DNA of 64,000 nucleotides from contig JAFPBO010000004.1 of assembly GCA_017390475.1 (NCBI GenBank), positions 46,582 through 110,581 of the forward strand, given 5' to 3'. The DNA comes from Loktanella sp. (GTDB lineage: Bacteria; Pseudomonadota; Alphaproteobacteria; Rhodobacterales; Rhodobacteraceae). Made by a program: the position numbers and the translations under genes. Positions 1 through 64,000 of the stretch are shown in pieces (within the stretch, counting starts at the first letter, position 1; every line of letters begins with the position of its first letter). The notes under the pieces were generated by a model that had not been told where the DNA came from, made no database searches, and saw nothing but the letters and a program-made list of their open reading frames with translations.

Positions 1-898
1 GCACGGTTTTGCGCCCGATCCGTTTTTGCAAAGCGGCAAAGGGCAGGGGGGCTTCATCTGCGAAGGCCAGCACCTCGCCATCGATCACTGTGCCATCCGG
101 GAGCGCGTCGCAAAGCTGGGCGAGTTCGGGAAAGCGGTCGGTCATCAGGTCTTCGCCCCGCGACCACAGGTAATGGCTGCCGCCGCGCAATATGAACTGG
201 CCACGGATACCGTCCCATTTACGTTCCGCAGACCAATCTGCAGGCGGGCCGAGACTGTCGAGACCCTCTAACCCATAGGCAAGATAGAACGGATAGGGCC
301 GTGACTGGTCTGCGGTCGGGTCCTCTGCCTGGATCAGGCTGTGCCATGTCACGCTGTCGGGCGTCCAGTTGCCCATCAGTTTATGGGTCAGTTCCGGTTC
401 CGGCTGTCCCGTCGCCAGCGCAAGTGCGCGGGTCATGAGTTTCGCACTGATCCCGATGCGAAAGCCGCCGGTCAGCAGTTTGGTAAACAGAAAGCGTTCG
501 GCATGCGGCAGGCTGTCCCATGCGGCGATGATGCCTGCCTTGCGCGCCGCCTCATCCTGCAGGCCCAGTTCGCGCAGGCGCATGATCCAATATGTCAGGC
601 TTTCATCGCTGATCTGGCCCGGTGCGGGCAGCACCAGCGCGATGGTTTCGGCCAGATCACCGACGATGCTGTAGCTTTCCTCGAACAACCAATCCGGCAG
701 GCCCGCGACCTCTGCCGCCCAAAGGCGTAATTTGCTGGCGGTGATCACGCGTTTCGGCCTGCGCCCGGTGAACAGGGCGGCGGTCCAGAGCTTGTCCTGA
801 TCCGGCGCGTTGCGGAAATAATCCGCCATGGCGGCAACTTTAACGCTGGTTTTCGTGCTTTCATCGAGTTGCGCGAAGAGCGCGGCAAAGGCTTTCAT
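1..898 (-). CDS. ATP-dependent DNA ligase (cisplatin-damage-response type), C-terminus cut by window edge
   Basis: This gene joins nicked DNA using ATP through a lysyl-AMP intermediate. About 299 codons are inside the window; the C-terminal half lies beyond position 1. The first ~200 residues form the helical N-terminal domain. Adenylation motif I reads ERKWDGIRG, with the nucleophilic lysine at about residue 227, followed by SRGED and DGEVLAF as expected for ligase motifs Ia and III. The start ATG (898) overlaps the stop of the upstream exonuclease gene by 4 bp (ATGA), so the two are translationally coupled. The family is known to pair with a beta-CASP nuclease in DNA damage tolerance. The product call is firm; the exact subfamily name rests on the neighbour gene. 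Confidence 0.9.
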   Translation of the reverse strand, partial: MKAFAALFAQLDESTKTSVKVAAMADYFRNAPDQDKLWTAALFTGRRPKRVITASKLRLWAAEVAGLPDWLFEESYSIVGDLAETIALVLPAPGQISDESLTYWIMRLRELGLQDEAARKAGIIAAWDSLPHAERFLFTKLLTGGFRIGISAKLMTRALALATGQPEPELTHKLMGNWTPDSVTWHSLIQAEDPTADQSRPYPFYLAYGLEGLDSLGPPADWSAERKWDGIRGQFILRGGSHYLWSRGEDLMTDRFPELAQLCDALPDGTVIDGEVLAFADEAPLPFAALQKRIGRKTV

Positions 899-1908
899 GC
901 CGCATCCTCGCTGCTGTCGAAATCTTCGCCCTGATAATCGGTGCTGACCACATGGGCGTCATAGCCCTGATCGGCCAGCCAGCGCTGAAAGGCAGATGTA
1001 TAGCCATGGGTGACGAATATCTTCTCTGCCCCGGTTGCCTTGATCGCCGCATTCAGCCCGGCCCAATCGGCGTGGTCCGAGACGATGAACCCGCGATCTG
1101 CCGCCCGCCGGCGCCGCACGCCGCGCAAAGCCATCCAACCGCTGGCAAAGGCGGTCGAGGATGGGCCGAAACGTTTCGCCCAAGTGGTGCCAAGGGCGGA
1201 AGGCGTCGCCAGCACCAGCGCTCCGGGGTGGGTTTTGCCGGTGACGGTGGCATCGACGCGGATCGTGGCGGGCAGGGCGATACCCTGTGCGCGCAGCACC
1301 TCATTGGTGTTTTCCACCGCGCCATGCGTCAGGATCGGGCCGATAGCGGGATCAACAAGCCGCAACAGCCGTTGCGCCTTGCCCAGGGCATAGGCCCCCA
1401 GAATAGCGGTTTTGCCAGAGGTGGCACAATCAGCCCACCAGCGGTTGATCTGGTCGCGCAGGATATCCTGCGGCGTCCAGTTGAAAATCGGCAGGCCAAA
1501 GGTGCATTCGCTGATGAAAGCATGGCAAGGGACGGGGTCAAACGGTTCCGACAGCCCGTCGTCGACGGTTTTGTAGTCGCCCGAGACGACCCAGACCTGA
1601 CCTTTGACCGCGATGCGGATCTGCGCCGAACCCGGCACATGGCCAGCGGGGTGGAAGGAAACCACCGCATCCCCGATCTGCTGCTGCGCACCATAAGCGA
1701 TTGTTTCAACGGCGATATCGCCCAATCGGTGCCGCATGACCGCCGCAGTGCCGGGGGTGGACAGATAGCTGTCCATGCCCCAGCGCGCGTGATCGCTATG
1801 CGCATGGGTGATCAGCGCACGCGGCACCGGCCGCCACGGGTCAATGTAAAAATCGCCTGCGGGGCAATAGATCCCGCGGTCAGTGAAGGTCAGGACGTCG
1901 GCCATCAA
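895..1908 (-). CDS. Ligase-associated DNA exonuclease, metallo-beta-lactamase/beta-CASP fold
   Basis: A 337-residue protein of the metallo-beta-lactamase superfamily related to mRNA 3'-end processing factors. The zinc-binding motif THAHSDH (HxHxDH) is near residue 36. FHPAGHVPGSAQI and SGDYKTVDD supply further metal ligands. It probably trims DNA ends before sealing, because it overlaps the downstream ligase gene by 4 bp, and this pairing is characteristic of bacterial ligase-associated nucleases. Two Met codons open the frame (1908 and 1905), so the start is uncertain by one residue. The role in damage repair is inferred from family and linkage. Confidence 0.9.
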   Translation of the reverse strand: MMADVLTFTDRGIYCPAGDFYIDPWRPVPRALITHAHSDHARWGMDSYLSTPGTAAVMRHRLGDIAVETIAYGAQQQIGDAVVSFHPAGHVPGSAQIRIAVKGQVWVVSGDYKTVDDGLSEPFDPVPCHAFISECTFGLPIFNWTPQDILRDQINRWWADCATSGKTAILGAYALGKAQRLLRLVDPAIGPILTHGAVENTNEVLRAQGIALPATIRVDATVTGKTHPGALVLATPSALGTTWAKRFGPSSTAFASGWMALRGVRRRRAADRGFIVSDHADWAGLNAAIKATGAEKIFVTHGYTSAFQRWLADQGYDAHVVSTDYQGEDFDSSEDAA

Positions 1909-1945
1909 TTAAAGATAGGGGCTGAAACCTGTGTGCCAATAGGAA

Positions 1946-1990
1946 GCCTCTGCGGTGGACCGCAGAGGCGCCTCCGGCGGGAGTATTTTT
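1946..1990 (+). repeat. Hairpin plus conserved GCCTCCGGCGGG-AGTATTT element, copy A
   Basis: A perfect 10-bp stem (GCCTCTGCGG / CCGCAGAGGC, 4-nt loop) is followed directly by GCCTCCGGCGGGAGTATTT and a T-run. The same tail recurs at 14369 and 21854, each time after a different hairpin. This copy sits in the gap between two minus-strand genes (hydrolase end 2018, exonuclease start 1908), so it is inverted relative to them. It may act as a terminator or be a dispersed REP-like element. Confidence 0.7.
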
Positions 1991-2017
1991 GGAAAAAAGA
2001 AGACAGGGTGTGCCGGG

Positions 2018-2956
2018 TCAGCGATGCGCGTCGAAATGGGCCAGTGTCTTGGCGATGACCATGTCGCGCATCTCTGGGGCGTCCATCAGCATTTCGTGCC
2101 GGCCTGCCTTGATCTCGTGCAGCACGCCGCCGGACCATTGCGCCATGCGGCTGCGGATTGCGTGGGAATCGACGATGGTTTCCTTGCCGCCCAGAAAAGT
2201 GATGCAGGGCGTTTTGGGCGAAGGCAACTGCGCCAGATCGCGCATTTCCTGCAAGGATTGGCGCAGCCAGCGCAGGGATGGCCCGCCGACGCCCAGTTCT
2301 GGGTGGGCGGTGATCTGCTGGCGCAAGGCGGCATAGATTTCGGCATCATTGGTCAACGCATTGCCTGCAAAAGGCTGGTGCAGAAGATAACTGGCGGGTA
2401 ACTGTCCCGGCACGATCCGTTCGTCGAATTTCAGCGACTGGCTCAGGCCCGACAGCCCCCAGGCAAAGGCATGCACGGCGCGGGACATGCCGATACCCCA
2501 CATGGGTGCCGAGAACATGACCGCGTTGACGTCAAGCCCTGTCACCAGCGACCGCAGGCCGATACAGCCGCCCATGGAATGGCCGATCATGAACCAAGGT
2601 TTCGGCAGGCCGATGGCTGTGGCATGATCTGTCACCGCCTGCACATCATGCTGGTAATCGGCAAAGCTGCCGACATGGCCAAGGGCCGCATCGTTGATCA
2701 GCCTGTCGGCCAGCCCTTGCCCGCGCCAATCCACCGCCAATGTGGCATAGCCTGCCGTAGTCAGCGCGCGCGCGGTCATTCCGTATTTTTCGATATATTC
2801 GGTACGACCGGGAAAGATCAGCACCGTGCCTTTGGCCTTGTCCACCGGCCAGTGACCGACGCGGATGCGCCGGTTGTCGCTGGTGGTCAGCCAATGTGCC
2901 GCCCCGTTTGCCGGACCATCTGCGATGTCGTCATAAAGCGGGGCGGCTTGTGTCAT
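2018..2956 (-). CDS. Alpha/beta hydrolase, lysophospholipase-like
   Basis: A 312-residue serine hydrolase. The nucleophile elbow GHSMGG places the catalytic Ser at residue 127. WRGQGLADR upstream resembles the oxyanion-hole region of monoglyceride lipase/PldB-type enzymes. An Asp in ETIVDSHAIRSR and a His in AGRHEMLMD fit the remaining triad positions. No signal peptide is visible, so it is probably cytoplasmic or peripheral. Its start overlaps the stop of the SCP2 gene by one base (TGATG), which suggests co-transcription and a lipid-related role. Substrate not determinable from sequence. Confidence 0.85.
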   Translation of the reverse strand: MTQAAPLYDDIADGPANGAAHWLTTSDNRRIRVGHWPVDKAKGTVLIFPGRTEYIEKYGMTARALTTAGYATLAVDWRGQGLADRLINDAALGHVGSFADYQHDVQAVTDHATAIGLPKPWFMIGHSMGGCIGLRSLVTGLDVNAVMFSAPMWGIGMSRAVHAFAWGLSGLSQSLKFDERIVPGQLPASYLLHQPFAGNALTNDAEIYAALRQQITAHPELGVGGPSLRWLRQSLQEMRDLAQLPSPKTPCITFLGGKETIVDSHAIRSRMAQWSGGVLHEIKAGRHEMLMDAPEMRDMVIAKTLAHFDAHR

Positions 2957-3246
2957 CAGGACAGGACGCCTGACAGTTTCATCGCCAGACCCATATCACC
3001 ATCCACGGCCAGTTTGCCGGTCATGAAAGCGGTGGTTGGGTTCTGTTCGCCGTCAAGGATCGCCTTGAACACATCGGCGGTGGCGGTCAGGGTGACATCG
3101 GCATCATCATCGCTGGCGCGTGCGCCGCTTTGGTCAATGATGATCGCGCCTTCGTCTTCGATGACGAATTTGGCGGTCCCGTCAAAACCGGCCCCGCCCA
3201 TCTTGGCGTTCAACTGTGTGACGGCTTCATTCACTACGTCGCTCAT
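2956..3246 (-). CDS. SCP2 sterol-binding domain protein
   Basis: A 96-residue single-domain protein with the SCP2 pattern: an N-terminal helix, then KFVIEDEGAIIID and a strand-rich core ending in the helix KLAVDGDMGLAMKLSGVL. SCP2 domains bind lipids or acyl chains in a hydrophobic tunnel. The gene is first in a two-gene unit with the lysophospholipase-like hydrolase, consistent with handling of a lipid substrate. It is divergent from the TPR gene at 3300, leaving about 50 bp for both promoters. Confidence 0.85.
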   Translation of the reverse strand: MSDVVNEAVTQLNAKMGGAGFDGTAKFVIEDEGAIIIDQSGARASDDDADVTLTATADVFKAILDGEQNPTTAFMTGKLAVDGDMGLAMKLSGVLS

Positions 3247-3299
3247 GATTTTCTTCCTTTCGTGATAATCTGCGGCTGCCAGCCTCTGGTGTCCGCCGC

Positions 3300-3881
3300 G
3301 TGATGCGCTACATTACAGATATGATGGTTGAACACTTTCGCTTCAAATGTATCGTTACGGCACTTGTGCTGGGCTTTTCGTTTACCACGCCTGTTGTCGC
3401 ACAAACCGAAAGGCTCGACCAGCTTTTCGCGGAATTGTTACAGGCTGATGAAAACGACAGCTATCGTATCGAACGGCAGATCATTTCCGAATGGGGCAAA
3501 AGCGGATCACCTGCGATCGATCTGCTGATGCGCCGCGGGCAGGATGCGCTTGAAGATGGCGTGCCGGAGGCGGCACTCGATCATTTTTCGGCATTGGTCG
3601 ATCATGCCCCCGATTTCGCGGAAGGCTATTTCCAGCGCGCGACGGCCTATTACCTGCTGGATGAATTTGGCCCCGCGATGGCTGATCTGGCAGAAGTGCT
3701 GGCGCGCAATCCGCGCCATTTTGAAGCGATGCGCGGTCTGGCCATCATGATGGAAGAGACGGACCGCCCGGCGCAGGCGCTTGATCTTTACCGGATGATG
3801 CTCGACATTATGCCACAATCGATGCAGGCCCGCGAAGATGCTGACCGTCTGCAACAACAATTAGAGGGGCAGGCGATCTGA
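3300..3881 (+). CDS. Secreted/periplasmic TPR-repeat protein
   Basis: The longest frame gives 193 residues from GTG 3300, but ATG 3321 or 3324 gives a better signal peptide (MVEHFRFK, a hydrophobic core, then PVVAQ cleavage), so the mature protein begins near TERLDQLF. It contains about two to three tetratricopeptide-like helical pairs (for example AALDHFSALVDHAPDFAEGY and ALDLYRMMLDIMPQS). TPRs mediate protein-protein contacts; no enzyme motif is present. It lies 26 bp ahead of the helicase gene and may be co-transcribed. Specific function unknown. Confidence 0.8.
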   Translation: MMRYITDMMVEHFRFKCIVTALVLGFSFTTPVVAQTERLDQLFAELLQADENDSYRIERQIISEWGKSGSPAIDLLMRRGQDALEDGVPEAALDHFSALVDHAPDFAEGYFQRATAYYLLDEFGPAMADLAEVLARNPRHFEAMRGLAIMMEETDRPAQALDLYRMMLDIMPQSMQAREDADRLQQQLEGQAI

Positions 3882-3906
3882 CCGCCTGCCCCTGACGGGG
3901 ACGAAG

Positions 3907-6735
3907 ATGCAAGGTTCCCGGATCACGGCCGTTCTTGGGCCGACCAATACCGGCAAGACCCATTACGCGATCCAGCGGATGCTGTCATTCCGCACCGGCG
4001 TGATCGGCCTGCCGTTGCGCCTGCTGGCGCGCGAGGTCTATGATCGCATCGTCGCGATCAAGGGGCCATCCGTGGTGGCTTTGGTCACGGGCGAGGAACG
4101 GATCGTGCCACCGCGCGCCGCCTATTGGGTCTGCACGGTCGAGGCGATGCCTGATGGCATGGGTTGCGACTTTCTGGCGGTGGATGAAATCCAGCTTTGC
4201 GGCGATCCTGAGCGGGGGCATGTTTTCACCGACCGGTTGCTGCATGCGCGCGGGCTGCATGAAACCCTGTTTCTTGGTGCCGACACGATGCGCGGTGCGA
4301 TTGCAGCCTTGGTGCCGGATGCGCAATTCATGCGTCGGGACCGAATGTCAGAACTGACCTATACCGGATCGAAAAAGATTAGCCGTATGCCGGCACGTTC
4401 GGCCATCGTCGGGTTTTCGGTGGATAATGTCTATGCCATCGCCGAATTGCTGCGCCGGACCAAGGGCGGCGCGGCCGTGGTGATGGGCGCGCTATCGCCC
4501 CGCACCCGCAATGCGCAGGTGGAAATGTATCAGAATGGCGACGTCGATTTTCTGGTCGCCACCGATGCCATCGGGATGGGGCTGAATTTGGATATCGGCC
4601 ATGTCGCCTTTTCCTCGCTAACGAAATTCGACGGGCGGCGGATGCGACATCTGGCACCCGAGGAATTGGCCCAGATCGCAGGCCGCGCCGGGCGGCATAT
4701 CGAAAACGGCACCTTTGGCGTGACGGGCGAGGCCCCGCCTTTGGATGATGCCGTGGCCGAGGCGATCTGCAACCACCAGTTCCGCCCCGTGTCCAAACTG
4801 CAATGGCGCAACAGCCGGTTGCAATTCGGGTCCATCAAGCGGCTGATCAGCACGCTGGAAGACCGCACCGACAACCCCTGGCTGACGCGGGTGCGCGAAA
4901 GCGACGATCTGGCAGCGCTGAAAGCGCTGTCACTGGATGCAGAGGTTGCGGCGCGTGCGACGGACGGGCCATCGGTCAAATTGCTCTGGGATGTCTGCCG
5001 AATCCCTGATTTTCGCGGTGTCTCGCCTGCCGAACACGCCGCACTTCTGACGCAGATTTACAACGATCTGCATCAACTTGGGCATGTCTCGGCCAATTGG
5101 TTCGCGCTTCAGGTGCGGCGGATTGACCGCACCGACGGGGACATTGATACTTTGTCCAAGCGGCTCGCCTTTATCCGCACCTGGACCTATGTGGCCCAGC
5201 GCAAAGGCTGGCTGGTTGACGATTTGCATTGGCGTGATGAAACCCGCGCTGTAGAAGACCGTTTATCAGATGCGCTGCACGGCGCATTGACGCAAAGATT
5301 TGTGGACCGGCGGACCAGCATCCTGCTTCGCCGGCTCAAACAAAAGGAGAGCCTGTTGGCCGAGGTGAATGAAAAAGGTGAAGTGACCGTCGAGGGCGAA
5401 TTCGTCGGTCGTCTGGAAGGGTTCCGTTTCCGGATGGACAAAGCGGGCAGCCCGGACGAGGCGAAAACCCTGCGGCAGGCATCGCAGCAGGCGATTGCGC
5501 CGCATCTGCATCTGCGCGCTGACCGATTCTATAACGCGCCCGATACCGAGATCGATTTCACCGAACAGGGTGGGCTGATGTGGGGCGATCAGGCCGTCGG
5601 CAAATTGGTGGCCGGGTCTGACCCGCTGAAACCCGGTGTGGCCGTCTTTGTCGATGAAGAGGCCGGACCGGATGTCATCGCCAAGGTGCAGCGCCGTTTG
5701 CAGCATTTCATCGACCGCAAGATCGCGGCTGGCTTTGAAGGGCTGCTCGCGCTGCGCAATGACGAAACGCTGACTGGGGCGGCCAAAGGCTTTGCCTTCC
5801 GCATGGCGGAAAATTTCGGCATCATCCCGCGCGGCGATGTCGCAGATGAGGTCAAGGCGCTGGATCAGGAAGCGCGTTCCGGCCTGCGCAAACATGGCGT
5901 GCGCTTTGGCCAGTTCACGATTTTCCAGCCTTTGCTGCTGAAACCCGCGCCCACGCGGCTGCGTCTGGTGCTGTGGTCACTGGCGAAAAACCTGTCGGAA
6001 TTCCCCGAAAGCCCGCCCCCCGGTCTGGTCACTTTGCCAGCCGCGAAAGACGCTGTGCCGGGCTATTACGCGATGTCGGGCTACCGCGCTGCGGGCGAAA
6101 GGGCGATCCGTATCGATATGCTGGAACGTCTGGCCGATATGCTGCGCGACAAGGACAGTCGCGCCGGTTTCGAGGCGAATGCCGATATGCTGTCGATCAC
6201 CGGCATGACGCTGGATCAATTTGCCGATCTGATGACGGGGCTGGGCTACAAGGCCGAGAAGGCCGAACGGGTAAAGGTGAAAGCCCCTCGCGCTGATGCC
6301 GCGGGTAAGCCGCCTGTGGCGGTGCCGGTGCAGGACCCTGACACTGCACCAGAGCCGCCGGTGGAAGTGCCGAATGACACGCCACCCGCTGACAGCCCTG
6401 CCGATGTGCCGGTCGAACTGCCCGACGATGCACCGCAGGACGTGCCGGTCGATGAACCCGCCGACAAGCCCGATGCGCCGCAGGAAATCCCGGTTGAAGC
6501 GCCCGAGATGGAGGCGTTTTATACCTTCACCTGGGGCGGTCGCGCTGTGCGCCCTGCGCGTCCCGCAGGTGGTGATCGCCCACGCGGCAATCCCAAGCCG
6601 AAGGGGAAAGGCAAGGGCAAGCCGCCCGCGCAGGCCAACAAGCCGGAAAGCTTTCAGGCAAAGCCGAAGCGGGACAAGCCGATTGATCCGGATAACCCGT
6701 TCGCTGCGGCTTTGGCGGGGTTCAAAAAGGCTTGA
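3907..6735 (+). CDS. SUV3/MgpS-like RNA helicase-related protein with acidic proline-rich tail
   Basis: A 942-residue superfamily 2 helicase. Walker A is GPTNTGKT (residues ~11-18), motif II is DEIQ (~97) and the C-terminal helicase domain shows the arginine-finger region QIAGRAGRH. The family is related to mitochondrial Suv3 and is widespread in alphaproteobacteria, often under vague names. Residues ~800-880 are low complexity, with repeated PVEVP/DVPVE/DAPQ units, then a basic GK-rich end (KGKGKGKPP) that could bind RNA. The stop overlaps the start of the S4 RNA-binding gene (TTGA), which suggests a joint role in RNA metabolism. Precise substrate unknown. Confidence 0.85.
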   Translation: MQGSRITAVLGPTNTGKTHYAIQRMLSFRTGVIGLPLRLLAREVYDRIVAIKGPSVVALVTGEERIVPPRAAYWVCTVEAMPDGMGCDFLAVDEIQLCGDPERGHVFTDRLLHARGLHETLFLGADTMRGAIAALVPDAQFMRRDRMSELTYTGSKKISRMPARSAIVGFSVDNVYAIAELLRRTKGGAAVVMGALSPRTRNAQVEMYQNGDVDFLVATDAIGMGLNLDIGHVAFSSLTKFDGRRMRHLAPEELAQIAGRAGRHIENGTFGVTGEAPPLDDAVAEAICNHQFRPVSKLQWRNSRLQFGSIKRLISTLEDRTDNPWLTRVRESDDLAALKALSLDAEVAARATDGPSVKLLWDVCRIPDFRGVSPAEHAALLTQIYNDLHQLGHVSANWFALQVRRIDRTDGDIDTLSKRLAFIRTWTYVAQRKGWLVDDLHWRDETRAVEDRLSDALHGALTQRFVDRRTSILLRRLKQKESLLAEVNEKGEVTVEGEFVGRLEGFRFRMDKAGSPDEAKTLRQASQQAIAPHLHLRADRFYNAPDTEIDFTEQGGLMWGDQAVGKLVAGSDPLKPGVAVFVDEEAGPDVIAKVQRRLQHFIDRKIAAGFEGLLALRNDETLTGAAKGFAFRMAENFGIIPRGDVADEVKALDQEARSGLRKHGVRFGQFTIFQPLLLKPAPTRLRLVLWSLAKNLSEFPESPPPGLVTLPAAKDAVPGYYAMSGYRAAGERAIRIDMLERLADMLRDKDSRAGFEANADMLSITGMTLDQFADLMTGLGYKAEKAERVKVKAPRADAAGKPPVAVPVQDPDTAPEPPVEVPNDTPPADSPADVPVELPDDAPQDVPVDEPADKPDAPQEIPVEAPEMEAFYTFTWGGRAVRPARPAGGDRPRGNPKPKGKGKGKPPAQANKPESFQAKPKRDKPIDPDNPFAAALAGFKKA

Positions 6736-7121
6736 CCGACGCACCCCGGCAGGTGATCCGGCTCGATAAATGGCTGTGGCATGCGCGGTTTTTCAAATCG
6801 CGCAGCATCGCCGCCGGGATCGTCTCTGCGGGCAAGGTGCGGGTTGGGGGCAATCCCATCAGCAAACCGGCCCGCGCCGTGGGTGCAGGCGACGTGCTGA
6901 CCTTCGTGCAGGCCGAACAAACCAAGGTGATCCGCATCCTTGAATGCGGCACCCGCCGGGGCCCGGCCCCCGAGGCGCAGGCGCTTTACGAAGATCTGTC
7001 GCCGGTCGCTGTGACCAAGCCGCATAACCCCGGCGGTGACCGCAAGGGGCGGCCGACCAAAAAGGATCGCAGGGATATGATGACGCAGCGCGGGATCGAC
7101 AGCCCTTTCGACCTTGAATGA
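6732..7121 (+). CDS. S4-domain RNA-binding protein, Hsp15-like
   Basis: A 129-residue protein with an N-terminal S4 domain: IRLDKWLWHARFFKSRS, then GKVRVGGNPISKPAR. This is the layout of ribosome-associated heat-shock protein Hsp15, which binds stalled or free 50S subunits. The C-terminus is basic (DRKGRPTKKDRRD). The probable start is TTG 6732, overlapping the helicase stop; a GTG at 6753 is an alternative. Coupling to an RNA helicase and the family function point to ribosome or RNA quality control. Confidence 0.85.
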   Translation: MTDAPRQVIRLDKWLWHARFFKSRSIAAGIVSAGKVRVGGNPISKPARAVGAGDVLTFVQAEQTKVIRILECGTRRGPAPEAQALYEDLSPVAVTKPHNPGGDRKGRPTKKDRRDMMTQRGIDSPFDLE

Positions 7122-7169
7122 CCGGGCGATCCGATTTAGCACACGTCCCGAAGCATTACGGATGATCCC

Positions 7170-7505
7170 ATGACCTATATCGTCAACGACAATTGTATCG
7201 CCTGCAAATACACCGACTGTGTCGAGGTATGTCCCGTCGATTGTTTCTACGAGGGCGAGAACATGTTGGTGATCCATCCTGACGAATGCATCGATTGCGG
7301 CGTCTGCGAACCTGAATGCCCCGCCGATGCGATCCGCCCGGATACAGAGCCTGACATGGAAAAATGGGTCGAGTTCAATCGCAAATATTCCGAAATGTGG
7401 CCGGTGATCATCACCAAGAAAGACCCGCTGCCCGGTGCCGCCGAGATGGACGGCGAACCTGACAAGATGCGCCTGTTTTCCGAGACTCCGGGCGAGGGTG
7501 GTTAA
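7170..7505 (+). CDS. fdxA: Ferredoxin, 7Fe (3Fe-4S/4Fe-4S) FdxA type
   Basis: A 111-residue electron carrier. Cysteine clusters [17 protein letters not shown] and [12 protein letters not shown] match the seven-iron bacterial ferredoxins, where one cluster is 3Fe-4S and the other 4Fe-4S. The C-terminal extension (after residue ~60) is typical of FdxA. Length agrees with the family (~107-112). It is monocistronic or at the end of the helicase unit; carD follows after ~190 bp. Confidence 0.95.
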
Positions 7506-7697
7506 CCTAACCACTTGATTCCAGGGGATTTCATCCCATTGTTACAGGACGCTTCCGAAGGGGGTGTTTTTGTGGTATGATTCCTTAATGACACGAACGA
7601 TTTGATCCCGCCTTTTCACACTTACATCCCGCCGGTGACCCGTGTTGCCGACGGTTTTTTGTCGCCTGACCGGCCGGATCGCCATGAAAGGAAAATC

Positions 7698-8204
7698 ATG
7701 ACCAAGAAGAAAAATGAATTCAGCCCCGACCAGTTTGTTGTTTACCCGGCCCATGGCGTGGGAAAGATCGTTTCTGTGGAAACCCAAGAGGTTGCCGGTT
7801 TCGAGCTGGAGATGTTCGTGATCGCCTTTGAAAAGGACAAGATGACGCTGCGGGTGCCGACACATAAGGCGACTGACGTTGGCATGCGCGCCCTGGCGAC
7901 GCCTGATGTGGTCAACCATGCGCTGAAAACCCTGCGTGGCAAGGCCAAGGTCAAGAAAGCCATGTGGTCCCGCCGGGCACAGGAATACGAGCAAAAGATC
8001 AATTCCGGCGACCTGATCGCGATTGCAGAGGTCGTGCGCGACCTGCACCGCCAGGACGATCAGCGCGAGCAAAGCTATTCCGAACGTCAGCTTTATGAGG
8101 CCGCCTTGGAACGCCTGACCCGCGAATTCGCCGCTGTCGCTGGCGATGATGAGAATGCTGCCGCCGCACAGATCGGTTCTGTTCTGGTCGGTCGCGCCGC
8201 CTGA
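7698..8204 (+). CDS. carD: CarD-family transcriptional regulator
   Basis: A 168-residue RNA-polymerase-binding regulator. The N-terminal Tudor-like domain carries QFVVYPAHGVGKI, a CarD/TRCF signature, followed by a helical DNA-binding C-terminal domain. CarD proteins stabilise open promoter complexes, especially at rRNA promoters. ATG 7698 is chosen because a purine-rich ribosome site (GAAAGGA, ~7686) precedes it and MTKKKNEFSPDQF is the usual family N-terminus; the frame could extend to 7602 but nothing supports that. An intrinsic terminator follows directly. Confidence 0.95.
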   Translation: MTKKKNEFSPDQFVVYPAHGVGKIVSVETQEVAGFELEMFVIAFEKDKMTLRVPTHKATDVGMRALATPDVVNHALKTLRGKAKVKKAMWSRRAQEYEQKINSGDLIAIAEVVRDLHRQDDQREQSYSERQLYEAALERLTREFAAVAGDDENAAAAQIGSVLVGRAA

Positions 8205-8222
8205 TCCCGGCCTGTTGATGTG

Positions 8223-8252
8223 AAAAGCCGCGCCTGACAGCGCGGCTTTTTT
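8223..8252 (+). terminator. Intrinsic terminator after carD
   Basis: An 11-bp perfect stem (AAAAGCCGCGC / GCGCGGCTTTT) with loop CTGACA ends in six T residues, 18 bp after the carD stop. This is a textbook rho-independent terminator. Confidence 0.9.
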
Positions 8253-8260
8253 ATAGTGGG

Positions 8261-8328
8261 TTCAGTTTTGGAGCCCATTCAATTTTAAAGTTCATTCAAC
8301 TTTATAGCGCAGTCAAATTTACAGCGCA
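8261..8328 (+). repeat. Four imperfect 17-bp tandem repeats
   Basis: Units start at 8261, 8278, 8295 and 8312, each 17 bp with the pattern TTCAA-TTT-A-AGCGCA (third unit TTCAACTTTATAGCGCA). The last unit contains the purD stop codon and its final codons. The array lies in the gap between convergent carD and purD. Confidence 0.6.
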
Positions 8329-9581
8329 CGCCAGCCGATATCAGACCGGTAAAACCCGCCTGGCCAGTCGACCCCCTGTGCCATGGCATAGGCTTGTTCA
8401 TGTGCCTCTGCCAATGTCGCGCCGCGCGCGGTGATGTTCAGCACCCGCCCGCCATTGGATTGATACTGCCCATCCACCCGCTTGGTTCCGGCATGGAAGA
8501 CCATGTGGAAACTATCCTCTGGCTGCGTGTCCAGACCGCTGATCACACTGCCCTTTTCATAAGCATCCGGATAGCCATTCGCCGCCATCACGATGGTCAG
8601 CGCATGATCATCGGCCCAGTTGACCTGCATCTGGTCCAGCCGTTCCTCGGCACAGGCTTGCAGCAGATCAAGGATTTGCCCGCCCAGCCGCATCATCAGC
8701 ACCTGACATTCCGGGTCGCCAAAGCGGACGTTATATTCCACCAGACGTGGCTGGCCGTTCTGGATCATCAGCCCGCAGAACAGGATACCCTGAAACGGCG
8801 TACCGCGCCGCGCCATTTCATCCATTGTCGGTTGGATGATTTCGGACAGCGCTTTTTGCGTCACCGCGTCATTCATCACCGGCGCTGGCGAATAGGCCCC
8901 CATGCCGCCGGTATTCGGCCCCTGATCGCCATCAAAGGCGCGTTTGTGGTCTTGCGCGGTGCCGACGGGCAGGATCGTCTTGCCATCGCAGAGCACGAAG
9001 AAGGACGCTTCTTCGCCTTCCATGAACTCCTCGATCACGACAGACGCCCCGGCATCGCCAAAGGCTCCGTCGAACATATCGTCAATCGCTGCCAAAGCGT
9101 CGTCGAGGTTCATCGCCACCGTCACGCCTTTGCCTGCGGCCAGCCCGTCCGCCTTGATCACGATCGGCGCACCTTGTTCCTGAACATAGGCGCGGGCCGC
9201 ATCTGCGTCGGTGAAAGTCGCATAACCGGCGGTGGGCGCGTTCGCGGCATCGCAGATGGATTTGGTAAAGGCTTTCGACGCTTCCAGTTGCGCCGCCGCC
9301 TGTGATGGGCCGAACACCAGCAAACCCGCGCGGCGCAGACGGTCGGCGACACCGGCGGCCAATGGTGCCTCTGGCCCGATGATCACGAAATCTATCGCAT
9401 TGTCTTCGGCGAAATTCGCTACGGCATCGCCGTCGAGGATGTTGATATCGGCACAATCCGCGATCTGCGCGATCCCGGCATTGCCCGGTGCCACGATCAG
9501 CCGGTCGCATTTGGGGTTCTGTTTGATCGCCCAGGCGAGACTGTGTTCGCGCCCGCCGCTGCCGAGGATCAGGATATTCAT
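8319..9581 (-). CDS. purD: Phosphoribosylamine-glycine ligase (GAR synthetase)
   Basis: A 420-residue ATP-grasp enzyme that makes glycinamide ribonucleotide in de novo purine synthesis. The N-terminus MNILILGSGGREHSLAW is the family signature, GNAGI follows, and ATP-grasp elements include VIKADGLAAGKGV, EEFMEGEEASFFV and EYNVRFGDPECQ. Full length. It is divergent from xseA with about 70 bp between starts and converges on carD. The 3' end lies inside a 17-bp tandem repeat. Confidence 0.97.
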   Translation of the reverse strand: MNILILGSGGREHSLAWAIKQNPKCDRLIVAPGNAGIAQIADCADINILDGDAVANFAEDNAIDFVIIGPEAPLAAGVADRLRRAGLLVFGPSQAAAQLEASKAFTKSICDAANAPTAGYATFTDADAARAYVQEQGAPIVIKADGLAAGKGVTVAMNLDDALAAIDDMFDGAFGDAGASVVIEEFMEGEEASFFVLCDGKTILPVGTAQDHKRAFDGDQGPNTGGMGAYSPAPVMNDAVTQKALSEIIQPTMDEMARRGTPFQGILFCGLMIQNGQPRLVEYNVRFGDPECQVLMMRLGGQILDLLQACAEERLDQMQVNWADDHALTIVMAANGYPDAYEKGSVISGLDTQPEDSFHMVFHAGTKRVDGQYQSNGGRVLNITARGATLAEAHEQAYAMAQGVDWPGGFYRSDIGWRAL

Positions 9582-9650
9582 GGCGCTCTCCGCTTGGCGT
9601 TTCGTTGCGGGCGTTCTAAGGTCGCCGCACCCTGATCACAAGAGCATCCT

Positions 9651-11135
9651 ATGGACCTTTTCGACGATCCCGCACCTATCGACAACACGCCTGAATTTTC
9701 GGTGTCCGAGATTTCGGGCGCGGTCAAGAAAGCCATTGAAGGCGGGTTTTCTCATGTCCGCGTGCGCGGCGAGGTCGGGCGCGTGTCGCGGCCTGCCTCG
9801 GGGCATCTGTATCTGGACCTGAAAGACGACCGATCGGTGCTGTCCGCAATCATCTGGAAAGGCCGTGCTGCGGCCCTGACACACCGTCCCGAGGAAGGGA
9901 TGGAGGTCATCGCCACCGGCAAGCTGACCACTTTTCCCGGTCAGTCGAAATATCAGATGATCATTGAAGATATCGTGCCCGCCGGGGCCGGTGCGCTGAT
10001 GGCGATGCTGGAAAAACGCCGTGCGATGCTGGCGGGCGAGGGGTTGTTTGATGCGTCGCGCAAGAAACCGCTGCCCTATCTGCCCGAGATTATCGGCGTT
10101 GTGACGTCCCCGTCCGGTGCGGTGATCCGCGATATCCTGCACCGGCTGCGCGACCGTTTCCCGCGCAAGGTGCTGGTCTGGCCCGTCGCCGTGCAAGGCC
10201 AGAAATGCGCGCCAGAGGTGGCGGCGGCGATTGCGGGTTTCAATGCGCTGACGCCGGGCGGTGCCTTGCCGCGCCCCGATCTGTTGATCGTCGCGCGGGG
10301 CGGTGGGTCGTTGGAGGACCTTTGGGGGTTTAACGAAGAAATCGTGGTCCGCGCTGCGGCGGCGTCTGACATTCCGCTGATCTCTGCCGTGGGGCATGAG
10401 ACTGACACGACGCTGATCGATTTTGCCGCTGATGTCCGCGCGCCGACACCGACGGCGGCGGCAGAACTGGCTGTGCCGGTGCGGATCGAATTGCTGGCCT
10501 TCGTGGACCAGCAAGGCGCGCGGCTGGTGCGGGCCTTGTCCAACGCGGTGCAGAACCGCCGACAGCGGCTGCGTGATCTGGCGCGTGCCTTGCCGCAGGT
10601 GGAAACGCTGGTCGATGGGCCACGCCAGCGGCTGGATTATCTGTCTGACAGATTGCCAGCGGCCCTGCGGCAAGCAGCGGCGAAAAAACGCCTGCAACTT
10701 TCTGATGCGGCCCTGCGTCCCGCGATCCTGCAACGGCGATTGGCCGAGGATCGGCGGCGGCTGTCGGCGCTGTCAGACAGGCTGGTTCCCGCCTTGCAGC
10801 GTCGCACCGGCGATGCGGCGGTGACATTGGAACGGGCGGGGCGGGGGTTGCGCGTCGATCTGTTGCAGGTCCGGCTGGACCGGCAGGGCGAAAGGCTCGG
10901 CAATGCCGCGCAGCGCCTGTCAGACCGCGCCACCCGCCAGCAGGCAGAACGCAAGGCGCGGCTGGCCGCATTGGACAGGTTGCACGAATCGTTGGGATAT
11001 ATGGAAACGCTCAAGCGCGGCTATGCGGTGGTGCGGGCGGGGGATGATTTGGTCACCGACAGCCAGACAGCGGCCAAAGCGGGCGATCTGGAAATCCAGT
11101 TCGCCGACGGGCGCGTCAATGTCCGGTCAGGATGA
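9651..11135 (+). CDS. xseA: Exodeoxyribonuclease VII large subunit
   Basis: A 494-residue subunit of the single-strand-specific nuclease ExoVII. The N-terminal OB fold (EFSVSEISGAVKKAIE, VRVRGEVGRVSRPASGHLYL) is followed by the catalytic domain with VVTSPSGAVIRD, VARGGGSLEDLW and ISAVGHETDTTLID. A long coiled coil (residues ~280-430) and the closing LKRGYAVVR motif complete the family layout. The small subunit xseB is not adjacent. The 3' end overlaps the convergent small secreted-protein gene by 9 bp. Confidence 0.96.
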   Translation: MDLFDDPAPIDNTPEFSVSEISGAVKKAIEGGFSHVRVRGEVGRVSRPASGHLYLDLKDDRSVLSAIIWKGRAAALTHRPEEGMEVIATGKLTTFPGQSKYQMIIEDIVPAGAGALMAMLEKRRAMLAGEGLFDASRKKPLPYLPEIIGVVTSPSGAVIRDILHRLRDRFPRKVLVWPVAVQGQKCAPEVAAAIAGFNALTPGGALPRPDLLIVARGGGSLEDLWGFNEEIVVRAAAASDIPLISAVGHETDTTLIDFAADVRAPTPTAAAELAVPVRIELLAFVDQQGARLVRALSNAVQNRRQRLRDLARALPQVETLVDGPRQRLDYLSDRLPAALRQAAAKKRLQLSDAALRPAILQRRLAEDRRRLSALSDRLVPALQRRTGDAAVTLERAGRGLRVDLLQVRLDRQGERLGNAAQRLSDRATRQQAERKARLAALDRLHESLGYMETLKRGYAVVRAGDDLVTDSQTAAKAGDLEIQFADGRVNVRSG

Positions 11136-11510
11136 CAGATCGTTGCAGATCAGCGGCTCATCCGCATCGGTTTCATAGATCACCGTGCCGAAAGGGACAT
11201 TGGTGAACACCGCCCTGATCCCGCCCGGTTCATCATAGATCGCCCAGCATTTGGGTTCGGGGTCGTCGTCGTAGCGAAAGCAGATATCGCCTTTGCTTTC
11301 GTACCAGACGCCATACATGCAGGTGCCGTCAAAGGTGGACCACATCACGCGGCGGCCCGGCAGATAGGCCTCGACCCCATAGGTCGGGTTGGTATCGGTG
11401 CGAAAGGTGATCGTGCGGCCGGTGACATGGGCGTCGAAGTCTTCCGCATTCATCGTGTCCTGCGCCATGGCGGGGGTCGCCAGACAGAGTATCAAAAGCA
11501 AACTACGCAT
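11127..11510 (-). CDS. Small secreted protein of unknown function
   Basis: A 127-residue protein with a signal peptide (MRSLLLILCLATPAMAQ, cleavage after AQ). The mature part has four cysteines (CMYG, CFRY, CWAIY, CNDLSS) and acidic patches, suggesting a disulfide-stabilised periplasmic domain. The pattern GRTITFRTDTNPTYGVEAYL plus KGDICFRYDDDPEPKCW resembles small conserved Rhodobacteraceae periplasmic proteins, but I cannot name a family. Its start lies within the 3' end region of the alkB-like gene (8-bp overlap at 11503-11510), so the two are probably co-transcribed. Confidence 0.75.
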   Translation of the reverse strand: MRSLLLILCLATPAMAQDTMNAEDFDAHVTGRTITFRTDTNPTYGVEAYLPGRRVMWSTFDGTCMYGVWYESKGDICFRYDDDPEPKCWAIYDEPGGIRAVFTNVPFGTVIYETDADEPLICNDLSS

Positions 11511-12519
11511 CGCGCCACCTGTCGGTCAAAGGGTCCATGATCCGCCGCCACAAAGGCGGCAGCAGCGCGATACTGGCCATCAGCGGCAAAGGCCGTGGCA
11601 GCACCGGCGCATCGCCGGGCAATTCCAGCGCCGGATAAGCGCGGGCCGGGCGCGCGTGATGGTCGGAATGCCTTGTGGCGTTCAGCATCATCGCAGAGGA
11701 ATATTGATGTGGGCTGTTCCAGCTATGTTTGGCAGCGACAGGTTCGGGCTTGCCATCAGCACGGGTTTTGCGCATCAGCCCGTAATGCTGGACGTAATCC
11801 GACAGCAAAAGCTGGGTCTGCGCATGGCCTGCAAGGGCGATGTAAAGGATCAGCCCCTTGGTTCCGCCCAGCAGATAGGCCAGCGCGATGAAGGCCGCAC
11901 CGCCGCCCAGATAGAGCCAGTAAGGATTGTGCCAGACGGGGCGTCCGATCCTTGTCAGGCGCTCTTTCTCGGCCCGGTAACCGCCTTTGAACGACCCGGC
12001 CCATGCGCGGATCATGTAGCGGTAAAATCCTTCGCCCTTGCGCGACGTGTTGGGGTCTTTGCGCGTTGCGACATGCCGGTGATGCACCAGCACATGTGCC
12101 GATGTATGATGCCCGAACAGCAGCGAGATATAGACCCACATCCCCAGCCGGTGCAGCGCATGCTGGCGCCGGTGGATCAGTTCATGCGCATTGGCATTGC
12201 TGACCTGCCCGAAATAAAGGCCTGCCGCAAAGAACAGCCCGACCTTTTCCGGCCGGCTGATCGCGTCACCGGCCAGCGCCCAGACCACCAGCGGCAGCAG
12301 CGCCAAATGCACCAGTGCCAGCAGCACCGACAACGCCGTCCCGCTGGCGGTCTCATCGCGCCCGGTATCTTCGGGCAAAAGCCGGTCGGCAAGGCTCGTC
12401 ACCAGCGCCAGCACCAGCACCGCCGCGATGACCCAAGCGCCGCCTTGCACAGCGCCCGTGCCGATCAGCCCCGCAGGCAGCAAGGTTGCAAAGGCGAAAA
12501 GGGCAGTCTGGCGTGTCAT
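11503..12519 (-). CDS. AlkB-type membrane di-iron alkane/fatty-acid hydroxylase
   Basis: A 338-residue integral membrane di-iron hydroxylase. Three histidine boxes are visible: HELIHRR, HVLVHHRHVATRKDPNTS and ATRHSDHHARPARAYP. Hydrophobic segments between them fit a four- to six-helix bundle. Family members hydroxylate terminal methyl groups of alkanes or related chains, with electrons from rubredoxin or ferredoxin. The start ATG 12519 (MTRQTALFAFATLL) is chosen because the upstream frame is low-complexity antisense to the next gene. It is shorter than Pseudomonas AlkB (~400), as in other roseobacter homologues. No rubredoxin gene is in the window. Confidence 0.88.
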   Translation of the reverse strand: MTRQTALFAFATLLPAGLIGTGAVQGGAWVIAAVLVLALVTSLADRLLPEDTGRDETASGTALSVLLALVHLALLPLVVWALAGDAISRPEKVGLFFAAGLYFGQVSNANAHELIHRRQHALHRLGMWVYISLLFGHHTSAHVLVHHRHVATRKDPNTSRKGEGFYRYMIRAWAGSFKGGYRAEKERLTRIGRPVWHNPYWLYLGGGAAFIALAYLLGGTKGLILYIALAGHAQTQLLLSDYVQHYGLMRKTRADGKPEPVAAKHSWNSPHQYSSAMMLNATRHSDHHARPARAYPALELPGDAPVLPRPLPLMASIALLPPLWRRIMDPLTDRWRDA

Positions 12520-12656
12520 TGCAGGATGTTTAGCATGTGTTTCGCGCCAGATTAAGCGAAACCCGCGTGATGCGCGGTTTGGCCCTTCAGCGTCGCTTTT
12601 GCGTGGTTCAGGGCGGGGCCGGAGTCTATGCTGCGCCAAAAGCAGGAGGGGCAGGC

Positions 12657-14342
12657 ATGGCCGAGGACAATAAGGACGGCATCTGGAAATCCGGCAAGGG
12701 CAGGGGGCGGCATACGCCCAAAGGCCGTCAGTTGGATGATGCCGCCTGGGCGGAGGTCCGCGCGCTTCTGGCCGGTCGCCCGCGCCGTCGTGACCTGCTG
12801 ATCGAGCATTTGCATCTGATTCAGGATCATTATGGTCATCTGTCCGCCGCCCATCTGCGTGCCCTTGCCGAGGAAATGCGCCTGTCAGAGGCCGAAGTGT
12901 ACGAGGTCGCCACCTTTTACGCCCATTTCGATGTGGTAAAGGAAGGCGAGACGCCGCCACCCGCCTTGACGATCCGGGTCTGCGACAGCCTGTCGTGTGA
13001 ACTGGCGGGCGCGCAGGCGTTGAAAACGGCGCTGGAAGACGGGCTTGACCCGGCGCAGGTGCGTGTTTTGCGGGCACCCTGCATGGGGCGCTGCGATACG
13101 GCACCGGTGCTGGAAATCGGGCACAATCATATCGACCACGCGACGCCGGAAAAGGTGCAGGCCGCGATAGCCGCCGGTGACACTCATGCGCATCTGCCGG
13201 AATATCAGACCCTTGCGACCTATCGCGCCGATGGCGGCTATCTGACCTTGGCCGATCTGCGCGAAAACGGCGATTGGGCGGCAGTGCAGGAGGTGGTGCT
13301 GGCCTCTGGTCTGCGCGGTCTTGGTGGGGCTGGTTTTCCATCCGGCAAGAAATGGGGTTTCGTGCGCGCCAATCCCGGGCCGCGCTATCTGGCGGTGAAC
13401 GGGGATGAGGGCGAGCCGGGGACCTTCAAGGACCGGCATTATCTGGAACGGCACCCGCATTTGTTTCTCGAAGGCATGCTGATCGCCGCCTGGGCGGTCG
13501 AGGTCACGACCTGTTTCATTTATATGCGCGATGAATATCCCGCCGTGCTGGACATTCTGCGCCGCGAGATTGCCGCGCTGGAAGCCGCCGGGATCATTGC
13601 ACCGGGCTATATCGACCTGCGGCGCGGGGCCGGTGCCTATATCTGCGGTGAGGAATCGGCGATGATCGAAAGCATCGAAGGCAAGCGCGGTATCCCCCGG
13701 CACCGTCCACCCTTTGTTGCGCAGGTCGGCATCTTTGACCGCCCGACGCTGGTGCATAATGTCGAAACCCTGCTTTGGGTGGCGCGGGTCTGCCGGGAGG
13801 GGCCGGAAATCCTGGATGCGGTCGAAAAGAACGGGCGCAGGGGGCTGCGGTCCTATTCCGTGTCCGGACGTGTGGCGCAGCCGGGAATTTATGTGTTGCC
13901 TGCCGGATCGACGATCACCGATATCATCGCGGCGGCGGGCGGGATGGCGGAAGGACATGTGTTCAAGGCATATCAGCCGGGCGGGCCGTCATCCGGCCTG
14001 TTGCCGGCGTCTATTGCCGATGTGCCACTGGATTTCGACACGTTGCAGGAACATGACACATTCATCGGATCGGCGGCGGTGGTGGTTCTGTCGCAGCACG
14101 ACCGTGCCCGCGATGCCGCGCTGAACATGCTGCGGTTTTTCGAGGATGAAAGCTGTGGGCAATGCACGCCTTGCCGGGTGGGATGTCAGAAGGCCGTGAT
14201 GCTGATGCAGGCGGATCGCTGGGACCGCGACTTGCTGGCTGATCTGTGTGCCACGATGGTCGATGCCTCGATCTGCGGGCTGGGGCAGGCGGCGCCGAAC
14301 CCCATCAGGCTGGTGATGCGGCATTTCGGGGATGAAATCTGA
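12657..14342 (+). CDS. NuoE-NuoF fusion: NADH-binding diaphorase subunit, formate-dehydrogenase-beta-like
   Basis: A 561-residue fusion. Residues ~30-165 are NuoE-like with 2Fe-2S cysteines in CDSLSCELAG and APCMGRCDTAP. The remainder is NuoF-like: GLGGAGFPSGKKW (NADH/FMN site), YLAVNGDEGEPGTFKDR and the 4Fe-4S motif ESCGQCTPCRVGC. Such fusions serve as the NAD-reducing beta subunit of soluble molybdenum/tungsten formate dehydrogenases. ATG 12657 has a strong AGGAGG site; the longer frame from 12537 lacks one. No catalytic (FdsA-type) subunit is adjacent, so the partner is elsewhere or this is an orphan diaphorase. Confidence 0.85.
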   Translation: MAEDNKDGIWKSGKGRGRHTPKGRQLDDAAWAEVRALLAGRPRRRDLLIEHLHLIQDHYGHLSAAHLRALAEEMRLSEAEVYEVATFYAHFDVVKEGETPPPALTIRVCDSLSCELAGAQALKTALEDGLDPAQVRVLRAPCMGRCDTAPVLEIGHNHIDHATPEKVQAAIAAGDTHAHLPEYQTLATYRADGGYLTLADLRENGDWAAVQEVVLASGLRGLGGAGFPSGKKWGFVRANPGPRYLAVNGDEGEPGTFKDRHYLERHPHLFLEGMLIAAWAVEVTTCFIYMRDEYPAVLDILRREIAALEAAGIIAPGYIDLRRGAGAYICGEESAMIESIEGKRGIPRHRPPFVAQVGIFDRPTLVHNVETLLWVARVCREGPEILDAVEKNGRRGLRSYSVSGRVAQPGIYVLPAGSTITDIIAAAGGMAEGHVFKAYQPGGPSSGLLPASIADVPLDFDTLQEHDTFIGSAAVVVLSQHDRARDAALNMLRFFEDESCGQCTPCRVGCQKAVMLMQADRWDRDLLADLCATMVDASICGLGQAAPNPIRLVMRHFGDEI

Positions 14343-14346
14343 TGCA

Positions 14347-14389
14347 CCCGTGGCTTTGCCACGGGCGCGCCTCCGGCAGGGATATTTTT
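14347..14389 (+). repeat. Hairpin plus conserved GCCTCCGGC element, copy B
   Basis: The stem CCCGTGGC / GCCACGGG (loop TTT, 14347-14365) is followed by GCCTCCGGCAGGGATATTTTT. It lies directly after the NuoEF stop and is on the coding strand, so it could terminate transcription. It differs from copies A and C by a few bases in the tail and by a wholly different stem sequence. Confidence 0.65.
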
Positions 14390-14472
14390 ACTCGGAAGAT
14401 GATGGGGCGTAGGCTTTCCAATTGTTGGCGGAATGGCTAGGTCTTTGGGTGTCATAACAAAAGGCAGATCGC

Positions 14473-15453
14473 ATGGCGTTTTTCAGCAAGCTCAAAGAGA
14501 GGATGTTCAAATCCTCGGCCAAGATCGACGCCGGTCTGGACGCGATCGTCACCGAGACGCCGGGGCCTGCTCCGAAACCCGGCCTGATCGGGCGGCTGTT
14601 TTCTGATGCCGATGTGCAGCGTCGCGCCCTTGATGACGCGATGCTGGAAGAGCTTGAGGATTTGCTGATCACCGCCGATATGGGGGTCGAGACCGCGCAG
14701 CGCGTCACCGCGAACCTGGCCGAAGGCAATCTGGGCAAGCGTCTGTCGGTGGAAGAGGTCAAGCGCCTGCTGGCGGCGGAAATCGTGCGGATCATGGACC
14801 CGGTGGCGCGACCCTTGCCAATTTATGCCAAAAAGCCGCAGGTCGTGCTGGTGGTTGGCGTCAACGGGTCAGGCAAGACGACGACGATCGGCAAGCTCGC
14901 CAGCCAGTTTCAGGCGGCAGGCAAACAGGTGGTGATTGCCGCCGGTGATACGTTCCGCGCAGCTGCTGTGGAACAATTGCAGGTCTGGGGGCAGCGCGCC
15001 GGGGTGCCGGTGCTAACTGCGCCTGAAGGATCGGACCCTGCCAGTCTTGCCTTTGATGCGATGGGCCGCGCGCAGGCGGATGGCGCTGATCTGTTGATGA
15101 TCGACACCGCAGGCCGGTTGCAGAACCGCACCGATCTGATGGAGGAACTGGCCAAGATCGTCCGGGTGATCCGCAAGAAAGACCCCGATGCGCCGCATAA
15201 CACATTGCTGGTGCTGGATGCGACGACAGGGCAGAATGCGGTGCAGCAGGTCAAGGTGTTTCAGGAACTGGCGGCGGTGTCGGGGCTGGTGATGACCAAG
15301 CTGGATGGCACCGCCAAGGGTGGGGTGCTGGTGGCGCTGGCCGATAAATTCGGCCTGCCGATCCATGCAATTGGGGTCGGTGAACAGATTGATGATCTGG
15401 CACCCTTTGATCCCGAAGAATTTGCCGCGGCGCTTGTCGGCCTGGAGTTGTAA
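14473..15453 (+). CDS. ftsY: Signal recognition particle receptor FtsY
   Basis: A 326-residue SRP GTPase that docks ribosome-nascent chains at the membrane. The N domain is followed by the G domain with GVNGSGKTTT (G1), DTFRAAAVEQL, DTAGR (G3), TKLDGTAKGG (G4) and a C-terminal IGVGEQIDDLAPF. It lacks the long acidic A domain of E. coli FtsY, as is usual in alphaproteobacteria. The following DMT transporter gene begins within a few bases of the stop. Confidence 0.97.
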   Translation: MAFFSKLKERMFKSSAKIDAGLDAIVTETPGPAPKPGLIGRLFSDADVQRRALDDAMLEELEDLLITADMGVETAQRVTANLAEGNLGKRLSVEEVKRLLAAEIVRIMDPVARPLPIYAKKPQVVLVVGVNGSGKTTTIGKLASQFQAAGKQVVIAAGDTFRAAAVEQLQVWGQRAGVPVLTAPEGSDPASLAFDAMGRAQADGADLLMIDTAGRLQNRTDLMEELAKIVRVIRKKDPDAPHNTLLVLDATTGQNAVQQVKVFQELAAVSGLVMTKLDGTAKGGVLVALADKFGLPIHAIGVGEQIDDLAPFDPEEFAAALVGLEL

Positions 15454-15543
15454 GTCCTGCCAGACCTTGCCGCCTATCTGATCAGCATCGCAGGCACGGC
15501 CGAAGGCGCGCGGCTGGCGACTATTCTGGCGCTGACCTCGGCC

Positions 15544-16368
15544 GTGGCGCATGCGGTGTTCGGGGCCTTGCAGAAAGGCCGTCATGATCCCTGGCTGACG
15601 CGCGGCGCGATTGATCTGTGGCTGGTGATCTTTACCGCACCCATAGCGCTGTTCCTCGTGCCTTGGCCGAATGCGGCGACGGCGCTGATCCTTGTGGGGG
15701 CGGTGATAATTCATTTTGCCTATAAGGTCGCCATGGCGCGGGCCTATGAAAAGGCCGCATTCACAGTGGTTTACCCTGTGGTGCGCGGCACCGGGCCGCT
15801 GGTCACGGTGATCGCGGCATCGCTGTTTTTCGGCGAATATTACTCCGCCATGCAATGGGTCGGTGTCGCGTTCCTATCCGGCGGTATCCTGCTGCTGGCG
15901 CTGCGTAACCTGAGCGAGGAAAAGCTGGACCTTGCGTCGTTGAAATCCGGGCTGATCTGGGCGCTGATCGGCGGGATGCTGGTGGCCCTATATACCACCT
16001 ATGATGCGTTTGGCATTCGCCAATCGCCTGATCCGTTTACCTTTCTTGCTTGGTTCTTTTTTGTCACTGCGCTGGATTTTCCGGTGCTGGCCTATCTGCG
16101 TTACCGCCGGATGGACAACCCGCCGACGCTGACCCCGCTGATGTGGCGCGGTGTCATTGGTGCCTTGGTCGCCTGGGTCAGTTTCGGCGGTGTCATGGTC
16201 GCCACCATGGTCGGCAAAGTGGGCGAGGCCGCGGTGCTGCGTGAAACATCCACCGTTTTTGCCGCATTGATCGGCTGGTTCATCCTGCGCGAAAAGGTGG
16301 GGCCACGCCGCCTGTTCCTGATGACATTGGTTGCGCTGGGCGCTGTGATCGTGGAAATGGGGGGCTGA
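15544..16368 (+). CDS. EamA/DMT-family membrane transporter (start probably further upstream)
   Basis: About 274 residues from GTG 15544, with multiple hydrophobic segments and the EamA pattern VYPVVRGTGPLVTVIAA and FGEYYSAMQWVGVAFLSGG. DMT proteins export small metabolites; substrate unknown. Protein-like coding continues upstream in frame to just after the ftsY stop (CTG 15457: LPDLAAYLISIAGTAEG...), and a GGAG at 15444-15447 is ideally placed for CTG 15457. The GTG start would lose part of the first membrane helix. It appears to be coupled to ftsY and followed by yciB after 11 bp. Confidence 0.85.
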   Translation: MAHAVFGALQKGRHDPWLTRGAIDLWLVIFTAPIALFLVPWPNAATALILVGAVIIHFAYKVAMARAYEKAAFTVVYPVVRGTGPLVTVIAASLFFGEYYSAMQWVGVAFLSGGILLLALRNLSEEKLDLASLKSGLIWALIGGMLVALYTTYDAFGIRQSPDPFTFLAWFFFVTALDFPVLAYLRYRRMDNPPTLTPLMWRGVIGALVAWVSFGGVMVATMVGKVGEAAVLRETSTVFAALIGWFILREKVGPRRLFLMTLVALGAVIVEMGG

Positions 16369-16379
16369 AGGAGACTGCA

Positions 16380-16988
16380 ATGACCAAAACCATCAACCCG
16401 ATCCTGAAACAGGTGCTGGAACTGGGGCCGACGCTGGCATTTTTCCTGATCTATCTGCGGATCAAGGATGATATCTATGTCATTGGTGGCACGGAATATT
16501 CCGGGTTTATCATCGCCGCCTTGGTCTTTGTGCCGATCCTGTTGGTCGCGATGGGCATCCTTTGGGCGCTGACCGGCAAGCTGAGCCGGATGCAGATTTT
16601 CACTGCCTTCATGGTGATCTTCTTCGGCGGGCTGACGGCCTATTTCAACGATGAACGGTTCTTCAAGATGAAAACCACCATCGTTTACGGCGCGATGGCG
16701 GGGCTGTTGGGGATCGGTCTGCTGCGCGGGCAAAGCTATCTGCAATATGTGATGGAAGAATTCCTGCCGATGCAACGCGAAGGCTGGATGATCTTTACCA
16801 AACGGCTGGCGTTTATCTTTACCGTGCTGGCGGTTGCCAATGAAATCATCTGGCGCACGCAATCGACCGAAACCTGGGTCAAGCTGGAAACCTTTGCCTT
16901 TCCTGCCGTGCTGTTCGTGTTTTTGTGGTTTCAGATTATTGGTTTGCAGAAATACCTGATCGAGGATCCGGCGCAAACCAAGGATTGA
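16380..16988 (+). CDS. yciB: Inner-membrane-spanning protein YciB / septation protein A
   Basis: A 202-residue protein with five to six membrane segments. Family-typical features include the opening LELGPTLAFFLIY, TGKLSRMQIFTAFMVIFFGGLTAYF and the Asn/Asp-rich NDERFFKMKTTIVYG. YciB is linked to cell envelope synthesis and septation (also called IspZ). It follows the DMT transporter gene by 11 bp and is probably in the ftsY transcription unit. Confidence 0.9.
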   Translation: MTKTINPILKQVLELGPTLAFFLIYLRIKDDIYVIGGTEYSGFIIAALVFVPILLVAMGILWALTGKLSRMQIFTAFMVIFFGGLTAYFNDERFFKMKTTIVYGAMAGLLGIGLLRGQSYLQYVMEEFLPMQREGWMIFTKRLAFIFTVLAVANEIIWRTQSTETWVKLETFAFPAVLFVFLWFQIIGLQKYLIEDPAQTKD

Positions 16989-17017
16989 CGCCATGTCGTC
17001 GCAGGCGTAATTGCCTT

Positions 17018-17072
17018 GTGTGGTGATTTGTTTCCGGATTGCAGGCCACGTAAAACATACTGCTAAAAAGGG
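17018..17072 (+). promoter_or_regulatory. SAM-II riboswitch upstream of metZ
   Basis: The leader contains GGTGATTTG, CCGGATTGCAGGCCACGT and TGCTAAAAAGGG in the order and spacing of the SAM-II class. P1 is GTGG (17020-17023) with CCAC (17046-17049). The invariant GCTAAA...AAGGG end forms the pseudoknot in known members. SAM-II elements are known ahead of methionine biosynthesis genes in alphaproteobacteria, which matches the downstream metZ. A covariance-model search was not possible here. Confidence 0.85.
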
Positions 17073-17076
17073 TGGC

Positions 17077-17119
17077 GGGTTTGCGAACCCCGATGCCTTT
17101 GCCGGTATCGGGGTTTTTT
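17077..17119 (+). terminator. Riboswitch expression platform: terminator with competing hairpin
   Basis: The terminator stem AACCCCGAT (17086-17094) / ATCGGGGTT (17107-17115) runs into TTTTTT, 19 bp before the metZ start. A shorter hairpin, GGGTT (17077-17081) / AACCC (17086-17090), uses the same 5' bases and would exclude the terminator. The layout implies SAM-controlled transcription termination; the direction of switching is inferred. Confidence 0.8.
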
Positions 17120-17137
17120 GTTGCGCGAGGGCAGAAT

Positions 17138-18304
17138 ATGACAAATTGGAACAAACGCACCAAGGCGGTGCATGCAGGCATCCGCCGCAGCCAATATGGC
17201 GAGGTCAGTGAAGCGATCTTCATGACGCAAGGCTTTGTCTATGACACAGCCGAGGCTGCCGAGGCGCGGTTCATCAAGACCGGTGAGGATGAATTCATCT
17301 ATGCCCGCTATGGCAACCCCACCGTCGCGATGTTCGAGGACCGGATCGCCGCGCTGGAGGGGACCGAAGATGGTTTCGCCACCGCATCGGGCATGGCCGC
17401 CGTGCATGGCGCGCTGGTGTCGATGCTGAAGGCGGGCGACCATGTTGTGTCTGCCCGCGCTTTGTTCGGGTCATGTCTGTACATTCTGGAAGAGGTGCTG
17501 ACCCGATACGGGGTCGAAGTGACTTTCGTCGATGGTACCGATCTGGATGCCTGGAAGGCGGCGATCCGGCCGGATACAAAAGTTGTGTTCTTCGAAAGCA
17601 TTTCTAACCCGACGCTGGAAGTGGTTGATATCAAGGCGGTTTCCGACCTGGCACATGCGCAGGGCGCGATTGTTGTTGTTGATAACGTATTTTCGACCCC
17701 AGTGTTTTCCGATGCTGTGTCGCTTGGTGCGGATGTCATCGTCTATTCCGCCACCAAACATATCGACGGGCAGGGGCGCGCCTTGGGTGGTGTCATCCTG
17801 GGCACGCGCGAGATGATCCGCGGCGTCGTGGAACCGTTCATGAAACATACCGGTGGGTCGATGTCGCCGTTCACCGCCTGGCTGATGGTCAAGGGGTTGG
17901 AAACCATGGATCTGCGGGTGCGCGCGCAGGCCGCATCGGCGTTGCATGTGGCCAGCAGGCTGGCGGCGGGTGGCCAGGTCAGGGTGATCTATCCCGGTCT
18001 GTCCGATCATCCACAACATGCGCTGACCATGGCGCAGATGGGGTCTGGCGGCACGGTGCTGGCGATTGATGCTGGTTCGAAAGAAGCCGCCTTTGCCCTG
18101 CTTAACAAGTTGGAGATTTTCACGATTTCCAACAATCTGGGCGATGCGAAATCCATCGCCACCCATCCTGCGACCACGACGCATCAGCGGTTGCCCGATG
18201 ACGTGAAACAGAATTTGGGGATTACGCCGGGGCTGATCAGACTCAGCATCGGGCTGGAAGACGGCGATGATCTGCTGGATGATCTGCGCGCCGCGATCGG
18301 CTAG
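17138..18304 (+). CDS. metZ: O-succinylhomoserine sulfhydrylase
   Basis: A 388-residue PLP enzyme of the Cys/Met metabolism family that makes homocysteine from O-succinylhomoserine and sulfide. RYGNPTVAMFE, ATASGMAAVHG and the PLP lysine in YSATKHIDGQGR (K207) are visible. ATG 17138 has a GAGGG site 6 bp upstream; the longer frame to 17072 runs through the riboswitch terminator and is rejected. Regulation by the SAM-II leader agrees with a methionine-pathway role. Confidence 0.95.
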   Translation: MTNWNKRTKAVHAGIRRSQYGEVSEAIFMTQGFVYDTAEAAEARFIKTGEDEFIYARYGNPTVAMFEDRIAALEGTEDGFATASGMAAVHGALVSMLKAGDHVVSARALFGSCLYILEEVLTRYGVEVTFVDGTDLDAWKAAIRPDTKVVFFESISNPTLEVVDIKAVSDLAHAQGAIVVVDNVFSTPVFSDAVSLGADVIVYSATKHIDGQGRALGGVILGTREMIRGVVEPFMKHTGGSMSPFTAWLMVKGLETMDLRVRAQAASALHVASRLAAGGQVRVIYPGLSDHPQHALTMAQMGSGGTVLAIDAGSKEAAFALLNKLEIFTISNNLGDAKSIATHPATTTHQRLPDDVKQNLGITPGLIRLSIGLEDGDDLLDDLRAAIG

Positions 18305-18478
18305 GGCAGCTGTGCCTGCGGCGTTGCGGCACAGGCACAGCTGGCAGGCCGGAAAGGTTGAAAGCGCTGGCGCATCCCTGCAATTTCCCGCAGCATAATG
18401 GGATGCGCCACGTCATACAGCCCCGACAGATGCGATCATGCCGGCAGCGGATCTGTTGTGATGTCTGATCTGCGGCGT

Positions 18479-18496
18479 GATTTGTTATATATCTAC
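18479..18496 (+). promoter_or_regulatory. Candidate Zur box upstream of folE2
   Basis: The sequence GATTTGTTATATATCTAC matches the GTTATA core and about 11 of 18 positions of the palindromic alphaproteobacterial Zur motif as I remember it, 72 bp before the folE2 start. FolE2 replaces zinc-dependent FolE in zinc limitation, which makes Zur control plausible. The right half-site is weak. Confidence 0.4.
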
Positions 18497-18568
18497 CGCA
18501 GCATGGCTGGACAGACGGAATATCTGCGCCATTTATCGAATGCGGATAGACCACAAGAGGGTGTCGAT

Positions 18569-19669
18569 ATGAATATTCACGCGCGTGATATGGAACGCCA
18601 GCCAACCCGGTCCGAGGCAGAGGCCGCGCTGGCGCTCTTGCGTCGCTGGGCCGTCGATGTGACGCCGGAAGAAGTTGCCACGCTTGACCCGCTGGTCTCG
18701 CGGTTGATTCCTGGGCAGGAGGTGTCGAACTACCCCGCCCTGGCCCGCGCTTATCCAGAGGATTTCGCGGTAGACGATGCCTATAAGGCCAGCATGCCCG
18801 ATTTGCAGAACGGGCCGTCCAGCCTGATCAAGGGCGCGCAGCAGCAGATCCAGCATGTCGGGATTTCCAATTTCCGCCTGCCGATCCGGTTTCGTACCCG
18901 TGACAATGGTGATCTGACGCTCGAAACATCTGTCACCGGCACCGTCTCGCTTGAGGCAGAGAAGAAGGGCATCAACATGTCCCGCATCATGCGGACATTT
19001 TACAAACATGCCGAGGAAACATTCAGTTTCGAAGTGATCGAACGCGCACTGGATGCCTATAAATCAGATCTGGATAGTTTTGATGCGCGTATTCAGATGC
19101 GGTTCAGCTTTCCGATGAAGGTGCAGAGCCTGCGGTCGGGACTGCAAGGTTATCAATATTACGACATCGCGCTGGAATTGGTTGAATTGGGCGGGGTGCG
19201 CAAAAAGATCGTGCATCTGGATTACGTCTATTCCTCGACCTGCCCTTGTTCGCTGGAATTGTCCGAACATGCGCGCCAGTTTCGCGGGCAACTGGCCACC
19301 CCGCATTCGCAGCGGTCGGTGGCGCGGATATCGGTGCTGGTCGAGGATGGTCCGTGCCTGTGGTTCGAAGATCTGATCGACCGTGCCCGTGCGGCTGTGC
19401 CGACCGAAACACAGGTGATGGTCAAGCGCGAGGATGAACAGGCCTTTGCCGAACTGAACGCGGCGAATCCGATCTTTGTCGAAGATGCCGCGCGTTTGTT
19501 CACCGAGCAACTGCAACTGGAACAGCGTGTATCGGATTTCCGGGTGATCGCCAGCCATCAGGAAAGCCTGCACAGCCATGATGCGGTCTCGGTGCTGACC
19601 GAAGGGCCGACTTTTGCCGCCGATAGTCTGGACCCGCGACTGTTCGCCTCGCTGTTCCACGTCGGTTAG
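18569..19669 (+). CDS. folE2: GTP cyclohydrolase FolE2 (zinc-independent type IB)
   Basis: A 366-residue enzyme that converts GTP to dihydroneopterin triphosphate, the first step of folate synthesis. Family hallmarks are PVEAG-like QVGISNFRLPI, FSFPMKVQSLRSG and the metal-binding region SSTCPCSLELSEH. ATG 18569 follows an AGAGG site; the open frame to 18398 has no support. FolE2 can use metals other than zinc, and a possible Zur box lies upstream. Confidence 0.93.
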   Translation: MNIHARDMERQPTRSEAEAALALLRRWAVDVTPEEVATLDPLVSRLIPGQEVSNYPALARAYPEDFAVDDAYKASMPDLQNGPSSLIKGAQQQIQHVGISNFRLPIRFRTRDNGDLTLETSVTGTVSLEAEKKGINMSRIMRTFYKHAEETFSFEVIERALDAYKSDLDSFDARIQMRFSFPMKVQSLRSGLQGYQYYDIALELVELGGVRKKIVHLDYVYSSTCPCSLELSEHARQFRGQLATPHSQRSVARISVLVEDGPCLWFEDLIDRARAAVPTETQVMVKREDEQAFAELNAANPIFVEDAARLFTEQLQLEQRVSDFRVIASHQESLHSHDAVSVLTEGPTFAADSLDPRLFASLFHVG

Positions 19670-19682
19670 GCCGGGGTTAACC

Positions 19683-19708
19683 GTAAGGTGGACCAAGATC
19701 CACCTTAC
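19683..19708 (+). repeat. Perfect 10-bp palindromic hairpin between folE2 and clpP
   Basis: GTAAGGTGGA (19683-19692) and TCCACCTTAC (19699-19708) flank a 6-nt loop. No T-run follows, so it is not a standard intrinsic terminator. Similar GTAAGGTGG-type palindromes are, in my recollection, frequent at gene ends in Rhodobacteraceae. Confidence 0.6.
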
Positions 19709-19791
19709 GCCCGCCAGCCCTTGAAGCCCGCAGCACCCGCGCCTAATGTCGGGCGGAATGATGAAGTCGGACATTTGTCCAGCAGAGAGGC

Positions 19792-20418
19792 ATGAACATG
19801 CAAGATCCCGTCGAAACCTATATGAACCTTGTTCCCATGGTCGTGGAACAGACGGCGCGCGGCGAACGCGCCTATGACATCTTTTCGCGCCTGCTGAAGG
19901 AGCGGATCATTTTCGTCACCGGACCGATCCACGACGGGATGAGCCATCTTATCGTCGCGCAATTGCTGCATCTTGAGGCGGAAAACCCCAAGAAAGAAAT
20001 CAGCATGTATATCAACAGTCCTGGCGGATCGGTGATCGCAGGGATGAGCATTTATGACACGATGCAATACGTCAAACCCAAGGTATCGACGCTTGTCTGC
20101 GGTCTGGCGGCATCCATGGGGTCAGTGATCGCGCTGGGTGGCGAAAAAGGGATGCGGTTTTCACTGCCGAATTCTGAATTTCTGGTGCATCAGCCATCTG
20201 GCGGCAGCCAGGGGACAGCCGCTGACATCCTGATCCAGTCACGCCACATCGAACAGACACGCGAACGATTTTACCGTCTTTACATGCGCCATACCGGACA
20301 GGATTACGAGACTGTCCAACAGGCGCTTGACCGCGACAAGTGGATGACCCCGGAAGAAGCCAAAGATTGGGGTCACATTGACGAAATCGTGCAGAGCCGC
20401 GAAAAATCCACAGAATAA
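19792..20418 (+). CDS. clpP: ATP-dependent Clp protease proteolytic subunit
   Basis: A 208-residue serine peptidase that forms the ClpXP/ClpAP chamber. The triad is visible: S108 in GLAASMGS, H133 in FLVHQPSGG and D182 in [11 protein letters not shown]. Two ATGs open the frame (19792 and 19798). clpX follows 136 bp downstream on the same strand, separated by a long hairpin, so the two may share a promoter but be expressed at different levels. Confidence 0.97.
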
Positions 20419-20425
20419 TCACCGA

Positions 20426-20483
20426 CCGGGTCCACACCGGAAAAGTGACCAAAGCGGTGGTCATTTTGACATTGTGGACCCGG
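20426..20483 (+). repeat. Long 58-nt hairpin in the clpP-clpX gap
   Basis: The outer arms CCGGGTCCACA (20426-20436) and TGTGGACCCGG (20473-20483) are perfect 11-bp inverted repeats. An inner stem pairs TGACCA (20446-20451) with TGGTCA (20458-20463), extended by AAAA/TTTT across a one-base bulge. There is no T-run after the structure. It could be a processing site, an attenuator or a REP-like element. Confidence 0.7.
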
Positions 20484-20554
20484 GCGGGCTGTCCTAGTGT
20501 TGTTACAAGGCAGCCCGGCAGGTTTTGACGGGCCGATAGGCCAAGAGGTTTGAT

Positions 20555-21820
20555 ATGGCGACGACGACAGGAAACGACAGCAAAAACACGCTTTACTGTA
20601 GCTTCTGCGGCAAAAGCCAGCATGAGGTCCGCAAATTGATTGCAGGGCCCACTGTGTTCATCTGTGACGAATGCGTTGAATTATGCATGGATATCATCCG
20701 CGAGGAAACCAAAGCCTCGGGTCTGAAATCCGGCGAAGGCGTTCCAGCACCATCGGAAATCTGCGCCGTGCTGGATGATTATGTCATCGGTCAGGAGCAT
20801 GCCAAGCGGGTGCTGTCGGTGGCTGTGCATAATCATTACAAACGCCTGAACCATGCGGATAAGTCCGATATCGAACTGGCCAAATCCAACATTATGCTGA
20901 TTGGCCCAACCGGTTGCGGTAAGACGCTTCTGGCGCAGACGCTGGCGCGTATTCTTGATGTGCCCTTTACCATGGCCGATGCGACCACGCTAACAGAGGC
21001 GGGCTATGTCGGCGAAGATGTCGAAAACATCATTCTGAAATTGTTGCAGGCTTCCGAATACAACGTTGAACGCGCGCAGCGCGGCATCGTTTACATTGAC
21101 GAGGTCGATAAGATCACCCGCAAATCCGACAATCCCAGCATCACTCGTGATGTATCGGGTGAAGGGGTGCAGCAAGCCTTGCTGAAGATCATGGAAGGCA
21201 CTGTTGCCTCTGTGCCGCCGCAGGGTGGCCGCAAACACCCGCAGCAGGAATTCCTGCAGGTGGATACGACCAATATTCTGTTCATCTGTGGTGGGGCTTT
21301 TGCCGGTCTCGACAAGATCATTGCGCGGCGCAGCAAAGGGTCCGGCATGGGCTTTGGCGCTGATGTGAAAGATGTCGAAGAACGCGGCATCGGTGAGGTG
21401 TTTCAGGATCTGGAGCCCGAGGATCTGCTGAAATTCGGCCTGATCCCCGAATTTGTCGGCCGTCTGCCGGTTATCGCCACGCTGACCGATCTGGACGAAG
21501 ATGCGTTGATCACGATCTTGACCCAGCCAAAAAATGCGCTGGTCAAACAATATCAGCGCCTGTTCGAGCTGGAAAACACCAAGCTGACCTTTACCGATGA
21601 CGCCCTGACCGCCATCGCGAAACGCGCCATCAAGCGCAAGACCGGCGCGCGCGGGCTGCGGTCGATCATGGAAGGTATCCTTCTGGATACGATGTTTGAT
21701 CTGCCCGGCATGGATACCGTGACTGAAGTCGTGGTGAATGAAGAAGCCGTCACATCTGACGTGGCACCTTTGATGATCCATGACGATGTGAAGAAGAAAG
21801 AATCCGCCACGGCGGGCTGA
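20555..21820 (+). CDS. clpX: ATP-dependent Clp protease ATP-binding subunit ClpX
   Basis: A 421-residue AAA+ unfoldase. The N-terminal C4 zinc finger is YCSFCGKSQ ... ICDECVELC. Walker A is GPTGCGKT and Walker B is [19 protein letters not shown] and the sensor-2 region [11 protein letters not shown] are present. Full length. It delivers substrates to ClpP, which is encoded just upstream. A hairpin/REP-like element follows the stop. Confidence 0.98.
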
Positions 21821-21836
21821 TGATCTGCCGCCGGTG

Positions 21837-21872
21837 GCCTCCGATCTGTCGGAGCCTCCGGCGGGAGTATTT
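21837..21872 (+). repeat. Hairpin plus conserved GCCTCCGGCGGG-AGTATTT element, copy C
   Basis: CTCCGA / TCGGAG forms a short stem with loop TCTG, followed by the 19-nt tail GCCTCCGGCGGGAGTATTT, identical to copy A. It lies 17 bp after the clpX stop on the coding strand. Confidence 0.65.
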
Positions 21873-21986
21873 CGAACAAAGCGAGGGGCATGTGTCCTGA
21901 AAACGAGCGGGGCTTGCCACAGCCTCTGCTCTGGACCTTTCGCGCGCGATAGGGCATGAAACCCACAAGTTTACCGGAGATGCAGC

Positions 21987-22370
21987 ATGGGCCTTGGTCA
22001 CACATTCAAACGTATCTTTACCTGGTGGGATGGGCAGACCTTTGGCACCCAGCTCTGGACCAGCCGCAAAGGCACCAAGGTGGGTGAGGATGCGCAGGGC
22101 AATATCTATTACCGCACTGCCGATGACAGCCGCCGCTGGGTGATTTACAATGGCGAGATGGAAGCATCCCGCGTCAGCCCGGATTGGCATGGCTGGCTGC
22201 ACCGGACATGGGACCAGCCGCCCAGCGAAGTTGCGCTGGCACACAAGTCCTGGGAAAAGCCGCATCAGCCAAACCTGACCGGCACCATGGCGGCTTATGC
22301 GCCCGCCGGGTCGATCCGCCGGACAACGCCCGTAACCCGCAAGGATTACGAATCCTGGACGCCCGAATAA
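21987..22370 (+). CDS. NADH:ubiquinone oxidoreductase subunit NDUFA12
   Basis: A 127-residue accessory subunit of complex I. The motif run [19 protein letters not shown], then [20 protein letters not shown] and [15 protein letters not shown] is characteristic of the B17.2/NDUFA12 family, which alphaproteobacteria share with mitochondria. The main nuo operon is not in the window. The DUF2155 gene starts 4 bp after its stop; this pairing is common in the order. Confidence 0.93.
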
Positions 22371-22374
22371 CCTG

Positions 22375-22770
22375 ATGTTGCGCCTTTCCGCCTGTCTGTT
22401 TGCCTTGCTGGTCGCGGCCCCTGTCGCGGCGCAGCAGGTGGTATCTGGCACCGGGGCAGAGATCCGCGTGCTGGACCGGTTGACCGGGGCGGTCGCCGAT
22501 ATGATGATCGGCCGCGGTCAGTCAGACAATGTCGGGGCCTTGTCGATAACCTTGGGTGATTGCCGTTATCCGCCGGAAAACCTTGCTGGTGAGGCCTATG
22601 CCAATCTGGTGATCCATTTCCGGGAAAGCGTGACGCCGCTGTTTTCCGGCTGGATGCTGGCCTCTTCGCCCGCCCTGAACGCGTTGGATCATCCGCGCTA
22701 TGACGTCTGGGTATTGCGCTGCACGACCTCGGCACCCGCGGGCACCACGCCTGAAAATGACGCTGACTGA
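22375..22770 (+). CDS. DUF2155 periplasmic protein
   Basis: A 131-residue protein with a signal peptide (MLRLSACLFALLVAAPVAAQ). The mature part contains AEIRVLDRLTGAVADMMIG, LGDCRYPPENLAGEAYA and FSGWMLASSPALNALDHPRYDVWVLRC, the DUF2155 pattern, with two cysteines that may pair. Function unknown; it travels with NDUFA12 and aat. Its 3' end overlaps the convergent aat gene by 73 bp. Confidence 0.88.
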   Translation: MLRLSACLFALLVAAPVAAQQVVSGTGAEIRVLDRLTGAVADMMIGRGQSDNVGALSITLGDCRYPPENLAGEAYANLVIHFRESVTPLFSGWMLASSPALNALDHPRYDVWVLRCTTSAPAGTTPENDAD

Positions 22771-23363
22771 CCCAGAGCCGCAGCCAGTAACCGGTGATAT
22801 TGCGCGCGTGGGATTTCGATGGCACCCAAACTTGCCAGATGCGGTGTCAGGAATTGCGTGTCAAACAGCTGATATCCGCCACGCCGCAGCCTATCGACCA
22901 GATAGGCCAGCGCCACCTTGGAGGCGTCGGTGGCGCGGCTGAACATGCTTTCCCCGAAAAAGGCAGACCCGATACTGATGCCATAGACGCCGCCGACCAA
23001 CCGGTCATTCTGCCAGACTTCGACAGAATGTGCATGGCCTTCGTGGTGCAGCGACAGACAGAGTGCGTGGATTGTCGGGTTGATCCAGGTTTCGTCGCGA
23101 TCTGCACAGCCATGCAGCACCTGTTCAAAGGCGGTATCAAAAGTGATTGTGAACTGGCCGCGCCGCAAGGTCCGCGCCAAGGACCGGCTGATGCGGAACC
23201 GATCCAGCGGAATGATGCCGCGCTGCCGTGGATCGACCCAGAAAATTTCGGGATCATCGCGGCTTTCCGACATTGGGAACACGCCCTGCCTGTAGGCAAA
23301 CAGCAACATTTTAGGCGTTAGTCCGGTCACAGGGCTTTGCTTTCCTTGGCGGGCGATGAACAT
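22698..23363 (-). CDS. aat: Leucyl/phenylalanyl-tRNA-protein transferase
   Basis: A 221-residue enzyme of the N-end rule that adds Leu or Phe to proteins with N-terminal Arg or Lys, targeting them for ClpAP degradation. Family motifs YRQGVFPMSE, FWVDPRQRGIIPL, TWINPTI, GGVYGISIGSAFFGESMFSR and FDTQFLTPHLASLGA are all present. The gene is convergent with DUF2155 and their ends overlap by 73 bp. Its start is about 60 bp from a divergent methyltransferase gene. Confidence 0.96.
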   Translation of the reverse strand: MFIARQGKQSPVTGLTPKMLLFAYRQGVFPMSESRDDPEIFWVDPRQRGIIPLDRFRISRSLARTLRRGQFTITFDTAFEQVLHGCADRDETWINPTIHALCLSLHHEGHAHSVEVWQNDRLVGGVYGISIGSAFFGESMFSRATDASKVALAYLVDRLRRGGYQLFDTQFLTPHLASLGAIEIPRAQYHRLLAAALGQSASFSGVVPAGAEVVQRNTQTS

Positions 23364-23421
23364 AGTTGCTCAGATCGGATTAGGATGTTTTCCGATGTGC
23401 TTCCAATGAAAAGGGTCAGTG

Positions 23422-24138
23422 ATGGGGTTTTTTGATTCTCTGCAACGGATGCGCATCTATCAGGACCGCCCGCATGCAGGGACGCGGATGAACCGACGGC
23501 ATGCCTTTCTGATCACGGATTTCGTCAAGGACATCACGGGCGCGCGGGTGCTTGATTTGGGCGCACATGACGGTCGTTGGGCCTATGCCTTTGCGGCGGC
23601 AGGTGCGGCGCAGGTGGTGGGAATCGAAGCGCGCGCTGATGTGGTGGCGGGTTTCGCCGCCTATCCCGATGCGGAACTGCGCGAACGTGTTTCCCTTCGC
23701 GTGGATGATGTTTTTGATGGGCTGGAAAAGGCCATCGCCGCCGGTGAAACCTACGATCTCGTCGCGGTCTTCGGGCTGTTTTATCACATCACGGATCAGG
23801 TCCGGCTGCTGCGATTGATCAGAAAACTGGCACCGAAGGTGATTCTCATTGATGGAGAGTTTTCGCAACGTCCGAAGCCGATCTTTGTGCTGGACACCGA
23901 ACGGACCGATAACCCGGTCAATGCGCCGGCACAAGTCGCCGGTCAGGACATGGCTTTGGTGGCGATCCCCAGTTTTGCCGCGATGGAACTGATGGCCGAC
24001 GCATTGGACTATGACCTGATTTGGTCCGACTGGACACGCCTGCCGGTAGACGAGCGCCGCGGGGTGCAGGATTATTTCCGCCCGCAGGGGCAGGGAAAAC
24101 GGCGCGCGACCTGTGCCTTGCGGCCGCGCACCCGGTAA
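23422..24138 (+). CDS. SAM-dependent class I methyltransferase
   Basis: About 238 residues. Motif I is VLDLGAHDGRWAYAFA, followed by an acidic end to strand 2 (VVGIEARADVV) and a post-motif AVFGLFYHIT. These define a Rossmann-type methyltransferase, but the acceptor is unknown. ATG 23422 with AAGGG upstream is preferred over GTG 23419. The C-terminus is basic and proline-rich. It ends one base from the convergent accC stop. Confidence 0.8.
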   Translation: MGFFDSLQRMRIYQDRPHAGTRMNRRHAFLITDFVKDITGARVLDLGAHDGRWAYAFAAAGAAQVVGIEARADVVAGFAAYPDAELRERVSLRVDDVFDGLEKAIAAGETYDLVAVFGLFYHITDQVRLLRLIRKLAPKVILIDGEFSQRPKPIFVLDTERTDNPVNAPAQVAGQDMALVAIPSFAAMELMADALDYDLIWSDWTRLPVDERRGVQDYFRPQGQGKRRATCALRPRTR

Positions 24139-25488
24139 TCACTTGGCTAAATTCTGGTCCAGCCAATGTTCCAGCCAGTGGATCGTATAATCTCCTGATT
24201 GCACGGCCGGATCCGCCAGCAATGCGTGGAACAGCGGGATCGTTGTATCGACACCGTCGACGATCAATTCACCCAAGGCCCGGCCCAATCGTGCCAAGGC
24301 CTCTGGCCGGTCGCGGCCATGCACAATCAATTTGCCGATCAGGCTGTCGTAATAGGGTGGGATCCGGTAGCCGTCATAAAGTGCCGAATCCATCCGCACA
24401 CCCAGACCACCCGGCGCATGATATTGCGTGATCGTACCGGGGCAGGGTGCGAAATTCGGCAGTTTTTCTGCATTGATCCGTACTTCGATCGCGTGACCGT
24501 TGATTTTCAGATCATCCTGCGTAAACGACATCGGCAGGCCAGAGGCCACGCGCAATTGTTCGCGCACCAGATCGACGCCAAAGATGGCCTCTGTCACTGG
24601 ATGTTCGACCTGCAGGCGTGTGTTCATCTCGATGAAATAGAATTCATCATTCTCGAACAGGAATTCAATTGTGCCGGCGCCGATGTAATTGATCGCAGCG
24701 ATGGCATCTGCGCAGACCTTGCCGATGCGCGCACGCAGTTCGGGGGTGATGCAGGGGCCGGGCGCCTCTTCAAACACTTTCTGATGGCGGCGTTGCAGCG
24801 AACAATCGCGTTCGCCAAGATGCACGGCATTGCCTTTGCCATCGCCAAAGACCTGAATTTCGATATGGCGCGGCGTGGTCAGGTATTTTTCAATATAGAC
24901 CTCGTCATTGCCGAAATTGGATTTCGCTTCGGCACGGGCGGAATGGAACGCCTTTTCCATGTCATCAGCCGTCAGCGCGACTTTCATGCCGCGCCCGCCG
25001 CCGCCTGCGGTGGCTTTGATGATGACGGGATAACCAACCTCTGCACCGACGCGCTGCGCGTCTTTCAATGTCGCCACACCGCCGTCAGAGCCGGGTACGC
25101 AAGGCACGCCAAGCGCTTTCATCGTCTCCTTGGCGCTGATCTTGTCGCCCATGATGCGGATATGTTCGGCGGTGGGGCCGATGAAGGTCAGGCCGTGATC
25201 CTCGACCGCCTGCACAAAGGCGGCGTTTTCCGACAGAAAACCATAGCCCGGATGAATCGCCTGTGCGCCGGTGATTTCACAGGCAGAGATGATCGCCGGA
25301 AAGGACAGATAACTTTGCGCCGATGCGGGGGGGCCGATGCAGATCGCCTCATCTGCCATGCGCACATGCATGGCGTCGCTGTCGGCAGTGGAATGGACCG
25401 CGACGGATTTGACACCCATCTCGCGGCAGGCACGCACGACACGCAAGGCAATTTCGCCCCGGTTCGCAATCAGGATTTTATCAAACAT
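24139..25488 (-). CDS. accC: Acetyl-CoA carboxylase, biotin carboxylase subunit
   Basis: A 449-residue ATP-grasp enzyme that carboxylates biotin on AccB, the first step of fatty acid synthesis. [17 protein letters not shown], the ATP loop [13 protein letters not shown], and [14 protein letters not shown] are signatures. Full length. It lies 8 bp downstream of accB, forming the usual accBC operon. Confidence 0.98.
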
Positions 25489-25496
25489 TCTGTGGC

Positions 25497-25982
25497 CTAT
25501 TCGATGATCACAAGTGGCGCGCCAAATTCGACCGGTCCGCCGTCTTCGACCAGAATGCGTTTGATCGTGCCGGCGCGGGGCGCAGGGATGTGGTTCATCG
25601 TTTTCATCGCTTCGATGATCAGCAGCGTATCACCTTCGCTGACATTCTGGCCGACGCTGACAAAGGCAGCTGCGCCTGGTTCAGGCGACATATAGACGGT
25701 CCCGACCATGGGTGATGTCACTGCGCCGGGGTGGCTGGCCGGATCAGTATTGCTGCTGGCAGCGGCAGGTGCGGTGGTGGGCGCTGCCGATGTCGGGGCT
25801 GTTGCGGCTGGCGCGCTGGCCTGCATCATGACTTGGGTCTGGCGGCTGACACGCACATTCAGGCTGTCGTTTTCGCCGTAATCGCGCTTGACCTGCAATT
25901 CGGTCAGATCGTTCTGCCGCAGCAGTTCTGCCAATGCCTGAATAAAGCTGACATCGCTTTCGTGAGAGGTTTTGTTGCTCAT
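25497..25982 (-). CDS. accB: Acetyl-CoA carboxylase biotin carboxyl carrier protein
   Basis: A 161-residue carrier. The C-terminal biotinyl domain has EAMKTMNHI with the biotinylated lysine at 127 and the thumb region [13 protein letters not shown]. An Ala/Pro/Thr-rich linker (residues ~55-85) joins it to the N-terminal helix. It is the first gene of accB-accC. The organism's accA and accD are not in this window. Confidence 0.97.
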
Positions 25983-26205
25983 CTGATCCTCGGCCCATTG
26001 CCCATCGTTTGTTGCCCGCTTGCTGCGGGATCATCATATCCTGCCCGCTTATAGGGGAACCAGACCATGGTGGGAAGCGGCAGAGGCGCAAAATGCGCAA
26101 CCTGACGTCAACCGGCGGTGTTTATCAAAGCGTTTCGGAAGAAAACCTGCATCCCTTTTCGTTGTCGGTCGCTTGGCGTGGACGTGGTCGGCGATAGCTG
26201 GTGTT

Positions 26206-26535
26206 TCAGGTATTCCACGAAACGCTGTCGCTGTCGGCATTGTCCGGTTGCGCCGGGGTAACGGCGTTGCCGGGTTTATCCGCAGGTAGCATCGGCACAC
26301 CATAGGGACGCAGCAGCCGGTCATCAGGCAGGATTTCGCCGGGCGGGTCAGCCATGTCTGCGCTGTGCAGCCGGGCTGCGACCGCCTGCGCCAGATAGGG
26401 GCTTTCCGCAGGCAATGGTGGGGTGGTCTGCGCCTGCGCATCTGGTCGCATGTCCGTATCCCTGACCTGCGGCGCGGCCGTGCCAGGTGGCAGCCCCACT
26501 TTGGCGGGCGGTATCAGATGCAGCGAAAAATCCAT
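26206..26535 (-). CDS. Hypothetical protein, proline-rich
   Basis: A 109-residue frame rich in Pro, Ala and Asp, with no recognisable domain, signal peptide or membrane segment. It begins MDFSLHLIPPAKVGLPPG, and a weak AAAGG site lies 4 bp upstream of ATG 26535. Codon use looks like the neighbouring genes. It sits between accB and the divergent XRE regulator gene. It may be a genuine small conserved protein or a chance frame. Confidence 0.4.
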   Translation of the reverse strand: MDFSLHLIPPAKVGLPPGTAAPQVRDTDMRPDAQAQTTPPLPAESPYLAQAVAARLHSADMADPPGEILPDDRLLRPYGVPMLPADKPGNAVTPAQPDNADSDSVSWNT

Positions 26536-26741
26536 CAGCCTTTACCACGGGGTGATTGACGACGCGCTGATTTTGCGCCGCATTCGTTACCAGATCCTTA
26601 ATGGCAGCCCAGAAAAGTACAGCGGATTTTATTGGTCGGATCGCAAGGCGGGCTTGTCAAAAATGTGACAGATACTTCGTTAACCTTGTAAAGATCCGCC
26701 GCCCATCGCAGACTGGCTGAAATATTGCGCACGAGGATGCC

Positions 26742-28037
26742 ATGCACACCACTCAACTGTCAGGCACCCGGATTCGCGAAAAACGTATCGAACTGGGCTT
26801 GCGTCAGGCCGCCTTGGCCGCAGCTGTCGGGATTTCGCCATCCTATCTGAACCTGATCGAACATAACCGCCGCCGGATCGGCGGCAAGCTGATGTCGGCG
26901 CTGGCCAGTGAACTGGGCGTTGACGCCGCGACCTTGTCGGAGGGTGCAGATAGTCACCTGCTGGACCAGTTGCGCGCTGCGGCTGACCTGATCGGCGACA
27001 AGGCAGAAGTTACCCGCGCCGAAGAGCTGGCTACCCGCTTTCCTGGCTGGAGCGAGCTGATCACCTTGCAGGCCCGTCGTCTGGCAGTGCTGGAGGGACG
27101 GGTACAGGCGTTGTCCGACCGCATGGCGCATGACCCGTTTCTGGCGACGGCGCTGCATGATGTGATTTCGGCGGTGACAGCAATCCGGTCTACCGCGGCG
27201 ATTCTGGTTGGTCAGGAACAGATCGACGCCGATTGGCAACGCCGGTTCCATGAAAATATCCACACTGACAGTTTGCGGCTGGGCAAAAGCAGCGAGGCGC
27301 TGATCGCCTATCTGGAAGCCCCCGATGACGCCAGTCAGTCGCCTGAAACACCAATGGGGCAGGTCGATGCCTATCTGGCACAGAACAGCTATCATCTGCC
27401 AGCGCTGGAAAACGATGATGCCGATCTGCCCGAGGTGGTCGCGCGGTCCGGTCTGACTGGCGCGGCGGCGGTGCTGCTGGCCGGGGTCTGCAAGCAATAT
27501 GCCGATGATGCCCGCGCCCTGCCGATGGCACCCTTTGCCCAGGCCTGCCTGCAATTGGGGTATGATCCGGCCCGGCTGTCGGCAAAGTTTGGGGTGGATT
27601 TTGCCACGGTCCTGCGGCGGTTGCCCAGTCTGCCGCCCGGCATGGGCCATCCGCCGATGGGGCTGGCGGTCTGCGACGCCTCTGGTGCGCTGTTGTATCT
27701 GAAACCGGTGCCCGGTTTTGCGATGCCGGTGACAGGTGGGGCCTGCTCGCTCTGGCCGTTGTTCAGCGCGCTAAGCCGTCCCAGCCAGCCATTGCGGTCT
27801 ATGGCGGTATTGCCGGGTCCTGTCGCTTTGCCGTTGTTGTGCTATGCCATCGCGGTGCCGATCACCCAGCATCAGTTTGACATGCCCCCGGTCCTGCGCA
27901 GCTATATGCTTGTGCTGCCCGGCCCGTCCGAGGACGCGGCGCAACCTGTGCCAGTCGGCGTGTCCTGCCGGATCTGTCCGCGCGCCGATTGCACCAGCCG
28001 CCGCGAACCTGCCATCATCGGCCTAAGCACGCTTTGA
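26742..28037 (+). CDS. XRE-family regulator with ScfR-like C-terminus and a histidine-kinase DHp-like middle segment
   Basis: A 431-residue regulator. Residues ~8-62 are an XRE helix-turn-helix (IREKRIELGLRQAALAAAVG...). Residues ~135-195 align by eye with the HisKA dimerization/phosphoacceptor domain of the kinase 2.7 kb downstream: LHDVISAVTAIRS against SHELRTPMTSIRS, sharing the His (H139), acidic next residue, T-IRS, IL and later QRR/RL positions. The C-terminal part resembles short-chain acyl-CoA regulators (ScfR) and ends in the CRICPRADCTSR cysteine motif. The proline of the H-box is absent. The gene heads a cluster with a response regulator and transporter-kinase. A signalling link is inferred. 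Confidence 0.8.
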   Translation: MHTTQLSGTRIREKRIELGLRQAALAAAVGISPSYLNLIEHNRRRIGGKLMSALASELGVDAATLSEGADSHLLDQLRAAADLIGDKAEVTRAEELATRFPGWSELITLQARRLAVLEGRVQALSDRMAHDPFLATALHDVISAVTAIRSTAAILVGQEQIDADWQRRFHENIHTDSLRLGKSSEALIAYLEAPDDASQSPETPMGQVDAYLAQNSYHLPALENDDADLPEVVARSGLTGAAAVLLAGVCKQYADDARALPMAPFAQACLQLGYDPARLSAKFGVDFATVLRRLPSLPPGMGHPPMGLAVCDASGALLYLKPVPGFAMPVTGGACSLWPLFSALSRPSQPLRSMAVLPGPVALPLLCYAIAVPITQHQFDMPPVLRSYMLVLPGPSEDAAQPVPVGVSCRICPRADCTSRREPAIIGLSTL

Positions 28038-28119
28038 CAGCCCGCATCGAAAGGGTGATAGTCCGCCCAAGGGGAGCCCGCACATTGCGCGCGGTGCAAA
28101 GACATGGGGAGGCGATGAG

Positions 28120-28488
28120 ATGGGCAAGCGTGTCCTTCTGATCGAGGATGAGCCAAACATCATCGAGGCGATTTGTTTCATTCTGTCCCGCGACGGCTGG
28201 ACGGTACACACGCATGAGGATGGCCAATCCGCCATGGCCAAGGTCCTGGCCCTGCCGCCGGATATGATCATTCTGGATGTCATGCTGCCGGGGCGCAGCG
28301 GATTCGACATCCTGCGCGAATTGCGCAGCACCGATGTGACCAAGGATATCCCGGTCATGATGCTGACCGCGCGCGGACAGGAAAAGGACCGGGAACTGGC
28401 CTTGCGGCTGGGGGCGACGCATTTCATGACCAAACCATTTTCCAACAGTGAGGTGCGTGATTACGTGCGTGCCATGATGGACGCATGA
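28120..28488 (+). CDS. Single-domain response regulator (receiver only)
   Basis: A 122-residue receiver. Acidic pocket ED (9-10), phospho-acceptor D53 (IILDVMLPG), T83 (MLTARG) and K105 (MTKPF) are all intact. There is no output domain, so it probably acts by protein contact or as a phosphorelay step. A GGGGAGG site precedes ATG 28120. Its stop overlaps the start of the small membrane protein gene by 4 bp, and the SLC5-kinase follows, so this is the likely cognate receiver. Confidence 0.93.
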   Translation: MGKRVLLIEDEPNIIEAICFILSRDGWTVHTHEDGQSAMAKVLALPPDMIILDVMLPGRSGFDILRELRSTDVTKDIPVMMLTARGQEKDRELALRLGATHFMTKPFSNSEVRDYVRAMMDA

Positions 28489-28754
28489 AACCGGCCGGGA
28501 AAATGCCGGTCTTTCTGGAACGCGCCAATTACCGCCAGCGCCGTCTTGGAGATGCCGCGCGCTGTCTGCCGATGCTGGGGGCCGTGTTATGGCTGATTCC
28601 GCTTTTGTGGCAGGCCGACGGGACCGAGCCCCGGTCAAATGCCGGCACGCTGACCTATATCTTTGTGGTCTGGGTTCTGCTGATCGGGCTGGCCGCAATC
28701 CTGGCGCAGGTGCTGCGCGACGATGATGCGAAACCCGACGACGCACAACGCTGA
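28485..28754 (+). CDS. Small two-helix membrane protein between receiver and transporter-kinase
   Basis: An 89-residue protein. A basic N-terminus (MKPAGKMPVFLERANYRQRR) is followed by two hydrophobic segments (LPMLGAVLWLIPLLW and YIFVVWVLLIGLAAILAQVL), then an acidic C-terminus. Its start overlaps the response regulator stop (ATGA) and its own stop overlaps the SLC5-kinase start (TGATG), so translation of all three is coupled. The position resembles small subunits that partner SSS transporters, but I cannot assign it to a family. Confidence 0.8.
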   Translation: MKPAGKMPVFLERANYRQRRLGDAARCLPMLGAVLWLIPLLWQADGTEPRSNAGTLTYIFVVWVLLIGLAAILAQVLRDDDAKPDDAQR

Positions 28755-31426
28755 TGGTGTCGTTCAATATCCTGATTCTGGTCTCGCTCAGCTATGTTGC
28801 GGCGCTGTTCGCGGTGGCGTTTCTTGCGGAACGGCGCGCCGCGGCAGGGCGGGCGAACTGGCTACGCTCTCCGCTGATCTATACGTTGTCGCTGAGTATC
28901 TATTGCACTGCCTGGACGTTTTACGGCGCCGTGGGTTATGCCGCGCGCTCGGGTCTGGAATTTGTGACGATCTATCTGGGCCCGACGCTGGTGATGGTCG
29001 GCTGGTGGTGGCTGTTGCGGCGGCTGGTGCGAATCGGGCGGGCACAGCGGATCACCTCGATTGCTGACCTGATTTCGTCGCGCTTTGGAAAATCGCGCCG
29101 GTTGGGGGTGATTGTCACGCTGATCGCCGTGATCGCCGCGACCCCTTATATCGCCTTGCAGATCCAGTCCGTCACCCTGTCACTGGCCGTTTTTGCCGAG
29201 GCGGAAGGTGCCGCATGGACTGACGGCGATTTTGGCCGCGCCGCAATGTGGTTCGCCGCTGGGCTGGCGGTTTTTACCATTCTGTTCGGGACCCGCAATC
29301 TGGACGTCAACGAACGCCACCACGGGATCGTCATGGCCATCGCAGTTGAAGCGGTGGTCAAACTGGTCGCGCTGCTGGCGGTAGGGATTTTTGTGGTCTG
29401 GGGGCTGGGCGGCGGTCCGGCGCAGATGATGCTGGTGATCGACGCGGCTGATCTGGATCTGTGGGATCAGGATCCCAGCCGCTGGGTCGGGCTGATCTTT
29501 GTCTCGGCGGCGGCATTCATCTGCCTGCCGCGGATGTTTCAGGTCATGGTTGTCGAGAATGACGACGAAGGTCATCTGCGCATGGCAAGCTGGGCCTTTC
29601 CCACCTATCTGTTCGCGATGAGCCTGTTTGTCGTGCCCATTGCGGTGATGGGGCTGGCGATGATGCCCACAGGCAGCAACCCCGATCTGTTCGTGCTGAC
29701 TCTACCGCTCAGCCAGGGCGCCAATGGTTTGGCGATGCTGTCGTTTCTGGGTGGGTTTTCATCGGCCACCTCGATGGTCATCGTGGCGACGATTGCGCTG
29801 GCGACGATGGTGTCGAACCATATTGTCGTTCCGCTGTGGCTGGCGATGCAACCCGACCGGCAGGGGGCGATGTCTGGCGATGTGCGGCAATTGACGCTGC
29901 TGGCACGGCGGCTGTCGATAGCGGGTTTGCTGGCGCTGGGCTTTGTCTATTACCGATTGTCGGGGGGTGGTACGGCATTGGCGGCGATCGGCCTGATCTC
30001 TTTTGCCGGATCGGTCCAGGTGTTGCCCGCGCTGGTTGGCGGGATTTTCTGGCGTGGCGCGACACGGCCCGGGGCCGCTGCGGCCCTGCTGACCGGGCTG
30101 GTGATCTGGCTCTGGACCATGTTTCTGCCCAGCTTTGGCCCCGGTGCGGTGATCCCCGTCGGTGTGCTGGAATCCGGGCCGTTCGGCATTGGCTGGCTGC
30201 GGCCACAGGCACTGTTCGGAATCGCGGGGATTGACCCGCTGGTACATGGGCTGCTGTGGTCGATGTTGCTGAACTCTGCAGCCTTGATCGGGGTGTCGCT
30301 GGCGACGTTTCCGACGCCGCTGGAACGGTTGCAGGGCGCACAATTCGTGAATGTCTTTGATCGTTCACCAAGCGCGCGGACCTGGTCAAGGTCCGTGGCG
30401 GATGCCGAGGATTTGCTACTGATGTCACAACGCATCATCGGCAGCGCCGAAGCACAGCGGGTCTTTGCCCGCGAGGCGATCCAGCAAGGCACCCCCGGTC
30501 AATTGCCCAAGGCGACGCCTGATTTCGTGGCACGGTTGGAACGTGAACTGGCGGGGTCTGTCGGTGCCGCCACCGCCCATGCGATGATCGGCCAGTTGAC
30601 CGGCGGTAGCGGCGTGTCGGTCGAAGATCTGATCGCGGTGGCCGATGAGGCCGCGCAGATCCTGGAATATTCCAACCGGCTTGAAGCGAAATCTGCCGAA
30701 CAGGAGGCCACCGCCCGCGCCCTGCGCGACGCCAATGCCAAGCTGACGGCGCTGTCGATCCAGAAAGACGCATTTCTGAGCCAGATCAGCCATGAATTGC
30801 GCACGCCGATGACCTCTATCCGGTCATTTTCGGAAATTCTGCGTGATGCAGATATGTCGGCCGCCGATCAGCGCCGCTATGCCGGGATTATTCTGGAGGA
30901 ATCGATCCGCCTGTCGCGGCTGCTGGATGATCTGCTGGACCTGTCGGTGCTGGAAAACGGACAGGTCGTGCTGCGTCGGCAGACCGGGCAATTGTCGGAC
31001 CTGCTTGACCGGGCAGTGGCGGCGGCGGGCCTGCATGACCGCAATCTGACCGTGCTGCGCGATGCCGGGGCCGAGGACATCCAGATCACCACCGACCTTG
31101 ACCGGCTGGTACAGGTCTTTATCAACCTGATTTCGAATGCTGCGAAATATTGCGATGCGAAAATGCCCGCGCTGACGATCCGGGTCAGCAGCGCCCAAGG
31201 CCAGCACCGGATTGATTTTCTGGACAACGGGATCGGAATCGCCGCGCAGAACCAGGAACTGATTTTTGAGAAATTTTCCCGTCTGGCCGATGAATCAAAG
31301 GCTGGCGGTGCGGGGCTTGGTCTGGCGATCTGCCGCGAGATCATGCACCGGCTGGATGGCGACATCATCTATCTGCCCGGCACCTCCGGCACGGCGTTCC
31401 GTGTGACCTTGCCTGCCGCCCCTTAG
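28754..31426 (+). CDS. SLC5/SSS transporter-like sensor histidine kinase (CbrA/CrbS-like)
   Basis: An 890-residue fusion. Residues 1 to ~510 form a sodium:solute symporter domain with about 12-13 membrane segments (SLSIYCTAWTFYGAVGYAA is SSS-like). HisKA follows with ISHELRTPM (H680), then the ATPase domain: N-box FINLISNAAKY, DNGIGIA and GAGLGLAICREIM. Similar architecture occurs in CbrA and CrbS, which sense nutrients such as histidine or acetate. There is no receiver in the protein; the upstream single-domain receiver is the probable partner. Ligand unknown. Confidence 0.9.
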   Translation: MVSFNILILVSLSYVAALFAVAFLAERRAAAGRANWLRSPLIYTLSLSIYCTAWTFYGAVGYAARSGLEFVTIYLGPTLVMVGWWWLLRRLVRIGRAQRITSIADLISSRFGKSRRLGVIVTLIAVIAATPYIALQIQSVTLSLAVFAEAEGAAWTDGDFGRAAMWFAAGLAVFTILFGTRNLDVNERHHGIVMAIAVEAVVKLVALLAVGIFVVWGLGGGPAQMMLVIDAADLDLWDQDPSRWVGLIFVSAAAFICLPRMFQVMVVENDDEGHLRMASWAFPTYLFAMSLFVVPIAVMGLAMMPTGSNPDLFVLTLPLSQGANGLAMLSFLGGFSSATSMVIVATIALATMVSNHIVVPLWLAMQPDRQGAMSGDVRQLTLLARRLSIAGLLALGFVYYRLSGGGTALAAIGLISFAGSVQVLPALVGGIFWRGATRPGAAAALLTGLVIWLWTMFLPSFGPGAVIPVGVLESGPFGIGWLRPQALFGIAGIDPLVHGLLWSMLLNSAALIGVSLATFPTPLERLQGAQFVNVFDRSPSARTWSRSVADAEDLLLMSQRIIGSAEAQRVFAREAIQQGTPGQLPKATPDFVARLERELAGSVGAATAHAMIGQLTGGSGVSVEDLIAVADEAAQILEYSNRLEAKSAEQEATARALRDANAKLTALSIQKDAFLSQISHELRTPMTSIRSFSEILRDADMSAADQRRYAGIILEESIRLSRLLDDLLDLSVLENGQVVLRRQTGQLSDLLDRAVAAAGLHDRNLTVLRDAGAEDIQITTDLDRLVQVFINLISNAAKYCDAKMPALTIRVSSAQGQHRIDFLDNGIGIAAQNQELIFEKFSRLADESKAGGAGLGLAICREIMHRLDGDIIYLPGTSGTAFRVTLPAAP

Positions 31427-31477
31427 GGGAAAAGTAACCTCTGGCGTGGTAGGGTCGGGCAAACCGATGGCAGGCGC

Positions 31478-32470
31478 ATGACTGAACGTTCTCATATCTC
31501 CATTCTGCGACGAATGGCGGGGCTGGCCGTTGGCCCGGCCCCAGCCAGCCCGTTGACGACATCGCGCGCGGTGCGGCTGGCGCTCGTCACGGCGGCCAGT
31601 GATGCGGGTGGTCTGGTCCTGAATGTTGCCAGTACCGGCGATGAATCGGGCAAGCTGGATGAAATTCTGGCCCAGCTGGACCCCGGCTTGCTGCTGATTG
31701 GTCTGTACCGCCATGCTCAGCTGGCGGGGTTCGTGGCGGTCGACATGCAGTTGCGCGCTGCTGTTCTGGAAATGCAGACAATGGGGCAGCTGCTGGATCG
31801 CACCGCCGAGGACCGGCCACCCACCGGCACGGACAAGGCGCTTTGCGATCCGCTGGTGGCGGCTTTTGTGACAGCATTGCCTGCGGCTGTGATCGGGACC
31901 AGCTATGTAGGTTGGGTTGATGATGTCACGCCGGGCGACAGGCTCGCCGATATCCGCGCCGCAGGATTGCAGTTGCGCGACGGCGACTACCGCTTGTTGC
32001 GGATGATTGTGGATCTGGGTGCGGGGGACCGGCAGGGGGCGGTGCTGTTGGTGCTGCCATTGCTCGCGCAAACGACGGACCCTGTCATCGCGATCACGCA
32101 ACCTGCCGACTGGCAAACGGCGCTTGCCGCTGCGGTGGAGGTTGCGCCCGCCAGTCTGACAGCGCGATTGCACCGATTCACGCTGCCGCTGGGGCAGGCG
32201 CAGGCCCTGAAAGCAGGGCAGGTGCTGACCTTGCCGGGTTGCACCGTCACATCGGTCCGACTGATCGCGCCGGATGGCCACAGCGTTGCGCGCGCGAAGC
32301 TTGGGCAGATGGGCGGCAAACGCGCTGTGCGCATCACGCTGGAAAAGAGCGAAAACATGCATGAACTGGTTGTGGATGGCGGGGACGAATTGCAGCACAC
32401 GCTGCCGATGGACATCGGGCTGCCGGAGGCAGAGGATAAGTTGGACGCAGATCAGGACAGTGGCACGTAA
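31478..32470 (+). CDS. FliM/FliN-type SpoA-domain protein
   Basis: A 330-residue protein. The C-terminal ~70 residues resemble the FliN/FliM SpoA fold: FTLPLGQAQALKAGQVLTLPG, then ARAKLGQMGGKRAVRI. The N-terminal two thirds are not recognisable beyond a FliM-like length. SpoA domains build flagellar C-rings and type III secretion sorting platforms. No flagellar operon is present here. The gene follows the SLC5-kinase by 51 bp on the same strand. The family call is moderate. Confidence 0.65.
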   Translation: MTERSHISILRRMAGLAVGPAPASPLTTSRAVRLALVTAASDAGGLVLNVASTGDESGKLDEILAQLDPGLLLIGLYRHAQLAGFVAVDMQLRAAVLEMQTMGQLLDRTAEDRPPTGTDKALCDPLVAAFVTALPAAVIGTSYVGWVDDVTPGDRLADIRAAGLQLRDGDYRLLRMIVDLGAGDRQGAVLLVLPLLAQTTDPVIAITQPADWQTALAAAVEVAPASLTARLHRFTLPLGQAQALKAGQVLTLPGCTVTSVRLIAPDGHSVARAKLGQMGGKRAVRITLEKSENMHELVVDGGDELQHTLPMDIGLPEAEDKLDADQDSGT

Positions 32471-32499
32471 TCCGGTCGTGACCCCGTTGACCAAAAGGT

Positions 32500-33426
32500 T
32501 TACACACCGTCAGGTGACGGCACCTTGTCGTCGGGAACCTTTATTCTGCCTGATGAGATGGCAACCGCACTGCCGCTGATCCGCACCTCGGACAATGTTG
32601 CATCGGTCATTGCGACGACGGCTTTTATCGTTGACGGGCGCCCCATTTCCACGCCTTGTGTGACGCTGAACCGTGTTTCTTTGCCACGACAATGGCCGTG
32701 ATGCGCGAGAAGGCCCGCAAATGTCACAACAGCGGAACCCGTAGCGGGATCTTCAGGGGTTCCGCCGGCGGGCGAGAACATCCGCGCCCGAAACCCCTGT
32801 TCCTCGTCAGGTACGAAAAGCCAGGCGCTGATCGTACGGGCCTGCGTCGTCAATTTCTCCCACGCGGACCCCATCGGTCTGGCGCGCGCAAGTGCGTCGC
32901 GCGTGGCAACCGGAATCAGCAGGTAAGACGGCCCGGCCTCCCAGGCTTCGGGGGCCGTAATGATCGCGTTGCCGATGTCACCGGCCTCCAGCCCAAGGGC
33001 CTGGGCGATCAGCGATATGTCATCTATCTTTCTGCAAAGTTGCGGCAGAACTGGTGCGCAGAATTCAGCCGACAGAACACCATTGAGGCGTTGCACAATC
33101 ACCGGCACCAGCCCTGCGGCTTCTTCCAGGACCATCTGTGTTCTGGCGTCGTTTTGCTTTTCAGCCAGACCTGACAGATAGATCGCGCAACCGATGGTCG
33201 GATGCCCGGCAAAGGGGATCTCTGCCGTCGGGAAAAAGATGCGCACTTTCGCCCGATGCGCAGGATCGTCGGGCGGCATGACAAAAATCGTCTCGGACAG
33301 GTTCAGTTCGCGGGCGAGTGTTTGCATCTGATATGTTGAAAGCCCCGCCGCATCCGGCACGATCGCCAAAGGGTTGCCGGAAAACGGGGTGTCGGTGAAC
33401 ACATCAAAAGTAATCAAATCGCGCAA
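32500..33426 (-). CDS. PhzF-family isomerase/epimerase-like protein
   Basis: A 308-residue protein of the PhzF/diaminopimelate-epimerase fold. The N-terminus FDVFTDTPFSGNPLAIV, the catalytic glutamate in LNLSETIFV (E45), AGHPTIGCA and GTPEDPATGSA are all typical. Full length for the family. Substrate unknown; most members outside phenazine clusters are uncharacterised. It lies downstream of the sulfur operon with 24 bp between, so it could be read through from it. Confidence 0.9.
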   Translation of the reverse strand: MRDLITFDVFTDTPFSGNPLAIVPDAAGLSTYQMQTLARELNLSETIFVMPPDDPAHRAKVRIFFPTAEIPFAGHPTIGCAIYLSGLAEKQNDARTQMVLEEAAGLVPVIVQRLNGVLSAEFCAPVLPQLCRKIDDISLIAQALGLEAGDIGNAIITAPEAWEAGPSYLLIPVATRDALARARPMGSAWEKLTTQARTISAWLFVPDEEQGFRARMFSPAGGTPEDPATGSAVVTFAGLLAHHGHCRGKETRFSVTQGVEMGRPSTIKAVVAMTDATLSEVRISGSAVAISSGRIKVPDDKVPSPDGV

Positions 33427-33450
33427 GATGCAGGTCCTTTGTCGCAGGTT

Positions 33451-33879
33451 TTATTGCGGTTTCGCCAACCCGTCCAACTGCCCGCGCATCCCCGCCAGAT
33501 CATAGCCCGCTTTGGCCGTGGCCTCGATGATCGCATCGGTCAGCATCTGCCCTGCTTGCCCCAGTGACCAGACAATCGACGACCGCGTGCCCGATGCGCA
33601 ATAGGCCAGCACTGGCCCGGATGAATTTTCTGCCGCTGCCATTTGCGCCGTGACCATATCCATATTCAGCGTCTGATGCGTGACTGGATTCACCGTGAAG
33701 CTGATCCCTGCTGCCTTGGCCGCCGCTTCAATTGCGGCGGCCTGATGCGATGGTGGCACCTCGGCATCGGGCCTGTTGCAGATGATCGTCGTGAAACCGG
33801 CCTCGGCAATCGCGGGGATGTCCTCGGCGCTGATCTGCGGGCTGACGGCGTAATCGGGGGTGATGTGGCGGATATCCAT
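33451..33879 (-). CDS. TIGR01244-type sulfurtransferase/phosphatase (Blh N-domain-like)
   Basis: A 142-residue protein with a dual-specificity-phosphatase-like fold and active site YCASGTRS (CxxGxRS). Its relatives (the N-terminal domain of Blh, DUF442) occur with persulfide dioxygenases and rhodaneses and are thought to handle sulfane sulfur. It is the fourth gene of a minus-strand unit: dioxygenase, two YeeE/YedE genes, then this one. Sulfur-transfer function is inferred from context. Confidence 0.88.
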   Translation of the reverse strand: MDIRHITPDYAVSPQISAEDIPAIAEAGFTTIICNRPDAEVPPSHQAAAIEAAAKAAGISFTVNPVTHQTLNMDMVTAQMAAAENSSGPVLAYCASGTRSSIVWSLGQAGQMLTDAIIEATAKAGYDLAGMRGQLDGLAKPQ

Positions 33880-33889
33880 GATCGTCCTC

Positions 33890-34321
33890 TTATGTTGCAG
33901 GCAAGGCGCTGTCGAAATGCGCGCGCAGGCCCGGTGTCAACACCATACCTGCCAGCATCGCGACCAGAAAGACAAGACCGCCAATACCGCCATATGAAAG
34001 CGATGCGATTGCAGGTCCTGGGCAAAGCCCGGCAAGCCCCCAGCCCATCCCGAACATTACCGATCCGATCACCAGATTGCGCCCGATCCGTGGTTCCGGC
34101 GGGGTGGGAAAGGCGGCAGCCAACACCGGTTTGCGCCCGATAGTGTAACGCCATGCGATAGCCATTGGAATAATCGCGCCACCCATGACAAAGGCCAGCG
34201 TCGGGTCCCAATCGCCGAAGACATCCAGCCAGCCCTGCACCTTGTTGGTGTCGGTCATGCCAGAGATCAGCAGGCCCAGCCCGAACAGCCCGCCAGTCAC
34301 AAAAGAAACAACAGCGCGCAT
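33890..34321 (-). CDS. YeeE/YedE-type sulfur transporter subunit (DUF6691-like)
   Basis: A 143-residue membrane protein with about four helices. GGLFGLGLLISGMTD and GMGWGLAGLCPGPAIASL (conserved Cys-Pro-Gly) are typical of the YedE half-transporters that import thiosulfate or related sulfur species. ATG 34321 overlaps the stop of the upstream half by one base, so the pair forms one transporter; the frame to 34510 is antisense-like and rejected. Confidence 0.9.
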   Translation of the reverse strand: MRAVVSFVTGGLFGLGLLISGMTDTNKVQGWLDVFGDWDPTLAFVMGGAIIPMAIAWRYTIGRKPVLAAAFPTPPEPRIGRNLVIGSVMFGMGWGLAGLCPGPAIASLSYGGIGGLVFLVAMLAGMVLTPGLRAHFDSALPAT

Positions 34322-34746
34322 CAGATCACCCCCAATACATGTTTGAACAAGACCATCGTCAGGCCGCCGGCACCGATATAGAACGCCGTTGCCACGATCC
34401 CGCGCAGCGACAGCCGCGAAATCCCGCAGACCCCATGCCCGGATGTGCAGCCATTGGCGAGCCTTGTGCCGATGCCCACCAACAAACCGGCGGCGATGAT
34501 GATTACCCAATTGCCCGTCAAATTGGTCTCTGACCCGCCCATCGCCAGGGCTGCGATGGCAGGCACGGTGACCAGCCCGGCGATCAGCGCCGCGCGTTCG
34601 GCCCAGTCACTGCGCCCGCTGCCATCGACAAGCCCACCGATAATGCCAGAGGCCCCCATGACGCGGCCATTGACCAGCAGGAACAATGCCCCCGCCAGCC
34701 CGATCAGCCCACCGCCGATCAGGCCCATGATCCAGTCGTATTGCAT
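34321..34746 (-). CDS. YeeE/YedE-type sulfur transporter subunit
   Basis: A 141-residue membrane protein with four hydrophobic segments and the signature NGCTSGHGVCGISRLS, whose cysteines are thought to relay sulfane sulfur or thiosulfate across the membrane. It pairs with the following half (one-base overlap). It lies 23 bp downstream of the persulfide-dioxygenase-like gene. Confidence 0.93.
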   Translation of the reverse strand: MQYDWIMGLIGGGLIGLAGALFLLVNGRVMGASGIIGGLVDGSGRSDWAERAALIAGLVTVPAIAALAMGGSETNLTGNWVIIIAAGLLVGIGTRLANGCTSGHGVCGISRLSLRGIVATAFYIGAGGLTMVLFKHVLGVI

Positions 34747-34769
34747 TGTCTTTCCTTACCTTTTCATGG

Positions 34770-35633
34770 TCAAAGCTGGTTGATCGGCACTTTGAAATAG
34801 CGCGTGCCATTGTCTTCGGGTTCCGGCAGGTTGCCAGCGCGCATATTGGTCTGCAGCGATGGCAGGATCAGCCGGGGCATCCCCAACTTCGCATCGCGGG
34901 TGGTGCGCATGGATACGAATTCCTCCAGCGGTTTGCCCGCGCCGACATGCACATTCATCGCCTTTTGTTCGCCGACGGTGGTTTCCCAGGCAAATTCATC
35001 GCGTCCCGGTGCCTTGTAATCATGGCCGACGAAAATCCGGGTTTCGTCGGGCAGGGACAGGATTTTCTGGATCGAATGATACAGATCCGTTGCCGAGCCG
35101 CCGGGGAAATCACAGCGCGCAGTACCGAAATCGGGCATGAACAGCGTGTCTCCGACAAAGGCGGCATCGCCGACCACATAGGTCAGGCAGGCGGGTGTGT
35201 GGCCGGGTGTATGCAGCACGTCGGCGCGCATCTGGCCGATATGGAACGTGTCGCCTTCGGCGAATAACGCGTCAAATTGCGACCCGTCGCGCTGAAATGC
35301 AGTGCCTTCGTTGAAAATCTTGCCGAATGTGTTCTGCACCACGGTGATATTGGCCCCGATCCCGATCTTGCCGCCCAGATGGTCCTGCAGATAGGGCGCG
35401 GCGGACAGATGGTCGGCATGCACATGGCTTTCGAGAATCCAAGCCACTGTCAGCCCCTGGTCTTTCACCCAGGCGATGATCGCATCAGCCGATGTTGTAT
35501 CGGTGCGCCCGGCGGCGGGGTCATAATCAAGAACCGAGTCCACAATCGCGCAGGCGCTGCCTTGTGGTTCGCGCACAACATAGGAAATCGTATTGGTGGC
35601 GTCGTCGAAAAAGGCTTTCACGTTGGGTTTCAT
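34770..35633 (-). CDS. MBL-fold persulfide dioxygenase-like protein
   Basis: A 287-residue metallo-beta-lactamase-fold enzyme. The metal motif is ESHVHADHLSAA (HxHxDH), with HTPACLTY, FVGDTLFMPDFGT and FVGHDYKAPGRDE further on. This matches the ETHE1/Blh persulfide dioxygenases that oxidise glutathione persulfide to sulfite. It is first in the operon behind a 20-bp operator and divergent from a persulfide-sensor-like regulator gene, which supports a role in sulfide/persulfide detoxification. Confidence 0.9.
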   Translation of the reverse strand: MKPNVKAFFDDATNTISYVVREPQGSACAIVDSVLDYDPAAGRTDTTSADAIIAWVKDQGLTVAWILESHVHADHLSAAPYLQDHLGGKIGIGANITVVQNTFGKIFNEGTAFQRDGSQFDALFAEGDTFHIGQMRADVLHTPGHTPACLTYVVGDAAFVGDTLFMPDFGTARCDFPGGSATDLYHSIQKILSLPDETRIFVGHDYKAPGRDEFAWETTVGEQKAMNVHVGAGKPLEEFVSMRTTRDAKLGMPRLILPSLQTNMRAGNLPEPEDNGTRYFKVPINQL

Positions 35634-35675
35634 ATTGATTCTCCTTCATGAACAGACAATAAGAGTTCTGATGAA

Positions 35676-35700
35676 ACATTTCAATGTTGAAATGTATAAT
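35676..35700 (+). promoter_or_regulatory. SqrR/BigR-like operator overlapping a -10 box
   Basis: A perfect 20-bp palindrome (half-site ACATTTCAAT at 35676-35685, its complement to 35695) is centred between the divergent dioxygenase operon and the ArsR gene. A consensus TATAAT (35695-35700) overlaps its right edge, 22 bp before the regulator start. Binding here would repress both directions, giving autoregulation. Confidence 0.75.
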
Positions 35701-35721
35701 AAAGCCCGATAGAGTGCTGCC

Positions 35722-36042
35722 ATGAGCCAAGCAATTGATTTCCAACTTGATCCGATGGATGCCGCAGCGACAGAGGCCGCGGAACTGCTCAAAGCTTTGT
35801 CGAATCCCGGTCGTTTGCGGATACTTTGCGCCTTGGTGCCAGGTGAAATGTCAGTGGGAGAGCTGGAAACCGCTCTTGGTGCCAGCCAGTCCTATGTCTC
35901 GGGCCAGCTGTTGCGCCTGCGTAACGAAGGCCTGGTTGCCTGCACCCGCGACGGGCGCAACATCCGCTATCATTTATCTGACCCGAGGGTGCGCCCATTG
36001 CTGGAACGGATTTACGACATTTTCTGCCCTGCTGCGGAATAG
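35722..36042 (+). CDS. ArsR-family persulfide sensor, BigR/SqrR-like
   Basis: A 106-residue winged-helix repressor (MSVGELETALGASQSYVSGQLLRLRNEGLV). Cysteines at 36 (LRILCAL) and 102 (DIFCPAAE) are 66 residues apart, the same spacing as Cys41/Cys107 of SqrR, which form a tetrasulfide crosslink to sense persulfides; a third Cys is at 74. It is divergent from the sulfur operon it probably represses. The 3' end overlaps the convergent acyl-CoA dehydrogenase gene by 31 bp. Confidence 0.9.
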   Translation: MSQAIDFQLDPMDAAATEAAELLKALSNPGRLRILCALVPGEMSVGELETALGASQSYVSGQLLRLRNEGLVACTRDGRNIRYHLSDPRVRPLLERIYDIFCPAAE

Positions 36043-37244
36043 GCTGCCAGTTCGGCCCTTGCCACCTGCCTGCGATGCACCGCATCCGGTCCGTCCGCCA
36101 GCCGCAGGGTGCGCAGATGGGTCCATTGCCGCGCCAGTGGCGTATCCTGCGACACACCCGCTGCGCCGAACATCTGCACTGCCATATCGGTGATTTTCAG
36201 CGCGACAGCCGGGGCGACGACCTTGATCTGGGAAATCCACGGGGCGGCGGCGCGTTTATCGCCTTGGTCCATCATCCAGGCCGCTTTCAGGCACAGCAGG
36301 CGGGCCTGTTCGATCTCCATCCTTGCAGTGGCGATCAGATCGTAGTTTTCGCCCAGTTCCGCCAGACGTTTGCCAAAGGCGTCACGGCTGACGCTGCGTT
36401 CACACATCAGCGCCAGCGCCTTTTCCGCCTGACCGATGGCGCGCATGCAATGGTGGATGCGGCCGGGTCCCAGACGGCCTTGCGCGATCTCAAACCCGCG
36501 CCCTTCGCCGAGCAGCAGGTTTTCGGCAGGCACGCGGACATTGTCATAGCGGAAATGCATATGACCATGCGGCGCGTCATCATGGCCATAAACCTCCATC
36601 GCGCGCAGTTTCACGATACCGGGCGTATCGGCAGGCACCACGATCATTGAATGGCGCTGGTGTTTGGGCGCATCATCACTGGTGCGGACCATCACAATAT
36701 GTACCGCACAGCGCGGATCGCCGGCCCCGGTGGCCCACCATTTTTGGCCGTTCAGCACATAATCATCGCCGTCGCGGACGCAGGTCATCGCGATATTGGT
36801 GGCATCCGAACTGGCCACATCAGGTTCGGTCATCAGATAGGCCGACCGGATATCCCCCGCCATCAGCGGTTTCAGCCAACGCTCTTTCATGGCATCGGTG
36901 CCGTAGCGGGCGAACACCTCCATATTCCCGGTATCGGGGGCGTTGCAGTTGAACACTTCAGCCGCCAGATGGCTTTTGCCCATCTCCTCGGCCAGATAGG
37001 CATATTCGACGGTATTCAGGCTGGGACCATCCCGGAACGTGTCCCAGAAGTTCCACAGACCACGGTCGCGGGCCTTGGCCTTCAATCCTTCGAGGATTTC
37101 AGTCTGGCGCGGGGTGAATTGCCAACGATCCCCGATATCAACCTCGGCTAGAAATTCCGCATCAAGCGGCGCGATCTCGTCGCTGATCATCGCCTTGACG
37201 GCGGCAAGCACCGGCCGCAGCCGTTCGGTTTGTCCCAGATCCAT
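36012..37244 (-). CDS. Acyl-CoA dehydrogenase family protein (ACAD10/11-like)
   Basis: A 410-residue flavoenzyme of the acyl-CoA dehydrogenase fold: AYLMTEPDVASSDATNI (FAD loop), GQKWWATGAGD, and the C-terminal helical domain with MFGAAGVSQDTPLARQW. ATG 37244 has a GGAGG site; the extra N-terminal frame to 37376 is rejected. It is divergent from an APH-like phosphotransferase gene 91 bp away. In eukaryotic ACAD10/11 the two are fused and phosphorylate then dehydrate 4-hydroxyacyl-CoAs, so a similar pathway is plausible. Confidence 0.9.
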   Translation of the reverse strand: MDLGQTERLRPVLAAVKAMISDEIAPLDAEFLAEVDIGDRWQFTPRQTEILEGLKAKARDRGLWNFWDTFRDGPSLNTVEYAYLAEEMGKSHLAAEVFNCNAPDTGNMEVFARYGTDAMKERWLKPLMAGDIRSAYLMTEPDVASSDATNIAMTCVRDGDDYVLNGQKWWATGAGDPRCAVHIVMVRTSDDAPKHQRHSMIVVPADTPGIVKLRAMEVYGHDDAPHGHMHFRYDNVRVPAENLLLGEGRGFEIAQGRLGPGRIHHCMRAIGQAEKALALMCERSVSRDAFGKRLAELGENYDLIATARMEIEQARLLCLKAAWMMDQGDKRAAAPWISQIKVVAPAVALKITDMAVQMFGAAGVSQDTPLARQWTHLRTLRLADGPDAVHRRQVARAELAAYSAAGQKMS

Positions 37245-37335
37245 GGTGATCCTCCCCAACGTCATCGTGCACCGGGCGGGCGCAGTGTCAATCAAAGGGT
37301 TGCGCAACTTGGCGTCACATGGGCGTAATACCGGG

Positions 37336-38379
37336 ATGGAGGACGCCGCCAAAGATCTGGGAATGACACTTGCCACGCTTGACGGCTATCTGTCGGCGAC
37401 GGTGCCGGGATTTGCGGATGCGCAAGAGGTCAGCAAATTCGGCACGGGTCAGTCCAACCCGACCTATCTGATCACTGCCGCCAGCGGACGCTATGTGCTG
37501 CGTAGCAAACCGCCCGGTGATCTGTTGCCGTCGGCGCATGCGGTCGATCGTGAATTCCGCGTCATGCGCGCACTGTCGGATACGGCGGTGCCGGTGCCAC
37601 CGGTGCTGCATCTGGCCGATGCCGCTGCATCCCCCAGCGGGCGCGCGTTTTTCGTCATGGATTATCTGCCGGGGCGGATTTTTTGGGACCCGGCCTTGCC
37701 CGAACTGGGGCAGGGCGAACGCGGTGCGATCTATGACGCGATGAACGCAGCCCTTGCCGCCTTGCATGACGTCGATGTGGCAAAAATCGGCCTGTCGGAT
37801 TTCGGCAAGCCCGGCAATTACTTTGCCCGCCAGCTGGATCGATGGGGGCGGCAATATCTTGCCAGCGTGACCGAACCTTCGGCAGATATGGCGGAGATCA
37901 TGCGCTGGCTGGACCAGAACATGCCCGCCGATGACGGGCAGGTCGCGCTGGTGCATGGCGACTGGCGGCTCGACAACATGATTTTCGCACCCGATATGCC
38001 GGTGATCAGCGGTGTGCTGGATTGGGAATTATCGACCCTGGGACATCCGATGGCCGATCTGGCCTATCAATGCATGCAATGGCGCCTGCCCAATGACGGC
38101 AAAATGCGCGGGCTGGGCGGGGTCGACCGCGCAGCTATCGGGCTGCCGTCTGAACAGGATTACGTGGCGGCCTATTGCGCCCGGCGCAATCTGCCCGGCA
38201 TCGACAATTGGCCATTCTATCTGGTATTTGCGTTTTTTCGTTTGGCCGCGATCCTTGCGGGGGTCGCTGCACGCGCCGACAGTGGTAATGCATCCAACCC
38301 GACATTGGCGCGGGCCTATGGGCAGGCCGTGCCCGCGCTGGCCGGGCTTGCCTTGCAGGTGATCGACGACGGGCCTTAA
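37336..38379 (+). CDS. APH-like phosphotransferase (ACAD10/11 kinase-domain homologue)
   Basis: A 347-residue aminoglycoside-phosphotransferase-fold kinase. The Gly-rich N-lobe FGTGQSNPTYLI, YVLRSKPPG, catalytic loop LVHGDWRLDNMIF and metal-binding LDWELSTLGHP are intact. Homologues fused to acyl-CoA dehydrogenase phosphorylate 4-hydroxyacyl-CoA. ATG 37336 is chosen; ATG 37363 is an alternative. It is divergent from the acyl-CoA dehydrogenase gene, and its end overlaps the small membrane-protein gene by 4 bp. Confidence 0.88.
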   Translation: MEDAAKDLGMTLATLDGYLSATVPGFADAQEVSKFGTGQSNPTYLITAASGRYVLRSKPPGDLLPSAHAVDREFRVMRALSDTAVPVPPVLHLADAAASPSGRAFFVMDYLPGRIFWDPALPELGQGERGAIYDAMNAALAALHDVDVAKIGLSDFGKPGNYFARQLDRWGRQYLASVTEPSADMAEIMRWLDQNMPADDGQVALVHGDWRLDNMIFAPDMPVISGVLDWELSTLGHPMADLAYQCMQWRLPNDGKMRGLGGVDRAAIGLPSEQDYVAAYCARRNLPGIDNWPFYLVFAFFRLAAILAGVAARADSGNASNPTLARAYGQAVPALAGLALQVIDDGP

Positions 38380-38591
38380 CCCAGCATCAGGCCCAATGCG
38401 ACGGTCATCAACCCGATGACCGAGATGAACAGCGCCCCCAGATTGATCGGCAGCACCTTTGCCATTCTGGCGCGCATGTCTTCGTCCGACAGATTGGCGC
38501 GTTTGGCTTTCACCACGATCACAATGCTGTAAACGATCCCCGCCAGGCCGACCACCGACAGGCCCGCCCCGATTGCAACAATGATGTCCAT
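38376..38591 (-). CDS. Small two-helix membrane protein
   Basis: A 71-residue protein with two hydrophobic helices (IVAIGAGLSVVGLAGIVYSIVIV and LGALFISVIGLMTVALGLML) separated by a charged loop (KAKRANLSDEDMRARMAK). ATG 38591 follows a GGAGA site. Family not recognised; function unknown. It converges on the phosphotransferase gene (4-bp overlap) and is divergent from gapR. Confidence 0.75.
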   Translation of the reverse strand: MDIIVAIGAGLSVVGLAGIVYSIVIVVKAKRANLSDEDMRARMAKVLPINLGALFISVIGLMTVALGLMLG

Positions 38592-38699
38592 GCCGTTCTC
38601 CGCTGTTTTGCCTGCCCTAGCGCGGCCAGTCGCGCGCTGCAAGGGTTGCGGGTCACCAGACCAACAGCTAACAAACCCCAACCCCGCCAGGAGAGCGCC

Positions 38700-38960
38700 A
38701 TGAACGATTCAATCACCGAGACCACATCATCCGTCGCCGCCGAAGAGCTGCGCCAGTTCATCGAACGTTATGAGCGGCTGGAGGCGGAAAAGAAAGACAT
38801 CGCCGATGCCCAGAAAGAGGTCATGGCCGAGGCGAAGGGCCGCGGTTACGACACCAAGGTGCTGCGCAAGATCATTGCTATCCGCAAACGCGACGCCAAT
38901 GATCTGGCCGAAGAAGAAGCAGTGATGGATCTGTATATGGCAGCGCTTGGCATGTCCTGA
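38700..38960 (+). CDS. gapR: DUF2312 protein, GapR-like nucleoid-associated protein
   Basis: An 86-residue helical protein: LRQFIERYERLEAEKKDIADA, then KEVMAEAKGRGYDTKVLRKII and RKRDANDLAEEEAVMDLYM. This is the DUF2312/GapR family, which in Caulobacter binds overtwisted AT-rich DNA ahead of replication and transcription forks. A GGAG site sits just before ATG 38700. Gene symbol assigned by family resemblance. Confidence 0.92.
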   Translation: MNDSITETTSSVAAEELRQFIERYERLEAEKKDIADAQKEVMAEAKGRGYDTKVLRKIIAIRKRDANDLAEEEAVMDLYMAALGMS

Positions 38961-38983
38961 AACACGCTGCCGGTTGCTGCGCG

Positions 38984-39865
38984 CTAGGTGAACGGCAATA
39001 GCAGTTCGACGCCGTCCATACTGGCAATCACCTCCAGGTCCTGCGCATAAAGCCGGGTCAGATGATCGACCAGATCGGCGTCAAGTTCGGCGATCTCGAT
39101 CTCATCCTCGACCGCGTCGGGGATCGCATGACCGGTCCATATCTCGGCGATGAGGGCGTGACGGTCGGCATCGCTGGCGTCCGGGTGCCGGGCGATTTGT
39201 TCAGATACAGCCGCCAGCCCGGCCGGGGTCAGGATGCGGGCCAGAAGATCCAGACCGCCTGCGATCGTGGTCTGCGGATCGGCACCCGACAGGCGGCGGA
39301 TCAGCTGATCCCACAGCAGCGGCGTATCCTCATTACACCACACGGTCAGCGGCGTATCCGGTGCGGCCTTCTTGATCCGGCGCAGAACATCGGACCAGCG
39401 CAGGTCTTCGGGTGCCAGCGCGCCCAGATAGGCATCCAGGCTGCCGGGTTTGACCCTTTGCACGGTTTCCTGCAGAAAACTGGCCGGGTTCCTGATCCCG
39501 TAGAACAAGGCGATTTCTTCATCGGGAAACAGGCGGTGCAGGGCGCGGACCTTGGTTTCGGCCTGCGGATAAAACATGTCATGGTCGAAAATCCGGGCCG
39601 GCACACTGATGAAATTGTCATTGCTCAGGACCAAACGCCGCAGATTGTCGGTTTCCGTGATCGCCGCCAGCAGGATGTCGCCGCTGTCCGGGTCCGGTTG
39701 AGTGCCGATAATGCGCTGGATCGCCTCGCGGATCAGGCTGCGGTATTTGCCGGGGCCGGGCACGCCGATCCCTTGCTGCAAAAGGACATCGGCATTCTTC
39801 AGCACGGATTTAAGCAAACGATCCTCGTCGGTGCAATTTGCGCCGATATGAAAGGCAATCTGCAT
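38984..39865 (-). CDS. Hypothetical protein, possible sulfotransferase-like fold
   Basis: A 293-residue protein without signal peptide or membrane segments. It opens MQIAFHIGANCTDEDRLLK and contains IREAIQRIIGT, FYGIRNPASFLQETVQ and TVWCNEDTPLLWDQLI. The IAFHIG...TDEDRLL opening and the Arg-Asn-Pro segment are reminiscent of sulfotransferase-like proteins of roseobacters, but no clear PAPS-binding loop is visible. Strongly acidic at the C-terminus. Function not assigned. Confidence 0.75.
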   Translation of the reverse strand: MQIAFHIGANCTDEDRLLKSVLKNADVLLQQGIGVPGPGKYRSLIREAIQRIIGTQPDPDSGDILLAAITETDNLRRLVLSNDNFISVPARIFDHDMFYPQAETKVRALHRLFPDEEIALFYGIRNPASFLQETVQRVKPGSLDAYLGALAPEDLRWSDVLRRIKKAAPDTPLTVWCNEDTPLLWDQLIRRLSGADPQTTIAGGLDLLARILTPAGLAAVSEQIARHPDASDADRHALIAEIWTGHAIPDAVEDEIEIAELDADLVDHLTRLYAQDLEVIASMDGVELLLPFT

Positions 39866-39945
39866 GAAACATCCTCGCGTTTTTGCTGCATTACAGCATA
39901 GCGGGCATTCTGGACAGTGAAACCCGTTTCGCTTAAGTCAGCGGG

Positions 39946-41601
39946 ATGTCCGATCAAATCCGTCAGATTTACACAGGGAAATTGCAGCGCCGCCGGATTG
40001 ATCCATGGTCGGTCGGGGCATTTCTGATCGCTGTCATGGTGCTGGTGCCGATTGTGGCGGTGGTCTGGTTTGCACTGACCCCGACCGAGAATATCTGGCC
40101 ACATCTGCTGCGCACCACTTTGCCGCGCTATCTGACGAATACGGCAGTGCTGATGCTTTGTGTCGGCGCGCTTTCGGCTGTGGTGGGGACAGGCGCGGCC
40201 TGGCTGGTGGTGATGTACCGATTCCCCGGACGCCGCCTGCTGCAATGGGCCTTGCTGATGCCGTTGGCTGTGCCAGCCTATGTCGGGGCCTATGCGCTGG
40301 TGGATTTTCTGGAATATGCCGGTCCTGTACAGACCGCCCTGCGCGACACCTTTGGCTGGCAATCCTCGCGCGATTACTGGTTTCCCGCGATTCGGACCCG
40401 GCAAGCGGCGATCCTGGTGCTGACGGCTGCACTTTATCCCTATGTCTACATCCTCGCGCGCGCCGCGTTTCGCGAACAATCCGGCTCTGCCTTTGAAGTG
40501 GCCCGCGCCTTGGGGGCAGGGGCTTGGGGCCGGTTCTTTCGCGTCGGTCTGCCGCTGGCGCGCCCGGCGATTGCGGCGGCGGTGGCCATCGTGATGATGG
40601 AAACCGTGAATGATTTCGGCACCGTCGATTATTTCGCGGTGCAGACCCTGACGACGGGTATCTTTTCAGTCTGGCTGCAGGGGGGCAATCTGGGTGGTGC
40701 CGCGCAATTGGCGACCACCATGCTCAGCGTCATTGTCCTTCTGGTGCTGGCCGAAAAGTTGAGCCGCCGCAAAATCCGGGTCTTCGGCTCGGCCCGCGGC
40801 ACCCGCCCTGTCGCGCCAGAGGCATTGTCCGGCTGGAAAGCCTGGACCGCGACAGCGCTCTGTCTGTTGCCGGTGCTGTTCGGCTTTGTCCTGCCGGTCA
40901 CCGTGATCCTGAGCCATGCTTTCGATGCGGGCATGTGGTTGGCCCCGGGCCTGCGGCGCGCGGTCACACATACGATCACAGTGGGCGGGATTGCGGCAGT
41001 GCTGACGGTGCTGGGCGGTGTGTTCATGGTTTACGGCGTGCGCTTGTCGCGCCGCGATCTGCCACGGCTGCTGATGCCGGTGACCGCCATCGGCTATGCC
41101 GCGCCGGGGGCGGTGCTGGGACTGGGCATTCTGGTGCCGCTGGCGGCCTTTGACAACCGACTGGCCGATGCGATCGTCGCTATGGGCTTTGCCGATCCCG
41201 GGCTGATTTTCACCGGATCTGCGGCGGCTTTGGTGCTGGCCTATGTGGTCCGTTTCTTTGCAATTGCGCAAGGGACTGCCGATGCTGCCCTTGGCCGGGT
41301 GCCACCCAGCCTGCCGATGGCGGCGCGGTCGCTGGGGCGCAGTGCCGGCGGCACCCTGCGCGCGGTGCATCTGCCCCTGGTGCGCGCCTCGATGGGATCG
41401 GCCCTGCTGCTGGTGTTTGTCGATATCGTCAAGGAATTGCCTGCAACCTTGCTGCTGCGGCCCTTCAACTATGAAACACTGGCAACGCGGGTCCATGCCA
41501 AAGCCTCGCTCGAAAATCTGTCAGAGGCGGCACCAGCCGCGCTGATGATCACGCTGGTCGGTATGGTGGCCGTGGCTTTGCTGGCGCGGGCGAACCGGTA
41601 A
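39946..41601 (+). CDS. Iron-type ABC transporter permease (FbpB/SfuB-like)
   Basis: A 551-residue integral membrane protein with two fused permease domains and about twelve helices. Each half carries an EAA-like loop: FREQSGSAFEVARALGAGAWGRFFRVGLPLARPA and the second half AARSLGRSAGGTLRAVHLPLVRAS. This is the layout of ferric-iron uptake permeases. Neither a periplasmic binding protein nor an ATPase gene is adjacent, so its partners are elsewhere. tRNA-Thr follows about 100 bp downstream. Confidence 0.92.
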   Translation: MSDQIRQIYTGKLQRRRIDPWSVGAFLIAVMVLVPIVAVVWFALTPTENIWPHLLRTTLPRYLTNTAVLMLCVGALSAVVGTGAAWLVVMYRFPGRRLLQWALLMPLAVPAYVGAYALVDFLEYAGPVQTALRDTFGWQSSRDYWFPAIRTRQAAILVLTAALYPYVYILARAAFREQSGSAFEVARALGAGAWGRFFRVGLPLARPAIAAAVAIVMMETVNDFGTVDYFAVQTLTTGIFSVWLQGGNLGGAAQLATTMLSVIVLLVLAEKLSRRKIRVFGSARGTRPVAPEALSGWKAWTATALCLLPVLFGFVLPVTVILSHAFDAGMWLAPGLRRAVTHTITVGGIAAVLTVLGGVFMVYGVRLSRRDLPRLLMPVTAIGYAAPGAVLGLGILVPLAAFDNRLADAIVAMGFADPGLIFTGSAAALVLAYVVRFFAIAQGTADAALGRVPPSLPMAARSLGRSAGGTLRAVHLPLVRASMGSALLLVFVDIVKELPATLLLRPFNYETLATRVHAKASLENLSEAAPAALMITLVGMVAVALLARANR

Positions 41602-41705
41602 GCCTGGCAGAAAAATATTTGCACGATTTCCATCAGATCGGCATTGCCAGACCACATTTCCGCCTGCTATACGCCCGCAACCGAGGCAATTTGCCCGGCA
41701 CCAGT

Positions 41706-41781
41706 GCCCCTATAGCTCAGCTGGTAGAGCAACTGATTTGTAATCAGTAGGTCCGCGGTTCGAGTCCGTGTGGGGGCACCA
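41706..41781 (+). tRNA. tRNA-Thr (anticodon TGT)
   Basis: A 76-nt cloverleaf with encoded CCA. The acceptor pairs GCCCCTA with TGGGGGC; the D-arm is AGCTCAGCTGGTAGAGC; the anticodon stem ACTGA/TCAGT holds loop TTTGTAA (anticodon TGT at 41739-41741); the T-arm is CGCGG-TTCGAGT-CCGTG. tRNA genes often serve as integration sites; stress genes follow, but no att duplication was seen within the window. Confidence 0.97.
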
Positions 41782-42023
41782 GATCACTCTATGATCATTC
41801 TTTTTTCAACGATACAAGGCCGTTAGCTCTTCCCGAAGGACACATTTCGGGGCACTGAGAATGGCTATGACCGTGAAGCTGATGCACGGTGACGTGATTG
41901 CGCGGGCTCGGCTCCGGCCTCATTTCAAGACCAGAACGATGGACGCCCTTGGTCCAGCTGGACGCAGCGTTGCTGCCATCGCTCCCTCCCTCTGCGTCGC
42001 TGTGCTTGCCAATGGCCGCTGAT

Positions 42024-42064
42024 ATCGTTACCTGACGATGCATATTCATCGCCTATCGACGATA
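42024..42064 (+). promoter_or_regulatory. Candidate ArsR operator region
   Basis: Two inverted repeats lie just ahead of the arsR-like gene: ATCGT-N6-ACGAT (42024-42039) and the 11-bp palindrome TATCGACGATA (42054-42064), with GATG-N6-CATC between them. The stretch is AT-richer than its surroundings and ends 15 bp before the start codon. The 240 bp between the tRNA and here contain no convincing gene. Confidence 0.45.
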
Positions 42065-42079
42065 AAGGATGTGTCAACC

Positions 42080-42424
42080 ATGCTGGACCGCAAGACAGAA
42101 GCCGTGTCGTCACCGCCGCCGGCCGACCAGATCTCTGCCGTTGCCAAAGCCTTTGCGCATCCGGTGCGGGTCCGGATCATCAGCTTTCTGCTGTCCAGAC
42201 CGGGTTGCATCGGTGGTGATATTGTCGATCAGGTGGGGTTGGCGCAATCGACCGTGTCCGAACATCTGCGCATCCTGAAAGACGCGGGCGTCGTGCGCGG
42301 CACGATTGATCACCCACGGATCTGCTATGCGCTGGACCCGGCTGCGCTGTCCCCCTTGCGCGACATGATCGCGGCGATTGAAGCGCGCCCGCCAGAGAGC
42401 GATAGCACTTGCCGCCCCCAGTGA
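42080..42424 (+). CDS. arsR: ArsR-family regulator of arsenite resistance
   Basis: A 114-residue winged-helix repressor: AKAFAHPVRVRIISFLLSRPGC, GGDIVDQVGLAQSTVSEHLRILKDAGVV and a beta-wing VRGTIDHPRICYAL. Cysteines at the end of helix (PGC), in the wing (ICY) and near the C-terminus (STCRPQ) could bind As(III), but the classic CVC motif is absent. ATG 42080 is preferred over the upstream frame start at 42038. It is 54 bp ahead of an ACR3 pump gene, the usual arsR-acr3 order. Confidence 0.88.
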   Translation: MLDRKTEAVSSPPPADQISAVAKAFAHPVRVRIISFLLSRPGCIGGDIVDQVGLAQSTVSEHLRILKDAGVVRGTIDHPRICYALDPAALSPLRDMIAAIEARPPESDSTCRPQ

Positions 42425-42478
42425 CCCGCACGCCGGACCGTCACGCTAATTCCACAGACCATAAGGACGATATCACCC

Positions 42479-43555
42479 ATGTCAGCATTTGAACGCTATC
42501 TTTCGCTCTGGGTTGCGCTGGCACTGGTCGCAGGTCTGGCGCTGGGTCAGGTCGCGCCGGGGCTGGTAAACTTTCTGGCCTCGCTGGAATATGGTGCGGT
42601 GAATTTCGTCATCGCGATCCTGATCTGGTTCATGGTCTATCCAATGATGGTCGCGGTCGATTTTTCCAGCCTCGGGCGTGTGCATGAACGGCCCAAGGGC
42701 ATGATCATCACGCTGGCGGTGAACTGGCTGATCAAGCCATTCACTATGGCGGCTTTGGGCGTCTTGTTCTTTGAGTGGCTGTTTGCACCCTTCATAGCGC
42801 CCGGCACCAGTGGCCAATATATTGCAGGTCTGATCCTGCTGGGGGCGGCACCTTGTACGGCGATGGTCTTTGTCTGGTCACAACTGACGAGGGGTGACCC
42901 CAATTATACGCTGGCGCAGGTGTCGCTGAATGATGTGATCATGGTCTTTGCCTATGCACCGATCGTGGCCTTGCTGCTGGGTGTTACAGATATCATTGTG
43001 CCATGGATGACGCTGCTGTTGTCGGTCGGCCTTTATGTCGTGGTCCCGCTGGGAGCAGGCATTCTGACACGGCTGCTGATGACCCGCCGCGCCGCAGGTC
43101 CCGCGCAGGCAGAGGCGGCGGTCGCCGCGTTTACCGCGCGGGTCAAGCCATTGTCGATCATTGGCCTGCTGGCAACTGTCGTGCTGTTGTTCGGCTTTCA
43201 GGGCGAAGTGATCCTGGCGCAGCCGCTGGTCATTGTGATGATCGCGGTTCCGCTGTTGATCCAATCCTACGGCATGTTTGCCGTCGCCTATTGGGCGGCC
43301 AAGGCGTGGCGGGTGCCGCATAATGTGGCGGCCCCCTGCGCGCTGATCGGCACGTCGAATTTCTTTGAACTGGCGGTTGCGGTGGCCATCGGGCTGTTCG
43401 GTTTGAATTCCATCGCGGCGCTTGTCACTGTCGTCGGCGTGCTGGTCGAGGTGCCGGTGATGCTGTCCTTGGTCTGGTTTGCCAACCGGACAAGGCATTG
43501 GTTCCCGCAAGAGGAAACAGCGATCCGCGCAGCCCGGATGCGGCGGCCCGGCTGA
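42479..43555 (+). CDS. acr3: Arsenite efflux permease, ACR3 family
   Basis: A 358-residue transporter with about ten membrane segments. The conserved region [15 protein letters not shown] holds the Cys needed for arsenite transport in this family, and [17 protein letters not shown] repeats the pattern in the second half (inverted-repeat fold). It exports As(III) using the proton gradient. Its expression is probably controlled by the ArsR-type repressor encoded just upstream. No arsenate reductase gene is adjacent. Confidence 0.95.
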
Positions 43556-43573
43556 CCGGGCTCGCTTTCCGAC

Positions 43574-44434
43574 CTAGCTCTGCACCGCTTTTAACAATTC
43601 CCGCCCCGCCATCTGCCCCAATGCGCTGCTTGCCAGAGGGCTGTCACCGGTCAGCAGTTTGCCATCCATGCAAGTGGCACCGGTGACCAATCTGTTGGTG
43701 ATCCTGAACCCCTGCGCGGTCAGCCGTTCGCCGAATTTCCACGTCAGTTTGCCCGGCATATAGCCGATCCGCGGCGTATGGGCGTCCACGAAATCGGAAA
43801 AGGCGGTGATCCTTTTACCACGGAATGGATTGGTATCGCCCAAGGCAAGAAAGGCCGCCGGTCCGTGGCAGAGCGAGATCACGAATTTATCCTGTGCCGC
43901 AGCCCATGTCAGCACCGCCCGCATCGCCTGGCTGTCGGGCAAATCCATCAGCGCCCCATGTCCGCCCGGAATGAAGACGCCGATATAATCACTGTCCGGG
44001 CCAAGCCTGTCGGCGACCACCTGCGACAATGTCAGCGGCTGTTCAAAGTGATCTAGATGGCTTTTGTAAAAGGCTTTGATCGAAGCATCTTTTGCGGGCA
44101 TCGCCCAATGTTCGAATTTTACGGCAGTGCCGGACAGGGTGGCAATGTCGAAACCAAAGCCCGCCTTTTCCATATGATACATCGGGACCAGCGTTTCGAC
44201 CGGATGGTTACCGGTCGAAAAATACGTGCCATTGGCCATTTCCAGATATTGCTGATCCGATCCGACGACCAGAATTTTCCAGCGCCCGCCCTGATAGGGT
44301 GCGGGATAGTCGCTGCCGCGCAGATCAGTCTTGGCGACGGTGAACAATCGCAATGACAGCGGCGAGGGGGCGAATGCATTCGGGTACCCGCTGTCAGGTG
44401 TCGGTTCGGTGCTTTTGATCAGGGGGATGGACAT
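43574..44434 (-). CDS. hchA: Hsp31-type protein/nucleic acid deglycase (glyoxalase III)
   Basis: A 286-residue DJ-1/PfpI-superfamily protein. The nucleophile elbow ISLCHGPAAF gives C189 and H190, matching C185/H186 of E. coli HchA; E80 (NHPVE) and H87 (MYHME) fit the metal site. It repairs methylglyoxal-glycated proteins or converts methylglyoxal to lactate. ATG 44434 has a GGAG site 7 bp upstream. Divergent from a tetR/reductase pair, with a shared operator between. Confidence 0.93.
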   Translation of the reverse strand: MSIPLIKSTEPTPDSGYPNAFAPSPLSLRLFTVAKTDLRGSDYPAPYQGGRWKILVVGSDQQYLEMANGTYFSTGNHPVETLVPMYHMEKAGFGFDIATLSGTAVKFEHWAMPAKDASIKAFYKSHLDHFEQPLTLSQVVADRLGPDSDYIGVFIPGGHGALMDLPDSQAMRAVLTWAAAQDKFVISLCHGPAAFLALGDTNPFRGKRITAFSDFVDAHTPRIGYMPGKLTWKFGERLTAQGFRITNRLVTGATCMDGKLLTGDSPLASSALGQMAGRELLKAVQS

Positions 44435-44503
44435 CACATTTCTCCATGGGGGTCGGGCCATCATATGGGGCGGAGGATATGCCAAAGTTTTTCGCATGTC
44501 CAC

Positions 44504-44518
44504 TAGACGACCGGTCTA
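44504..44518 (+). promoter_or_regulatory. NemR-like TetR operator
   Basis: TAGACGACCGGTCTA is an inverted repeat (TAGAC / GTCTA, 5-bp spacer) in the 104-bp divergent gap between hchA and tetR. It resembles the TAGACC-GGTCTA box of NemR-type electrophile sensors. It ends 20 bp before the tetR start, so it probably covers that promoter. Confidence 0.65.
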
Positions 44519-44538
44519 CTGGTTCCTATATGGCCTGT

Positions 44539-45153
44539 ATGACACAGCAAAGCAAATCAGATCAAACCCGCCAGACGATCCTTTCGACCGGTCGCAGATT
44601 GGTGACGACCAAGGGGTTCGGCGGTGTCGGCCTTTCGATGCTTCTCAAGGAATGCGGCGTGCCGAAAGGATCGTTCTACTACTACTTTGCGTCAAAAGAG
44701 GCATTCGGCGAAGCCATGCTGGAAAGTTATGTCGCCGAATACAAAGAGCGGCTTGACGCTCTTTTGGCGCAGCCGGGCAGCGCGGCGGACAGGTTGATCG
44801 CCTTTTGCGATGCCTGGATGAACCAGGAACGGCAGGCCGGGCTGGTCAGCACCTGTCTGGTGGTCAAACTGGGCGCGGAAGTGGCTGATCTGTCCGACGC
44901 GATGCGCCGCGTGCTGGACGACGGGGTCAAGATGTTGACGGCAGAACTGGCACAATTGCTGCGGCAGGGTGCGGCTGACGGGTCGCTGCGGCCACAGGCC
45001 GACCCAGAGGCTGCGGCGCAGGCGCTTTACGCGCAATGGCTGGGGGCCGCGATCCTGTCGAAATTATCGCAAGACGAAACTCCACTGCAACGGGCATTGG
45101 AGGACACGAAATCGCGCCTGATTGCGGGCGCAGAAGACGGAGAAAGACAATGA
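44539..45153 (+). CDS. TetR-family regulator, NemR/AcuR-like
   Basis: A 204-residue repressor. The N-terminal HTH is ILSTGRRLVTTKGFGGVGLSMLLKECGVPKGSFYYYF. Two cysteines in the ligand domain (FCDAW, STCLVV) could sense electrophiles as in NemR. ATG 44539 is chosen because the upstream frame runs through the operator. Its stop overlaps the next gene (ATGA), so it is co-transcribed with the dehydrogenase and likely controls hchA as well. Confidence 0.88.
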   Translation: MTQQSKSDQTRQTILSTGRRLVTTKGFGGVGLSMLLKECGVPKGSFYYYFASKEAFGEAMLESYVAEYKERLDALLAQPGSAADRLIAFCDAWMNQERQAGLVSTCLVVKLGAEVADLSDAMRRVLDDGVKMLTAELAQLLRQGAADGSLRPQADPEAAAQALYAQWLGAAILSKLSQDETPLQRALEDTKSRLIAGAEDGERQ

Positions 45154-46130
45154 AAGCCATCGTACATGACGTTTTTGGCGAACCGAAAGACGTCCTTGAA
45201 ACCCGCGATATTGCCTTGCCAGAGCCAGGCGCGGGCGAGGTGCAGGTGCAGACGATCCTGTCGCCGATCCACAACCACGATATCTGGACGGTGCGCGGCC
45301 AATATGGCTACAAGCCAGAACTGCCCGGCGCTGTCGGCGGGTCAGAGGCGGCGGGCATTGTCACTGCGGTCGGCGCAGGTGTTGATGCGGCATTGATGGG
45401 CCAGCGGGTTGCTGTTGCCGGTGTTCACGGCACTTGGGCCGAGTATTTCATCGCGCCTGCCGCCGGGGTTCTGCCGCTGCCGGAACAGATTTCAGATGCG
45501 ATGGGTGCGCAGTTGATCTCGATGCCGTTCTCGGCGATCTCGATGCTGGATATGCTGAAGGCCGACAAAGGTGACTGGGTAATCCAGACCGCAGCCAATG
45601 GCGCAGTCGGGCGGGTGATGACAGTGCTGGCTGCGGCCCGTGGTATCGATCTGCTGAACCTTGTCCGCCGTGAAGAGGCCGCCACTGAACTGCGGCAGGC
45701 AGGCATGACCAACGTGCTGTCCACCGCGACCGAGAACTGGAAAGACGAGGCGCGGGAAATCATCGGCAAAGGCCGCGCGATCTCGGCGATTGACTCTGTC
45801 GGTGGCGCGATTTCGGCCGATCTGATTGATCTGCTGGCACCGGATGGTGAACTGATGGTGTTCGGGACAGCAACCGGCGCACCGATGCCACTGTCATCCG
45901 GCGCGCTGATCCTCAAGCAAATCACGATCAAAGGGTTCTGGGGCTCGCGGGTCAGCGCTGAAATGGCCAGCGACAAGCGGCGGCAGCTGATCACCGAACT
46001 GGTCACACTGGCCGCACAGGGCAAGCTGGCACTGGATACCGGCGGCAGCTTTGCTTTCGATCAGGTCACGGATGCGATGGTGGCCAGCCTGACGCCGGGC
46101 CGCGCGGGCAAGGTGATGCTGCGGCCCTGA
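45150..46130 (+). CDS. Medium-chain zinc-type dehydrogenase / quinone oxidoreductase-like
   Basis: A 326-residue MDR-superfamily protein. The N-terminal GroES-like domain is MKAIVHDVFGEPKDVLETRD...NHDIWTVRGQYG, followed by a Rossmann domain with AANGAVGRVMTVLAA. The structural-zinc cysteine loop is missing, which favours a quinone reductase or 2-enoyl reductase over an alcohol dehydrogenase. It overlaps the TetR gene by 4 bp and probably reduces reactive carbonyl or quinone compounds. Cofactor probably NADPH. Confidence 0.85.
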   Translation: MKAIVHDVFGEPKDVLETRDIALPEPGAGEVQVQTILSPIHNHDIWTVRGQYGYKPELPGAVGGSEAAGIVTAVGAGVDAALMGQRVAVAGVHGTWAEYFIAPAAGVLPLPEQISDAMGAQLISMPFSAISMLDMLKADKGDWVIQTAANGAVGRVMTVLAAARGIDLLNLVRREEAATELRQAGMTNVLSTATENWKDEAREIIGKGRAISAIDSVGGAISADLIDLLAPDGELMVFGTATGAPMPLSSGALILKQITIKGFWGSRVSAEMASDKRRQLITELVTLAAQGKLALDTGGSFAFDQVTDAMVASLTPGRAGKVMLRP

Positions 46131-46163
46131 AGCCGCCGGTCAGGCCTGTCAAACCACACCTGC

Positions 46164-46189
46164 GCAGGGGCCGTGACACCGGCCCCTGC
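46164..46189. terminator. Bidirectional hairpin between convergent genes
   Basis: GCAGGGGCC (46164-46172) and GGCCCCTGC (46181-46189) form a 9-bp GC-rich stem with an 8-nt loop. It lies between the ends of the dehydrogenase gene (+) and the BCCT gene (-). There is no long T-run on either side, so efficiency is uncertain. Confidence 0.55.
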
Positions 46190-46207
46190 TGCTCTTACAG
46201 GCGGCCT

Positions 46208-47866
46208 TCAGCGATCCGGCGACGACACCGCAGCCGGCGCATCATCGCTTTGATCGCCAAAATCGCTGAGCACCGGGCGTTTGCCGATGGTGATATGGTC
46301 GATATCTTCTGCGGCAAACCCCCGGATCAAGGCGGGGATCATCATGAAGACCATCACAAAGATCGGCAGCCCGACCACCGTGATCACCTGTTGCAGCGCC
46401 ACAAGCCCGGCCTCGCCCGCCAGCAGGATCAGGGTCGCGGCAATCAGCCCTTCGGCCATGCCCCAGAACACGCGCTGGCGCACCGGGCCCGGTTCTGCCG
46501 TGCCGGAACACAGCATGTCGACAACCAGCGATGCCGAATCCGACGAGGTGGCGAAAAAGATCGCGACGACAAGCACGGCGATCCCCTGCATGATCGGGGC
46601 CCAGGGGAGTTCGGCGAAAAACGCGAACATCGCCAGCGGCACGGACTCGCTGACCGCCGCACTGATCGCCCCGGCAGATGTGCCCATCGCGGCGCGGGCG
46701 CTGTCGCCCAGACCGTCCAGCGCCATGGCCTGCCAGCCGAAGACGGCAAACCAGATCACAGTAAACAGCGACGGCGCCAGCAACACGCCAAAGACAAATT
46801 CACGGATCGTGCGGCCCCGCGAAATACGTGCGACAAACAGGCCGATGAAGGGCGACCATGTGACGGTCCAGGCCCAATAGAACACTGTCCAGTCACCCTG
46901 CCAGCCCCAGGTGCCGGTCCCCATATCGCTGCCGTGCAGCATGTCATTCCAGAACGCCAGCCGGGGCAGGTTTGACAGGTACAGGCCAAAGGTCTCGACG
47001 ATGCCGCGCAGCAGGAACAGCGTCGACCCCGTCACCAGTACAAATATCATCAGGCCGACCGCCATGCCGATATTGATGTTGGACAGGACTTTGACGCCTT
47101 TATCCAGCCCCGCGACGATGGATATCACCGCGACAATGGTCAGCGCGCCCAGAATGGCCAGCCGTAGCCCGGTGTCGTCATTCCAGCCGAACAGGGCTGA
47201 CAGCCCCGCCGCCACCTGTGACGACCCCAGACCCAGCGAGACGGCAACGCCGAACAAAGTGCCAAGGATCGCGGCGATGTCGATGACCTTGCCGACAGGA
47301 CCATAGATCCGTTCACGCAGCAGCGGATAGAACACTGAACTGACCCGTACCGGCAGGTCATAGCGGTTGATAAAATAGGCAAAGGCCAGCCCCGGCAGTG
47401 CAAAGATCGTCCAGGTGTGCAGCGCCAGATGATACAGCGAAATCGAGATCGCATCCTGCGCTGCTTCAAAGGAAAACGGTGCGACGCCGGGCAGGGGCGG
47501 GGATTGATAATGGCTGATCGGTTCGGCCACGCCCCAGAACATCAGGACCGTGCCGATACCACCGGCAAAAAGCATCGTGAACCAGGACGTGTTGGTATAT
47601 TCGGGACGTGAATTCTTTGGGCCCAGTCTGATGTGGCCGTGCCGCGATGTTGCGGCATAGATCAGAAAGCCCAGCCAGATATTGACGCCGAGAATGAAGA
47701 ACCAGCCAAGGTTGGTCACGATCCACGCCCGGCCAGTTGCAAAAACACCGCCGATCGGCCCCGGCGCGATCACCAGCGCAAGAACGAAAATCAGGCTGAG
47801 TCCCGCTGAAAAGAAAAAGATCGTCGGATCGACCCGCAGGCCCAGCCGTTTTGCCAAGGTTTCCAT
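46208..47866 (-). CDS. BCCT-family betaine/carnitine/choline transporter
   Basis: A 552-residue transporter with about twelve membrane segments. GGIGTVLMFWGVAEPISHY is the BCCT signature; the aromatic-rich substrate region reads WTVFYWAWTVTWSPFIGLFVARISRGRTIREF. It imports quaternary ammonium osmolytes with sodium or protons, or metabolises DMSP-type compounds in marine roseobacters. ATG 47866 (METLAKR) with a GAGGGA site is preferred over ATG 47881. The C-terminus is short, so osmosensing by a long tail is unlikely. Confidence 0.95.
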   Translation of the reverse strand: METLAKRLGLRVDPTIFFFSAGLSLIFVLALVIAPGPIGGVFATGRAWIVTNLGWFFILGVNIWLGFLIYAATSRHGHIRLGPKNSRPEYTNTSWFTMLFAGGIGTVLMFWGVAEPISHYQSPPLPGVAPFSFEAAQDAISISLYHLALHTWTIFALPGLAFAYFINRYDLPVRVSSVFYPLLRERIYGPVGKVIDIAAILGTLFGVAVSLGLGSSQVAAGLSALFGWNDDTGLRLAILGALTIVAVISIVAGLDKGVKVLSNINIGMAVGLMIFVLVTGSTLFLLRGIVETFGLYLSNLPRLAFWNDMLHGSDMGTGTWGWQGDWTVFYWAWTVTWSPFIGLFVARISRGRTIREFVFGVLLAPSLFTVIWFAVFGWQAMALDGLGDSARAAMGTSAGAISAAVSESVPLAMFAFFAELPWAPIMQGIAVLVVAIFFATSSDSASLVVDMLCSGTAEPGPVRQRVFWGMAEGLIAATLILLAGEAGLVALQQVITVVGLPIFVMVFMMIPALIRGFAAEDIDHITIGKRPVLSDFGDQSDDAPAAVSSPDR

Positions 47867-47881
47867 ATGTCTGTCCCTCAT

Positions 47882-48760
47882 TCCGGCAGTTCTTGTGCAT
47901 GTCAGGGTTGTGTTTAACTGTTAAAGCCCCAATAGCCAAACCGTTCCATGAAATTTCCTTAAAATACTAGGGCAGTTGTCCATTGCGGCTCACCCAGCGG
48001 GAGTCGTGTAAAATTCTGACTTTAACACTCAGGTATTGCTCAATCTGACTAATCAAGTCAGTTATTATCTTGGCGCAACCGACTCACCCAGGGATTCAGG
48101 ATGACCGACAAGAGACGGGAAACGGGCGACATCTGCCGATGCGAACTCTTGCAGCGGGCCTGCGACGACATGGCCTGCGCTGATATCTCGGTCGAGGGTC
48201 TGCTGGACCGGCTCGCAGAGACGGATAGAGCCGGGCAGGCCAACGCGCGCGACCTTCAGACACAGGACAGGACAGACAGGCGCTCTTCACCATATTGACC
48301 ACGACCGCCATCGCAACTGTCATGGCCGGCGCCGCCCAGGCGCAAAGCATGGATTGAGGCACGCGTGCCGTGTCAGCAGAACGTCTCCCCGTCGAAGGTC
48401 GAGGACCCTCGATTTCTCAGTCGGTTGCGATCCATCATGGAGCGTCGCCGCGTACCAAAGCTATCATGGACCCGCTGTCCTCGTCAGAAGAAGCCGCGCC
48501 GGGCAGGAAGAACTGCTGCCAAATCGGCGACAACAATCCCGAAGTGTTGTTCGACCTCTGTTCCTTCCGGGGATGTGCCCCTGAAATCGAAGCTTCGGCA
48601 GGAGCCCGATAAACCGCTTTTTTATCAAGTACTTGTCGAAAATTCACCTCAGACCCGCCCGCTTAACCCTCGAAAACAACGGAAAAATCCGGCCGCAGCC
48701 GGATTGGGAGAACGCTTTCGCGGGGGCAATTGGCGGAGGAGGTGTCCGTCAATTTAAAGC
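47882..48760. other. Gene-poor decayed stretch with a signal-peptide remnant
   Basis: No convincing intact gene is present. A 65-residue frame (48101-48298, +) has near-normal codon use but no recognisable domain. Just after it, TTG 48295 to stop 48357 reads as a lone signal peptide (ALFTILTTTAIATVMAGAAQAQ, then SMD and stop), as if a secreted protein had been lost. The inverted repeat CTGACT-N5-AGTCAG lies at 48045-48061. The rest, 48360-48760, shows only short frames. Confidence 0.5.
48683..48705 (-). terminator. Minus-strand intrinsic terminator-like hairpin
   Basis: AATCCGGC (48686-48693) and GCCGGATT (48698-48705) form an 8-bp stem with loop CGCA. Read on the minus strand it is followed by TTTTT. 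No minus-strand gene now ends here, so it may be a relic of a deleted gene or insulate the cas region. Confidence 0.55.
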
Positions 48761-48817
48761 GTCCATCAGAATTTATTAATATATTACAAATATTTAACTA
48801 TCCTGTCTTTCATTTAA

Positions 48818-48868
48818 GTGTAGCATTTTGTGTAGCAAATTTTTCGTGTCTGTTTACGTGCCTGTTTA
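48818..48868 (+). repeat. Two pairs of 12-bp tandem repeats upstream of cas3
   Basis: GTGTAGCATTTT / GTGTAGCAAATT (starts 48818 and 48830) are followed by CGTGTCTGTTTA / CGTGCCTGTTTA (starts 48845 and 48857). They sit in an AT-rich stretch about 260-300 bp before cas3. They may be protein-binding sites controlling the cas operon. Confidence 0.6.
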
Positions 48869-49124
48869 CCCATATCAACTCGCTTGGGGCGGTCGATCTA
48901 CGACTTTACGAACCATTCTATTCGCTCATGGTGCGTCAATCTTTCATGGGGCCAAGTAAACTTCTTACTTCATTTTTCAATCATCCCGGTAATGATAAAC
49001 GATGGCAGCTCACCGTCAGATAACCTGTATTGTAGCCCAACGGTGCGGTGTTTCCCTGTTACGTTAGTCAGCTTGATGTGTAACTCTACGAGGCGGAACC
49101 TGATGAGGTCCGGAGGAAAAGTCT

Positions 49125-51617
49125 GTGGTCTGTCAGAATATTAACCTTAGTGAGCTTCTGCAGTGGCCCGGCAAAAGCGCAGCTGGGGTCGATGGCCACG
49201 AACATCCTGCTGTTTATCATATGCTTGACGTAGCGGCGGTCGCTGAGAAACTGATCATACCGTTCGGTTTGCCAAGGCCATTGCGCGATGCGCTGGTTTT
49301 TCTGATTGCATTGCACGATCTTGGCAAGATTAATGAAGCTTTTCGTCGCATGTTGCGTCAGGAAGCGGCAGGTGGCCCTTACCGTCACTGGGAGGTGACA
49401 GAGGTCTTGTTGCACAAGCATGATGATCTGCTTTTTACAATTCTGGGGTCCAAACCACGCAGGCGTGCGATTTTCTATGCGGCAGTGGCAGGTCATCACG
49501 GGCGTCCCCCGCATCTGCAATTGACGCAGGGCTATGCCCCCGCAGATGCACTGAAAAAGGCCGGCAAAGGCGTTGCAGCATCGTGTGCAGTGATTGAGGC
49601 TTTTGAAGCACTCTGGCCTGCTGCATCTCTTGACGGTATCTGTCTTGAAGAAGCGCAAAGGATGAGCTGGTGGTTGTCAGGCCTCTGCACGACGGCTGAT
49701 TGGCTCGGGTCGAATACGGATTGGTTTGCGGCAACGCCGTCACCGATGTCGCTTGCCGACTATCTGGCGCAGGCCAGGACGAACGCTGCACGTGCCGTCG
49801 ATGAAGCCGGCTTGGGCGGTAGTCGCCTGCGACAGACAGACCTGTTTGACTTCAAATTACGCGCGATGCAGCAAGCCAGCAGTGATATCGCGCTGCCGGA
49901 TGGGCCAATGCTGGCGATTATCGAGGATGAAACCGGGGCGGGCAAAACCGAGGCCGCATTGCTGCTGGCGCAGCGGATGCTAGCGGCTGGCAAGGGACGC
50001 GGTTTGTTTTTTGCCTTGCCGACAATGGCGACGGCGGATGCCATGTTTGCGCGGGCATCGCGCATTGTCGGCACCATATTCGATGCGCCGCGGGTAACGC
50101 TTGCCCATGGACGCGCCGGGTTGTCAGTCGCCTATCGGGATATCCTCTATCGCCGCGCAGATAGTCCCGATGATGTGACTTGCACGGATTGGCTGTCCGA
50201 TAGTCGCAGGCGGTCGCTATTGGCAGATGTGGGGGTCGGCACGATTGATCAGGCATTGATGGCGGTCTTGCCGGTCAAGTTCCAGACTCTGCGATACTTT
50301 GGACTGTCGTCGAAAATCTTGATTGTGGATGAGGTTCACGAACTGGGCGAGCCTTACATCGGGGCTGAACTGAAGGCACTTCTGCAGATGCACCGCGCCA
50401 CAGGTGGATCGGCGATCTTGTTGACGGCAACTTTGCCGTTGGCACAACGCGCGCAGTTAATGGCTGTCTATGAGGGTGCGGCCCTCAGCGCAGCCTATCC
50501 GGCTCTGACAATTGCTGGCGGGGCGGCAATCACTAACCTGCCGCAGGAGACCGGTCCAAAAGGAACGGTGCAGGTGCGGCGGTTGTCCAATGCGGATGCT
50601 GCGGTGAATATCATCGCAGGTGCCAGTGCAAGCGGTGCAGCCTGTGTCTGGGTGCGCAATTCCGTTGATGATGCGATCGCTGCTGTCTGGGCTTTGCGTG
50701 CTGCGGGGATCGAGGCCGCATTGTTGCACGCCCGGTTCACCTTGGCTGACCGCAAAAGGATCGAGGCCGCAGCACATCAGCGCTTTGGCAAGGATGGCAA
50801 AGGCCGTGCGGGGCAGGTGCTGGTCGGCACGCAGGTTTTGGAATCTTCTCTGGATTTTGATTTCGACGTCATGATCAGCGATCTTGCCCCGATGGCGGCT
50901 CTGGTGCAGCGGGCAGGGCGGCTGTGGCGGCATATGGACCGGCGGCCGCGCGATGGTCGCCCGGTGCCCGACCCGGTGCTGCATGTTCTGTCGCCTGATC
51001 CCGCCGTTGTCTCAGATGCCCGTTGGTTGCAGGGGGTGCTGGGTGGTGGTGCCTATGTCTATGCTCTGGCCGATCAATGGCGTACGGCGGACCATCTGTT
51101 CAAGATCGGTGCAATCACTGCCCCCTCCGGTCTGCGCGATCTGATCGAGGCGGTGCATGGAGCGCAGGCTTGCGCGGTGCCTGCGGCGCTTGAGGCGACC
51201 GAGATGGAGAGTGAAGGAAAAGACGCCGCAGCGCGGGGTCATGCAGCACAGAACATCGTTGAGTTCGACGCCGGCTACCGGCTGGGCGGGCGTGCCAATG
51301 ATGATGCGACCTATCCGACGCGTCTGGGCGAAGAACAGCAGATACTTGTTCTGGTGCGCCTGGTGGATGGCAAGCTGCAGCACTGGGCTGACGAGCCGGA
51401 CGGTTGGGCGATGTCCGAGGTTTCTGTCAGTCGCAAGCGTTTGGCACGTTTTGAGCTGCCCGATCAGAGTGGCGCTGAAATCCTTGCAATCACGCGCGAT
51501 TGGCCCGATTGGAAACGCAATAGCCAGCATATTTGCCCGGTGGCTGATAACGGGTTGATCTGTCCGGGCCTGCGTTACGATAAAAAGCTGGGGTTAGTCT
51601 TCAGTAGTGACATTTAA
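49125..51617 (+). CDS. cas3: Type I-E CRISPR helicase-nuclease Cas3
   Basis: An 830-residue effector that unwinds and degrades target DNA after Cascade binding. The N-terminal HD nuclease has H-MLDVAA and LHDLGK (H64, D65), then GHHGRPP. The helicase carries Walker A DETGAGKTEAA (~267-277), motif II DEVHE (~402) and LLTATLP (motif III). The start is GTG 49125 with GGAGG 8 bp upstream. First gene of the cas operon; a 72-bp gap separates it from cse1. Slightly shorter than E. coli Cas3. Confidence 0.96.
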   Translation: MVCQNINLSELLQWPGKSAAGVDGHEHPAVYHMLDVAAVAEKLIIPFGLPRPLRDALVFLIALHDLGKINEAFRRMLRQEAAGGPYRHWEVTEVLLHKHDDLLFTILGSKPRRRAIFYAAVAGHHGRPPHLQLTQGYAPADALKKAGKGVAASCAVIEAFEALWPAASLDGICLEEAQRMSWWLSGLCTTADWLGSNTDWFAATPSPMSLADYLAQARTNAARAVDEAGLGGSRLRQTDLFDFKLRAMQQASSDIALPDGPMLAIIEDETGAGKTEAALLLAQRMLAAGKGRGLFFALPTMATADAMFARASRIVGTIFDAPRVTLAHGRAGLSVAYRDILYRRADSPDDVTCTDWLSDSRRRSLLADVGVGTIDQALMAVLPVKFQTLRYFGLSSKILIVDEVHELGEPYIGAELKALLQMHRATGGSAILLTATLPLAQRAQLMAVYEGAALSAAYPALTIAGGAAITNLPQETGPKGTVQVRRLSNADAAVNIIAGASASGAACVWVRNSVDDAIAAVWALRAAGIEAALLHARFTLADRKRIEAAAHQRFGKDGKGRAGQVLVGTQVLESSLDFDFDVMISDLAPMAALVQRAGRLWRHMDRRPRDGRPVPDPVLHVLSPDPAVVSDARWLQGVLGGGAYVYALADQWRTADHLFKIGAITAPSGLRDLIEAVHGAQACAVPAALEATEMESEGKDAAARGHAAQNIVEFDAGYRLGGRANDDATYPTRLGEEQQILVLVRLVDGKLQHWADEPDGWAMSEVSVSRKRLARFELPDQSGAEILAITRDWPDWKRNSQHICPVADNGLICPGLRYDKKLGLVFSSDI

Positions 51618-51689
51618 CGCTTTCAATATTTATTTTCTTTACAGCGTCACGTTCCAATGCTCTTTTCGCTTCATGGTTGCGAGGTAATT

Positions 51690-53137
51690 ATGTCGCTGAA
51701 TTTAATCGATGACGCTTGGATTCCGGTGACCTGTGCCGATGGCAGTCGAAAGGTGATTGCACCCTGGCAAATGGCCGAGGCAGGTATTCTCCGCCCGGAT
51801 TGGCCGCGCCCCGATTTTAATATCGCATGCTATGAATTTCTGATCGGACTTCTGTTTCTCGCCGACCCGCCCAAGGATATCGAGGATTGGGACGACCGCT
51901 GCAATCCTGACCCTGGGCAATTGAAAGACCGTCTGGCCCCTTTCGCCGCCGCATTTGACCTTTTGGGGGACGGGCCGCGATTTTTGCAGGATCTGGAAAA
52001 ACTGGAGGGCACGCCGAACCCGGTGGATTCCCTTTTCATTGACAGTGCAGGTGCGAATACGGCCAAGAATAACGCCGACCTGATGGTGCATCGTGGTCGA
52101 TATCCTGCCCTCGCGCCCGCGATGGCGGCAATGGCGCTTTATACATTCCAAGCCTTCGCGCCGTCAGGCGGTGCCGGCAATCGCACATCCATGCGCGGTG
52201 GTGGTCCATTGGTAACGCTGATTGATCCGCAGCGCGGTCTTTGGCCGCTGATCTGGGCCAATGTGCCGACAGGCCAGGCCGGGCAGGTGGATGATCTGCC
52301 ATGGATGCGTCCCACACGGGTGTCTGACAAGGGAATGGAAACCTTTCCGCCCGAGGGGGGCAGTTTTGGGGTCGAAGCGTTCTTTGGCATGCCGCGTCGC
52401 TTGCGGCTGGTTGATCAGAACGGCGTGGTGACGGGGGTTACCCAACGTCCTTGGGGCACCAACTATGCACAATGGAAACATCCTCTCAGCCCATATTACT
52501 GCCTGAAGGAAGGCGATGAATGGTTGCCTGTCCACCCACGCGCTGGTCGATTTGGCTATCGCAACTGGCTGGGCATCGTTGCGGGTGCCGCCTCGACCGG
52601 GACGCGTGAATTGGGGTTGATGCTGCGTGAACCCCGCGGTGGCGGAAAGGTGATCGTCGCCGGTTGGGCCATGGACAATATGAAGCCGCGCGATTTCATC
52701 TGGTCGACGCAGCCCTTGTTGCGACTTGACCCGGAAACTGAATTTCGTCTGGAAGGCCTGGTCCGTGCAGCAGAGGTTGCGGGCAGCGTGCTGCGTAGCG
52801 CATTGGAGCCGGTGCTGCGCGTTGGCGAGACCCGCGAAGCAGAGCGAGAGGCGTTTTTTGCGACAACAGAACCCGCGTTTCGTGGCCATGTCGACGCGAT
52901 GGTCGCCGGCGCAGTTGTAGCATCCGCATGGCTGGCCGATTTGCAAAAGCAGGCGGTGGCGCAGTTCGACGCCTTGGCGTTGCCGCAGCTTGCACAGCGC
53001 GACACAAAGAAAATCGAACAAATCGTTCAAGCGCGTAAGTATCTGGCTTTGGCGTTCAAAGGATATGGCAAGCAGGGCAAAGAGATGTTCGATCATCTCG
53101 GACTTGATGTGCCGGTGGTCAAAAAAGGGAAAGCGGC

Positions 53138-53141
<4 letters not shown>
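51690..53141 (+). CDS. cse1: Cascade large subunit Cse1 (CasA/Cas8e)
   Basis: A 483-residue Cascade subunit that recognises the PAM and recruits Cas3. MSLNLIDDAWIPVTCADG is the usual opening (E. coli: NLLIDNWIPV-like), followed by a helical region and PRPDFNIACYEFLIGLLF. ATG 51690 with GAGG upstream is preferred over 51657. The C-terminal four-helix bundle ends RKYLALAFKGYGKQGKEM. Overlaps cse2 by 4 bp. Confidence 0.93.
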
Positions 53142-55363
<2,222 letters not shown>

Positions 55364-55367
<4 letters not shown>

Positions 55368-56035
55368 CACTGTATTTTACCCAAATGCGCATCTCCCGCA
55401 CCCCGTCGGCCCGCGCTTTGGCGACTCTCATCTCGCCCGCAGATCAGGCGGCGCGTATCGATGCGCACCACAAACTGATCTGGGCCGCTTTCACCGATGG
55501 TGCAGACCGCAACCGGGACTTTCTGTGGCGCGAAGAAGCCGATGGCAGTTTTCTGACCCTGTCAGAGCGTGCCCCGGTGCAGATGGACCTGTTTGATCCT
55601 TTCGTCATCAAACCTTTTGCCCCGTTCTTGCGCGCGGGGGAGGTTGTGTCATTCGCCTTGCGGGCGAATGCGACGCGAACCAAACGCGGGGTAGGGCGTG
55701 TTGATGTGGTGATGGACGCGCTGCACAATATCCCCAAGGATGAACGTGCGACCGCCAGACCCCAGATTGCGCAGGCTGAAGCTACAACCTGGCTCGACCT
55801 GCAAGGTGCAAAGGCCGGTTTCAACCTGCAGTCTCTATCATCAGCAGATTATACCACGCTGACTTTGCCCGATTACCGCGGTCCGCGCAGAGGTCAGCCG
55901 CAATTCGGTATCCTCGATATAACCGGCACCTTGACCGTGACCGACCCTGTTGCCTTTGTTGCACAATTGAGTCGCGGTTTCGGGCGGGCCAAGGCCTTTG
56001 GCTGCGGGTTGATGTTAATCCGCCGCGCCAGATGA
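55364..56035 (+). CDS. cas6e: CRISPR RNA endonuclease Cas6e (CasE)
   Basis: A 223-residue endoribonuclease that cuts at the base of the repeat hairpin and stays bound to the 3' handle. H35/H36 (ARIDAHHKLIW) are in the region of the catalytic His of E. coli Cas6e (H26). The C-terminal glycine-rich motif is GFGRAKAFGCGLMLI. ATG 55364 overlaps the cas5e stop. The repeat it must cut has a 6-bp GC stem with loop ACAC. Confidence 0.94.
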
Positions 56036-56976
56036 GCGCGGGCAACCTTCCCGGTCTTGCGCCACCGCGCCCGATCCCGCTGAAGGACAGGTCTTCGCTG
56101 GTCTTTGTCGAGAGGGCGCAACTCGATGTCCTCGACGGGGCTTTTGTTGCTGTCAATTCCGATGGCACACGGACACAGATCCCTGTCGGAGGGCTCGCAG
56201 GGATCATGCTAGAGCCAGGCGCGCGTATTTCACATGCAGCTATTGCCCTTGCGGCGCGGGTCGGAACGCTGATCACCTGGGTGGGTGAAGGCGGCGTGCG
56301 CCTCTACTCGGCTGGCCAACCGGGTGGGGCGCGCTCTGACCGGCTGCTGTGGCAGGCATCGATCGCGCTTGACGATGCTGCCCGTTTGCGCGTGGTGCGT
56401 AAAATGTTCGCCATGCGATTTGGCGAAGATGCCCCGCTGCGCCGTTCCATCGACCAGTTGCGCGGTATCGAAGGCGTACGGGTCCGCGAAAGCTACGCCC
56501 TGCTCGCAAGGCAATATGGCGTAGACTGGAAACGCCGATCCTATGACCCCAAGGATTGGGAAGCCGGGGACATACCGAACCGCTGTCTGTCAGCCGCAAC
56601 CGCCTGCCTGCATGGGCTGACCGAGGCCGCAGTATTGGCCGCAGGCTATGCCCCGGCGATCGGGATGCTGCACAGCGGCAAACCGCTGTCATTCGTCTAC
56701 GACATCGCAGATCTGTATAAGCTTGAGACTGTGGTCCCGGAGGCGTTCCGGATCGCCGGGCAGGCGGCAAAGGGCAAGCTCGATATGGCACCTGATCGCG
56801 CCGTCCGTCTGGCCTGCCGGGATGCATTTCGCCGCAGTGGGCTGTTGGGGCGGATTATCCCAGCGATCGAAGAGGTTCTGTCAGCAGGCGAACTGCGTCG
56901 GCCCGAACCGCCGACAGATACGGTGGGGCCCGCATTCGTTGACGAAAAGCCAAGCGGCGATGCGGGGCATCGATAG
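56032..56976 (+). CDS. cas1: CRISPR integrase Cas1 (type I-E)
   Basis: A 314-residue integrase for new spacers. The metal ligands E147 (RGIEGVR), H214 (GMLHSGKP) and D227 (YDIADLY) correspond to E141/H208/D221 of E. coli Cas1 with a constant +6 offset, so the site is intact. Overlaps cas6e by 4 bp and abuts cas2. Confidence 0.96.
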   Translation: MSAGNLPGLAPPRPIPLKDRSSLVFVERAQLDVLDGAFVAVNSDGTRTQIPVGGLAGIMLEPGARISHAAIALAARVGTLITWVGEGGVRLYSAGQPGGARSDRLLWQASIALDDAARLRVVRKMFAMRFGEDAPLRRSIDQLRGIEGVRVRESYALLARQYGVDWKRRSYDPKDWEAGDIPNRCLSAATACLHGLTEAAVLAAGYAPAIGMLHSGKPLSFVYDIADLYKLETVVPEAFRIAGQAAKGKLDMAPDRAVRLACRDAFRRSGLLGRIIPAIEEVLSAGELRRPEPPTDTVGPAFVDEKPSGDAGHR

Positions 56977-57264
<288 letters not shown>

Positions 57265-57345
57265 ACTCTTCTTTTGACGGCCGCATAAATCGGTGCGCTT
57301 TTTGACATTGTTAAAACTTTGGTAGATCAACGGGCTACAGGAAGA
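57265..57345 (+). promoter_or_regulatory. CRISPR leader
   Basis: The 81 bp between cas2 and the first repeat are AT-richer than the flanks (ATTGTTAAAACTTTGG). ATCAA-CGGG-CTA at 57326-57337 resembles an IHF site, which directs leader-proximal integration in I-E systems. Repeat decay at the far end confirms this as the leader side. Confidence 0.75.
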
Positions 57346-60120
57346 CTGTTCCCCGCACACGCGGGGATGAACCGACTTGGCTGACCTATTTTATAGAGAG
57401 CCGAGACTGTTCCCCGCACACGCGGGGATGAACCGCGCTGTGTCGGCATCTCCGTAAACCGCGAAGTCTGTTCCCCGCACACGCGGGGATGAACCGGCTT
57501 CGCGCGTGTTGATCACCTCGGCCTCGCCCTGTTCCCCGCACACGCGGGGATGAACCGACCGGATGCGATTGGCCAGTTCGACTCGGGCACTGTTCCCCGC
57601 ACACGCGGGGATGAACCGAGACAAGACCGAAGGAAAGGCGAAAGGACGAACTGTTCCCCGCACACGCGGGGATGAACCGAGTTGGCACCGGTCATGGTCA
57701 TGAAGGAACGACTGTTCCCCGCACACGCGGGGATGAACCGGCGGGACGTGGGATTTACTTGATCGATCAGGTCTGTTCCCCGCACACGCGGGGATGAACC
57801 GTCCGCCTTTGGGGGAGATGTCGGAAAGCGGCCCTGTTCCCCGCACACGCGGGGATGAACCGCATTGCGTCTTCGGGGTTGCAGGTTTCGGCATCTGTTC
57901 CCCGCACACGCGGGGATGAACCGCGGATCCCCACAGCTTTGCACTGCTCTGCGGTCTGTTCCCCGCACACGCGGGGATGAACCGGGTTTGCTCTTGCCGC
58001 AGTCATTGAAGACTGTCTGTTCCCTGCACACGCGGGGATGAACCGCAGTTTGGACCCCAGCCCCATTGATCCTCGGCCCTGTTCCCCGCACACGCGGGGA
58101 TGAACCGCAACGCCACAGCATTGCAGCCCGCGAACGCCACTGTTCCCCGCACACGCGGGGATGAACCGGTTTCCTGATGCCGCTGTGAAAGTCAGCGTGA
58201 CTGTTCCCCGCACACGCGGGGATGAACCGTTGGGGGAATGCCTACCGTTCGCGCCGCAGCGCTGTTCCCCGCACACGCGGGGATGAACCGCTGATAGTTG
58301 CTGCGGAGCGCGCCAAGTTCAACTGTTCCCCGCACACGCGGGGATGAACCGATTTGTCCATTTTATTGATTGACTATGGAAGACTGTTCCCCGCACACGC
58401 GGGGATGAACCGACCATACCAGTCTTGCATTTTCGAGCCGCAAACTGTTCCCCGCACACGCGGGGATGAACCGCATTGGCAATGACCGGCGTGAACTGAT
58501 CAATGCTGTTCCCCGCACACGCGGGGATGAACCGCGATCTAACAATGATCGCATCGAGGTTCACTGCTGTTCCCCGCACACGCGGGGATGAACCGATTAC
58601 TGATCGCTTGACCCGCGCGGCTAATCGCTGTTCCCCGCACACGCGGGGATGAACCGGTGAGGATCAACGCCCTGAGAACATCGCCGTGCTGTTCCCCGCA
58701 CACGCGGGGATGAACCGACTGCGCCAGCGCAACACATTCCTGCGGCTAGCTGTTCCCCGCACACGCGGGGATGAACCGAAATGGGGAACGCTTTCGACCG
58801 GTTCAATTTCCTGTTCCCCGCACACGCGGGGATGAACCGTGAAAGAGGAAGTCGCCGCCGGTTATACCGGCCTGTTCCCCGCACACGCGGGGATGAACCG
58901 AATTTCAGTAAGGAAACCACCCGCTTCACCAGCTGTTCCCCGCACACGCGGGGATGAACCGGTCGATGCGCGGCTGAAGCAATCGCGGAGGGCCTGTTCC
59001 CCGCACACGCGGGGATGAACCGCCGGGACAGCCATGACCCTGCGTGATGGCGAACTGTTCCCCGCACACGCGGGGATGAACCGGTTGACGTCATCAAGAT
59101 ACCTGATCTGATGCACTGTTCCCCGCACACGCGGGGATGAACCGGTGAATGAAGCCGGGACAGCCATGACCCTGCGCTGTTCCCCGCACACGCGGGGATG
59201 AACCGTTTTCCCAGCCCCCAACCATCTCCGCGACATGCTGTTCCCCGCACACGCGGGGATGAACCGAATGTCGTCGGGGGAGATGATGATTGCGTTGGCT
59301 GTTCCCCGCACACGCGGGGATGAACCGGATTGCGGAAATGACTGATCGCCCGTTGACCTCTGTTCCCCGCACACGCGGGGATGAACCGTTTCCTGCGTCT
59401 CGCCAGTAGTAACATTCGTACTGTTCCCCGCACACGCGGGGATGAACCGATGCTTGGGGTGAGCCAAAAGCGCGAAGCGTTCTGTTCCCCGCACACGCGG
59501 GGATGAACCGTCACCATCGGGGTACTCGCGACGATGGTCGGCCTGTTCCCCGCACACGCGGGGATGAACCGCCCGCGATCACAACTGAATAGCTGGTTGG
59601 GCCCTGTTCCCCGCACACGCGGGGATGAACCGGCTTTGTCGGGTTCGCCGGCTGGGCAGACGAACTGTTCCCCGCACACGCGGGGATGAACCGCAACGGC
59701 CGCAATGAGTGGAGGCACATTCTCACTGTTCCCCGCACACGCGGGGATGAACCGCTGAAGCCGCGCTGAAGGAAGCACAAAAGGGCCTGTTCCCCGCACA
59801 CGCGGGGATGAACCGTCACCGCCCTTTGCAAAGCCTGTCACGGCTGGCTGTTCCCCGCACACGCGGGGATGAACCGTCGATAGACCAGTCACCCTCGCAG
59901 ACGATATCCTGTTCCTCGCACATGCGGGGATGAACCGGGGTCGGGGGAAGGGGAAAGGCTGGAATTGCCCTGTTCCCCGCACACGCGGGGATGAACCGAG
60001 CTGGCCGAAAGCGGCGTCCTCGATGCCGAGCTGTTCTCCGCACACGCGGAGATGAACCGAACGCTCTAGCGGCCACCAATGCCGCCGCCAGCTGTTCCGT
60101 CACCCGCGGGGATGAACCCG
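57346..60120 (+). CRISPR. Type I-E CRISPR array, 46 repeats and 45 spacers
   Basis: The 29-nt repeat starts CTGTTCCCCGCACACGCGGG and ends GATGAACCG. It recurs every 61 bp from 57346; all spacers are 32 nt except spacer 12 (33 nt, 58046-58078). The stem CCCCGC/GCGGGG (loop ACAC) is the Cas6e substrate. Variants: repeat 12 (one C to T), 43 (two C to T), 45 (paired C-to-T and G-to-A that keep the stem) and 46 (several changes), so the decayed end is leader-distal. Spacers 28 and 30 share a 22-nt block. The array is large and adaptation genes are intact, implying an active history. Confidence 0.98.
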
Positions 60121-60172
60121 TCGGTATCACGACCATCGGCGGCGGAGCACAAATTTGACCATTTGGTAAAGG

Positions 60173-60188
60173 TATGACCGCGGTCATA
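60173..60188. repeat. Perfect 16-bp palindrome just after the CRISPR array
   Basis: TATGACCGCGGTCATA lies 52 bp beyond the last repeat. It is flanked by an 8-bp inverted repeat, TTTGGTAA (60162-60169) and TTACCAAA (60213-60220). It could be an operator or a stem at the array end. Confidence 0.65.
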
Positions 60189-60484
60189 AAAGTGTTTGAA
60201 CCGACCGGCAGATTACCAAAAGCAGCGCATCGTGTTTACCGGAGCAACCAGCGTTCACTATTCAGCTCGGCAATATGCGGCCGGATCTCCGGCAACGTAG
60301 TCATCTCCATCTGCCGCGTGTCGCCTCAAAATCTAGTTGCAGGACGATTGTTCAGGATTTTGGCGCCAGCCATACCATACCGACTGGGAGCAACTACCCC
60401 ATATCGCTGATATGAAATCGCTGTTTCTGCGAAATTGCAGAAAAGCCCCTTAAGCGACGTTAATGGCTTATGGATTTTCTTTCA

Positions 60485-60673
60485 TTAGTTGATGGAATGC
60501 GATCGAAGTGCTCTTTGCCGTAAAATTTCAGCCAGTGAGCTTGCACTCCTTGACAACTCGCCGTCATCGGCTCCAGCAGAAACCGCTAGTTGCCACAGTG
60601 CATCCATTGCCTGCGCAAAATTTTCGTTCGCCGCATTTGCGCGAACTCTGTCGTCGTCTGATCTGTTGCTCAC
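60485..60673 (-). CDS. Small helical hypothetical protein
   Basis: A 62-residue frame (MSNRSDDDRVRANAANENFAQAM..., ending QRALRSHSIN) that looks protein-like: amphipathic helices, balanced charge, few rare residues. No domain recognised. Two palindromes lie 27-55 bp upstream of its start (60700-60728), as for a regulated gene. No gene neighbours it on the same strand. Could be a phage or plasmid accessory protein. Confidence 0.45.
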   Translation of the reverse strand: MSNRSDDDRVRANAANENFAQAMDALWQLAVSAGADDGELSRSASSLAEILRQRALRSHSIN

Positions 60674-60699
60674 TGTGACACTCTTCTCCGGGCCTAGCT

Positions 60700-60728
60700 C
60701 GAATTATTCGAACTTATTGTATACAATA
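60700..60728. promoter_or_regulatory. Tandem operators: CGAATTATTCG and TATTGTATACAATA
   Basis: An 11-bp palindrome (60700-60710) and a perfect 14-bp palindrome (60715-60728) are separated by 4 bp. The inner TTGTATACAA fits the TNGT-N-ACNA pattern of FadR-type GntR regulators. Both are upstream of the small minus-strand gene. No GntR gene is in the window. Confidence 0.6.
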
Positions 60729-61784
60729 GCGCATTACTTTCCACTTTTTCACATGCAATAAAGTTAGTTTGTGAACACAATGCGAGCATCAATGCCTCGA
60801 TCACATGATTGTGAAGAGCTGCTTGCTTTTACCAAGCTTCAGAAACGCGTCGCTCAGTGGAATTAAGAGGACTTGTAGAAATGCTCGTGGCGCATCTCAG
60901 AAATGGTCAGACCCTCATGTCTTTGATCCTCACCATCGGGGTGGACATGCGCGACATGCCCTGGAGCCATCTCTGGCGCGCTCGACGCCAGGCCCAAAAT
61001 TTTAACCAGACGAGTCCGTCACTGACCCACACAACGTCACTGGAAAACCCTGATTGATTTTTATACTCCTGTTTGGCTGATCCGATCCCAGTTTTTAGGA
61101 CCGTGTGGAGACGGCAGTTGACCCGCTATTTTTGGGCTGAAGGAAATGGGGCCTGCTGAGGGTTGATGGGCCGGGCCTTGTCCGACGCAGCTCCTCCCGC
61201 CCGCTCAACATGGCTGATGCACATCAGGCCATCTCGACAAAATAGCCGCATCGCCCGTCATCGTCGCCGGAGGTATTGATTTTGATCCCGCTTGGCGTGC
61301 CGACCAAATCAAATACTTGCCGCGACAAGAAATCAGATCTTCAATGGCACCATATGTCCGTGATTTTTAGCCGGTTTCACTGGCCAGCGCTGGACCGTCG
61401 GACGCGGCATACTTCACTGCAAAAGAATTTACATGACGGCGCAGATTTGGTCTTGATTTGGTTTGCCGCGAACTGAACAGCCTATGCGGGTCCAATCGCA
61501 ATTGATCTGCTGCCAGACTTGCGGAGGTGCCAGCCTATCCCTTTGGGTCGCAAGATTGGCTCCAAACACGTCCGCTTCTGGATAACCCGAAAACGCCGGT
61601 ATGGGCCTAGCCGCTTAGGTCCTGAGGGGACTCCAAAAAACTTACCGATCCGTCCTAGATAAAAACTATTGGGTCGTCGGAAATACAATATAGATACCAA
61701 CGTATTTTTAGGTAGGACCAAACCACGCTTATCCCGCGTATGCCATTCGTCAAGCATGGTAATCATCCAGTATCGTCTCAGATG

Positions 61785-61830
61785 TTATCCACAAAAAAAG
61801 TGACAAGAGATTCCAGATCACAAAAAAAGT
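61785..61830 (+). other. DnaA box and direct repeat, candidate origin component
   Basis: TTATCCACA (61785-61793) is a perfect consensus DnaA box. The 12-mer CACAAAAAAAGT occurs at 61790-61801 and 61819-61830 in the same orientation. The region to 61960 is AT-rich. One DnaA box is not enough to define an origin. Confidence 0.4.
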
Positions 61831-61911
61831 AGCTTGTTTATCTGAGCATCGCACAACATGTAATGCCAATAAAGAAATTGGGTGGATATCATGTCGTAAT
61901 GAAGAATAGCT

Positions 61912-61935
61912 ATAAAATAGTAATTACTATTTTAT
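61912..61935. repeat. Perfect 24-bp AT-rich palindrome upstream of mobC
   Basis: The half-site ATAAAATAGTAA (61912-61923) is followed by its exact reverse complement to 61935, without a spacer. It lies 52 bp before the MobC-like gene. It may be the operator of the mob operon or part of an origin of transfer. Confidence 0.75.
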
Positions 61936-61986
61936 TTCCAATCTTAATGTTGATTTCGATATCCACTATGAAGTTGGTGAACGACT

Positions 61987-62301
61987 ATGAGCACAAACAA
62001 AACGCAGTTCAAAGTGAACCTGACCGCCGATGAACGGTCGCAGATCGAAGCTGCTAAAAAGGCTGCGGGATATAAATCACTTTCTGCTTATATGCGGGAC
62101 AGCGCGCTCAGGAAAGAGAGTGTCGACTTGCTTTCTATCGCATGTGAAATCGGGCGGCTCGGGCAGATCGTGAACGACATCATGCTGAAACGTGACCCTG
62201 CATCTGGCGATGATCTGCTGCACGGCGACGACGCGAAGAAGGCCGCACGCAGGATCATCAAAGCTTGTGATGCTGTTTCAGATGCTTTGCGGTGGAGGTA
62301 A
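61987..62301 (+). CDS. MobC-like relaxosome accessory protein
   Basis: A 104-residue protein with an N-terminal ribbon-helix-helix (QFKVNLTADERSQIEAAKKAAGYKSLSAYMRDSAL) and a helical C-terminus (IACEIGRLGQIVNDIML). MobC proteins bind next to oriT and help the relaxase melt DNA. It is 3 bp ahead of the relaxase gene. A 24-bp palindrome in its promoter may be its own binding site. Confidence 0.8.
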   Translation: MSTNKTQFKVNLTADERSQIEAAKKAAGYKSLSAYMRDSALRKESVDLLSIACEIGRLGQIVNDIMLKRDPASGDDLLHGDDAKKAARRIIKACDAVSDALRWR

Positions 62302-62304
62302 CCG

Positions 62305-63789
62305 ATGCGACCGCACGCCCGTTTTTATTCCAAACCAGCGATTATCATAAAATACCTCAACAAGCCCGACGCCTTTCCAATAGGCGGGACGGTGCCCTTT
62401 TTCAGCTATTCGGATCTGGTGAAACGGTTCAAAGCATTTGGCACGACTGCGGCGGATAAATGTTTCATGCATGTGACCATTTCTTTGCCCAAGGGGATGG
62501 CCGCGACCGGCAGGCTCTGGCGGCGGATCGTCAAGACCATCCTTGCAGAATATGGTTTCAATCCAGACGCGACCCCGTGGTTCGCGGCGCGCCATACAGA
62601 CGGAAGCTGCGATCACATTCATGTTGTCATTTCTTTGCGGGATTTCGTCGGGCGGCGACAGACTATTTGGTTGGATAGAAGAAAGACCGACCAGATCCAT
62701 CAGCATCTTTGCACTATGCTGGGTTTGCCTGTGCCGGATTATTTCGACCCCAAGGCTGCGCCGTGTCTGAAGCCGACAACACCAGCGCGGAACTTGAAGC
62801 ATACAGACCAACACCAACTGTTTCAGGATCTACAGACCATCTTTCTCCATAAGCAGCCCGAGACGATCGACGGCATGGGCGCCTGTCTGCAGCTGCAGCC
62901 AGGACGCTTCCAAATTGCCGAGGCCGTGAACGGAATGGGGACGCCGTCTCTGAAGTATTTCAACGGCCGAGATGAATTCTTCGGCGGCGTGATCGGCCTT
63001 GCGTGGCAGCCACGATTTGTAGCTTTGCGGCTCGCGTTTTGCCGAGTCCTGCGGCGCGCCCGCTACGGTCTGCAGTTAAGCAAACTCATCGATATTTTTC
63101 GCAAACCAGAAATGGAGAAACACCTTGAACGAACAATCACCGCTTCCCGAAATGCTCGAACTGCCACCATCAGATCAGATCCTCTTCAGGCAATTATTGG
63201 AAACCAAGGACAAGGTGCTGGGCCTCTACCCCCTGCTGGATCTGCTCGCGATACCGGACGATCAAAAGGAAACCTTGGGGGAACGGTTGGCCGAACTGCT
63301 GACCGACCTGACGAAAACATTGCAGACCTTTCAGGCGCAATTTCAGGAACTGACCGCAGCGATCCGCGACCAAATGTCTGTAACCGAAGCTGCGGCGAAA
63401 ACGGCCCAAGCGCAAACGGACGCATTGGAAGAAAAGCTAGACCTCATCTTAACGGTGCTGAACGTCCCTATCGATTGACGCTTGGTGAACTGCTGGTCCG
63501 GGTCCGTGGTATCGCAAAGCGGGGTAGGGCAGGTTGGCAAGCCATTGTCCGGCCCGGCAGTAAAGATATAGCCGTCATCTTCAGCGACAAAAGTGCGGTG
63601 GTCGTTTCTGCTGGTGATTTGCAAATCGAAGCTGAAGGCAAGGATGGACGGGCGTTCTCGGACAAATATCGTATGGCTTGGGCCGCATATGAGATTGACG
63701 ATAGAGGCCAACCTGATGGGGATTGGGACGCAAATCAGATTGACGATCACAGACAACTTGATGGAGATTGGGACGGGCCGAGTATGTAG
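62305..63789 (+). CDS. Relaxase/mobilization nuclease
   Basis: A 494-residue relaxase-like protein. The metal motif H97-x-D99-x4-H104-x-H106 (HTDGSCDHIHVV) follows the strand CFMHVTISLPKG; Tyr8 or Tyr17 near the N-terminus could be catalytic. Residues ~110-270 are helical. Residues ~274-391 are low complexity (Arg/Gly/Ser), where another gene overlaps in the +1 frame. The C-terminus is again ordered (LTLGELLVRVRG...) and closes with two 15-residue repeats (EIDDRGQPDGDWDA). It would nick oriT to start plasmid or element transfer. Confidence 0.78.
   Translation: MRPHARFYSKPAIIIKYLNKPDAFPIGGTVPFFSYSDLVKRFKAFGTTAADKCFMHVTISLPKGMAATGRLWRRIVKTILAEYGFNPDATPWFAARHTDGSCDHIHVVISLRDFVGRRQTIWLDRRKTDQIHQHLCTMLGLPVPDYFDPKAAPCLKPTTPARNLKHTDQHQLFQDLQTIFLHKQPETIDGMGACLQLQPGRFQIAEAVNGMGTPSLKYFNGRDEFFGGVIGLAWQPRFVALRLAFCRVLRRARYGLQLSKLIDIFRKPEMEKHLERTITASRNARTATIRSDPLQAIIGNQGQGAGPLPPAGSARDTGRSKGNLGGTVGRTADRPDENIADLSGAISGTDRSDPRPNVCNRSCGENGPSANGRIGRKARPHLNGAERPYRLTLGELLVRVRGIAKRGRAGWQAIVRPGSKDIAVIFSDKSAVVVSAGDLQIEAEGKDGRAFSDKYRMAWAAYEIDDRGQPDGDWDANQIDDHRQLDGDWDGPSM
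63125..63478 (+). CDS. Nested mobilization-associated coiled-coil protein inside the relaxase gene
   Basis: A 117-residue frame (+1 relative to the relaxase) starting at TTG 63125, with a GGAG site 7 bp upstream. It looks like a real protein: LPEMLELPPSDQILFRQLLETK, then a long heptad-rich helix (LAELLTDLTKTLQTFQ, LEEKLDLILTVLNVP). The overlapping relaxase segment is low complexity, suggesting that this frame is the constrained one. Plasmid mob loci often hold nested accessory genes (mobB within mobA of RSF1010). Exact role unknown. Confidence 0.7.
   Translation: MNEQSPLPEMLELPPSDQILFRQLLETKDKVLGLYPLLDLLAIPDDQKETLGERLAELLTDLTKTLQTFQAQFQELTAAIRDQMSVTEAAAKTAQAQTDALEEKLDLILTVLNVPID
63691..63780 (+). 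repeat. 45-bp tandem duplication at the 3' end of the relaxase gene
   Basis: Two in-frame 45-bp units start at 63691 and 63736, encoding EIDDRGQPDGDWDAN and QIDDHRQLDGDWDGP. The divergence between copies is modest. The repeat makes an acidic tail. Confidence 0.75.
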
Positions 63790-64000
63790 GCGAGTGCCCT
63801 CGGTTCGAGGTTGAACAGCTATAAAATTAGCAGAGTTATCTTTGCACAGAAAACCCTGCTAACCGCAATAATTCATGATCGCCCTGTTTTGGCACTTGAT
63901 GAGTTGTTGGCAGCCTCTCTTGTTTCAGTAGCGCACGGCTGATCTGCGCCCTGATTTTGCATCAGACGTTGTTGGTGATCGGGTGCTGTGTGGGTTGGGA

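Follow-up and report, generated by a model that had tools for sequence, protein, structure and literature searches.

In the standard form of two-component output, the signal passes through the Asp of a receiver that is fused to a DNA-binding domain, and for single-domain receivers the path to DNA is often unclear. ChpT and Spo0B are separate DHp-like proteins with a degenerate catalytic-like domain, and they pass phosphate to another receiver. PTS-controlled PRD transcription factors are regulated through a phospho-His, the phosphate coming from the PTS and not from a receiver.

CrbS/CrbR (MxtR/ErdR), which has an SLC5-type kinase, regulates acs in Gammaproteobacteria via a LuxR-type regulator according to the accessible text of PMC5715377, and a homologue serves growth on acetate in Sinorhizobium fredii according to that of PMC9100948. 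The gene for CbrA, an SLC5/STAC kinase, is preceded by a small gene, cbrX, and the parts of the CbrA preprint that are accessible (PMC13022988) describe CbrX as translationally coupled to CbrA and PDB entry 10ED as the SLC5-STAC part of CbrXA. Regulators of the ScfR/IsaR family, namely PrpR, RamB and PccR, are described in the available text of PMC6765138 as having an HTH_3 domain, an ScfRs C-terminus and four cluster cysteines, and there and in PMC10370305 as belonging to acetate and propionate metabolism, with a bipartite operator of two near-identical boxes. For MtPrpR, the same source places a [4Fe4S] cluster on Cys363 and C447-X2-C-X4-C, and CoA between the DIII (IrrE/M78-like) and GAF-like domains (PMC6765138).

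The locus described here, found in a stretch of 64,000 nucleotides from Loktanella sp. (the window), looks like an alphaproteobacterial version of the CrbS/CrbR acetate system that differs in its output. An SLC5-type kinase and, probably, acs as a target are common to both. However, CrbR is a LuxR-type response regulator (accessible text of PMC5715377 and PMC9100948), whereas the present receiver lacks a DNA-binding domain and DNA would be bound by a DHp-bearing ScfR, and CrbS is termed a hybrid (PMC5715377), whereas no receiver domain was found on the window kinase in a Pfam scan. Because the kinase is of the SLC5 type and CrbS/CrbR has a role in acs and acetate regulation, the locus may be seen as an acetate system in which the DNA-binding part has been exchanged. 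The regulator shares with PrpR, RamB and PccR the HTH_3 domain, the ScfRs C-terminus, the four cysteines, an operator of two near-identical boxes and, as its likely context, acetate metabolism, but differs in having a DHp, which the accessible text of PMC6765138 and PMC10370305 does not describe for ScfR/IsaR regulators, and in giving no M78/DIII match. In a literature search judged mostly from titles and the first lines of abstracts, with subscription literature largely outside it, we found no description of a DHp in an ScfR, nor of an ScfR with a DHp combined with a receiver-only regulator and an SLC5 kinase. Each part is of a known kind and it is the combination that was not met in the literature covered.

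The operon in the window

All of the features listed here are on the forward strand of the window. The regulator is an XRE/ScfR-type protein of 431 aa (26742-28037), with an HTH_3 DNA-binding domain at residues 11-63 (26772-26930, 47.6 bits) and an ScfRs C-terminus, both above their cut-offs. Between these lies the HisKA/DHp-like segment, residues 131-188 (27132-27305), in which the codon for His139 occupies 27156-27158. The gene for a receiver-only response regulator of 122 aa with D53 as phosphoacceptor (28120-28488; Response_reg, 92.6 bits) follows, and then an ORF for a predicted membrane protein of 89 aa (28485-28754), which overlaps the start of the kinase gene by one base and has a homologue in 81 of 90 loci. 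Its position, though not its sequence, recalls CbrX. The SLC5-like sensor histidine kinase (890 aa, 28754-31426) contains HisKA and HATPase_c, and its DHp, residues 671-736 with phosphoacceptor His680, is encoded at 30764-30961 (HisKA, 65.9 bits). The first-pass annotation had put the kinase 2.7 kb downstream of the regulator, which agrees with this position. Directly 3' of the kinase gene, Pfam identifies a FliM/N C-terminal-domain protein (31478-32470), and a homologue of it was present in 40 of 60 loci with long flanks (L031-L090).

A profile of 28 operon kinases matched 10ED over positions 3-614 (E 1.3e-107), and the operon kinase is therefore an SLC5-STAC sensor fused to HisKA-HATPase_c. 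The Pfam SSF profile recognized five of the 28 kinases, and the window kinase was not among them.

Receiver and gene order

A search with the regulator gave a match in 140 of 194 genomes, a count that includes its own genome and paralogous ScfRs. Among 204 loci with an XRE regulator of this type, 187 have a receiver gene on the same strand no more than 1.5 kb downstream and four more have one within 4.5 kb, leaving 13 in which it is not so placed. In a set of 170 loci that includes the ordinary ScfR L089, same-strand genes downstream were the receiver, at a distance of at most 700 bp, in 161 and the kinase, at a distance of at most 1400 bp, in 156, with some contigs ending early. The XRE, receiver, SLC5-kinase order expected by the first-pass annotation is thus conserved in Rhodobacteraceae and also extends to other families of the class. 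The usual immediate neighbour of the XRE gene is the receiver gene rather than the kinase gene.

The receiver is phosphorylatable, as all 197 aligned rows, one of which is the window reference, have D10, D53 and K105. In every one of the 187 linked loci the protein ends no more than 48 residues beyond the K-P-F-type motif, so these receivers are receiver-only proteins without an output domain. Mutual information, calculated for 151 loci with XRE, kinase and receiver, showed flat covariation between XRE and receiver and likewise in the kinase-receiver control. Of the top 25 XRE-receiver pairs, 20 % fell on positions that we presume to form the receiver interface; the expected share is 21 %, and the kinase-receiver control gave 32 %.

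A segment related to the HisKA domain

Residues 131-188 of the regulator, compared at the sequence level by profiles and in pairs, are a divergent HisKA/DHp segment. The near-gapless alignment with the kinase HisKA domain reported in the first-pass annotation was recovered from D131 on, over the region around H680 of the kinase and with one single-residue gap, and so were the shared His, an acidic residue at H+1 and T-x-I-R-S, to which D at H-8, I-L, Q-R-R-F/Y and R-L can be added. His139 aligns with the kinase phosphoacceptor His680. BLASTP of the window regulator against the window kinase gave E = 3e-4, and a Smith-Waterman comparison of residues 127-200 with the kinase gave z = 7.7, with none of 1000 shuffles as good.

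With Pfam, the excised window segment scored 15.8 bits against HisKA, below the gathering cut-off of 26.9, and the full-length window protein gave no HisKA match at E 10. Of nine full-length relatives scanned, five matched at E 0.1 or better and four had no match, and the sole one over the cut-off was the L088 regulator from another family (33.8 bits), which also carries HTH, M78 and ScfRs. The HisKA-type profile match anticipated in the first-pass annotation is therefore found in this relative, with the window protein itself remaining below the cut-off. When 78 segments were scanned singly, 27 had a HisKA match of E 0.1 or less (lowest 5.9e-5); FAD-SLDH was the next family, with 14 of 78 (best 0.0027). 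Used as a phmmer query, the window kinase retrieved the regulators L088 (8.8e-14), L084 (9.3e-7) and L085 (1.6e-6).

Profile-profile comparison with hhalign aligned 78 Rhodobacteraceae segments with 56 kinase DHps over 55 columns (E = 2.3e-11, 97.3 % probability), and 10 distant segments with the kinase DHps over 61 columns at 52 % identity (E = 1.9e-20, 99.3 % probability). Ten column-shuffled and two reversed control alignments gave at most 1.2 % probability. These controls and the shuffled Smith-Waterman comparisons led us to reject chance or composition as the source of the likeness. The HisKA likeness is weak in the window protein taken alone and is firm because of the family evidence from the relatives and hhalign. 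Together with the pairwise comparisons and the whole-genome profile search described below, it upholds the DHp homology originally proposed.

HATPase_c was not found in the window regulator, nor in scans of ten relatives and paralogues. When the PDB was searched with the segment profile, no kinase was returned, and the sole match, to an unrelated exonuclease, was weak (E 0.32). By eye, the segment is flanked by the HTH side and by an 'SPxEEVxxF...N' stretch also present in the ordinary ScfR L089, and because this flanking stretch is shared the segment looks like an insertion. One ORF of 962 aa (L079:5077-7965) was considered as a fusion and rejected, as it probably has a mis-called start, with the HTH at 590-642.

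Three further ORFs were noted at related loci. The L238 ORF (8933-11011), beside a receiver gene and an SLC5 kinase gene, encodes PAS, a weak HisKA (20.5 bits, below the cut-off) and an RNase_T exonuclease domain, with no HATPase_c match. The segment profile also matches ORFs of similar length at L228:2708-4819, a locus with the XRE regulator, and at L240:4164-6266. By a simple search, neither the L238 nor the L240 ORF has H-E/D in residues 150-400, and proteins of the L238 type are possibly His-less DHps of the same pathway.

Conservation of His139

The 204 loci used to assess conservation correspond to 199 distinct proteins. Position 139 is H in 195 loci, F in four, Y in two, Q in two and N in one, and H in 190 of the 199 distinct proteins. 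With sequence weighting, H accounts for 93 % and the column is the sixth of 70 by conservation. Conservation of this residue in orthologues had been named beforehand as the point on which the interpretation could fail, and it held. D131 is present in 202 loci and I154 and F169 in all 204, and the top conserved columns of the segment are I154, F169 and L180. Such a pattern resembles a structural core and, with loss of the His in a few lineages, is what would be expected if the inserted DHp were a relic whose sole function is to dimerise the transcription factor as a hairpin, with no part in signalling. But this gives no evident reason for a His in 195 loci or for an adjoining receiver gene in 187, and we consider it the least probable of the explanations weighed here.

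In the HisKA kinases tested in PMC3510030, the acid at H+1 is required for kinase but not phosphatase activity and T/N at H+4 for phosphatase activity only, as stated in the accessible part of that source. In the regulators, H+1 is acidic in 152 of 204 loci (weighted 63 %; D140 in the window), H+4 is S in 150, T in 46 and N in four (S/T in 196, weighted 96 %; S in the window), and Pro at H+5, at 0 % weighted, is gone throughout the XRE family. The DHps of the operon kinases have H-E-L-R-T-P in 56 of 56. The window motif H-D-V-I-S resembles the H-D-L-I-S of a PF10090 (ChpT-type) protein of the same genome. PF10090 itself was not found in the XRE regulator by Pfam scan, and the only match in the genome is that other gene (C42:129670-130014). 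A His that is kept while the kinase acid is relaxed fits a module that would take or hold phosphate without autophosphorylation.

The loci lacking the His are of several kinds. Two have an intact operon (L030, with N, and L087, with Y). Four, all with F (L090, L208, L223 and L230), form one family in which the XRE gene is apart from the receiver and kinase genes; in L208, L223 and L230 these are some 8-10 kb off in the same stretch, the order in L208 being kinase, receiver, acs, ABC genes, XRE. For L233 (Y), L234 (Q) and L235 (Q), no receiver or kinase gene was present in the fetched DNA. As the family of four keeps the module with F at 139, the His is dispensable for retention of the module. 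A naive count associates the His with receiver linkage (linked, 185 H and two non-H; unlinked, 10 and seven; Fisher p 2e-7). This association was rejected because it is not significant on the tree (median p 1), where linkage was counted to 4.5 kb and the four changes are too few to reach 0.05.

The main rival of a phosphotransfer relay is that the DHp-like bundle binds the receiver, phosphorylated or not, as an allosteric cofactor and that H139 carries no phosphate, being kept for the docking surface or as a helper in receiver dephosphorylation. Homology and gene order are equally expected if this is so, S/T is retained at the phosphatase position in the 196 loci noted above, and the His is missing in two intact operons and in the family with the looser cluster. 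The near-invariance of H139, at rank 6 of 70, is less readily accommodated, and at H+4 the T/N reported for phosphatase activity (PMC3510030, accessible part) is mostly replaced by S. We regard docking without phosphotransfer as rather unlikely.

Relationship to the kinase of the operon

Searched against the whole window genome, the segment profile found the XRE regulator (2.8e-41), then the kinase of its own operon (2.6e-6) and then nothing better than 0.34. A profile of 10 distant segments, run against 385 genomes from across the class, had XRE-type ORFs as its top matches (3e-33 to 1e-19, and two more near 1e-16). Interleaved with these and then below them were matches of 3e-19 to 3e-13 to ORFs of some 900-1150 aa, identified as the SLC5-type kinase at every locus fetched, and after them the next among the matches listed was at 8.6e-12. 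From both rankings the segment is therefore a relative of the DHp of the operon kinase in particular, and we infer that it was derived from that DHp. In viral contigs, 25 pattern matches included no confirmed relative.

Because its nearest counterpart is the DHp of the operon kinase, the module would be expected to have the same receiver-docking surface, together with H139 as phosphoacceptor. The same closeness would also be predicted if the two modules paired directly, in a mixed DHp bundle or with phosphorylation in trans, so that the regulator would be retained at the membrane or receive its phosphate independently of the receiver. Contact between DHps has a precedent in RetS-GacS. However, it is usually the receiver gene that adjoins the XRE gene, and the H+1 acid that in the HisKA kinases tested is required for phosphorylation by the catalytic domain (accessible part of PMC3510030) is relaxed. 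We consider direct contact with the kinase improbable.

The C-terminal sensor part

The window regulator scores 39.9 bits against PF09856 (ScfRs; cut-off 24) and, with HTH_3 also above its cut-off, has both domains that define an ScfR. The C-terminal region (27639-28016) includes C335, C409, C412 and C417, which are nearly invariant among 88 sequences and reproduce the pattern of one Cys plus CX2CX4C. Binding of an Fe-S cluster by the window regulator is likely, to judge from these residues. M78 (PF06114) gave no match in the window regulator in the Pfam scan, though it is above the cut-off in six of nine relatives and in the paralogue L089, and the CoA pocket of ScfRs may have been lost or remodelled in the window protein. 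The acyl-CoA-type sensing suggested in the first-pass annotation is accordingly weakened: the window protein keeps the ScfR C-terminus and the four cysteines but gives no M78 match.

The operator and acs

At least one [TC]TGT[AC]AA box was found upstream of 188 of 204 XRE genes, versus 16 in a shuffled set. A pair of boxes with a 32-bp period, a value picked after a scan of periods 8-59 in which the next best gave 13 of 204, is present in 94 of the 204 upstream regions (91 of 199 when distinct proteins are counted) and in none of one shuffled set. In the window, the predicted operator TTGTCAA-N25-TTGTAAA occupies 26654-26692, upstream of the XRE gene, and this is the only occurrence of the exact pair in the genome of 4.13 Mb. 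A tripartite form of the operator was found in 50 of 149 genomes of the family, with one site each, and a reversed control pattern in none. It is absent from the window genome, where the site differs at one position.

Of 30 tripartite-site loci that were read, 28 have the site before the XRE gene and two before acs. When those two are combined with four further sites away from XRE genes, five of the six precede acs, the remaining 16 of the 50 sites being outside this count. The sixth (genome G089, L306:2074-2112) is between the end of a gene for an AMP-forming acyl-CoA synthetase and a sodium:solute symporter gene (SSF, 160.9 bits), and this symporter locus is a possible second target.

The acs genes were also scored with a PWM made from the XRE sites, using the 30 best matches to the acs of L261, of which those of G071 and G067 were already known to carry a site. 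Among them, 14 upstream regions, including that of the window genome, exceed the 99.9th percentile of 1679 control upstream regions and 16 are below it, and 18 exceed the 99th percentile; the controls were upstream regions of ORFs of at least 250 aa from the same loci and are not matched in base composition. Weighted mismatches do not exceed two in seven of the 30, and in each of these none of 100 shuffles was as good. In the window genome, acs has the operator pair with one mismatch (C14:84212-84250), and none of 100 composition-keeping shuffles was as good. The one-mismatch pattern has 12 matches genome-wide, versus eight for the control, so it is not specific alone. In seven genomes judged to lack an XRE regulator with a DHp, six acs upstream regions could be scored and the operator pair was found in none of the six. 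In ten genomes with more distant XREs, 10 of 11 acs upstream regions are without the pair, the exception being L322.

In 150 of 205 loci, the XRE gene has a divergently oriented gene for an ABC-transporter substrate-binding protein beside it (127 of 167 if only loci with sufficient upstream DNA are counted), and acs was inside the fetched DNA in 20 of 162. In L042 (2-6817) and L208 (4792-12067), branched-chain/urea-type ABC transporter genes divergent from the XRE gene lead to acs, and the L208 acs was confirmed as AcsA by NCBIfam. The window contains no homologue of either acs or the ABC-transporter gene; XRE and acs are on different contigs in this genome, and the operator is at both. Judged from the distribution of these sites, the XRE/ScfR regulator probably controls acs. 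Paralogous ScfRs could bind the same operator. Because the operator precedes acs, acetate metabolism is the likely context.

Proposed route of the signal

The preferred reading is a relay in which the SLC5-type kinase would phosphorylate the receiver-only regulator on D53, and the phosphoryl group, or the phosphorylated receiver itself, would then be taken up by the DHp-like module of the XRE/ScfR factor. The modified dimer would bind differently to the paired TTGTAAA operators before its own gene and acs or, in some genomes, to operators in front of divergent ABC-transporter genes leading to acs. Domain homology, conservation of the His, gene order, a phosphorylatable receiver, the operator and its link to acs are seen in the sequences; the direction of phosphate flow, binding of the receiver, the effect on DNA binding and occupation of the operator by the XRE regulator rather than by a paralogue are inferred. 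To a relay that runs from kinase to receiver to His139 and alters the grip on the operators of its own promoter and of acs, we give an even chance. The reading in which a transcription factor with the captured DHp of its own operon kinase is the terminal His acceptor, and the SLC5 kinase and the ScfR Fe-S (perhaps acyl-CoA) module set acs, is put forward tentatively, as falling somewhat short of even.

If the relay operates, the XRE module would be a phosphotransferase like ChpT or Spo0B built into a DNA-binding protein. It is DHp-like, keeps its His and has no catalytic kinase domain, as those proteins do, but is part of a transcription factor, unlike either of them. Regulation through a phospho-His would be shared with the PTS-controlled PRD factors, from which the module differs in fold and in the source of the phosphate.

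If phosphotransfer to H139 is true, it would be a new mode of two-component output, with the phospho-histidine on the DNA-binding protein, and the locus suggests a new route by which a two-component signal can reach DNA. For single-domain receivers, a transcription factor with a receiver-docking and phosphoacceptor module related to that of the kinase itself would be a common and testable possibility. In many Alphaproteobacteria, the system is a candidate mechanism for the control of acetate activation, with a defined operator.
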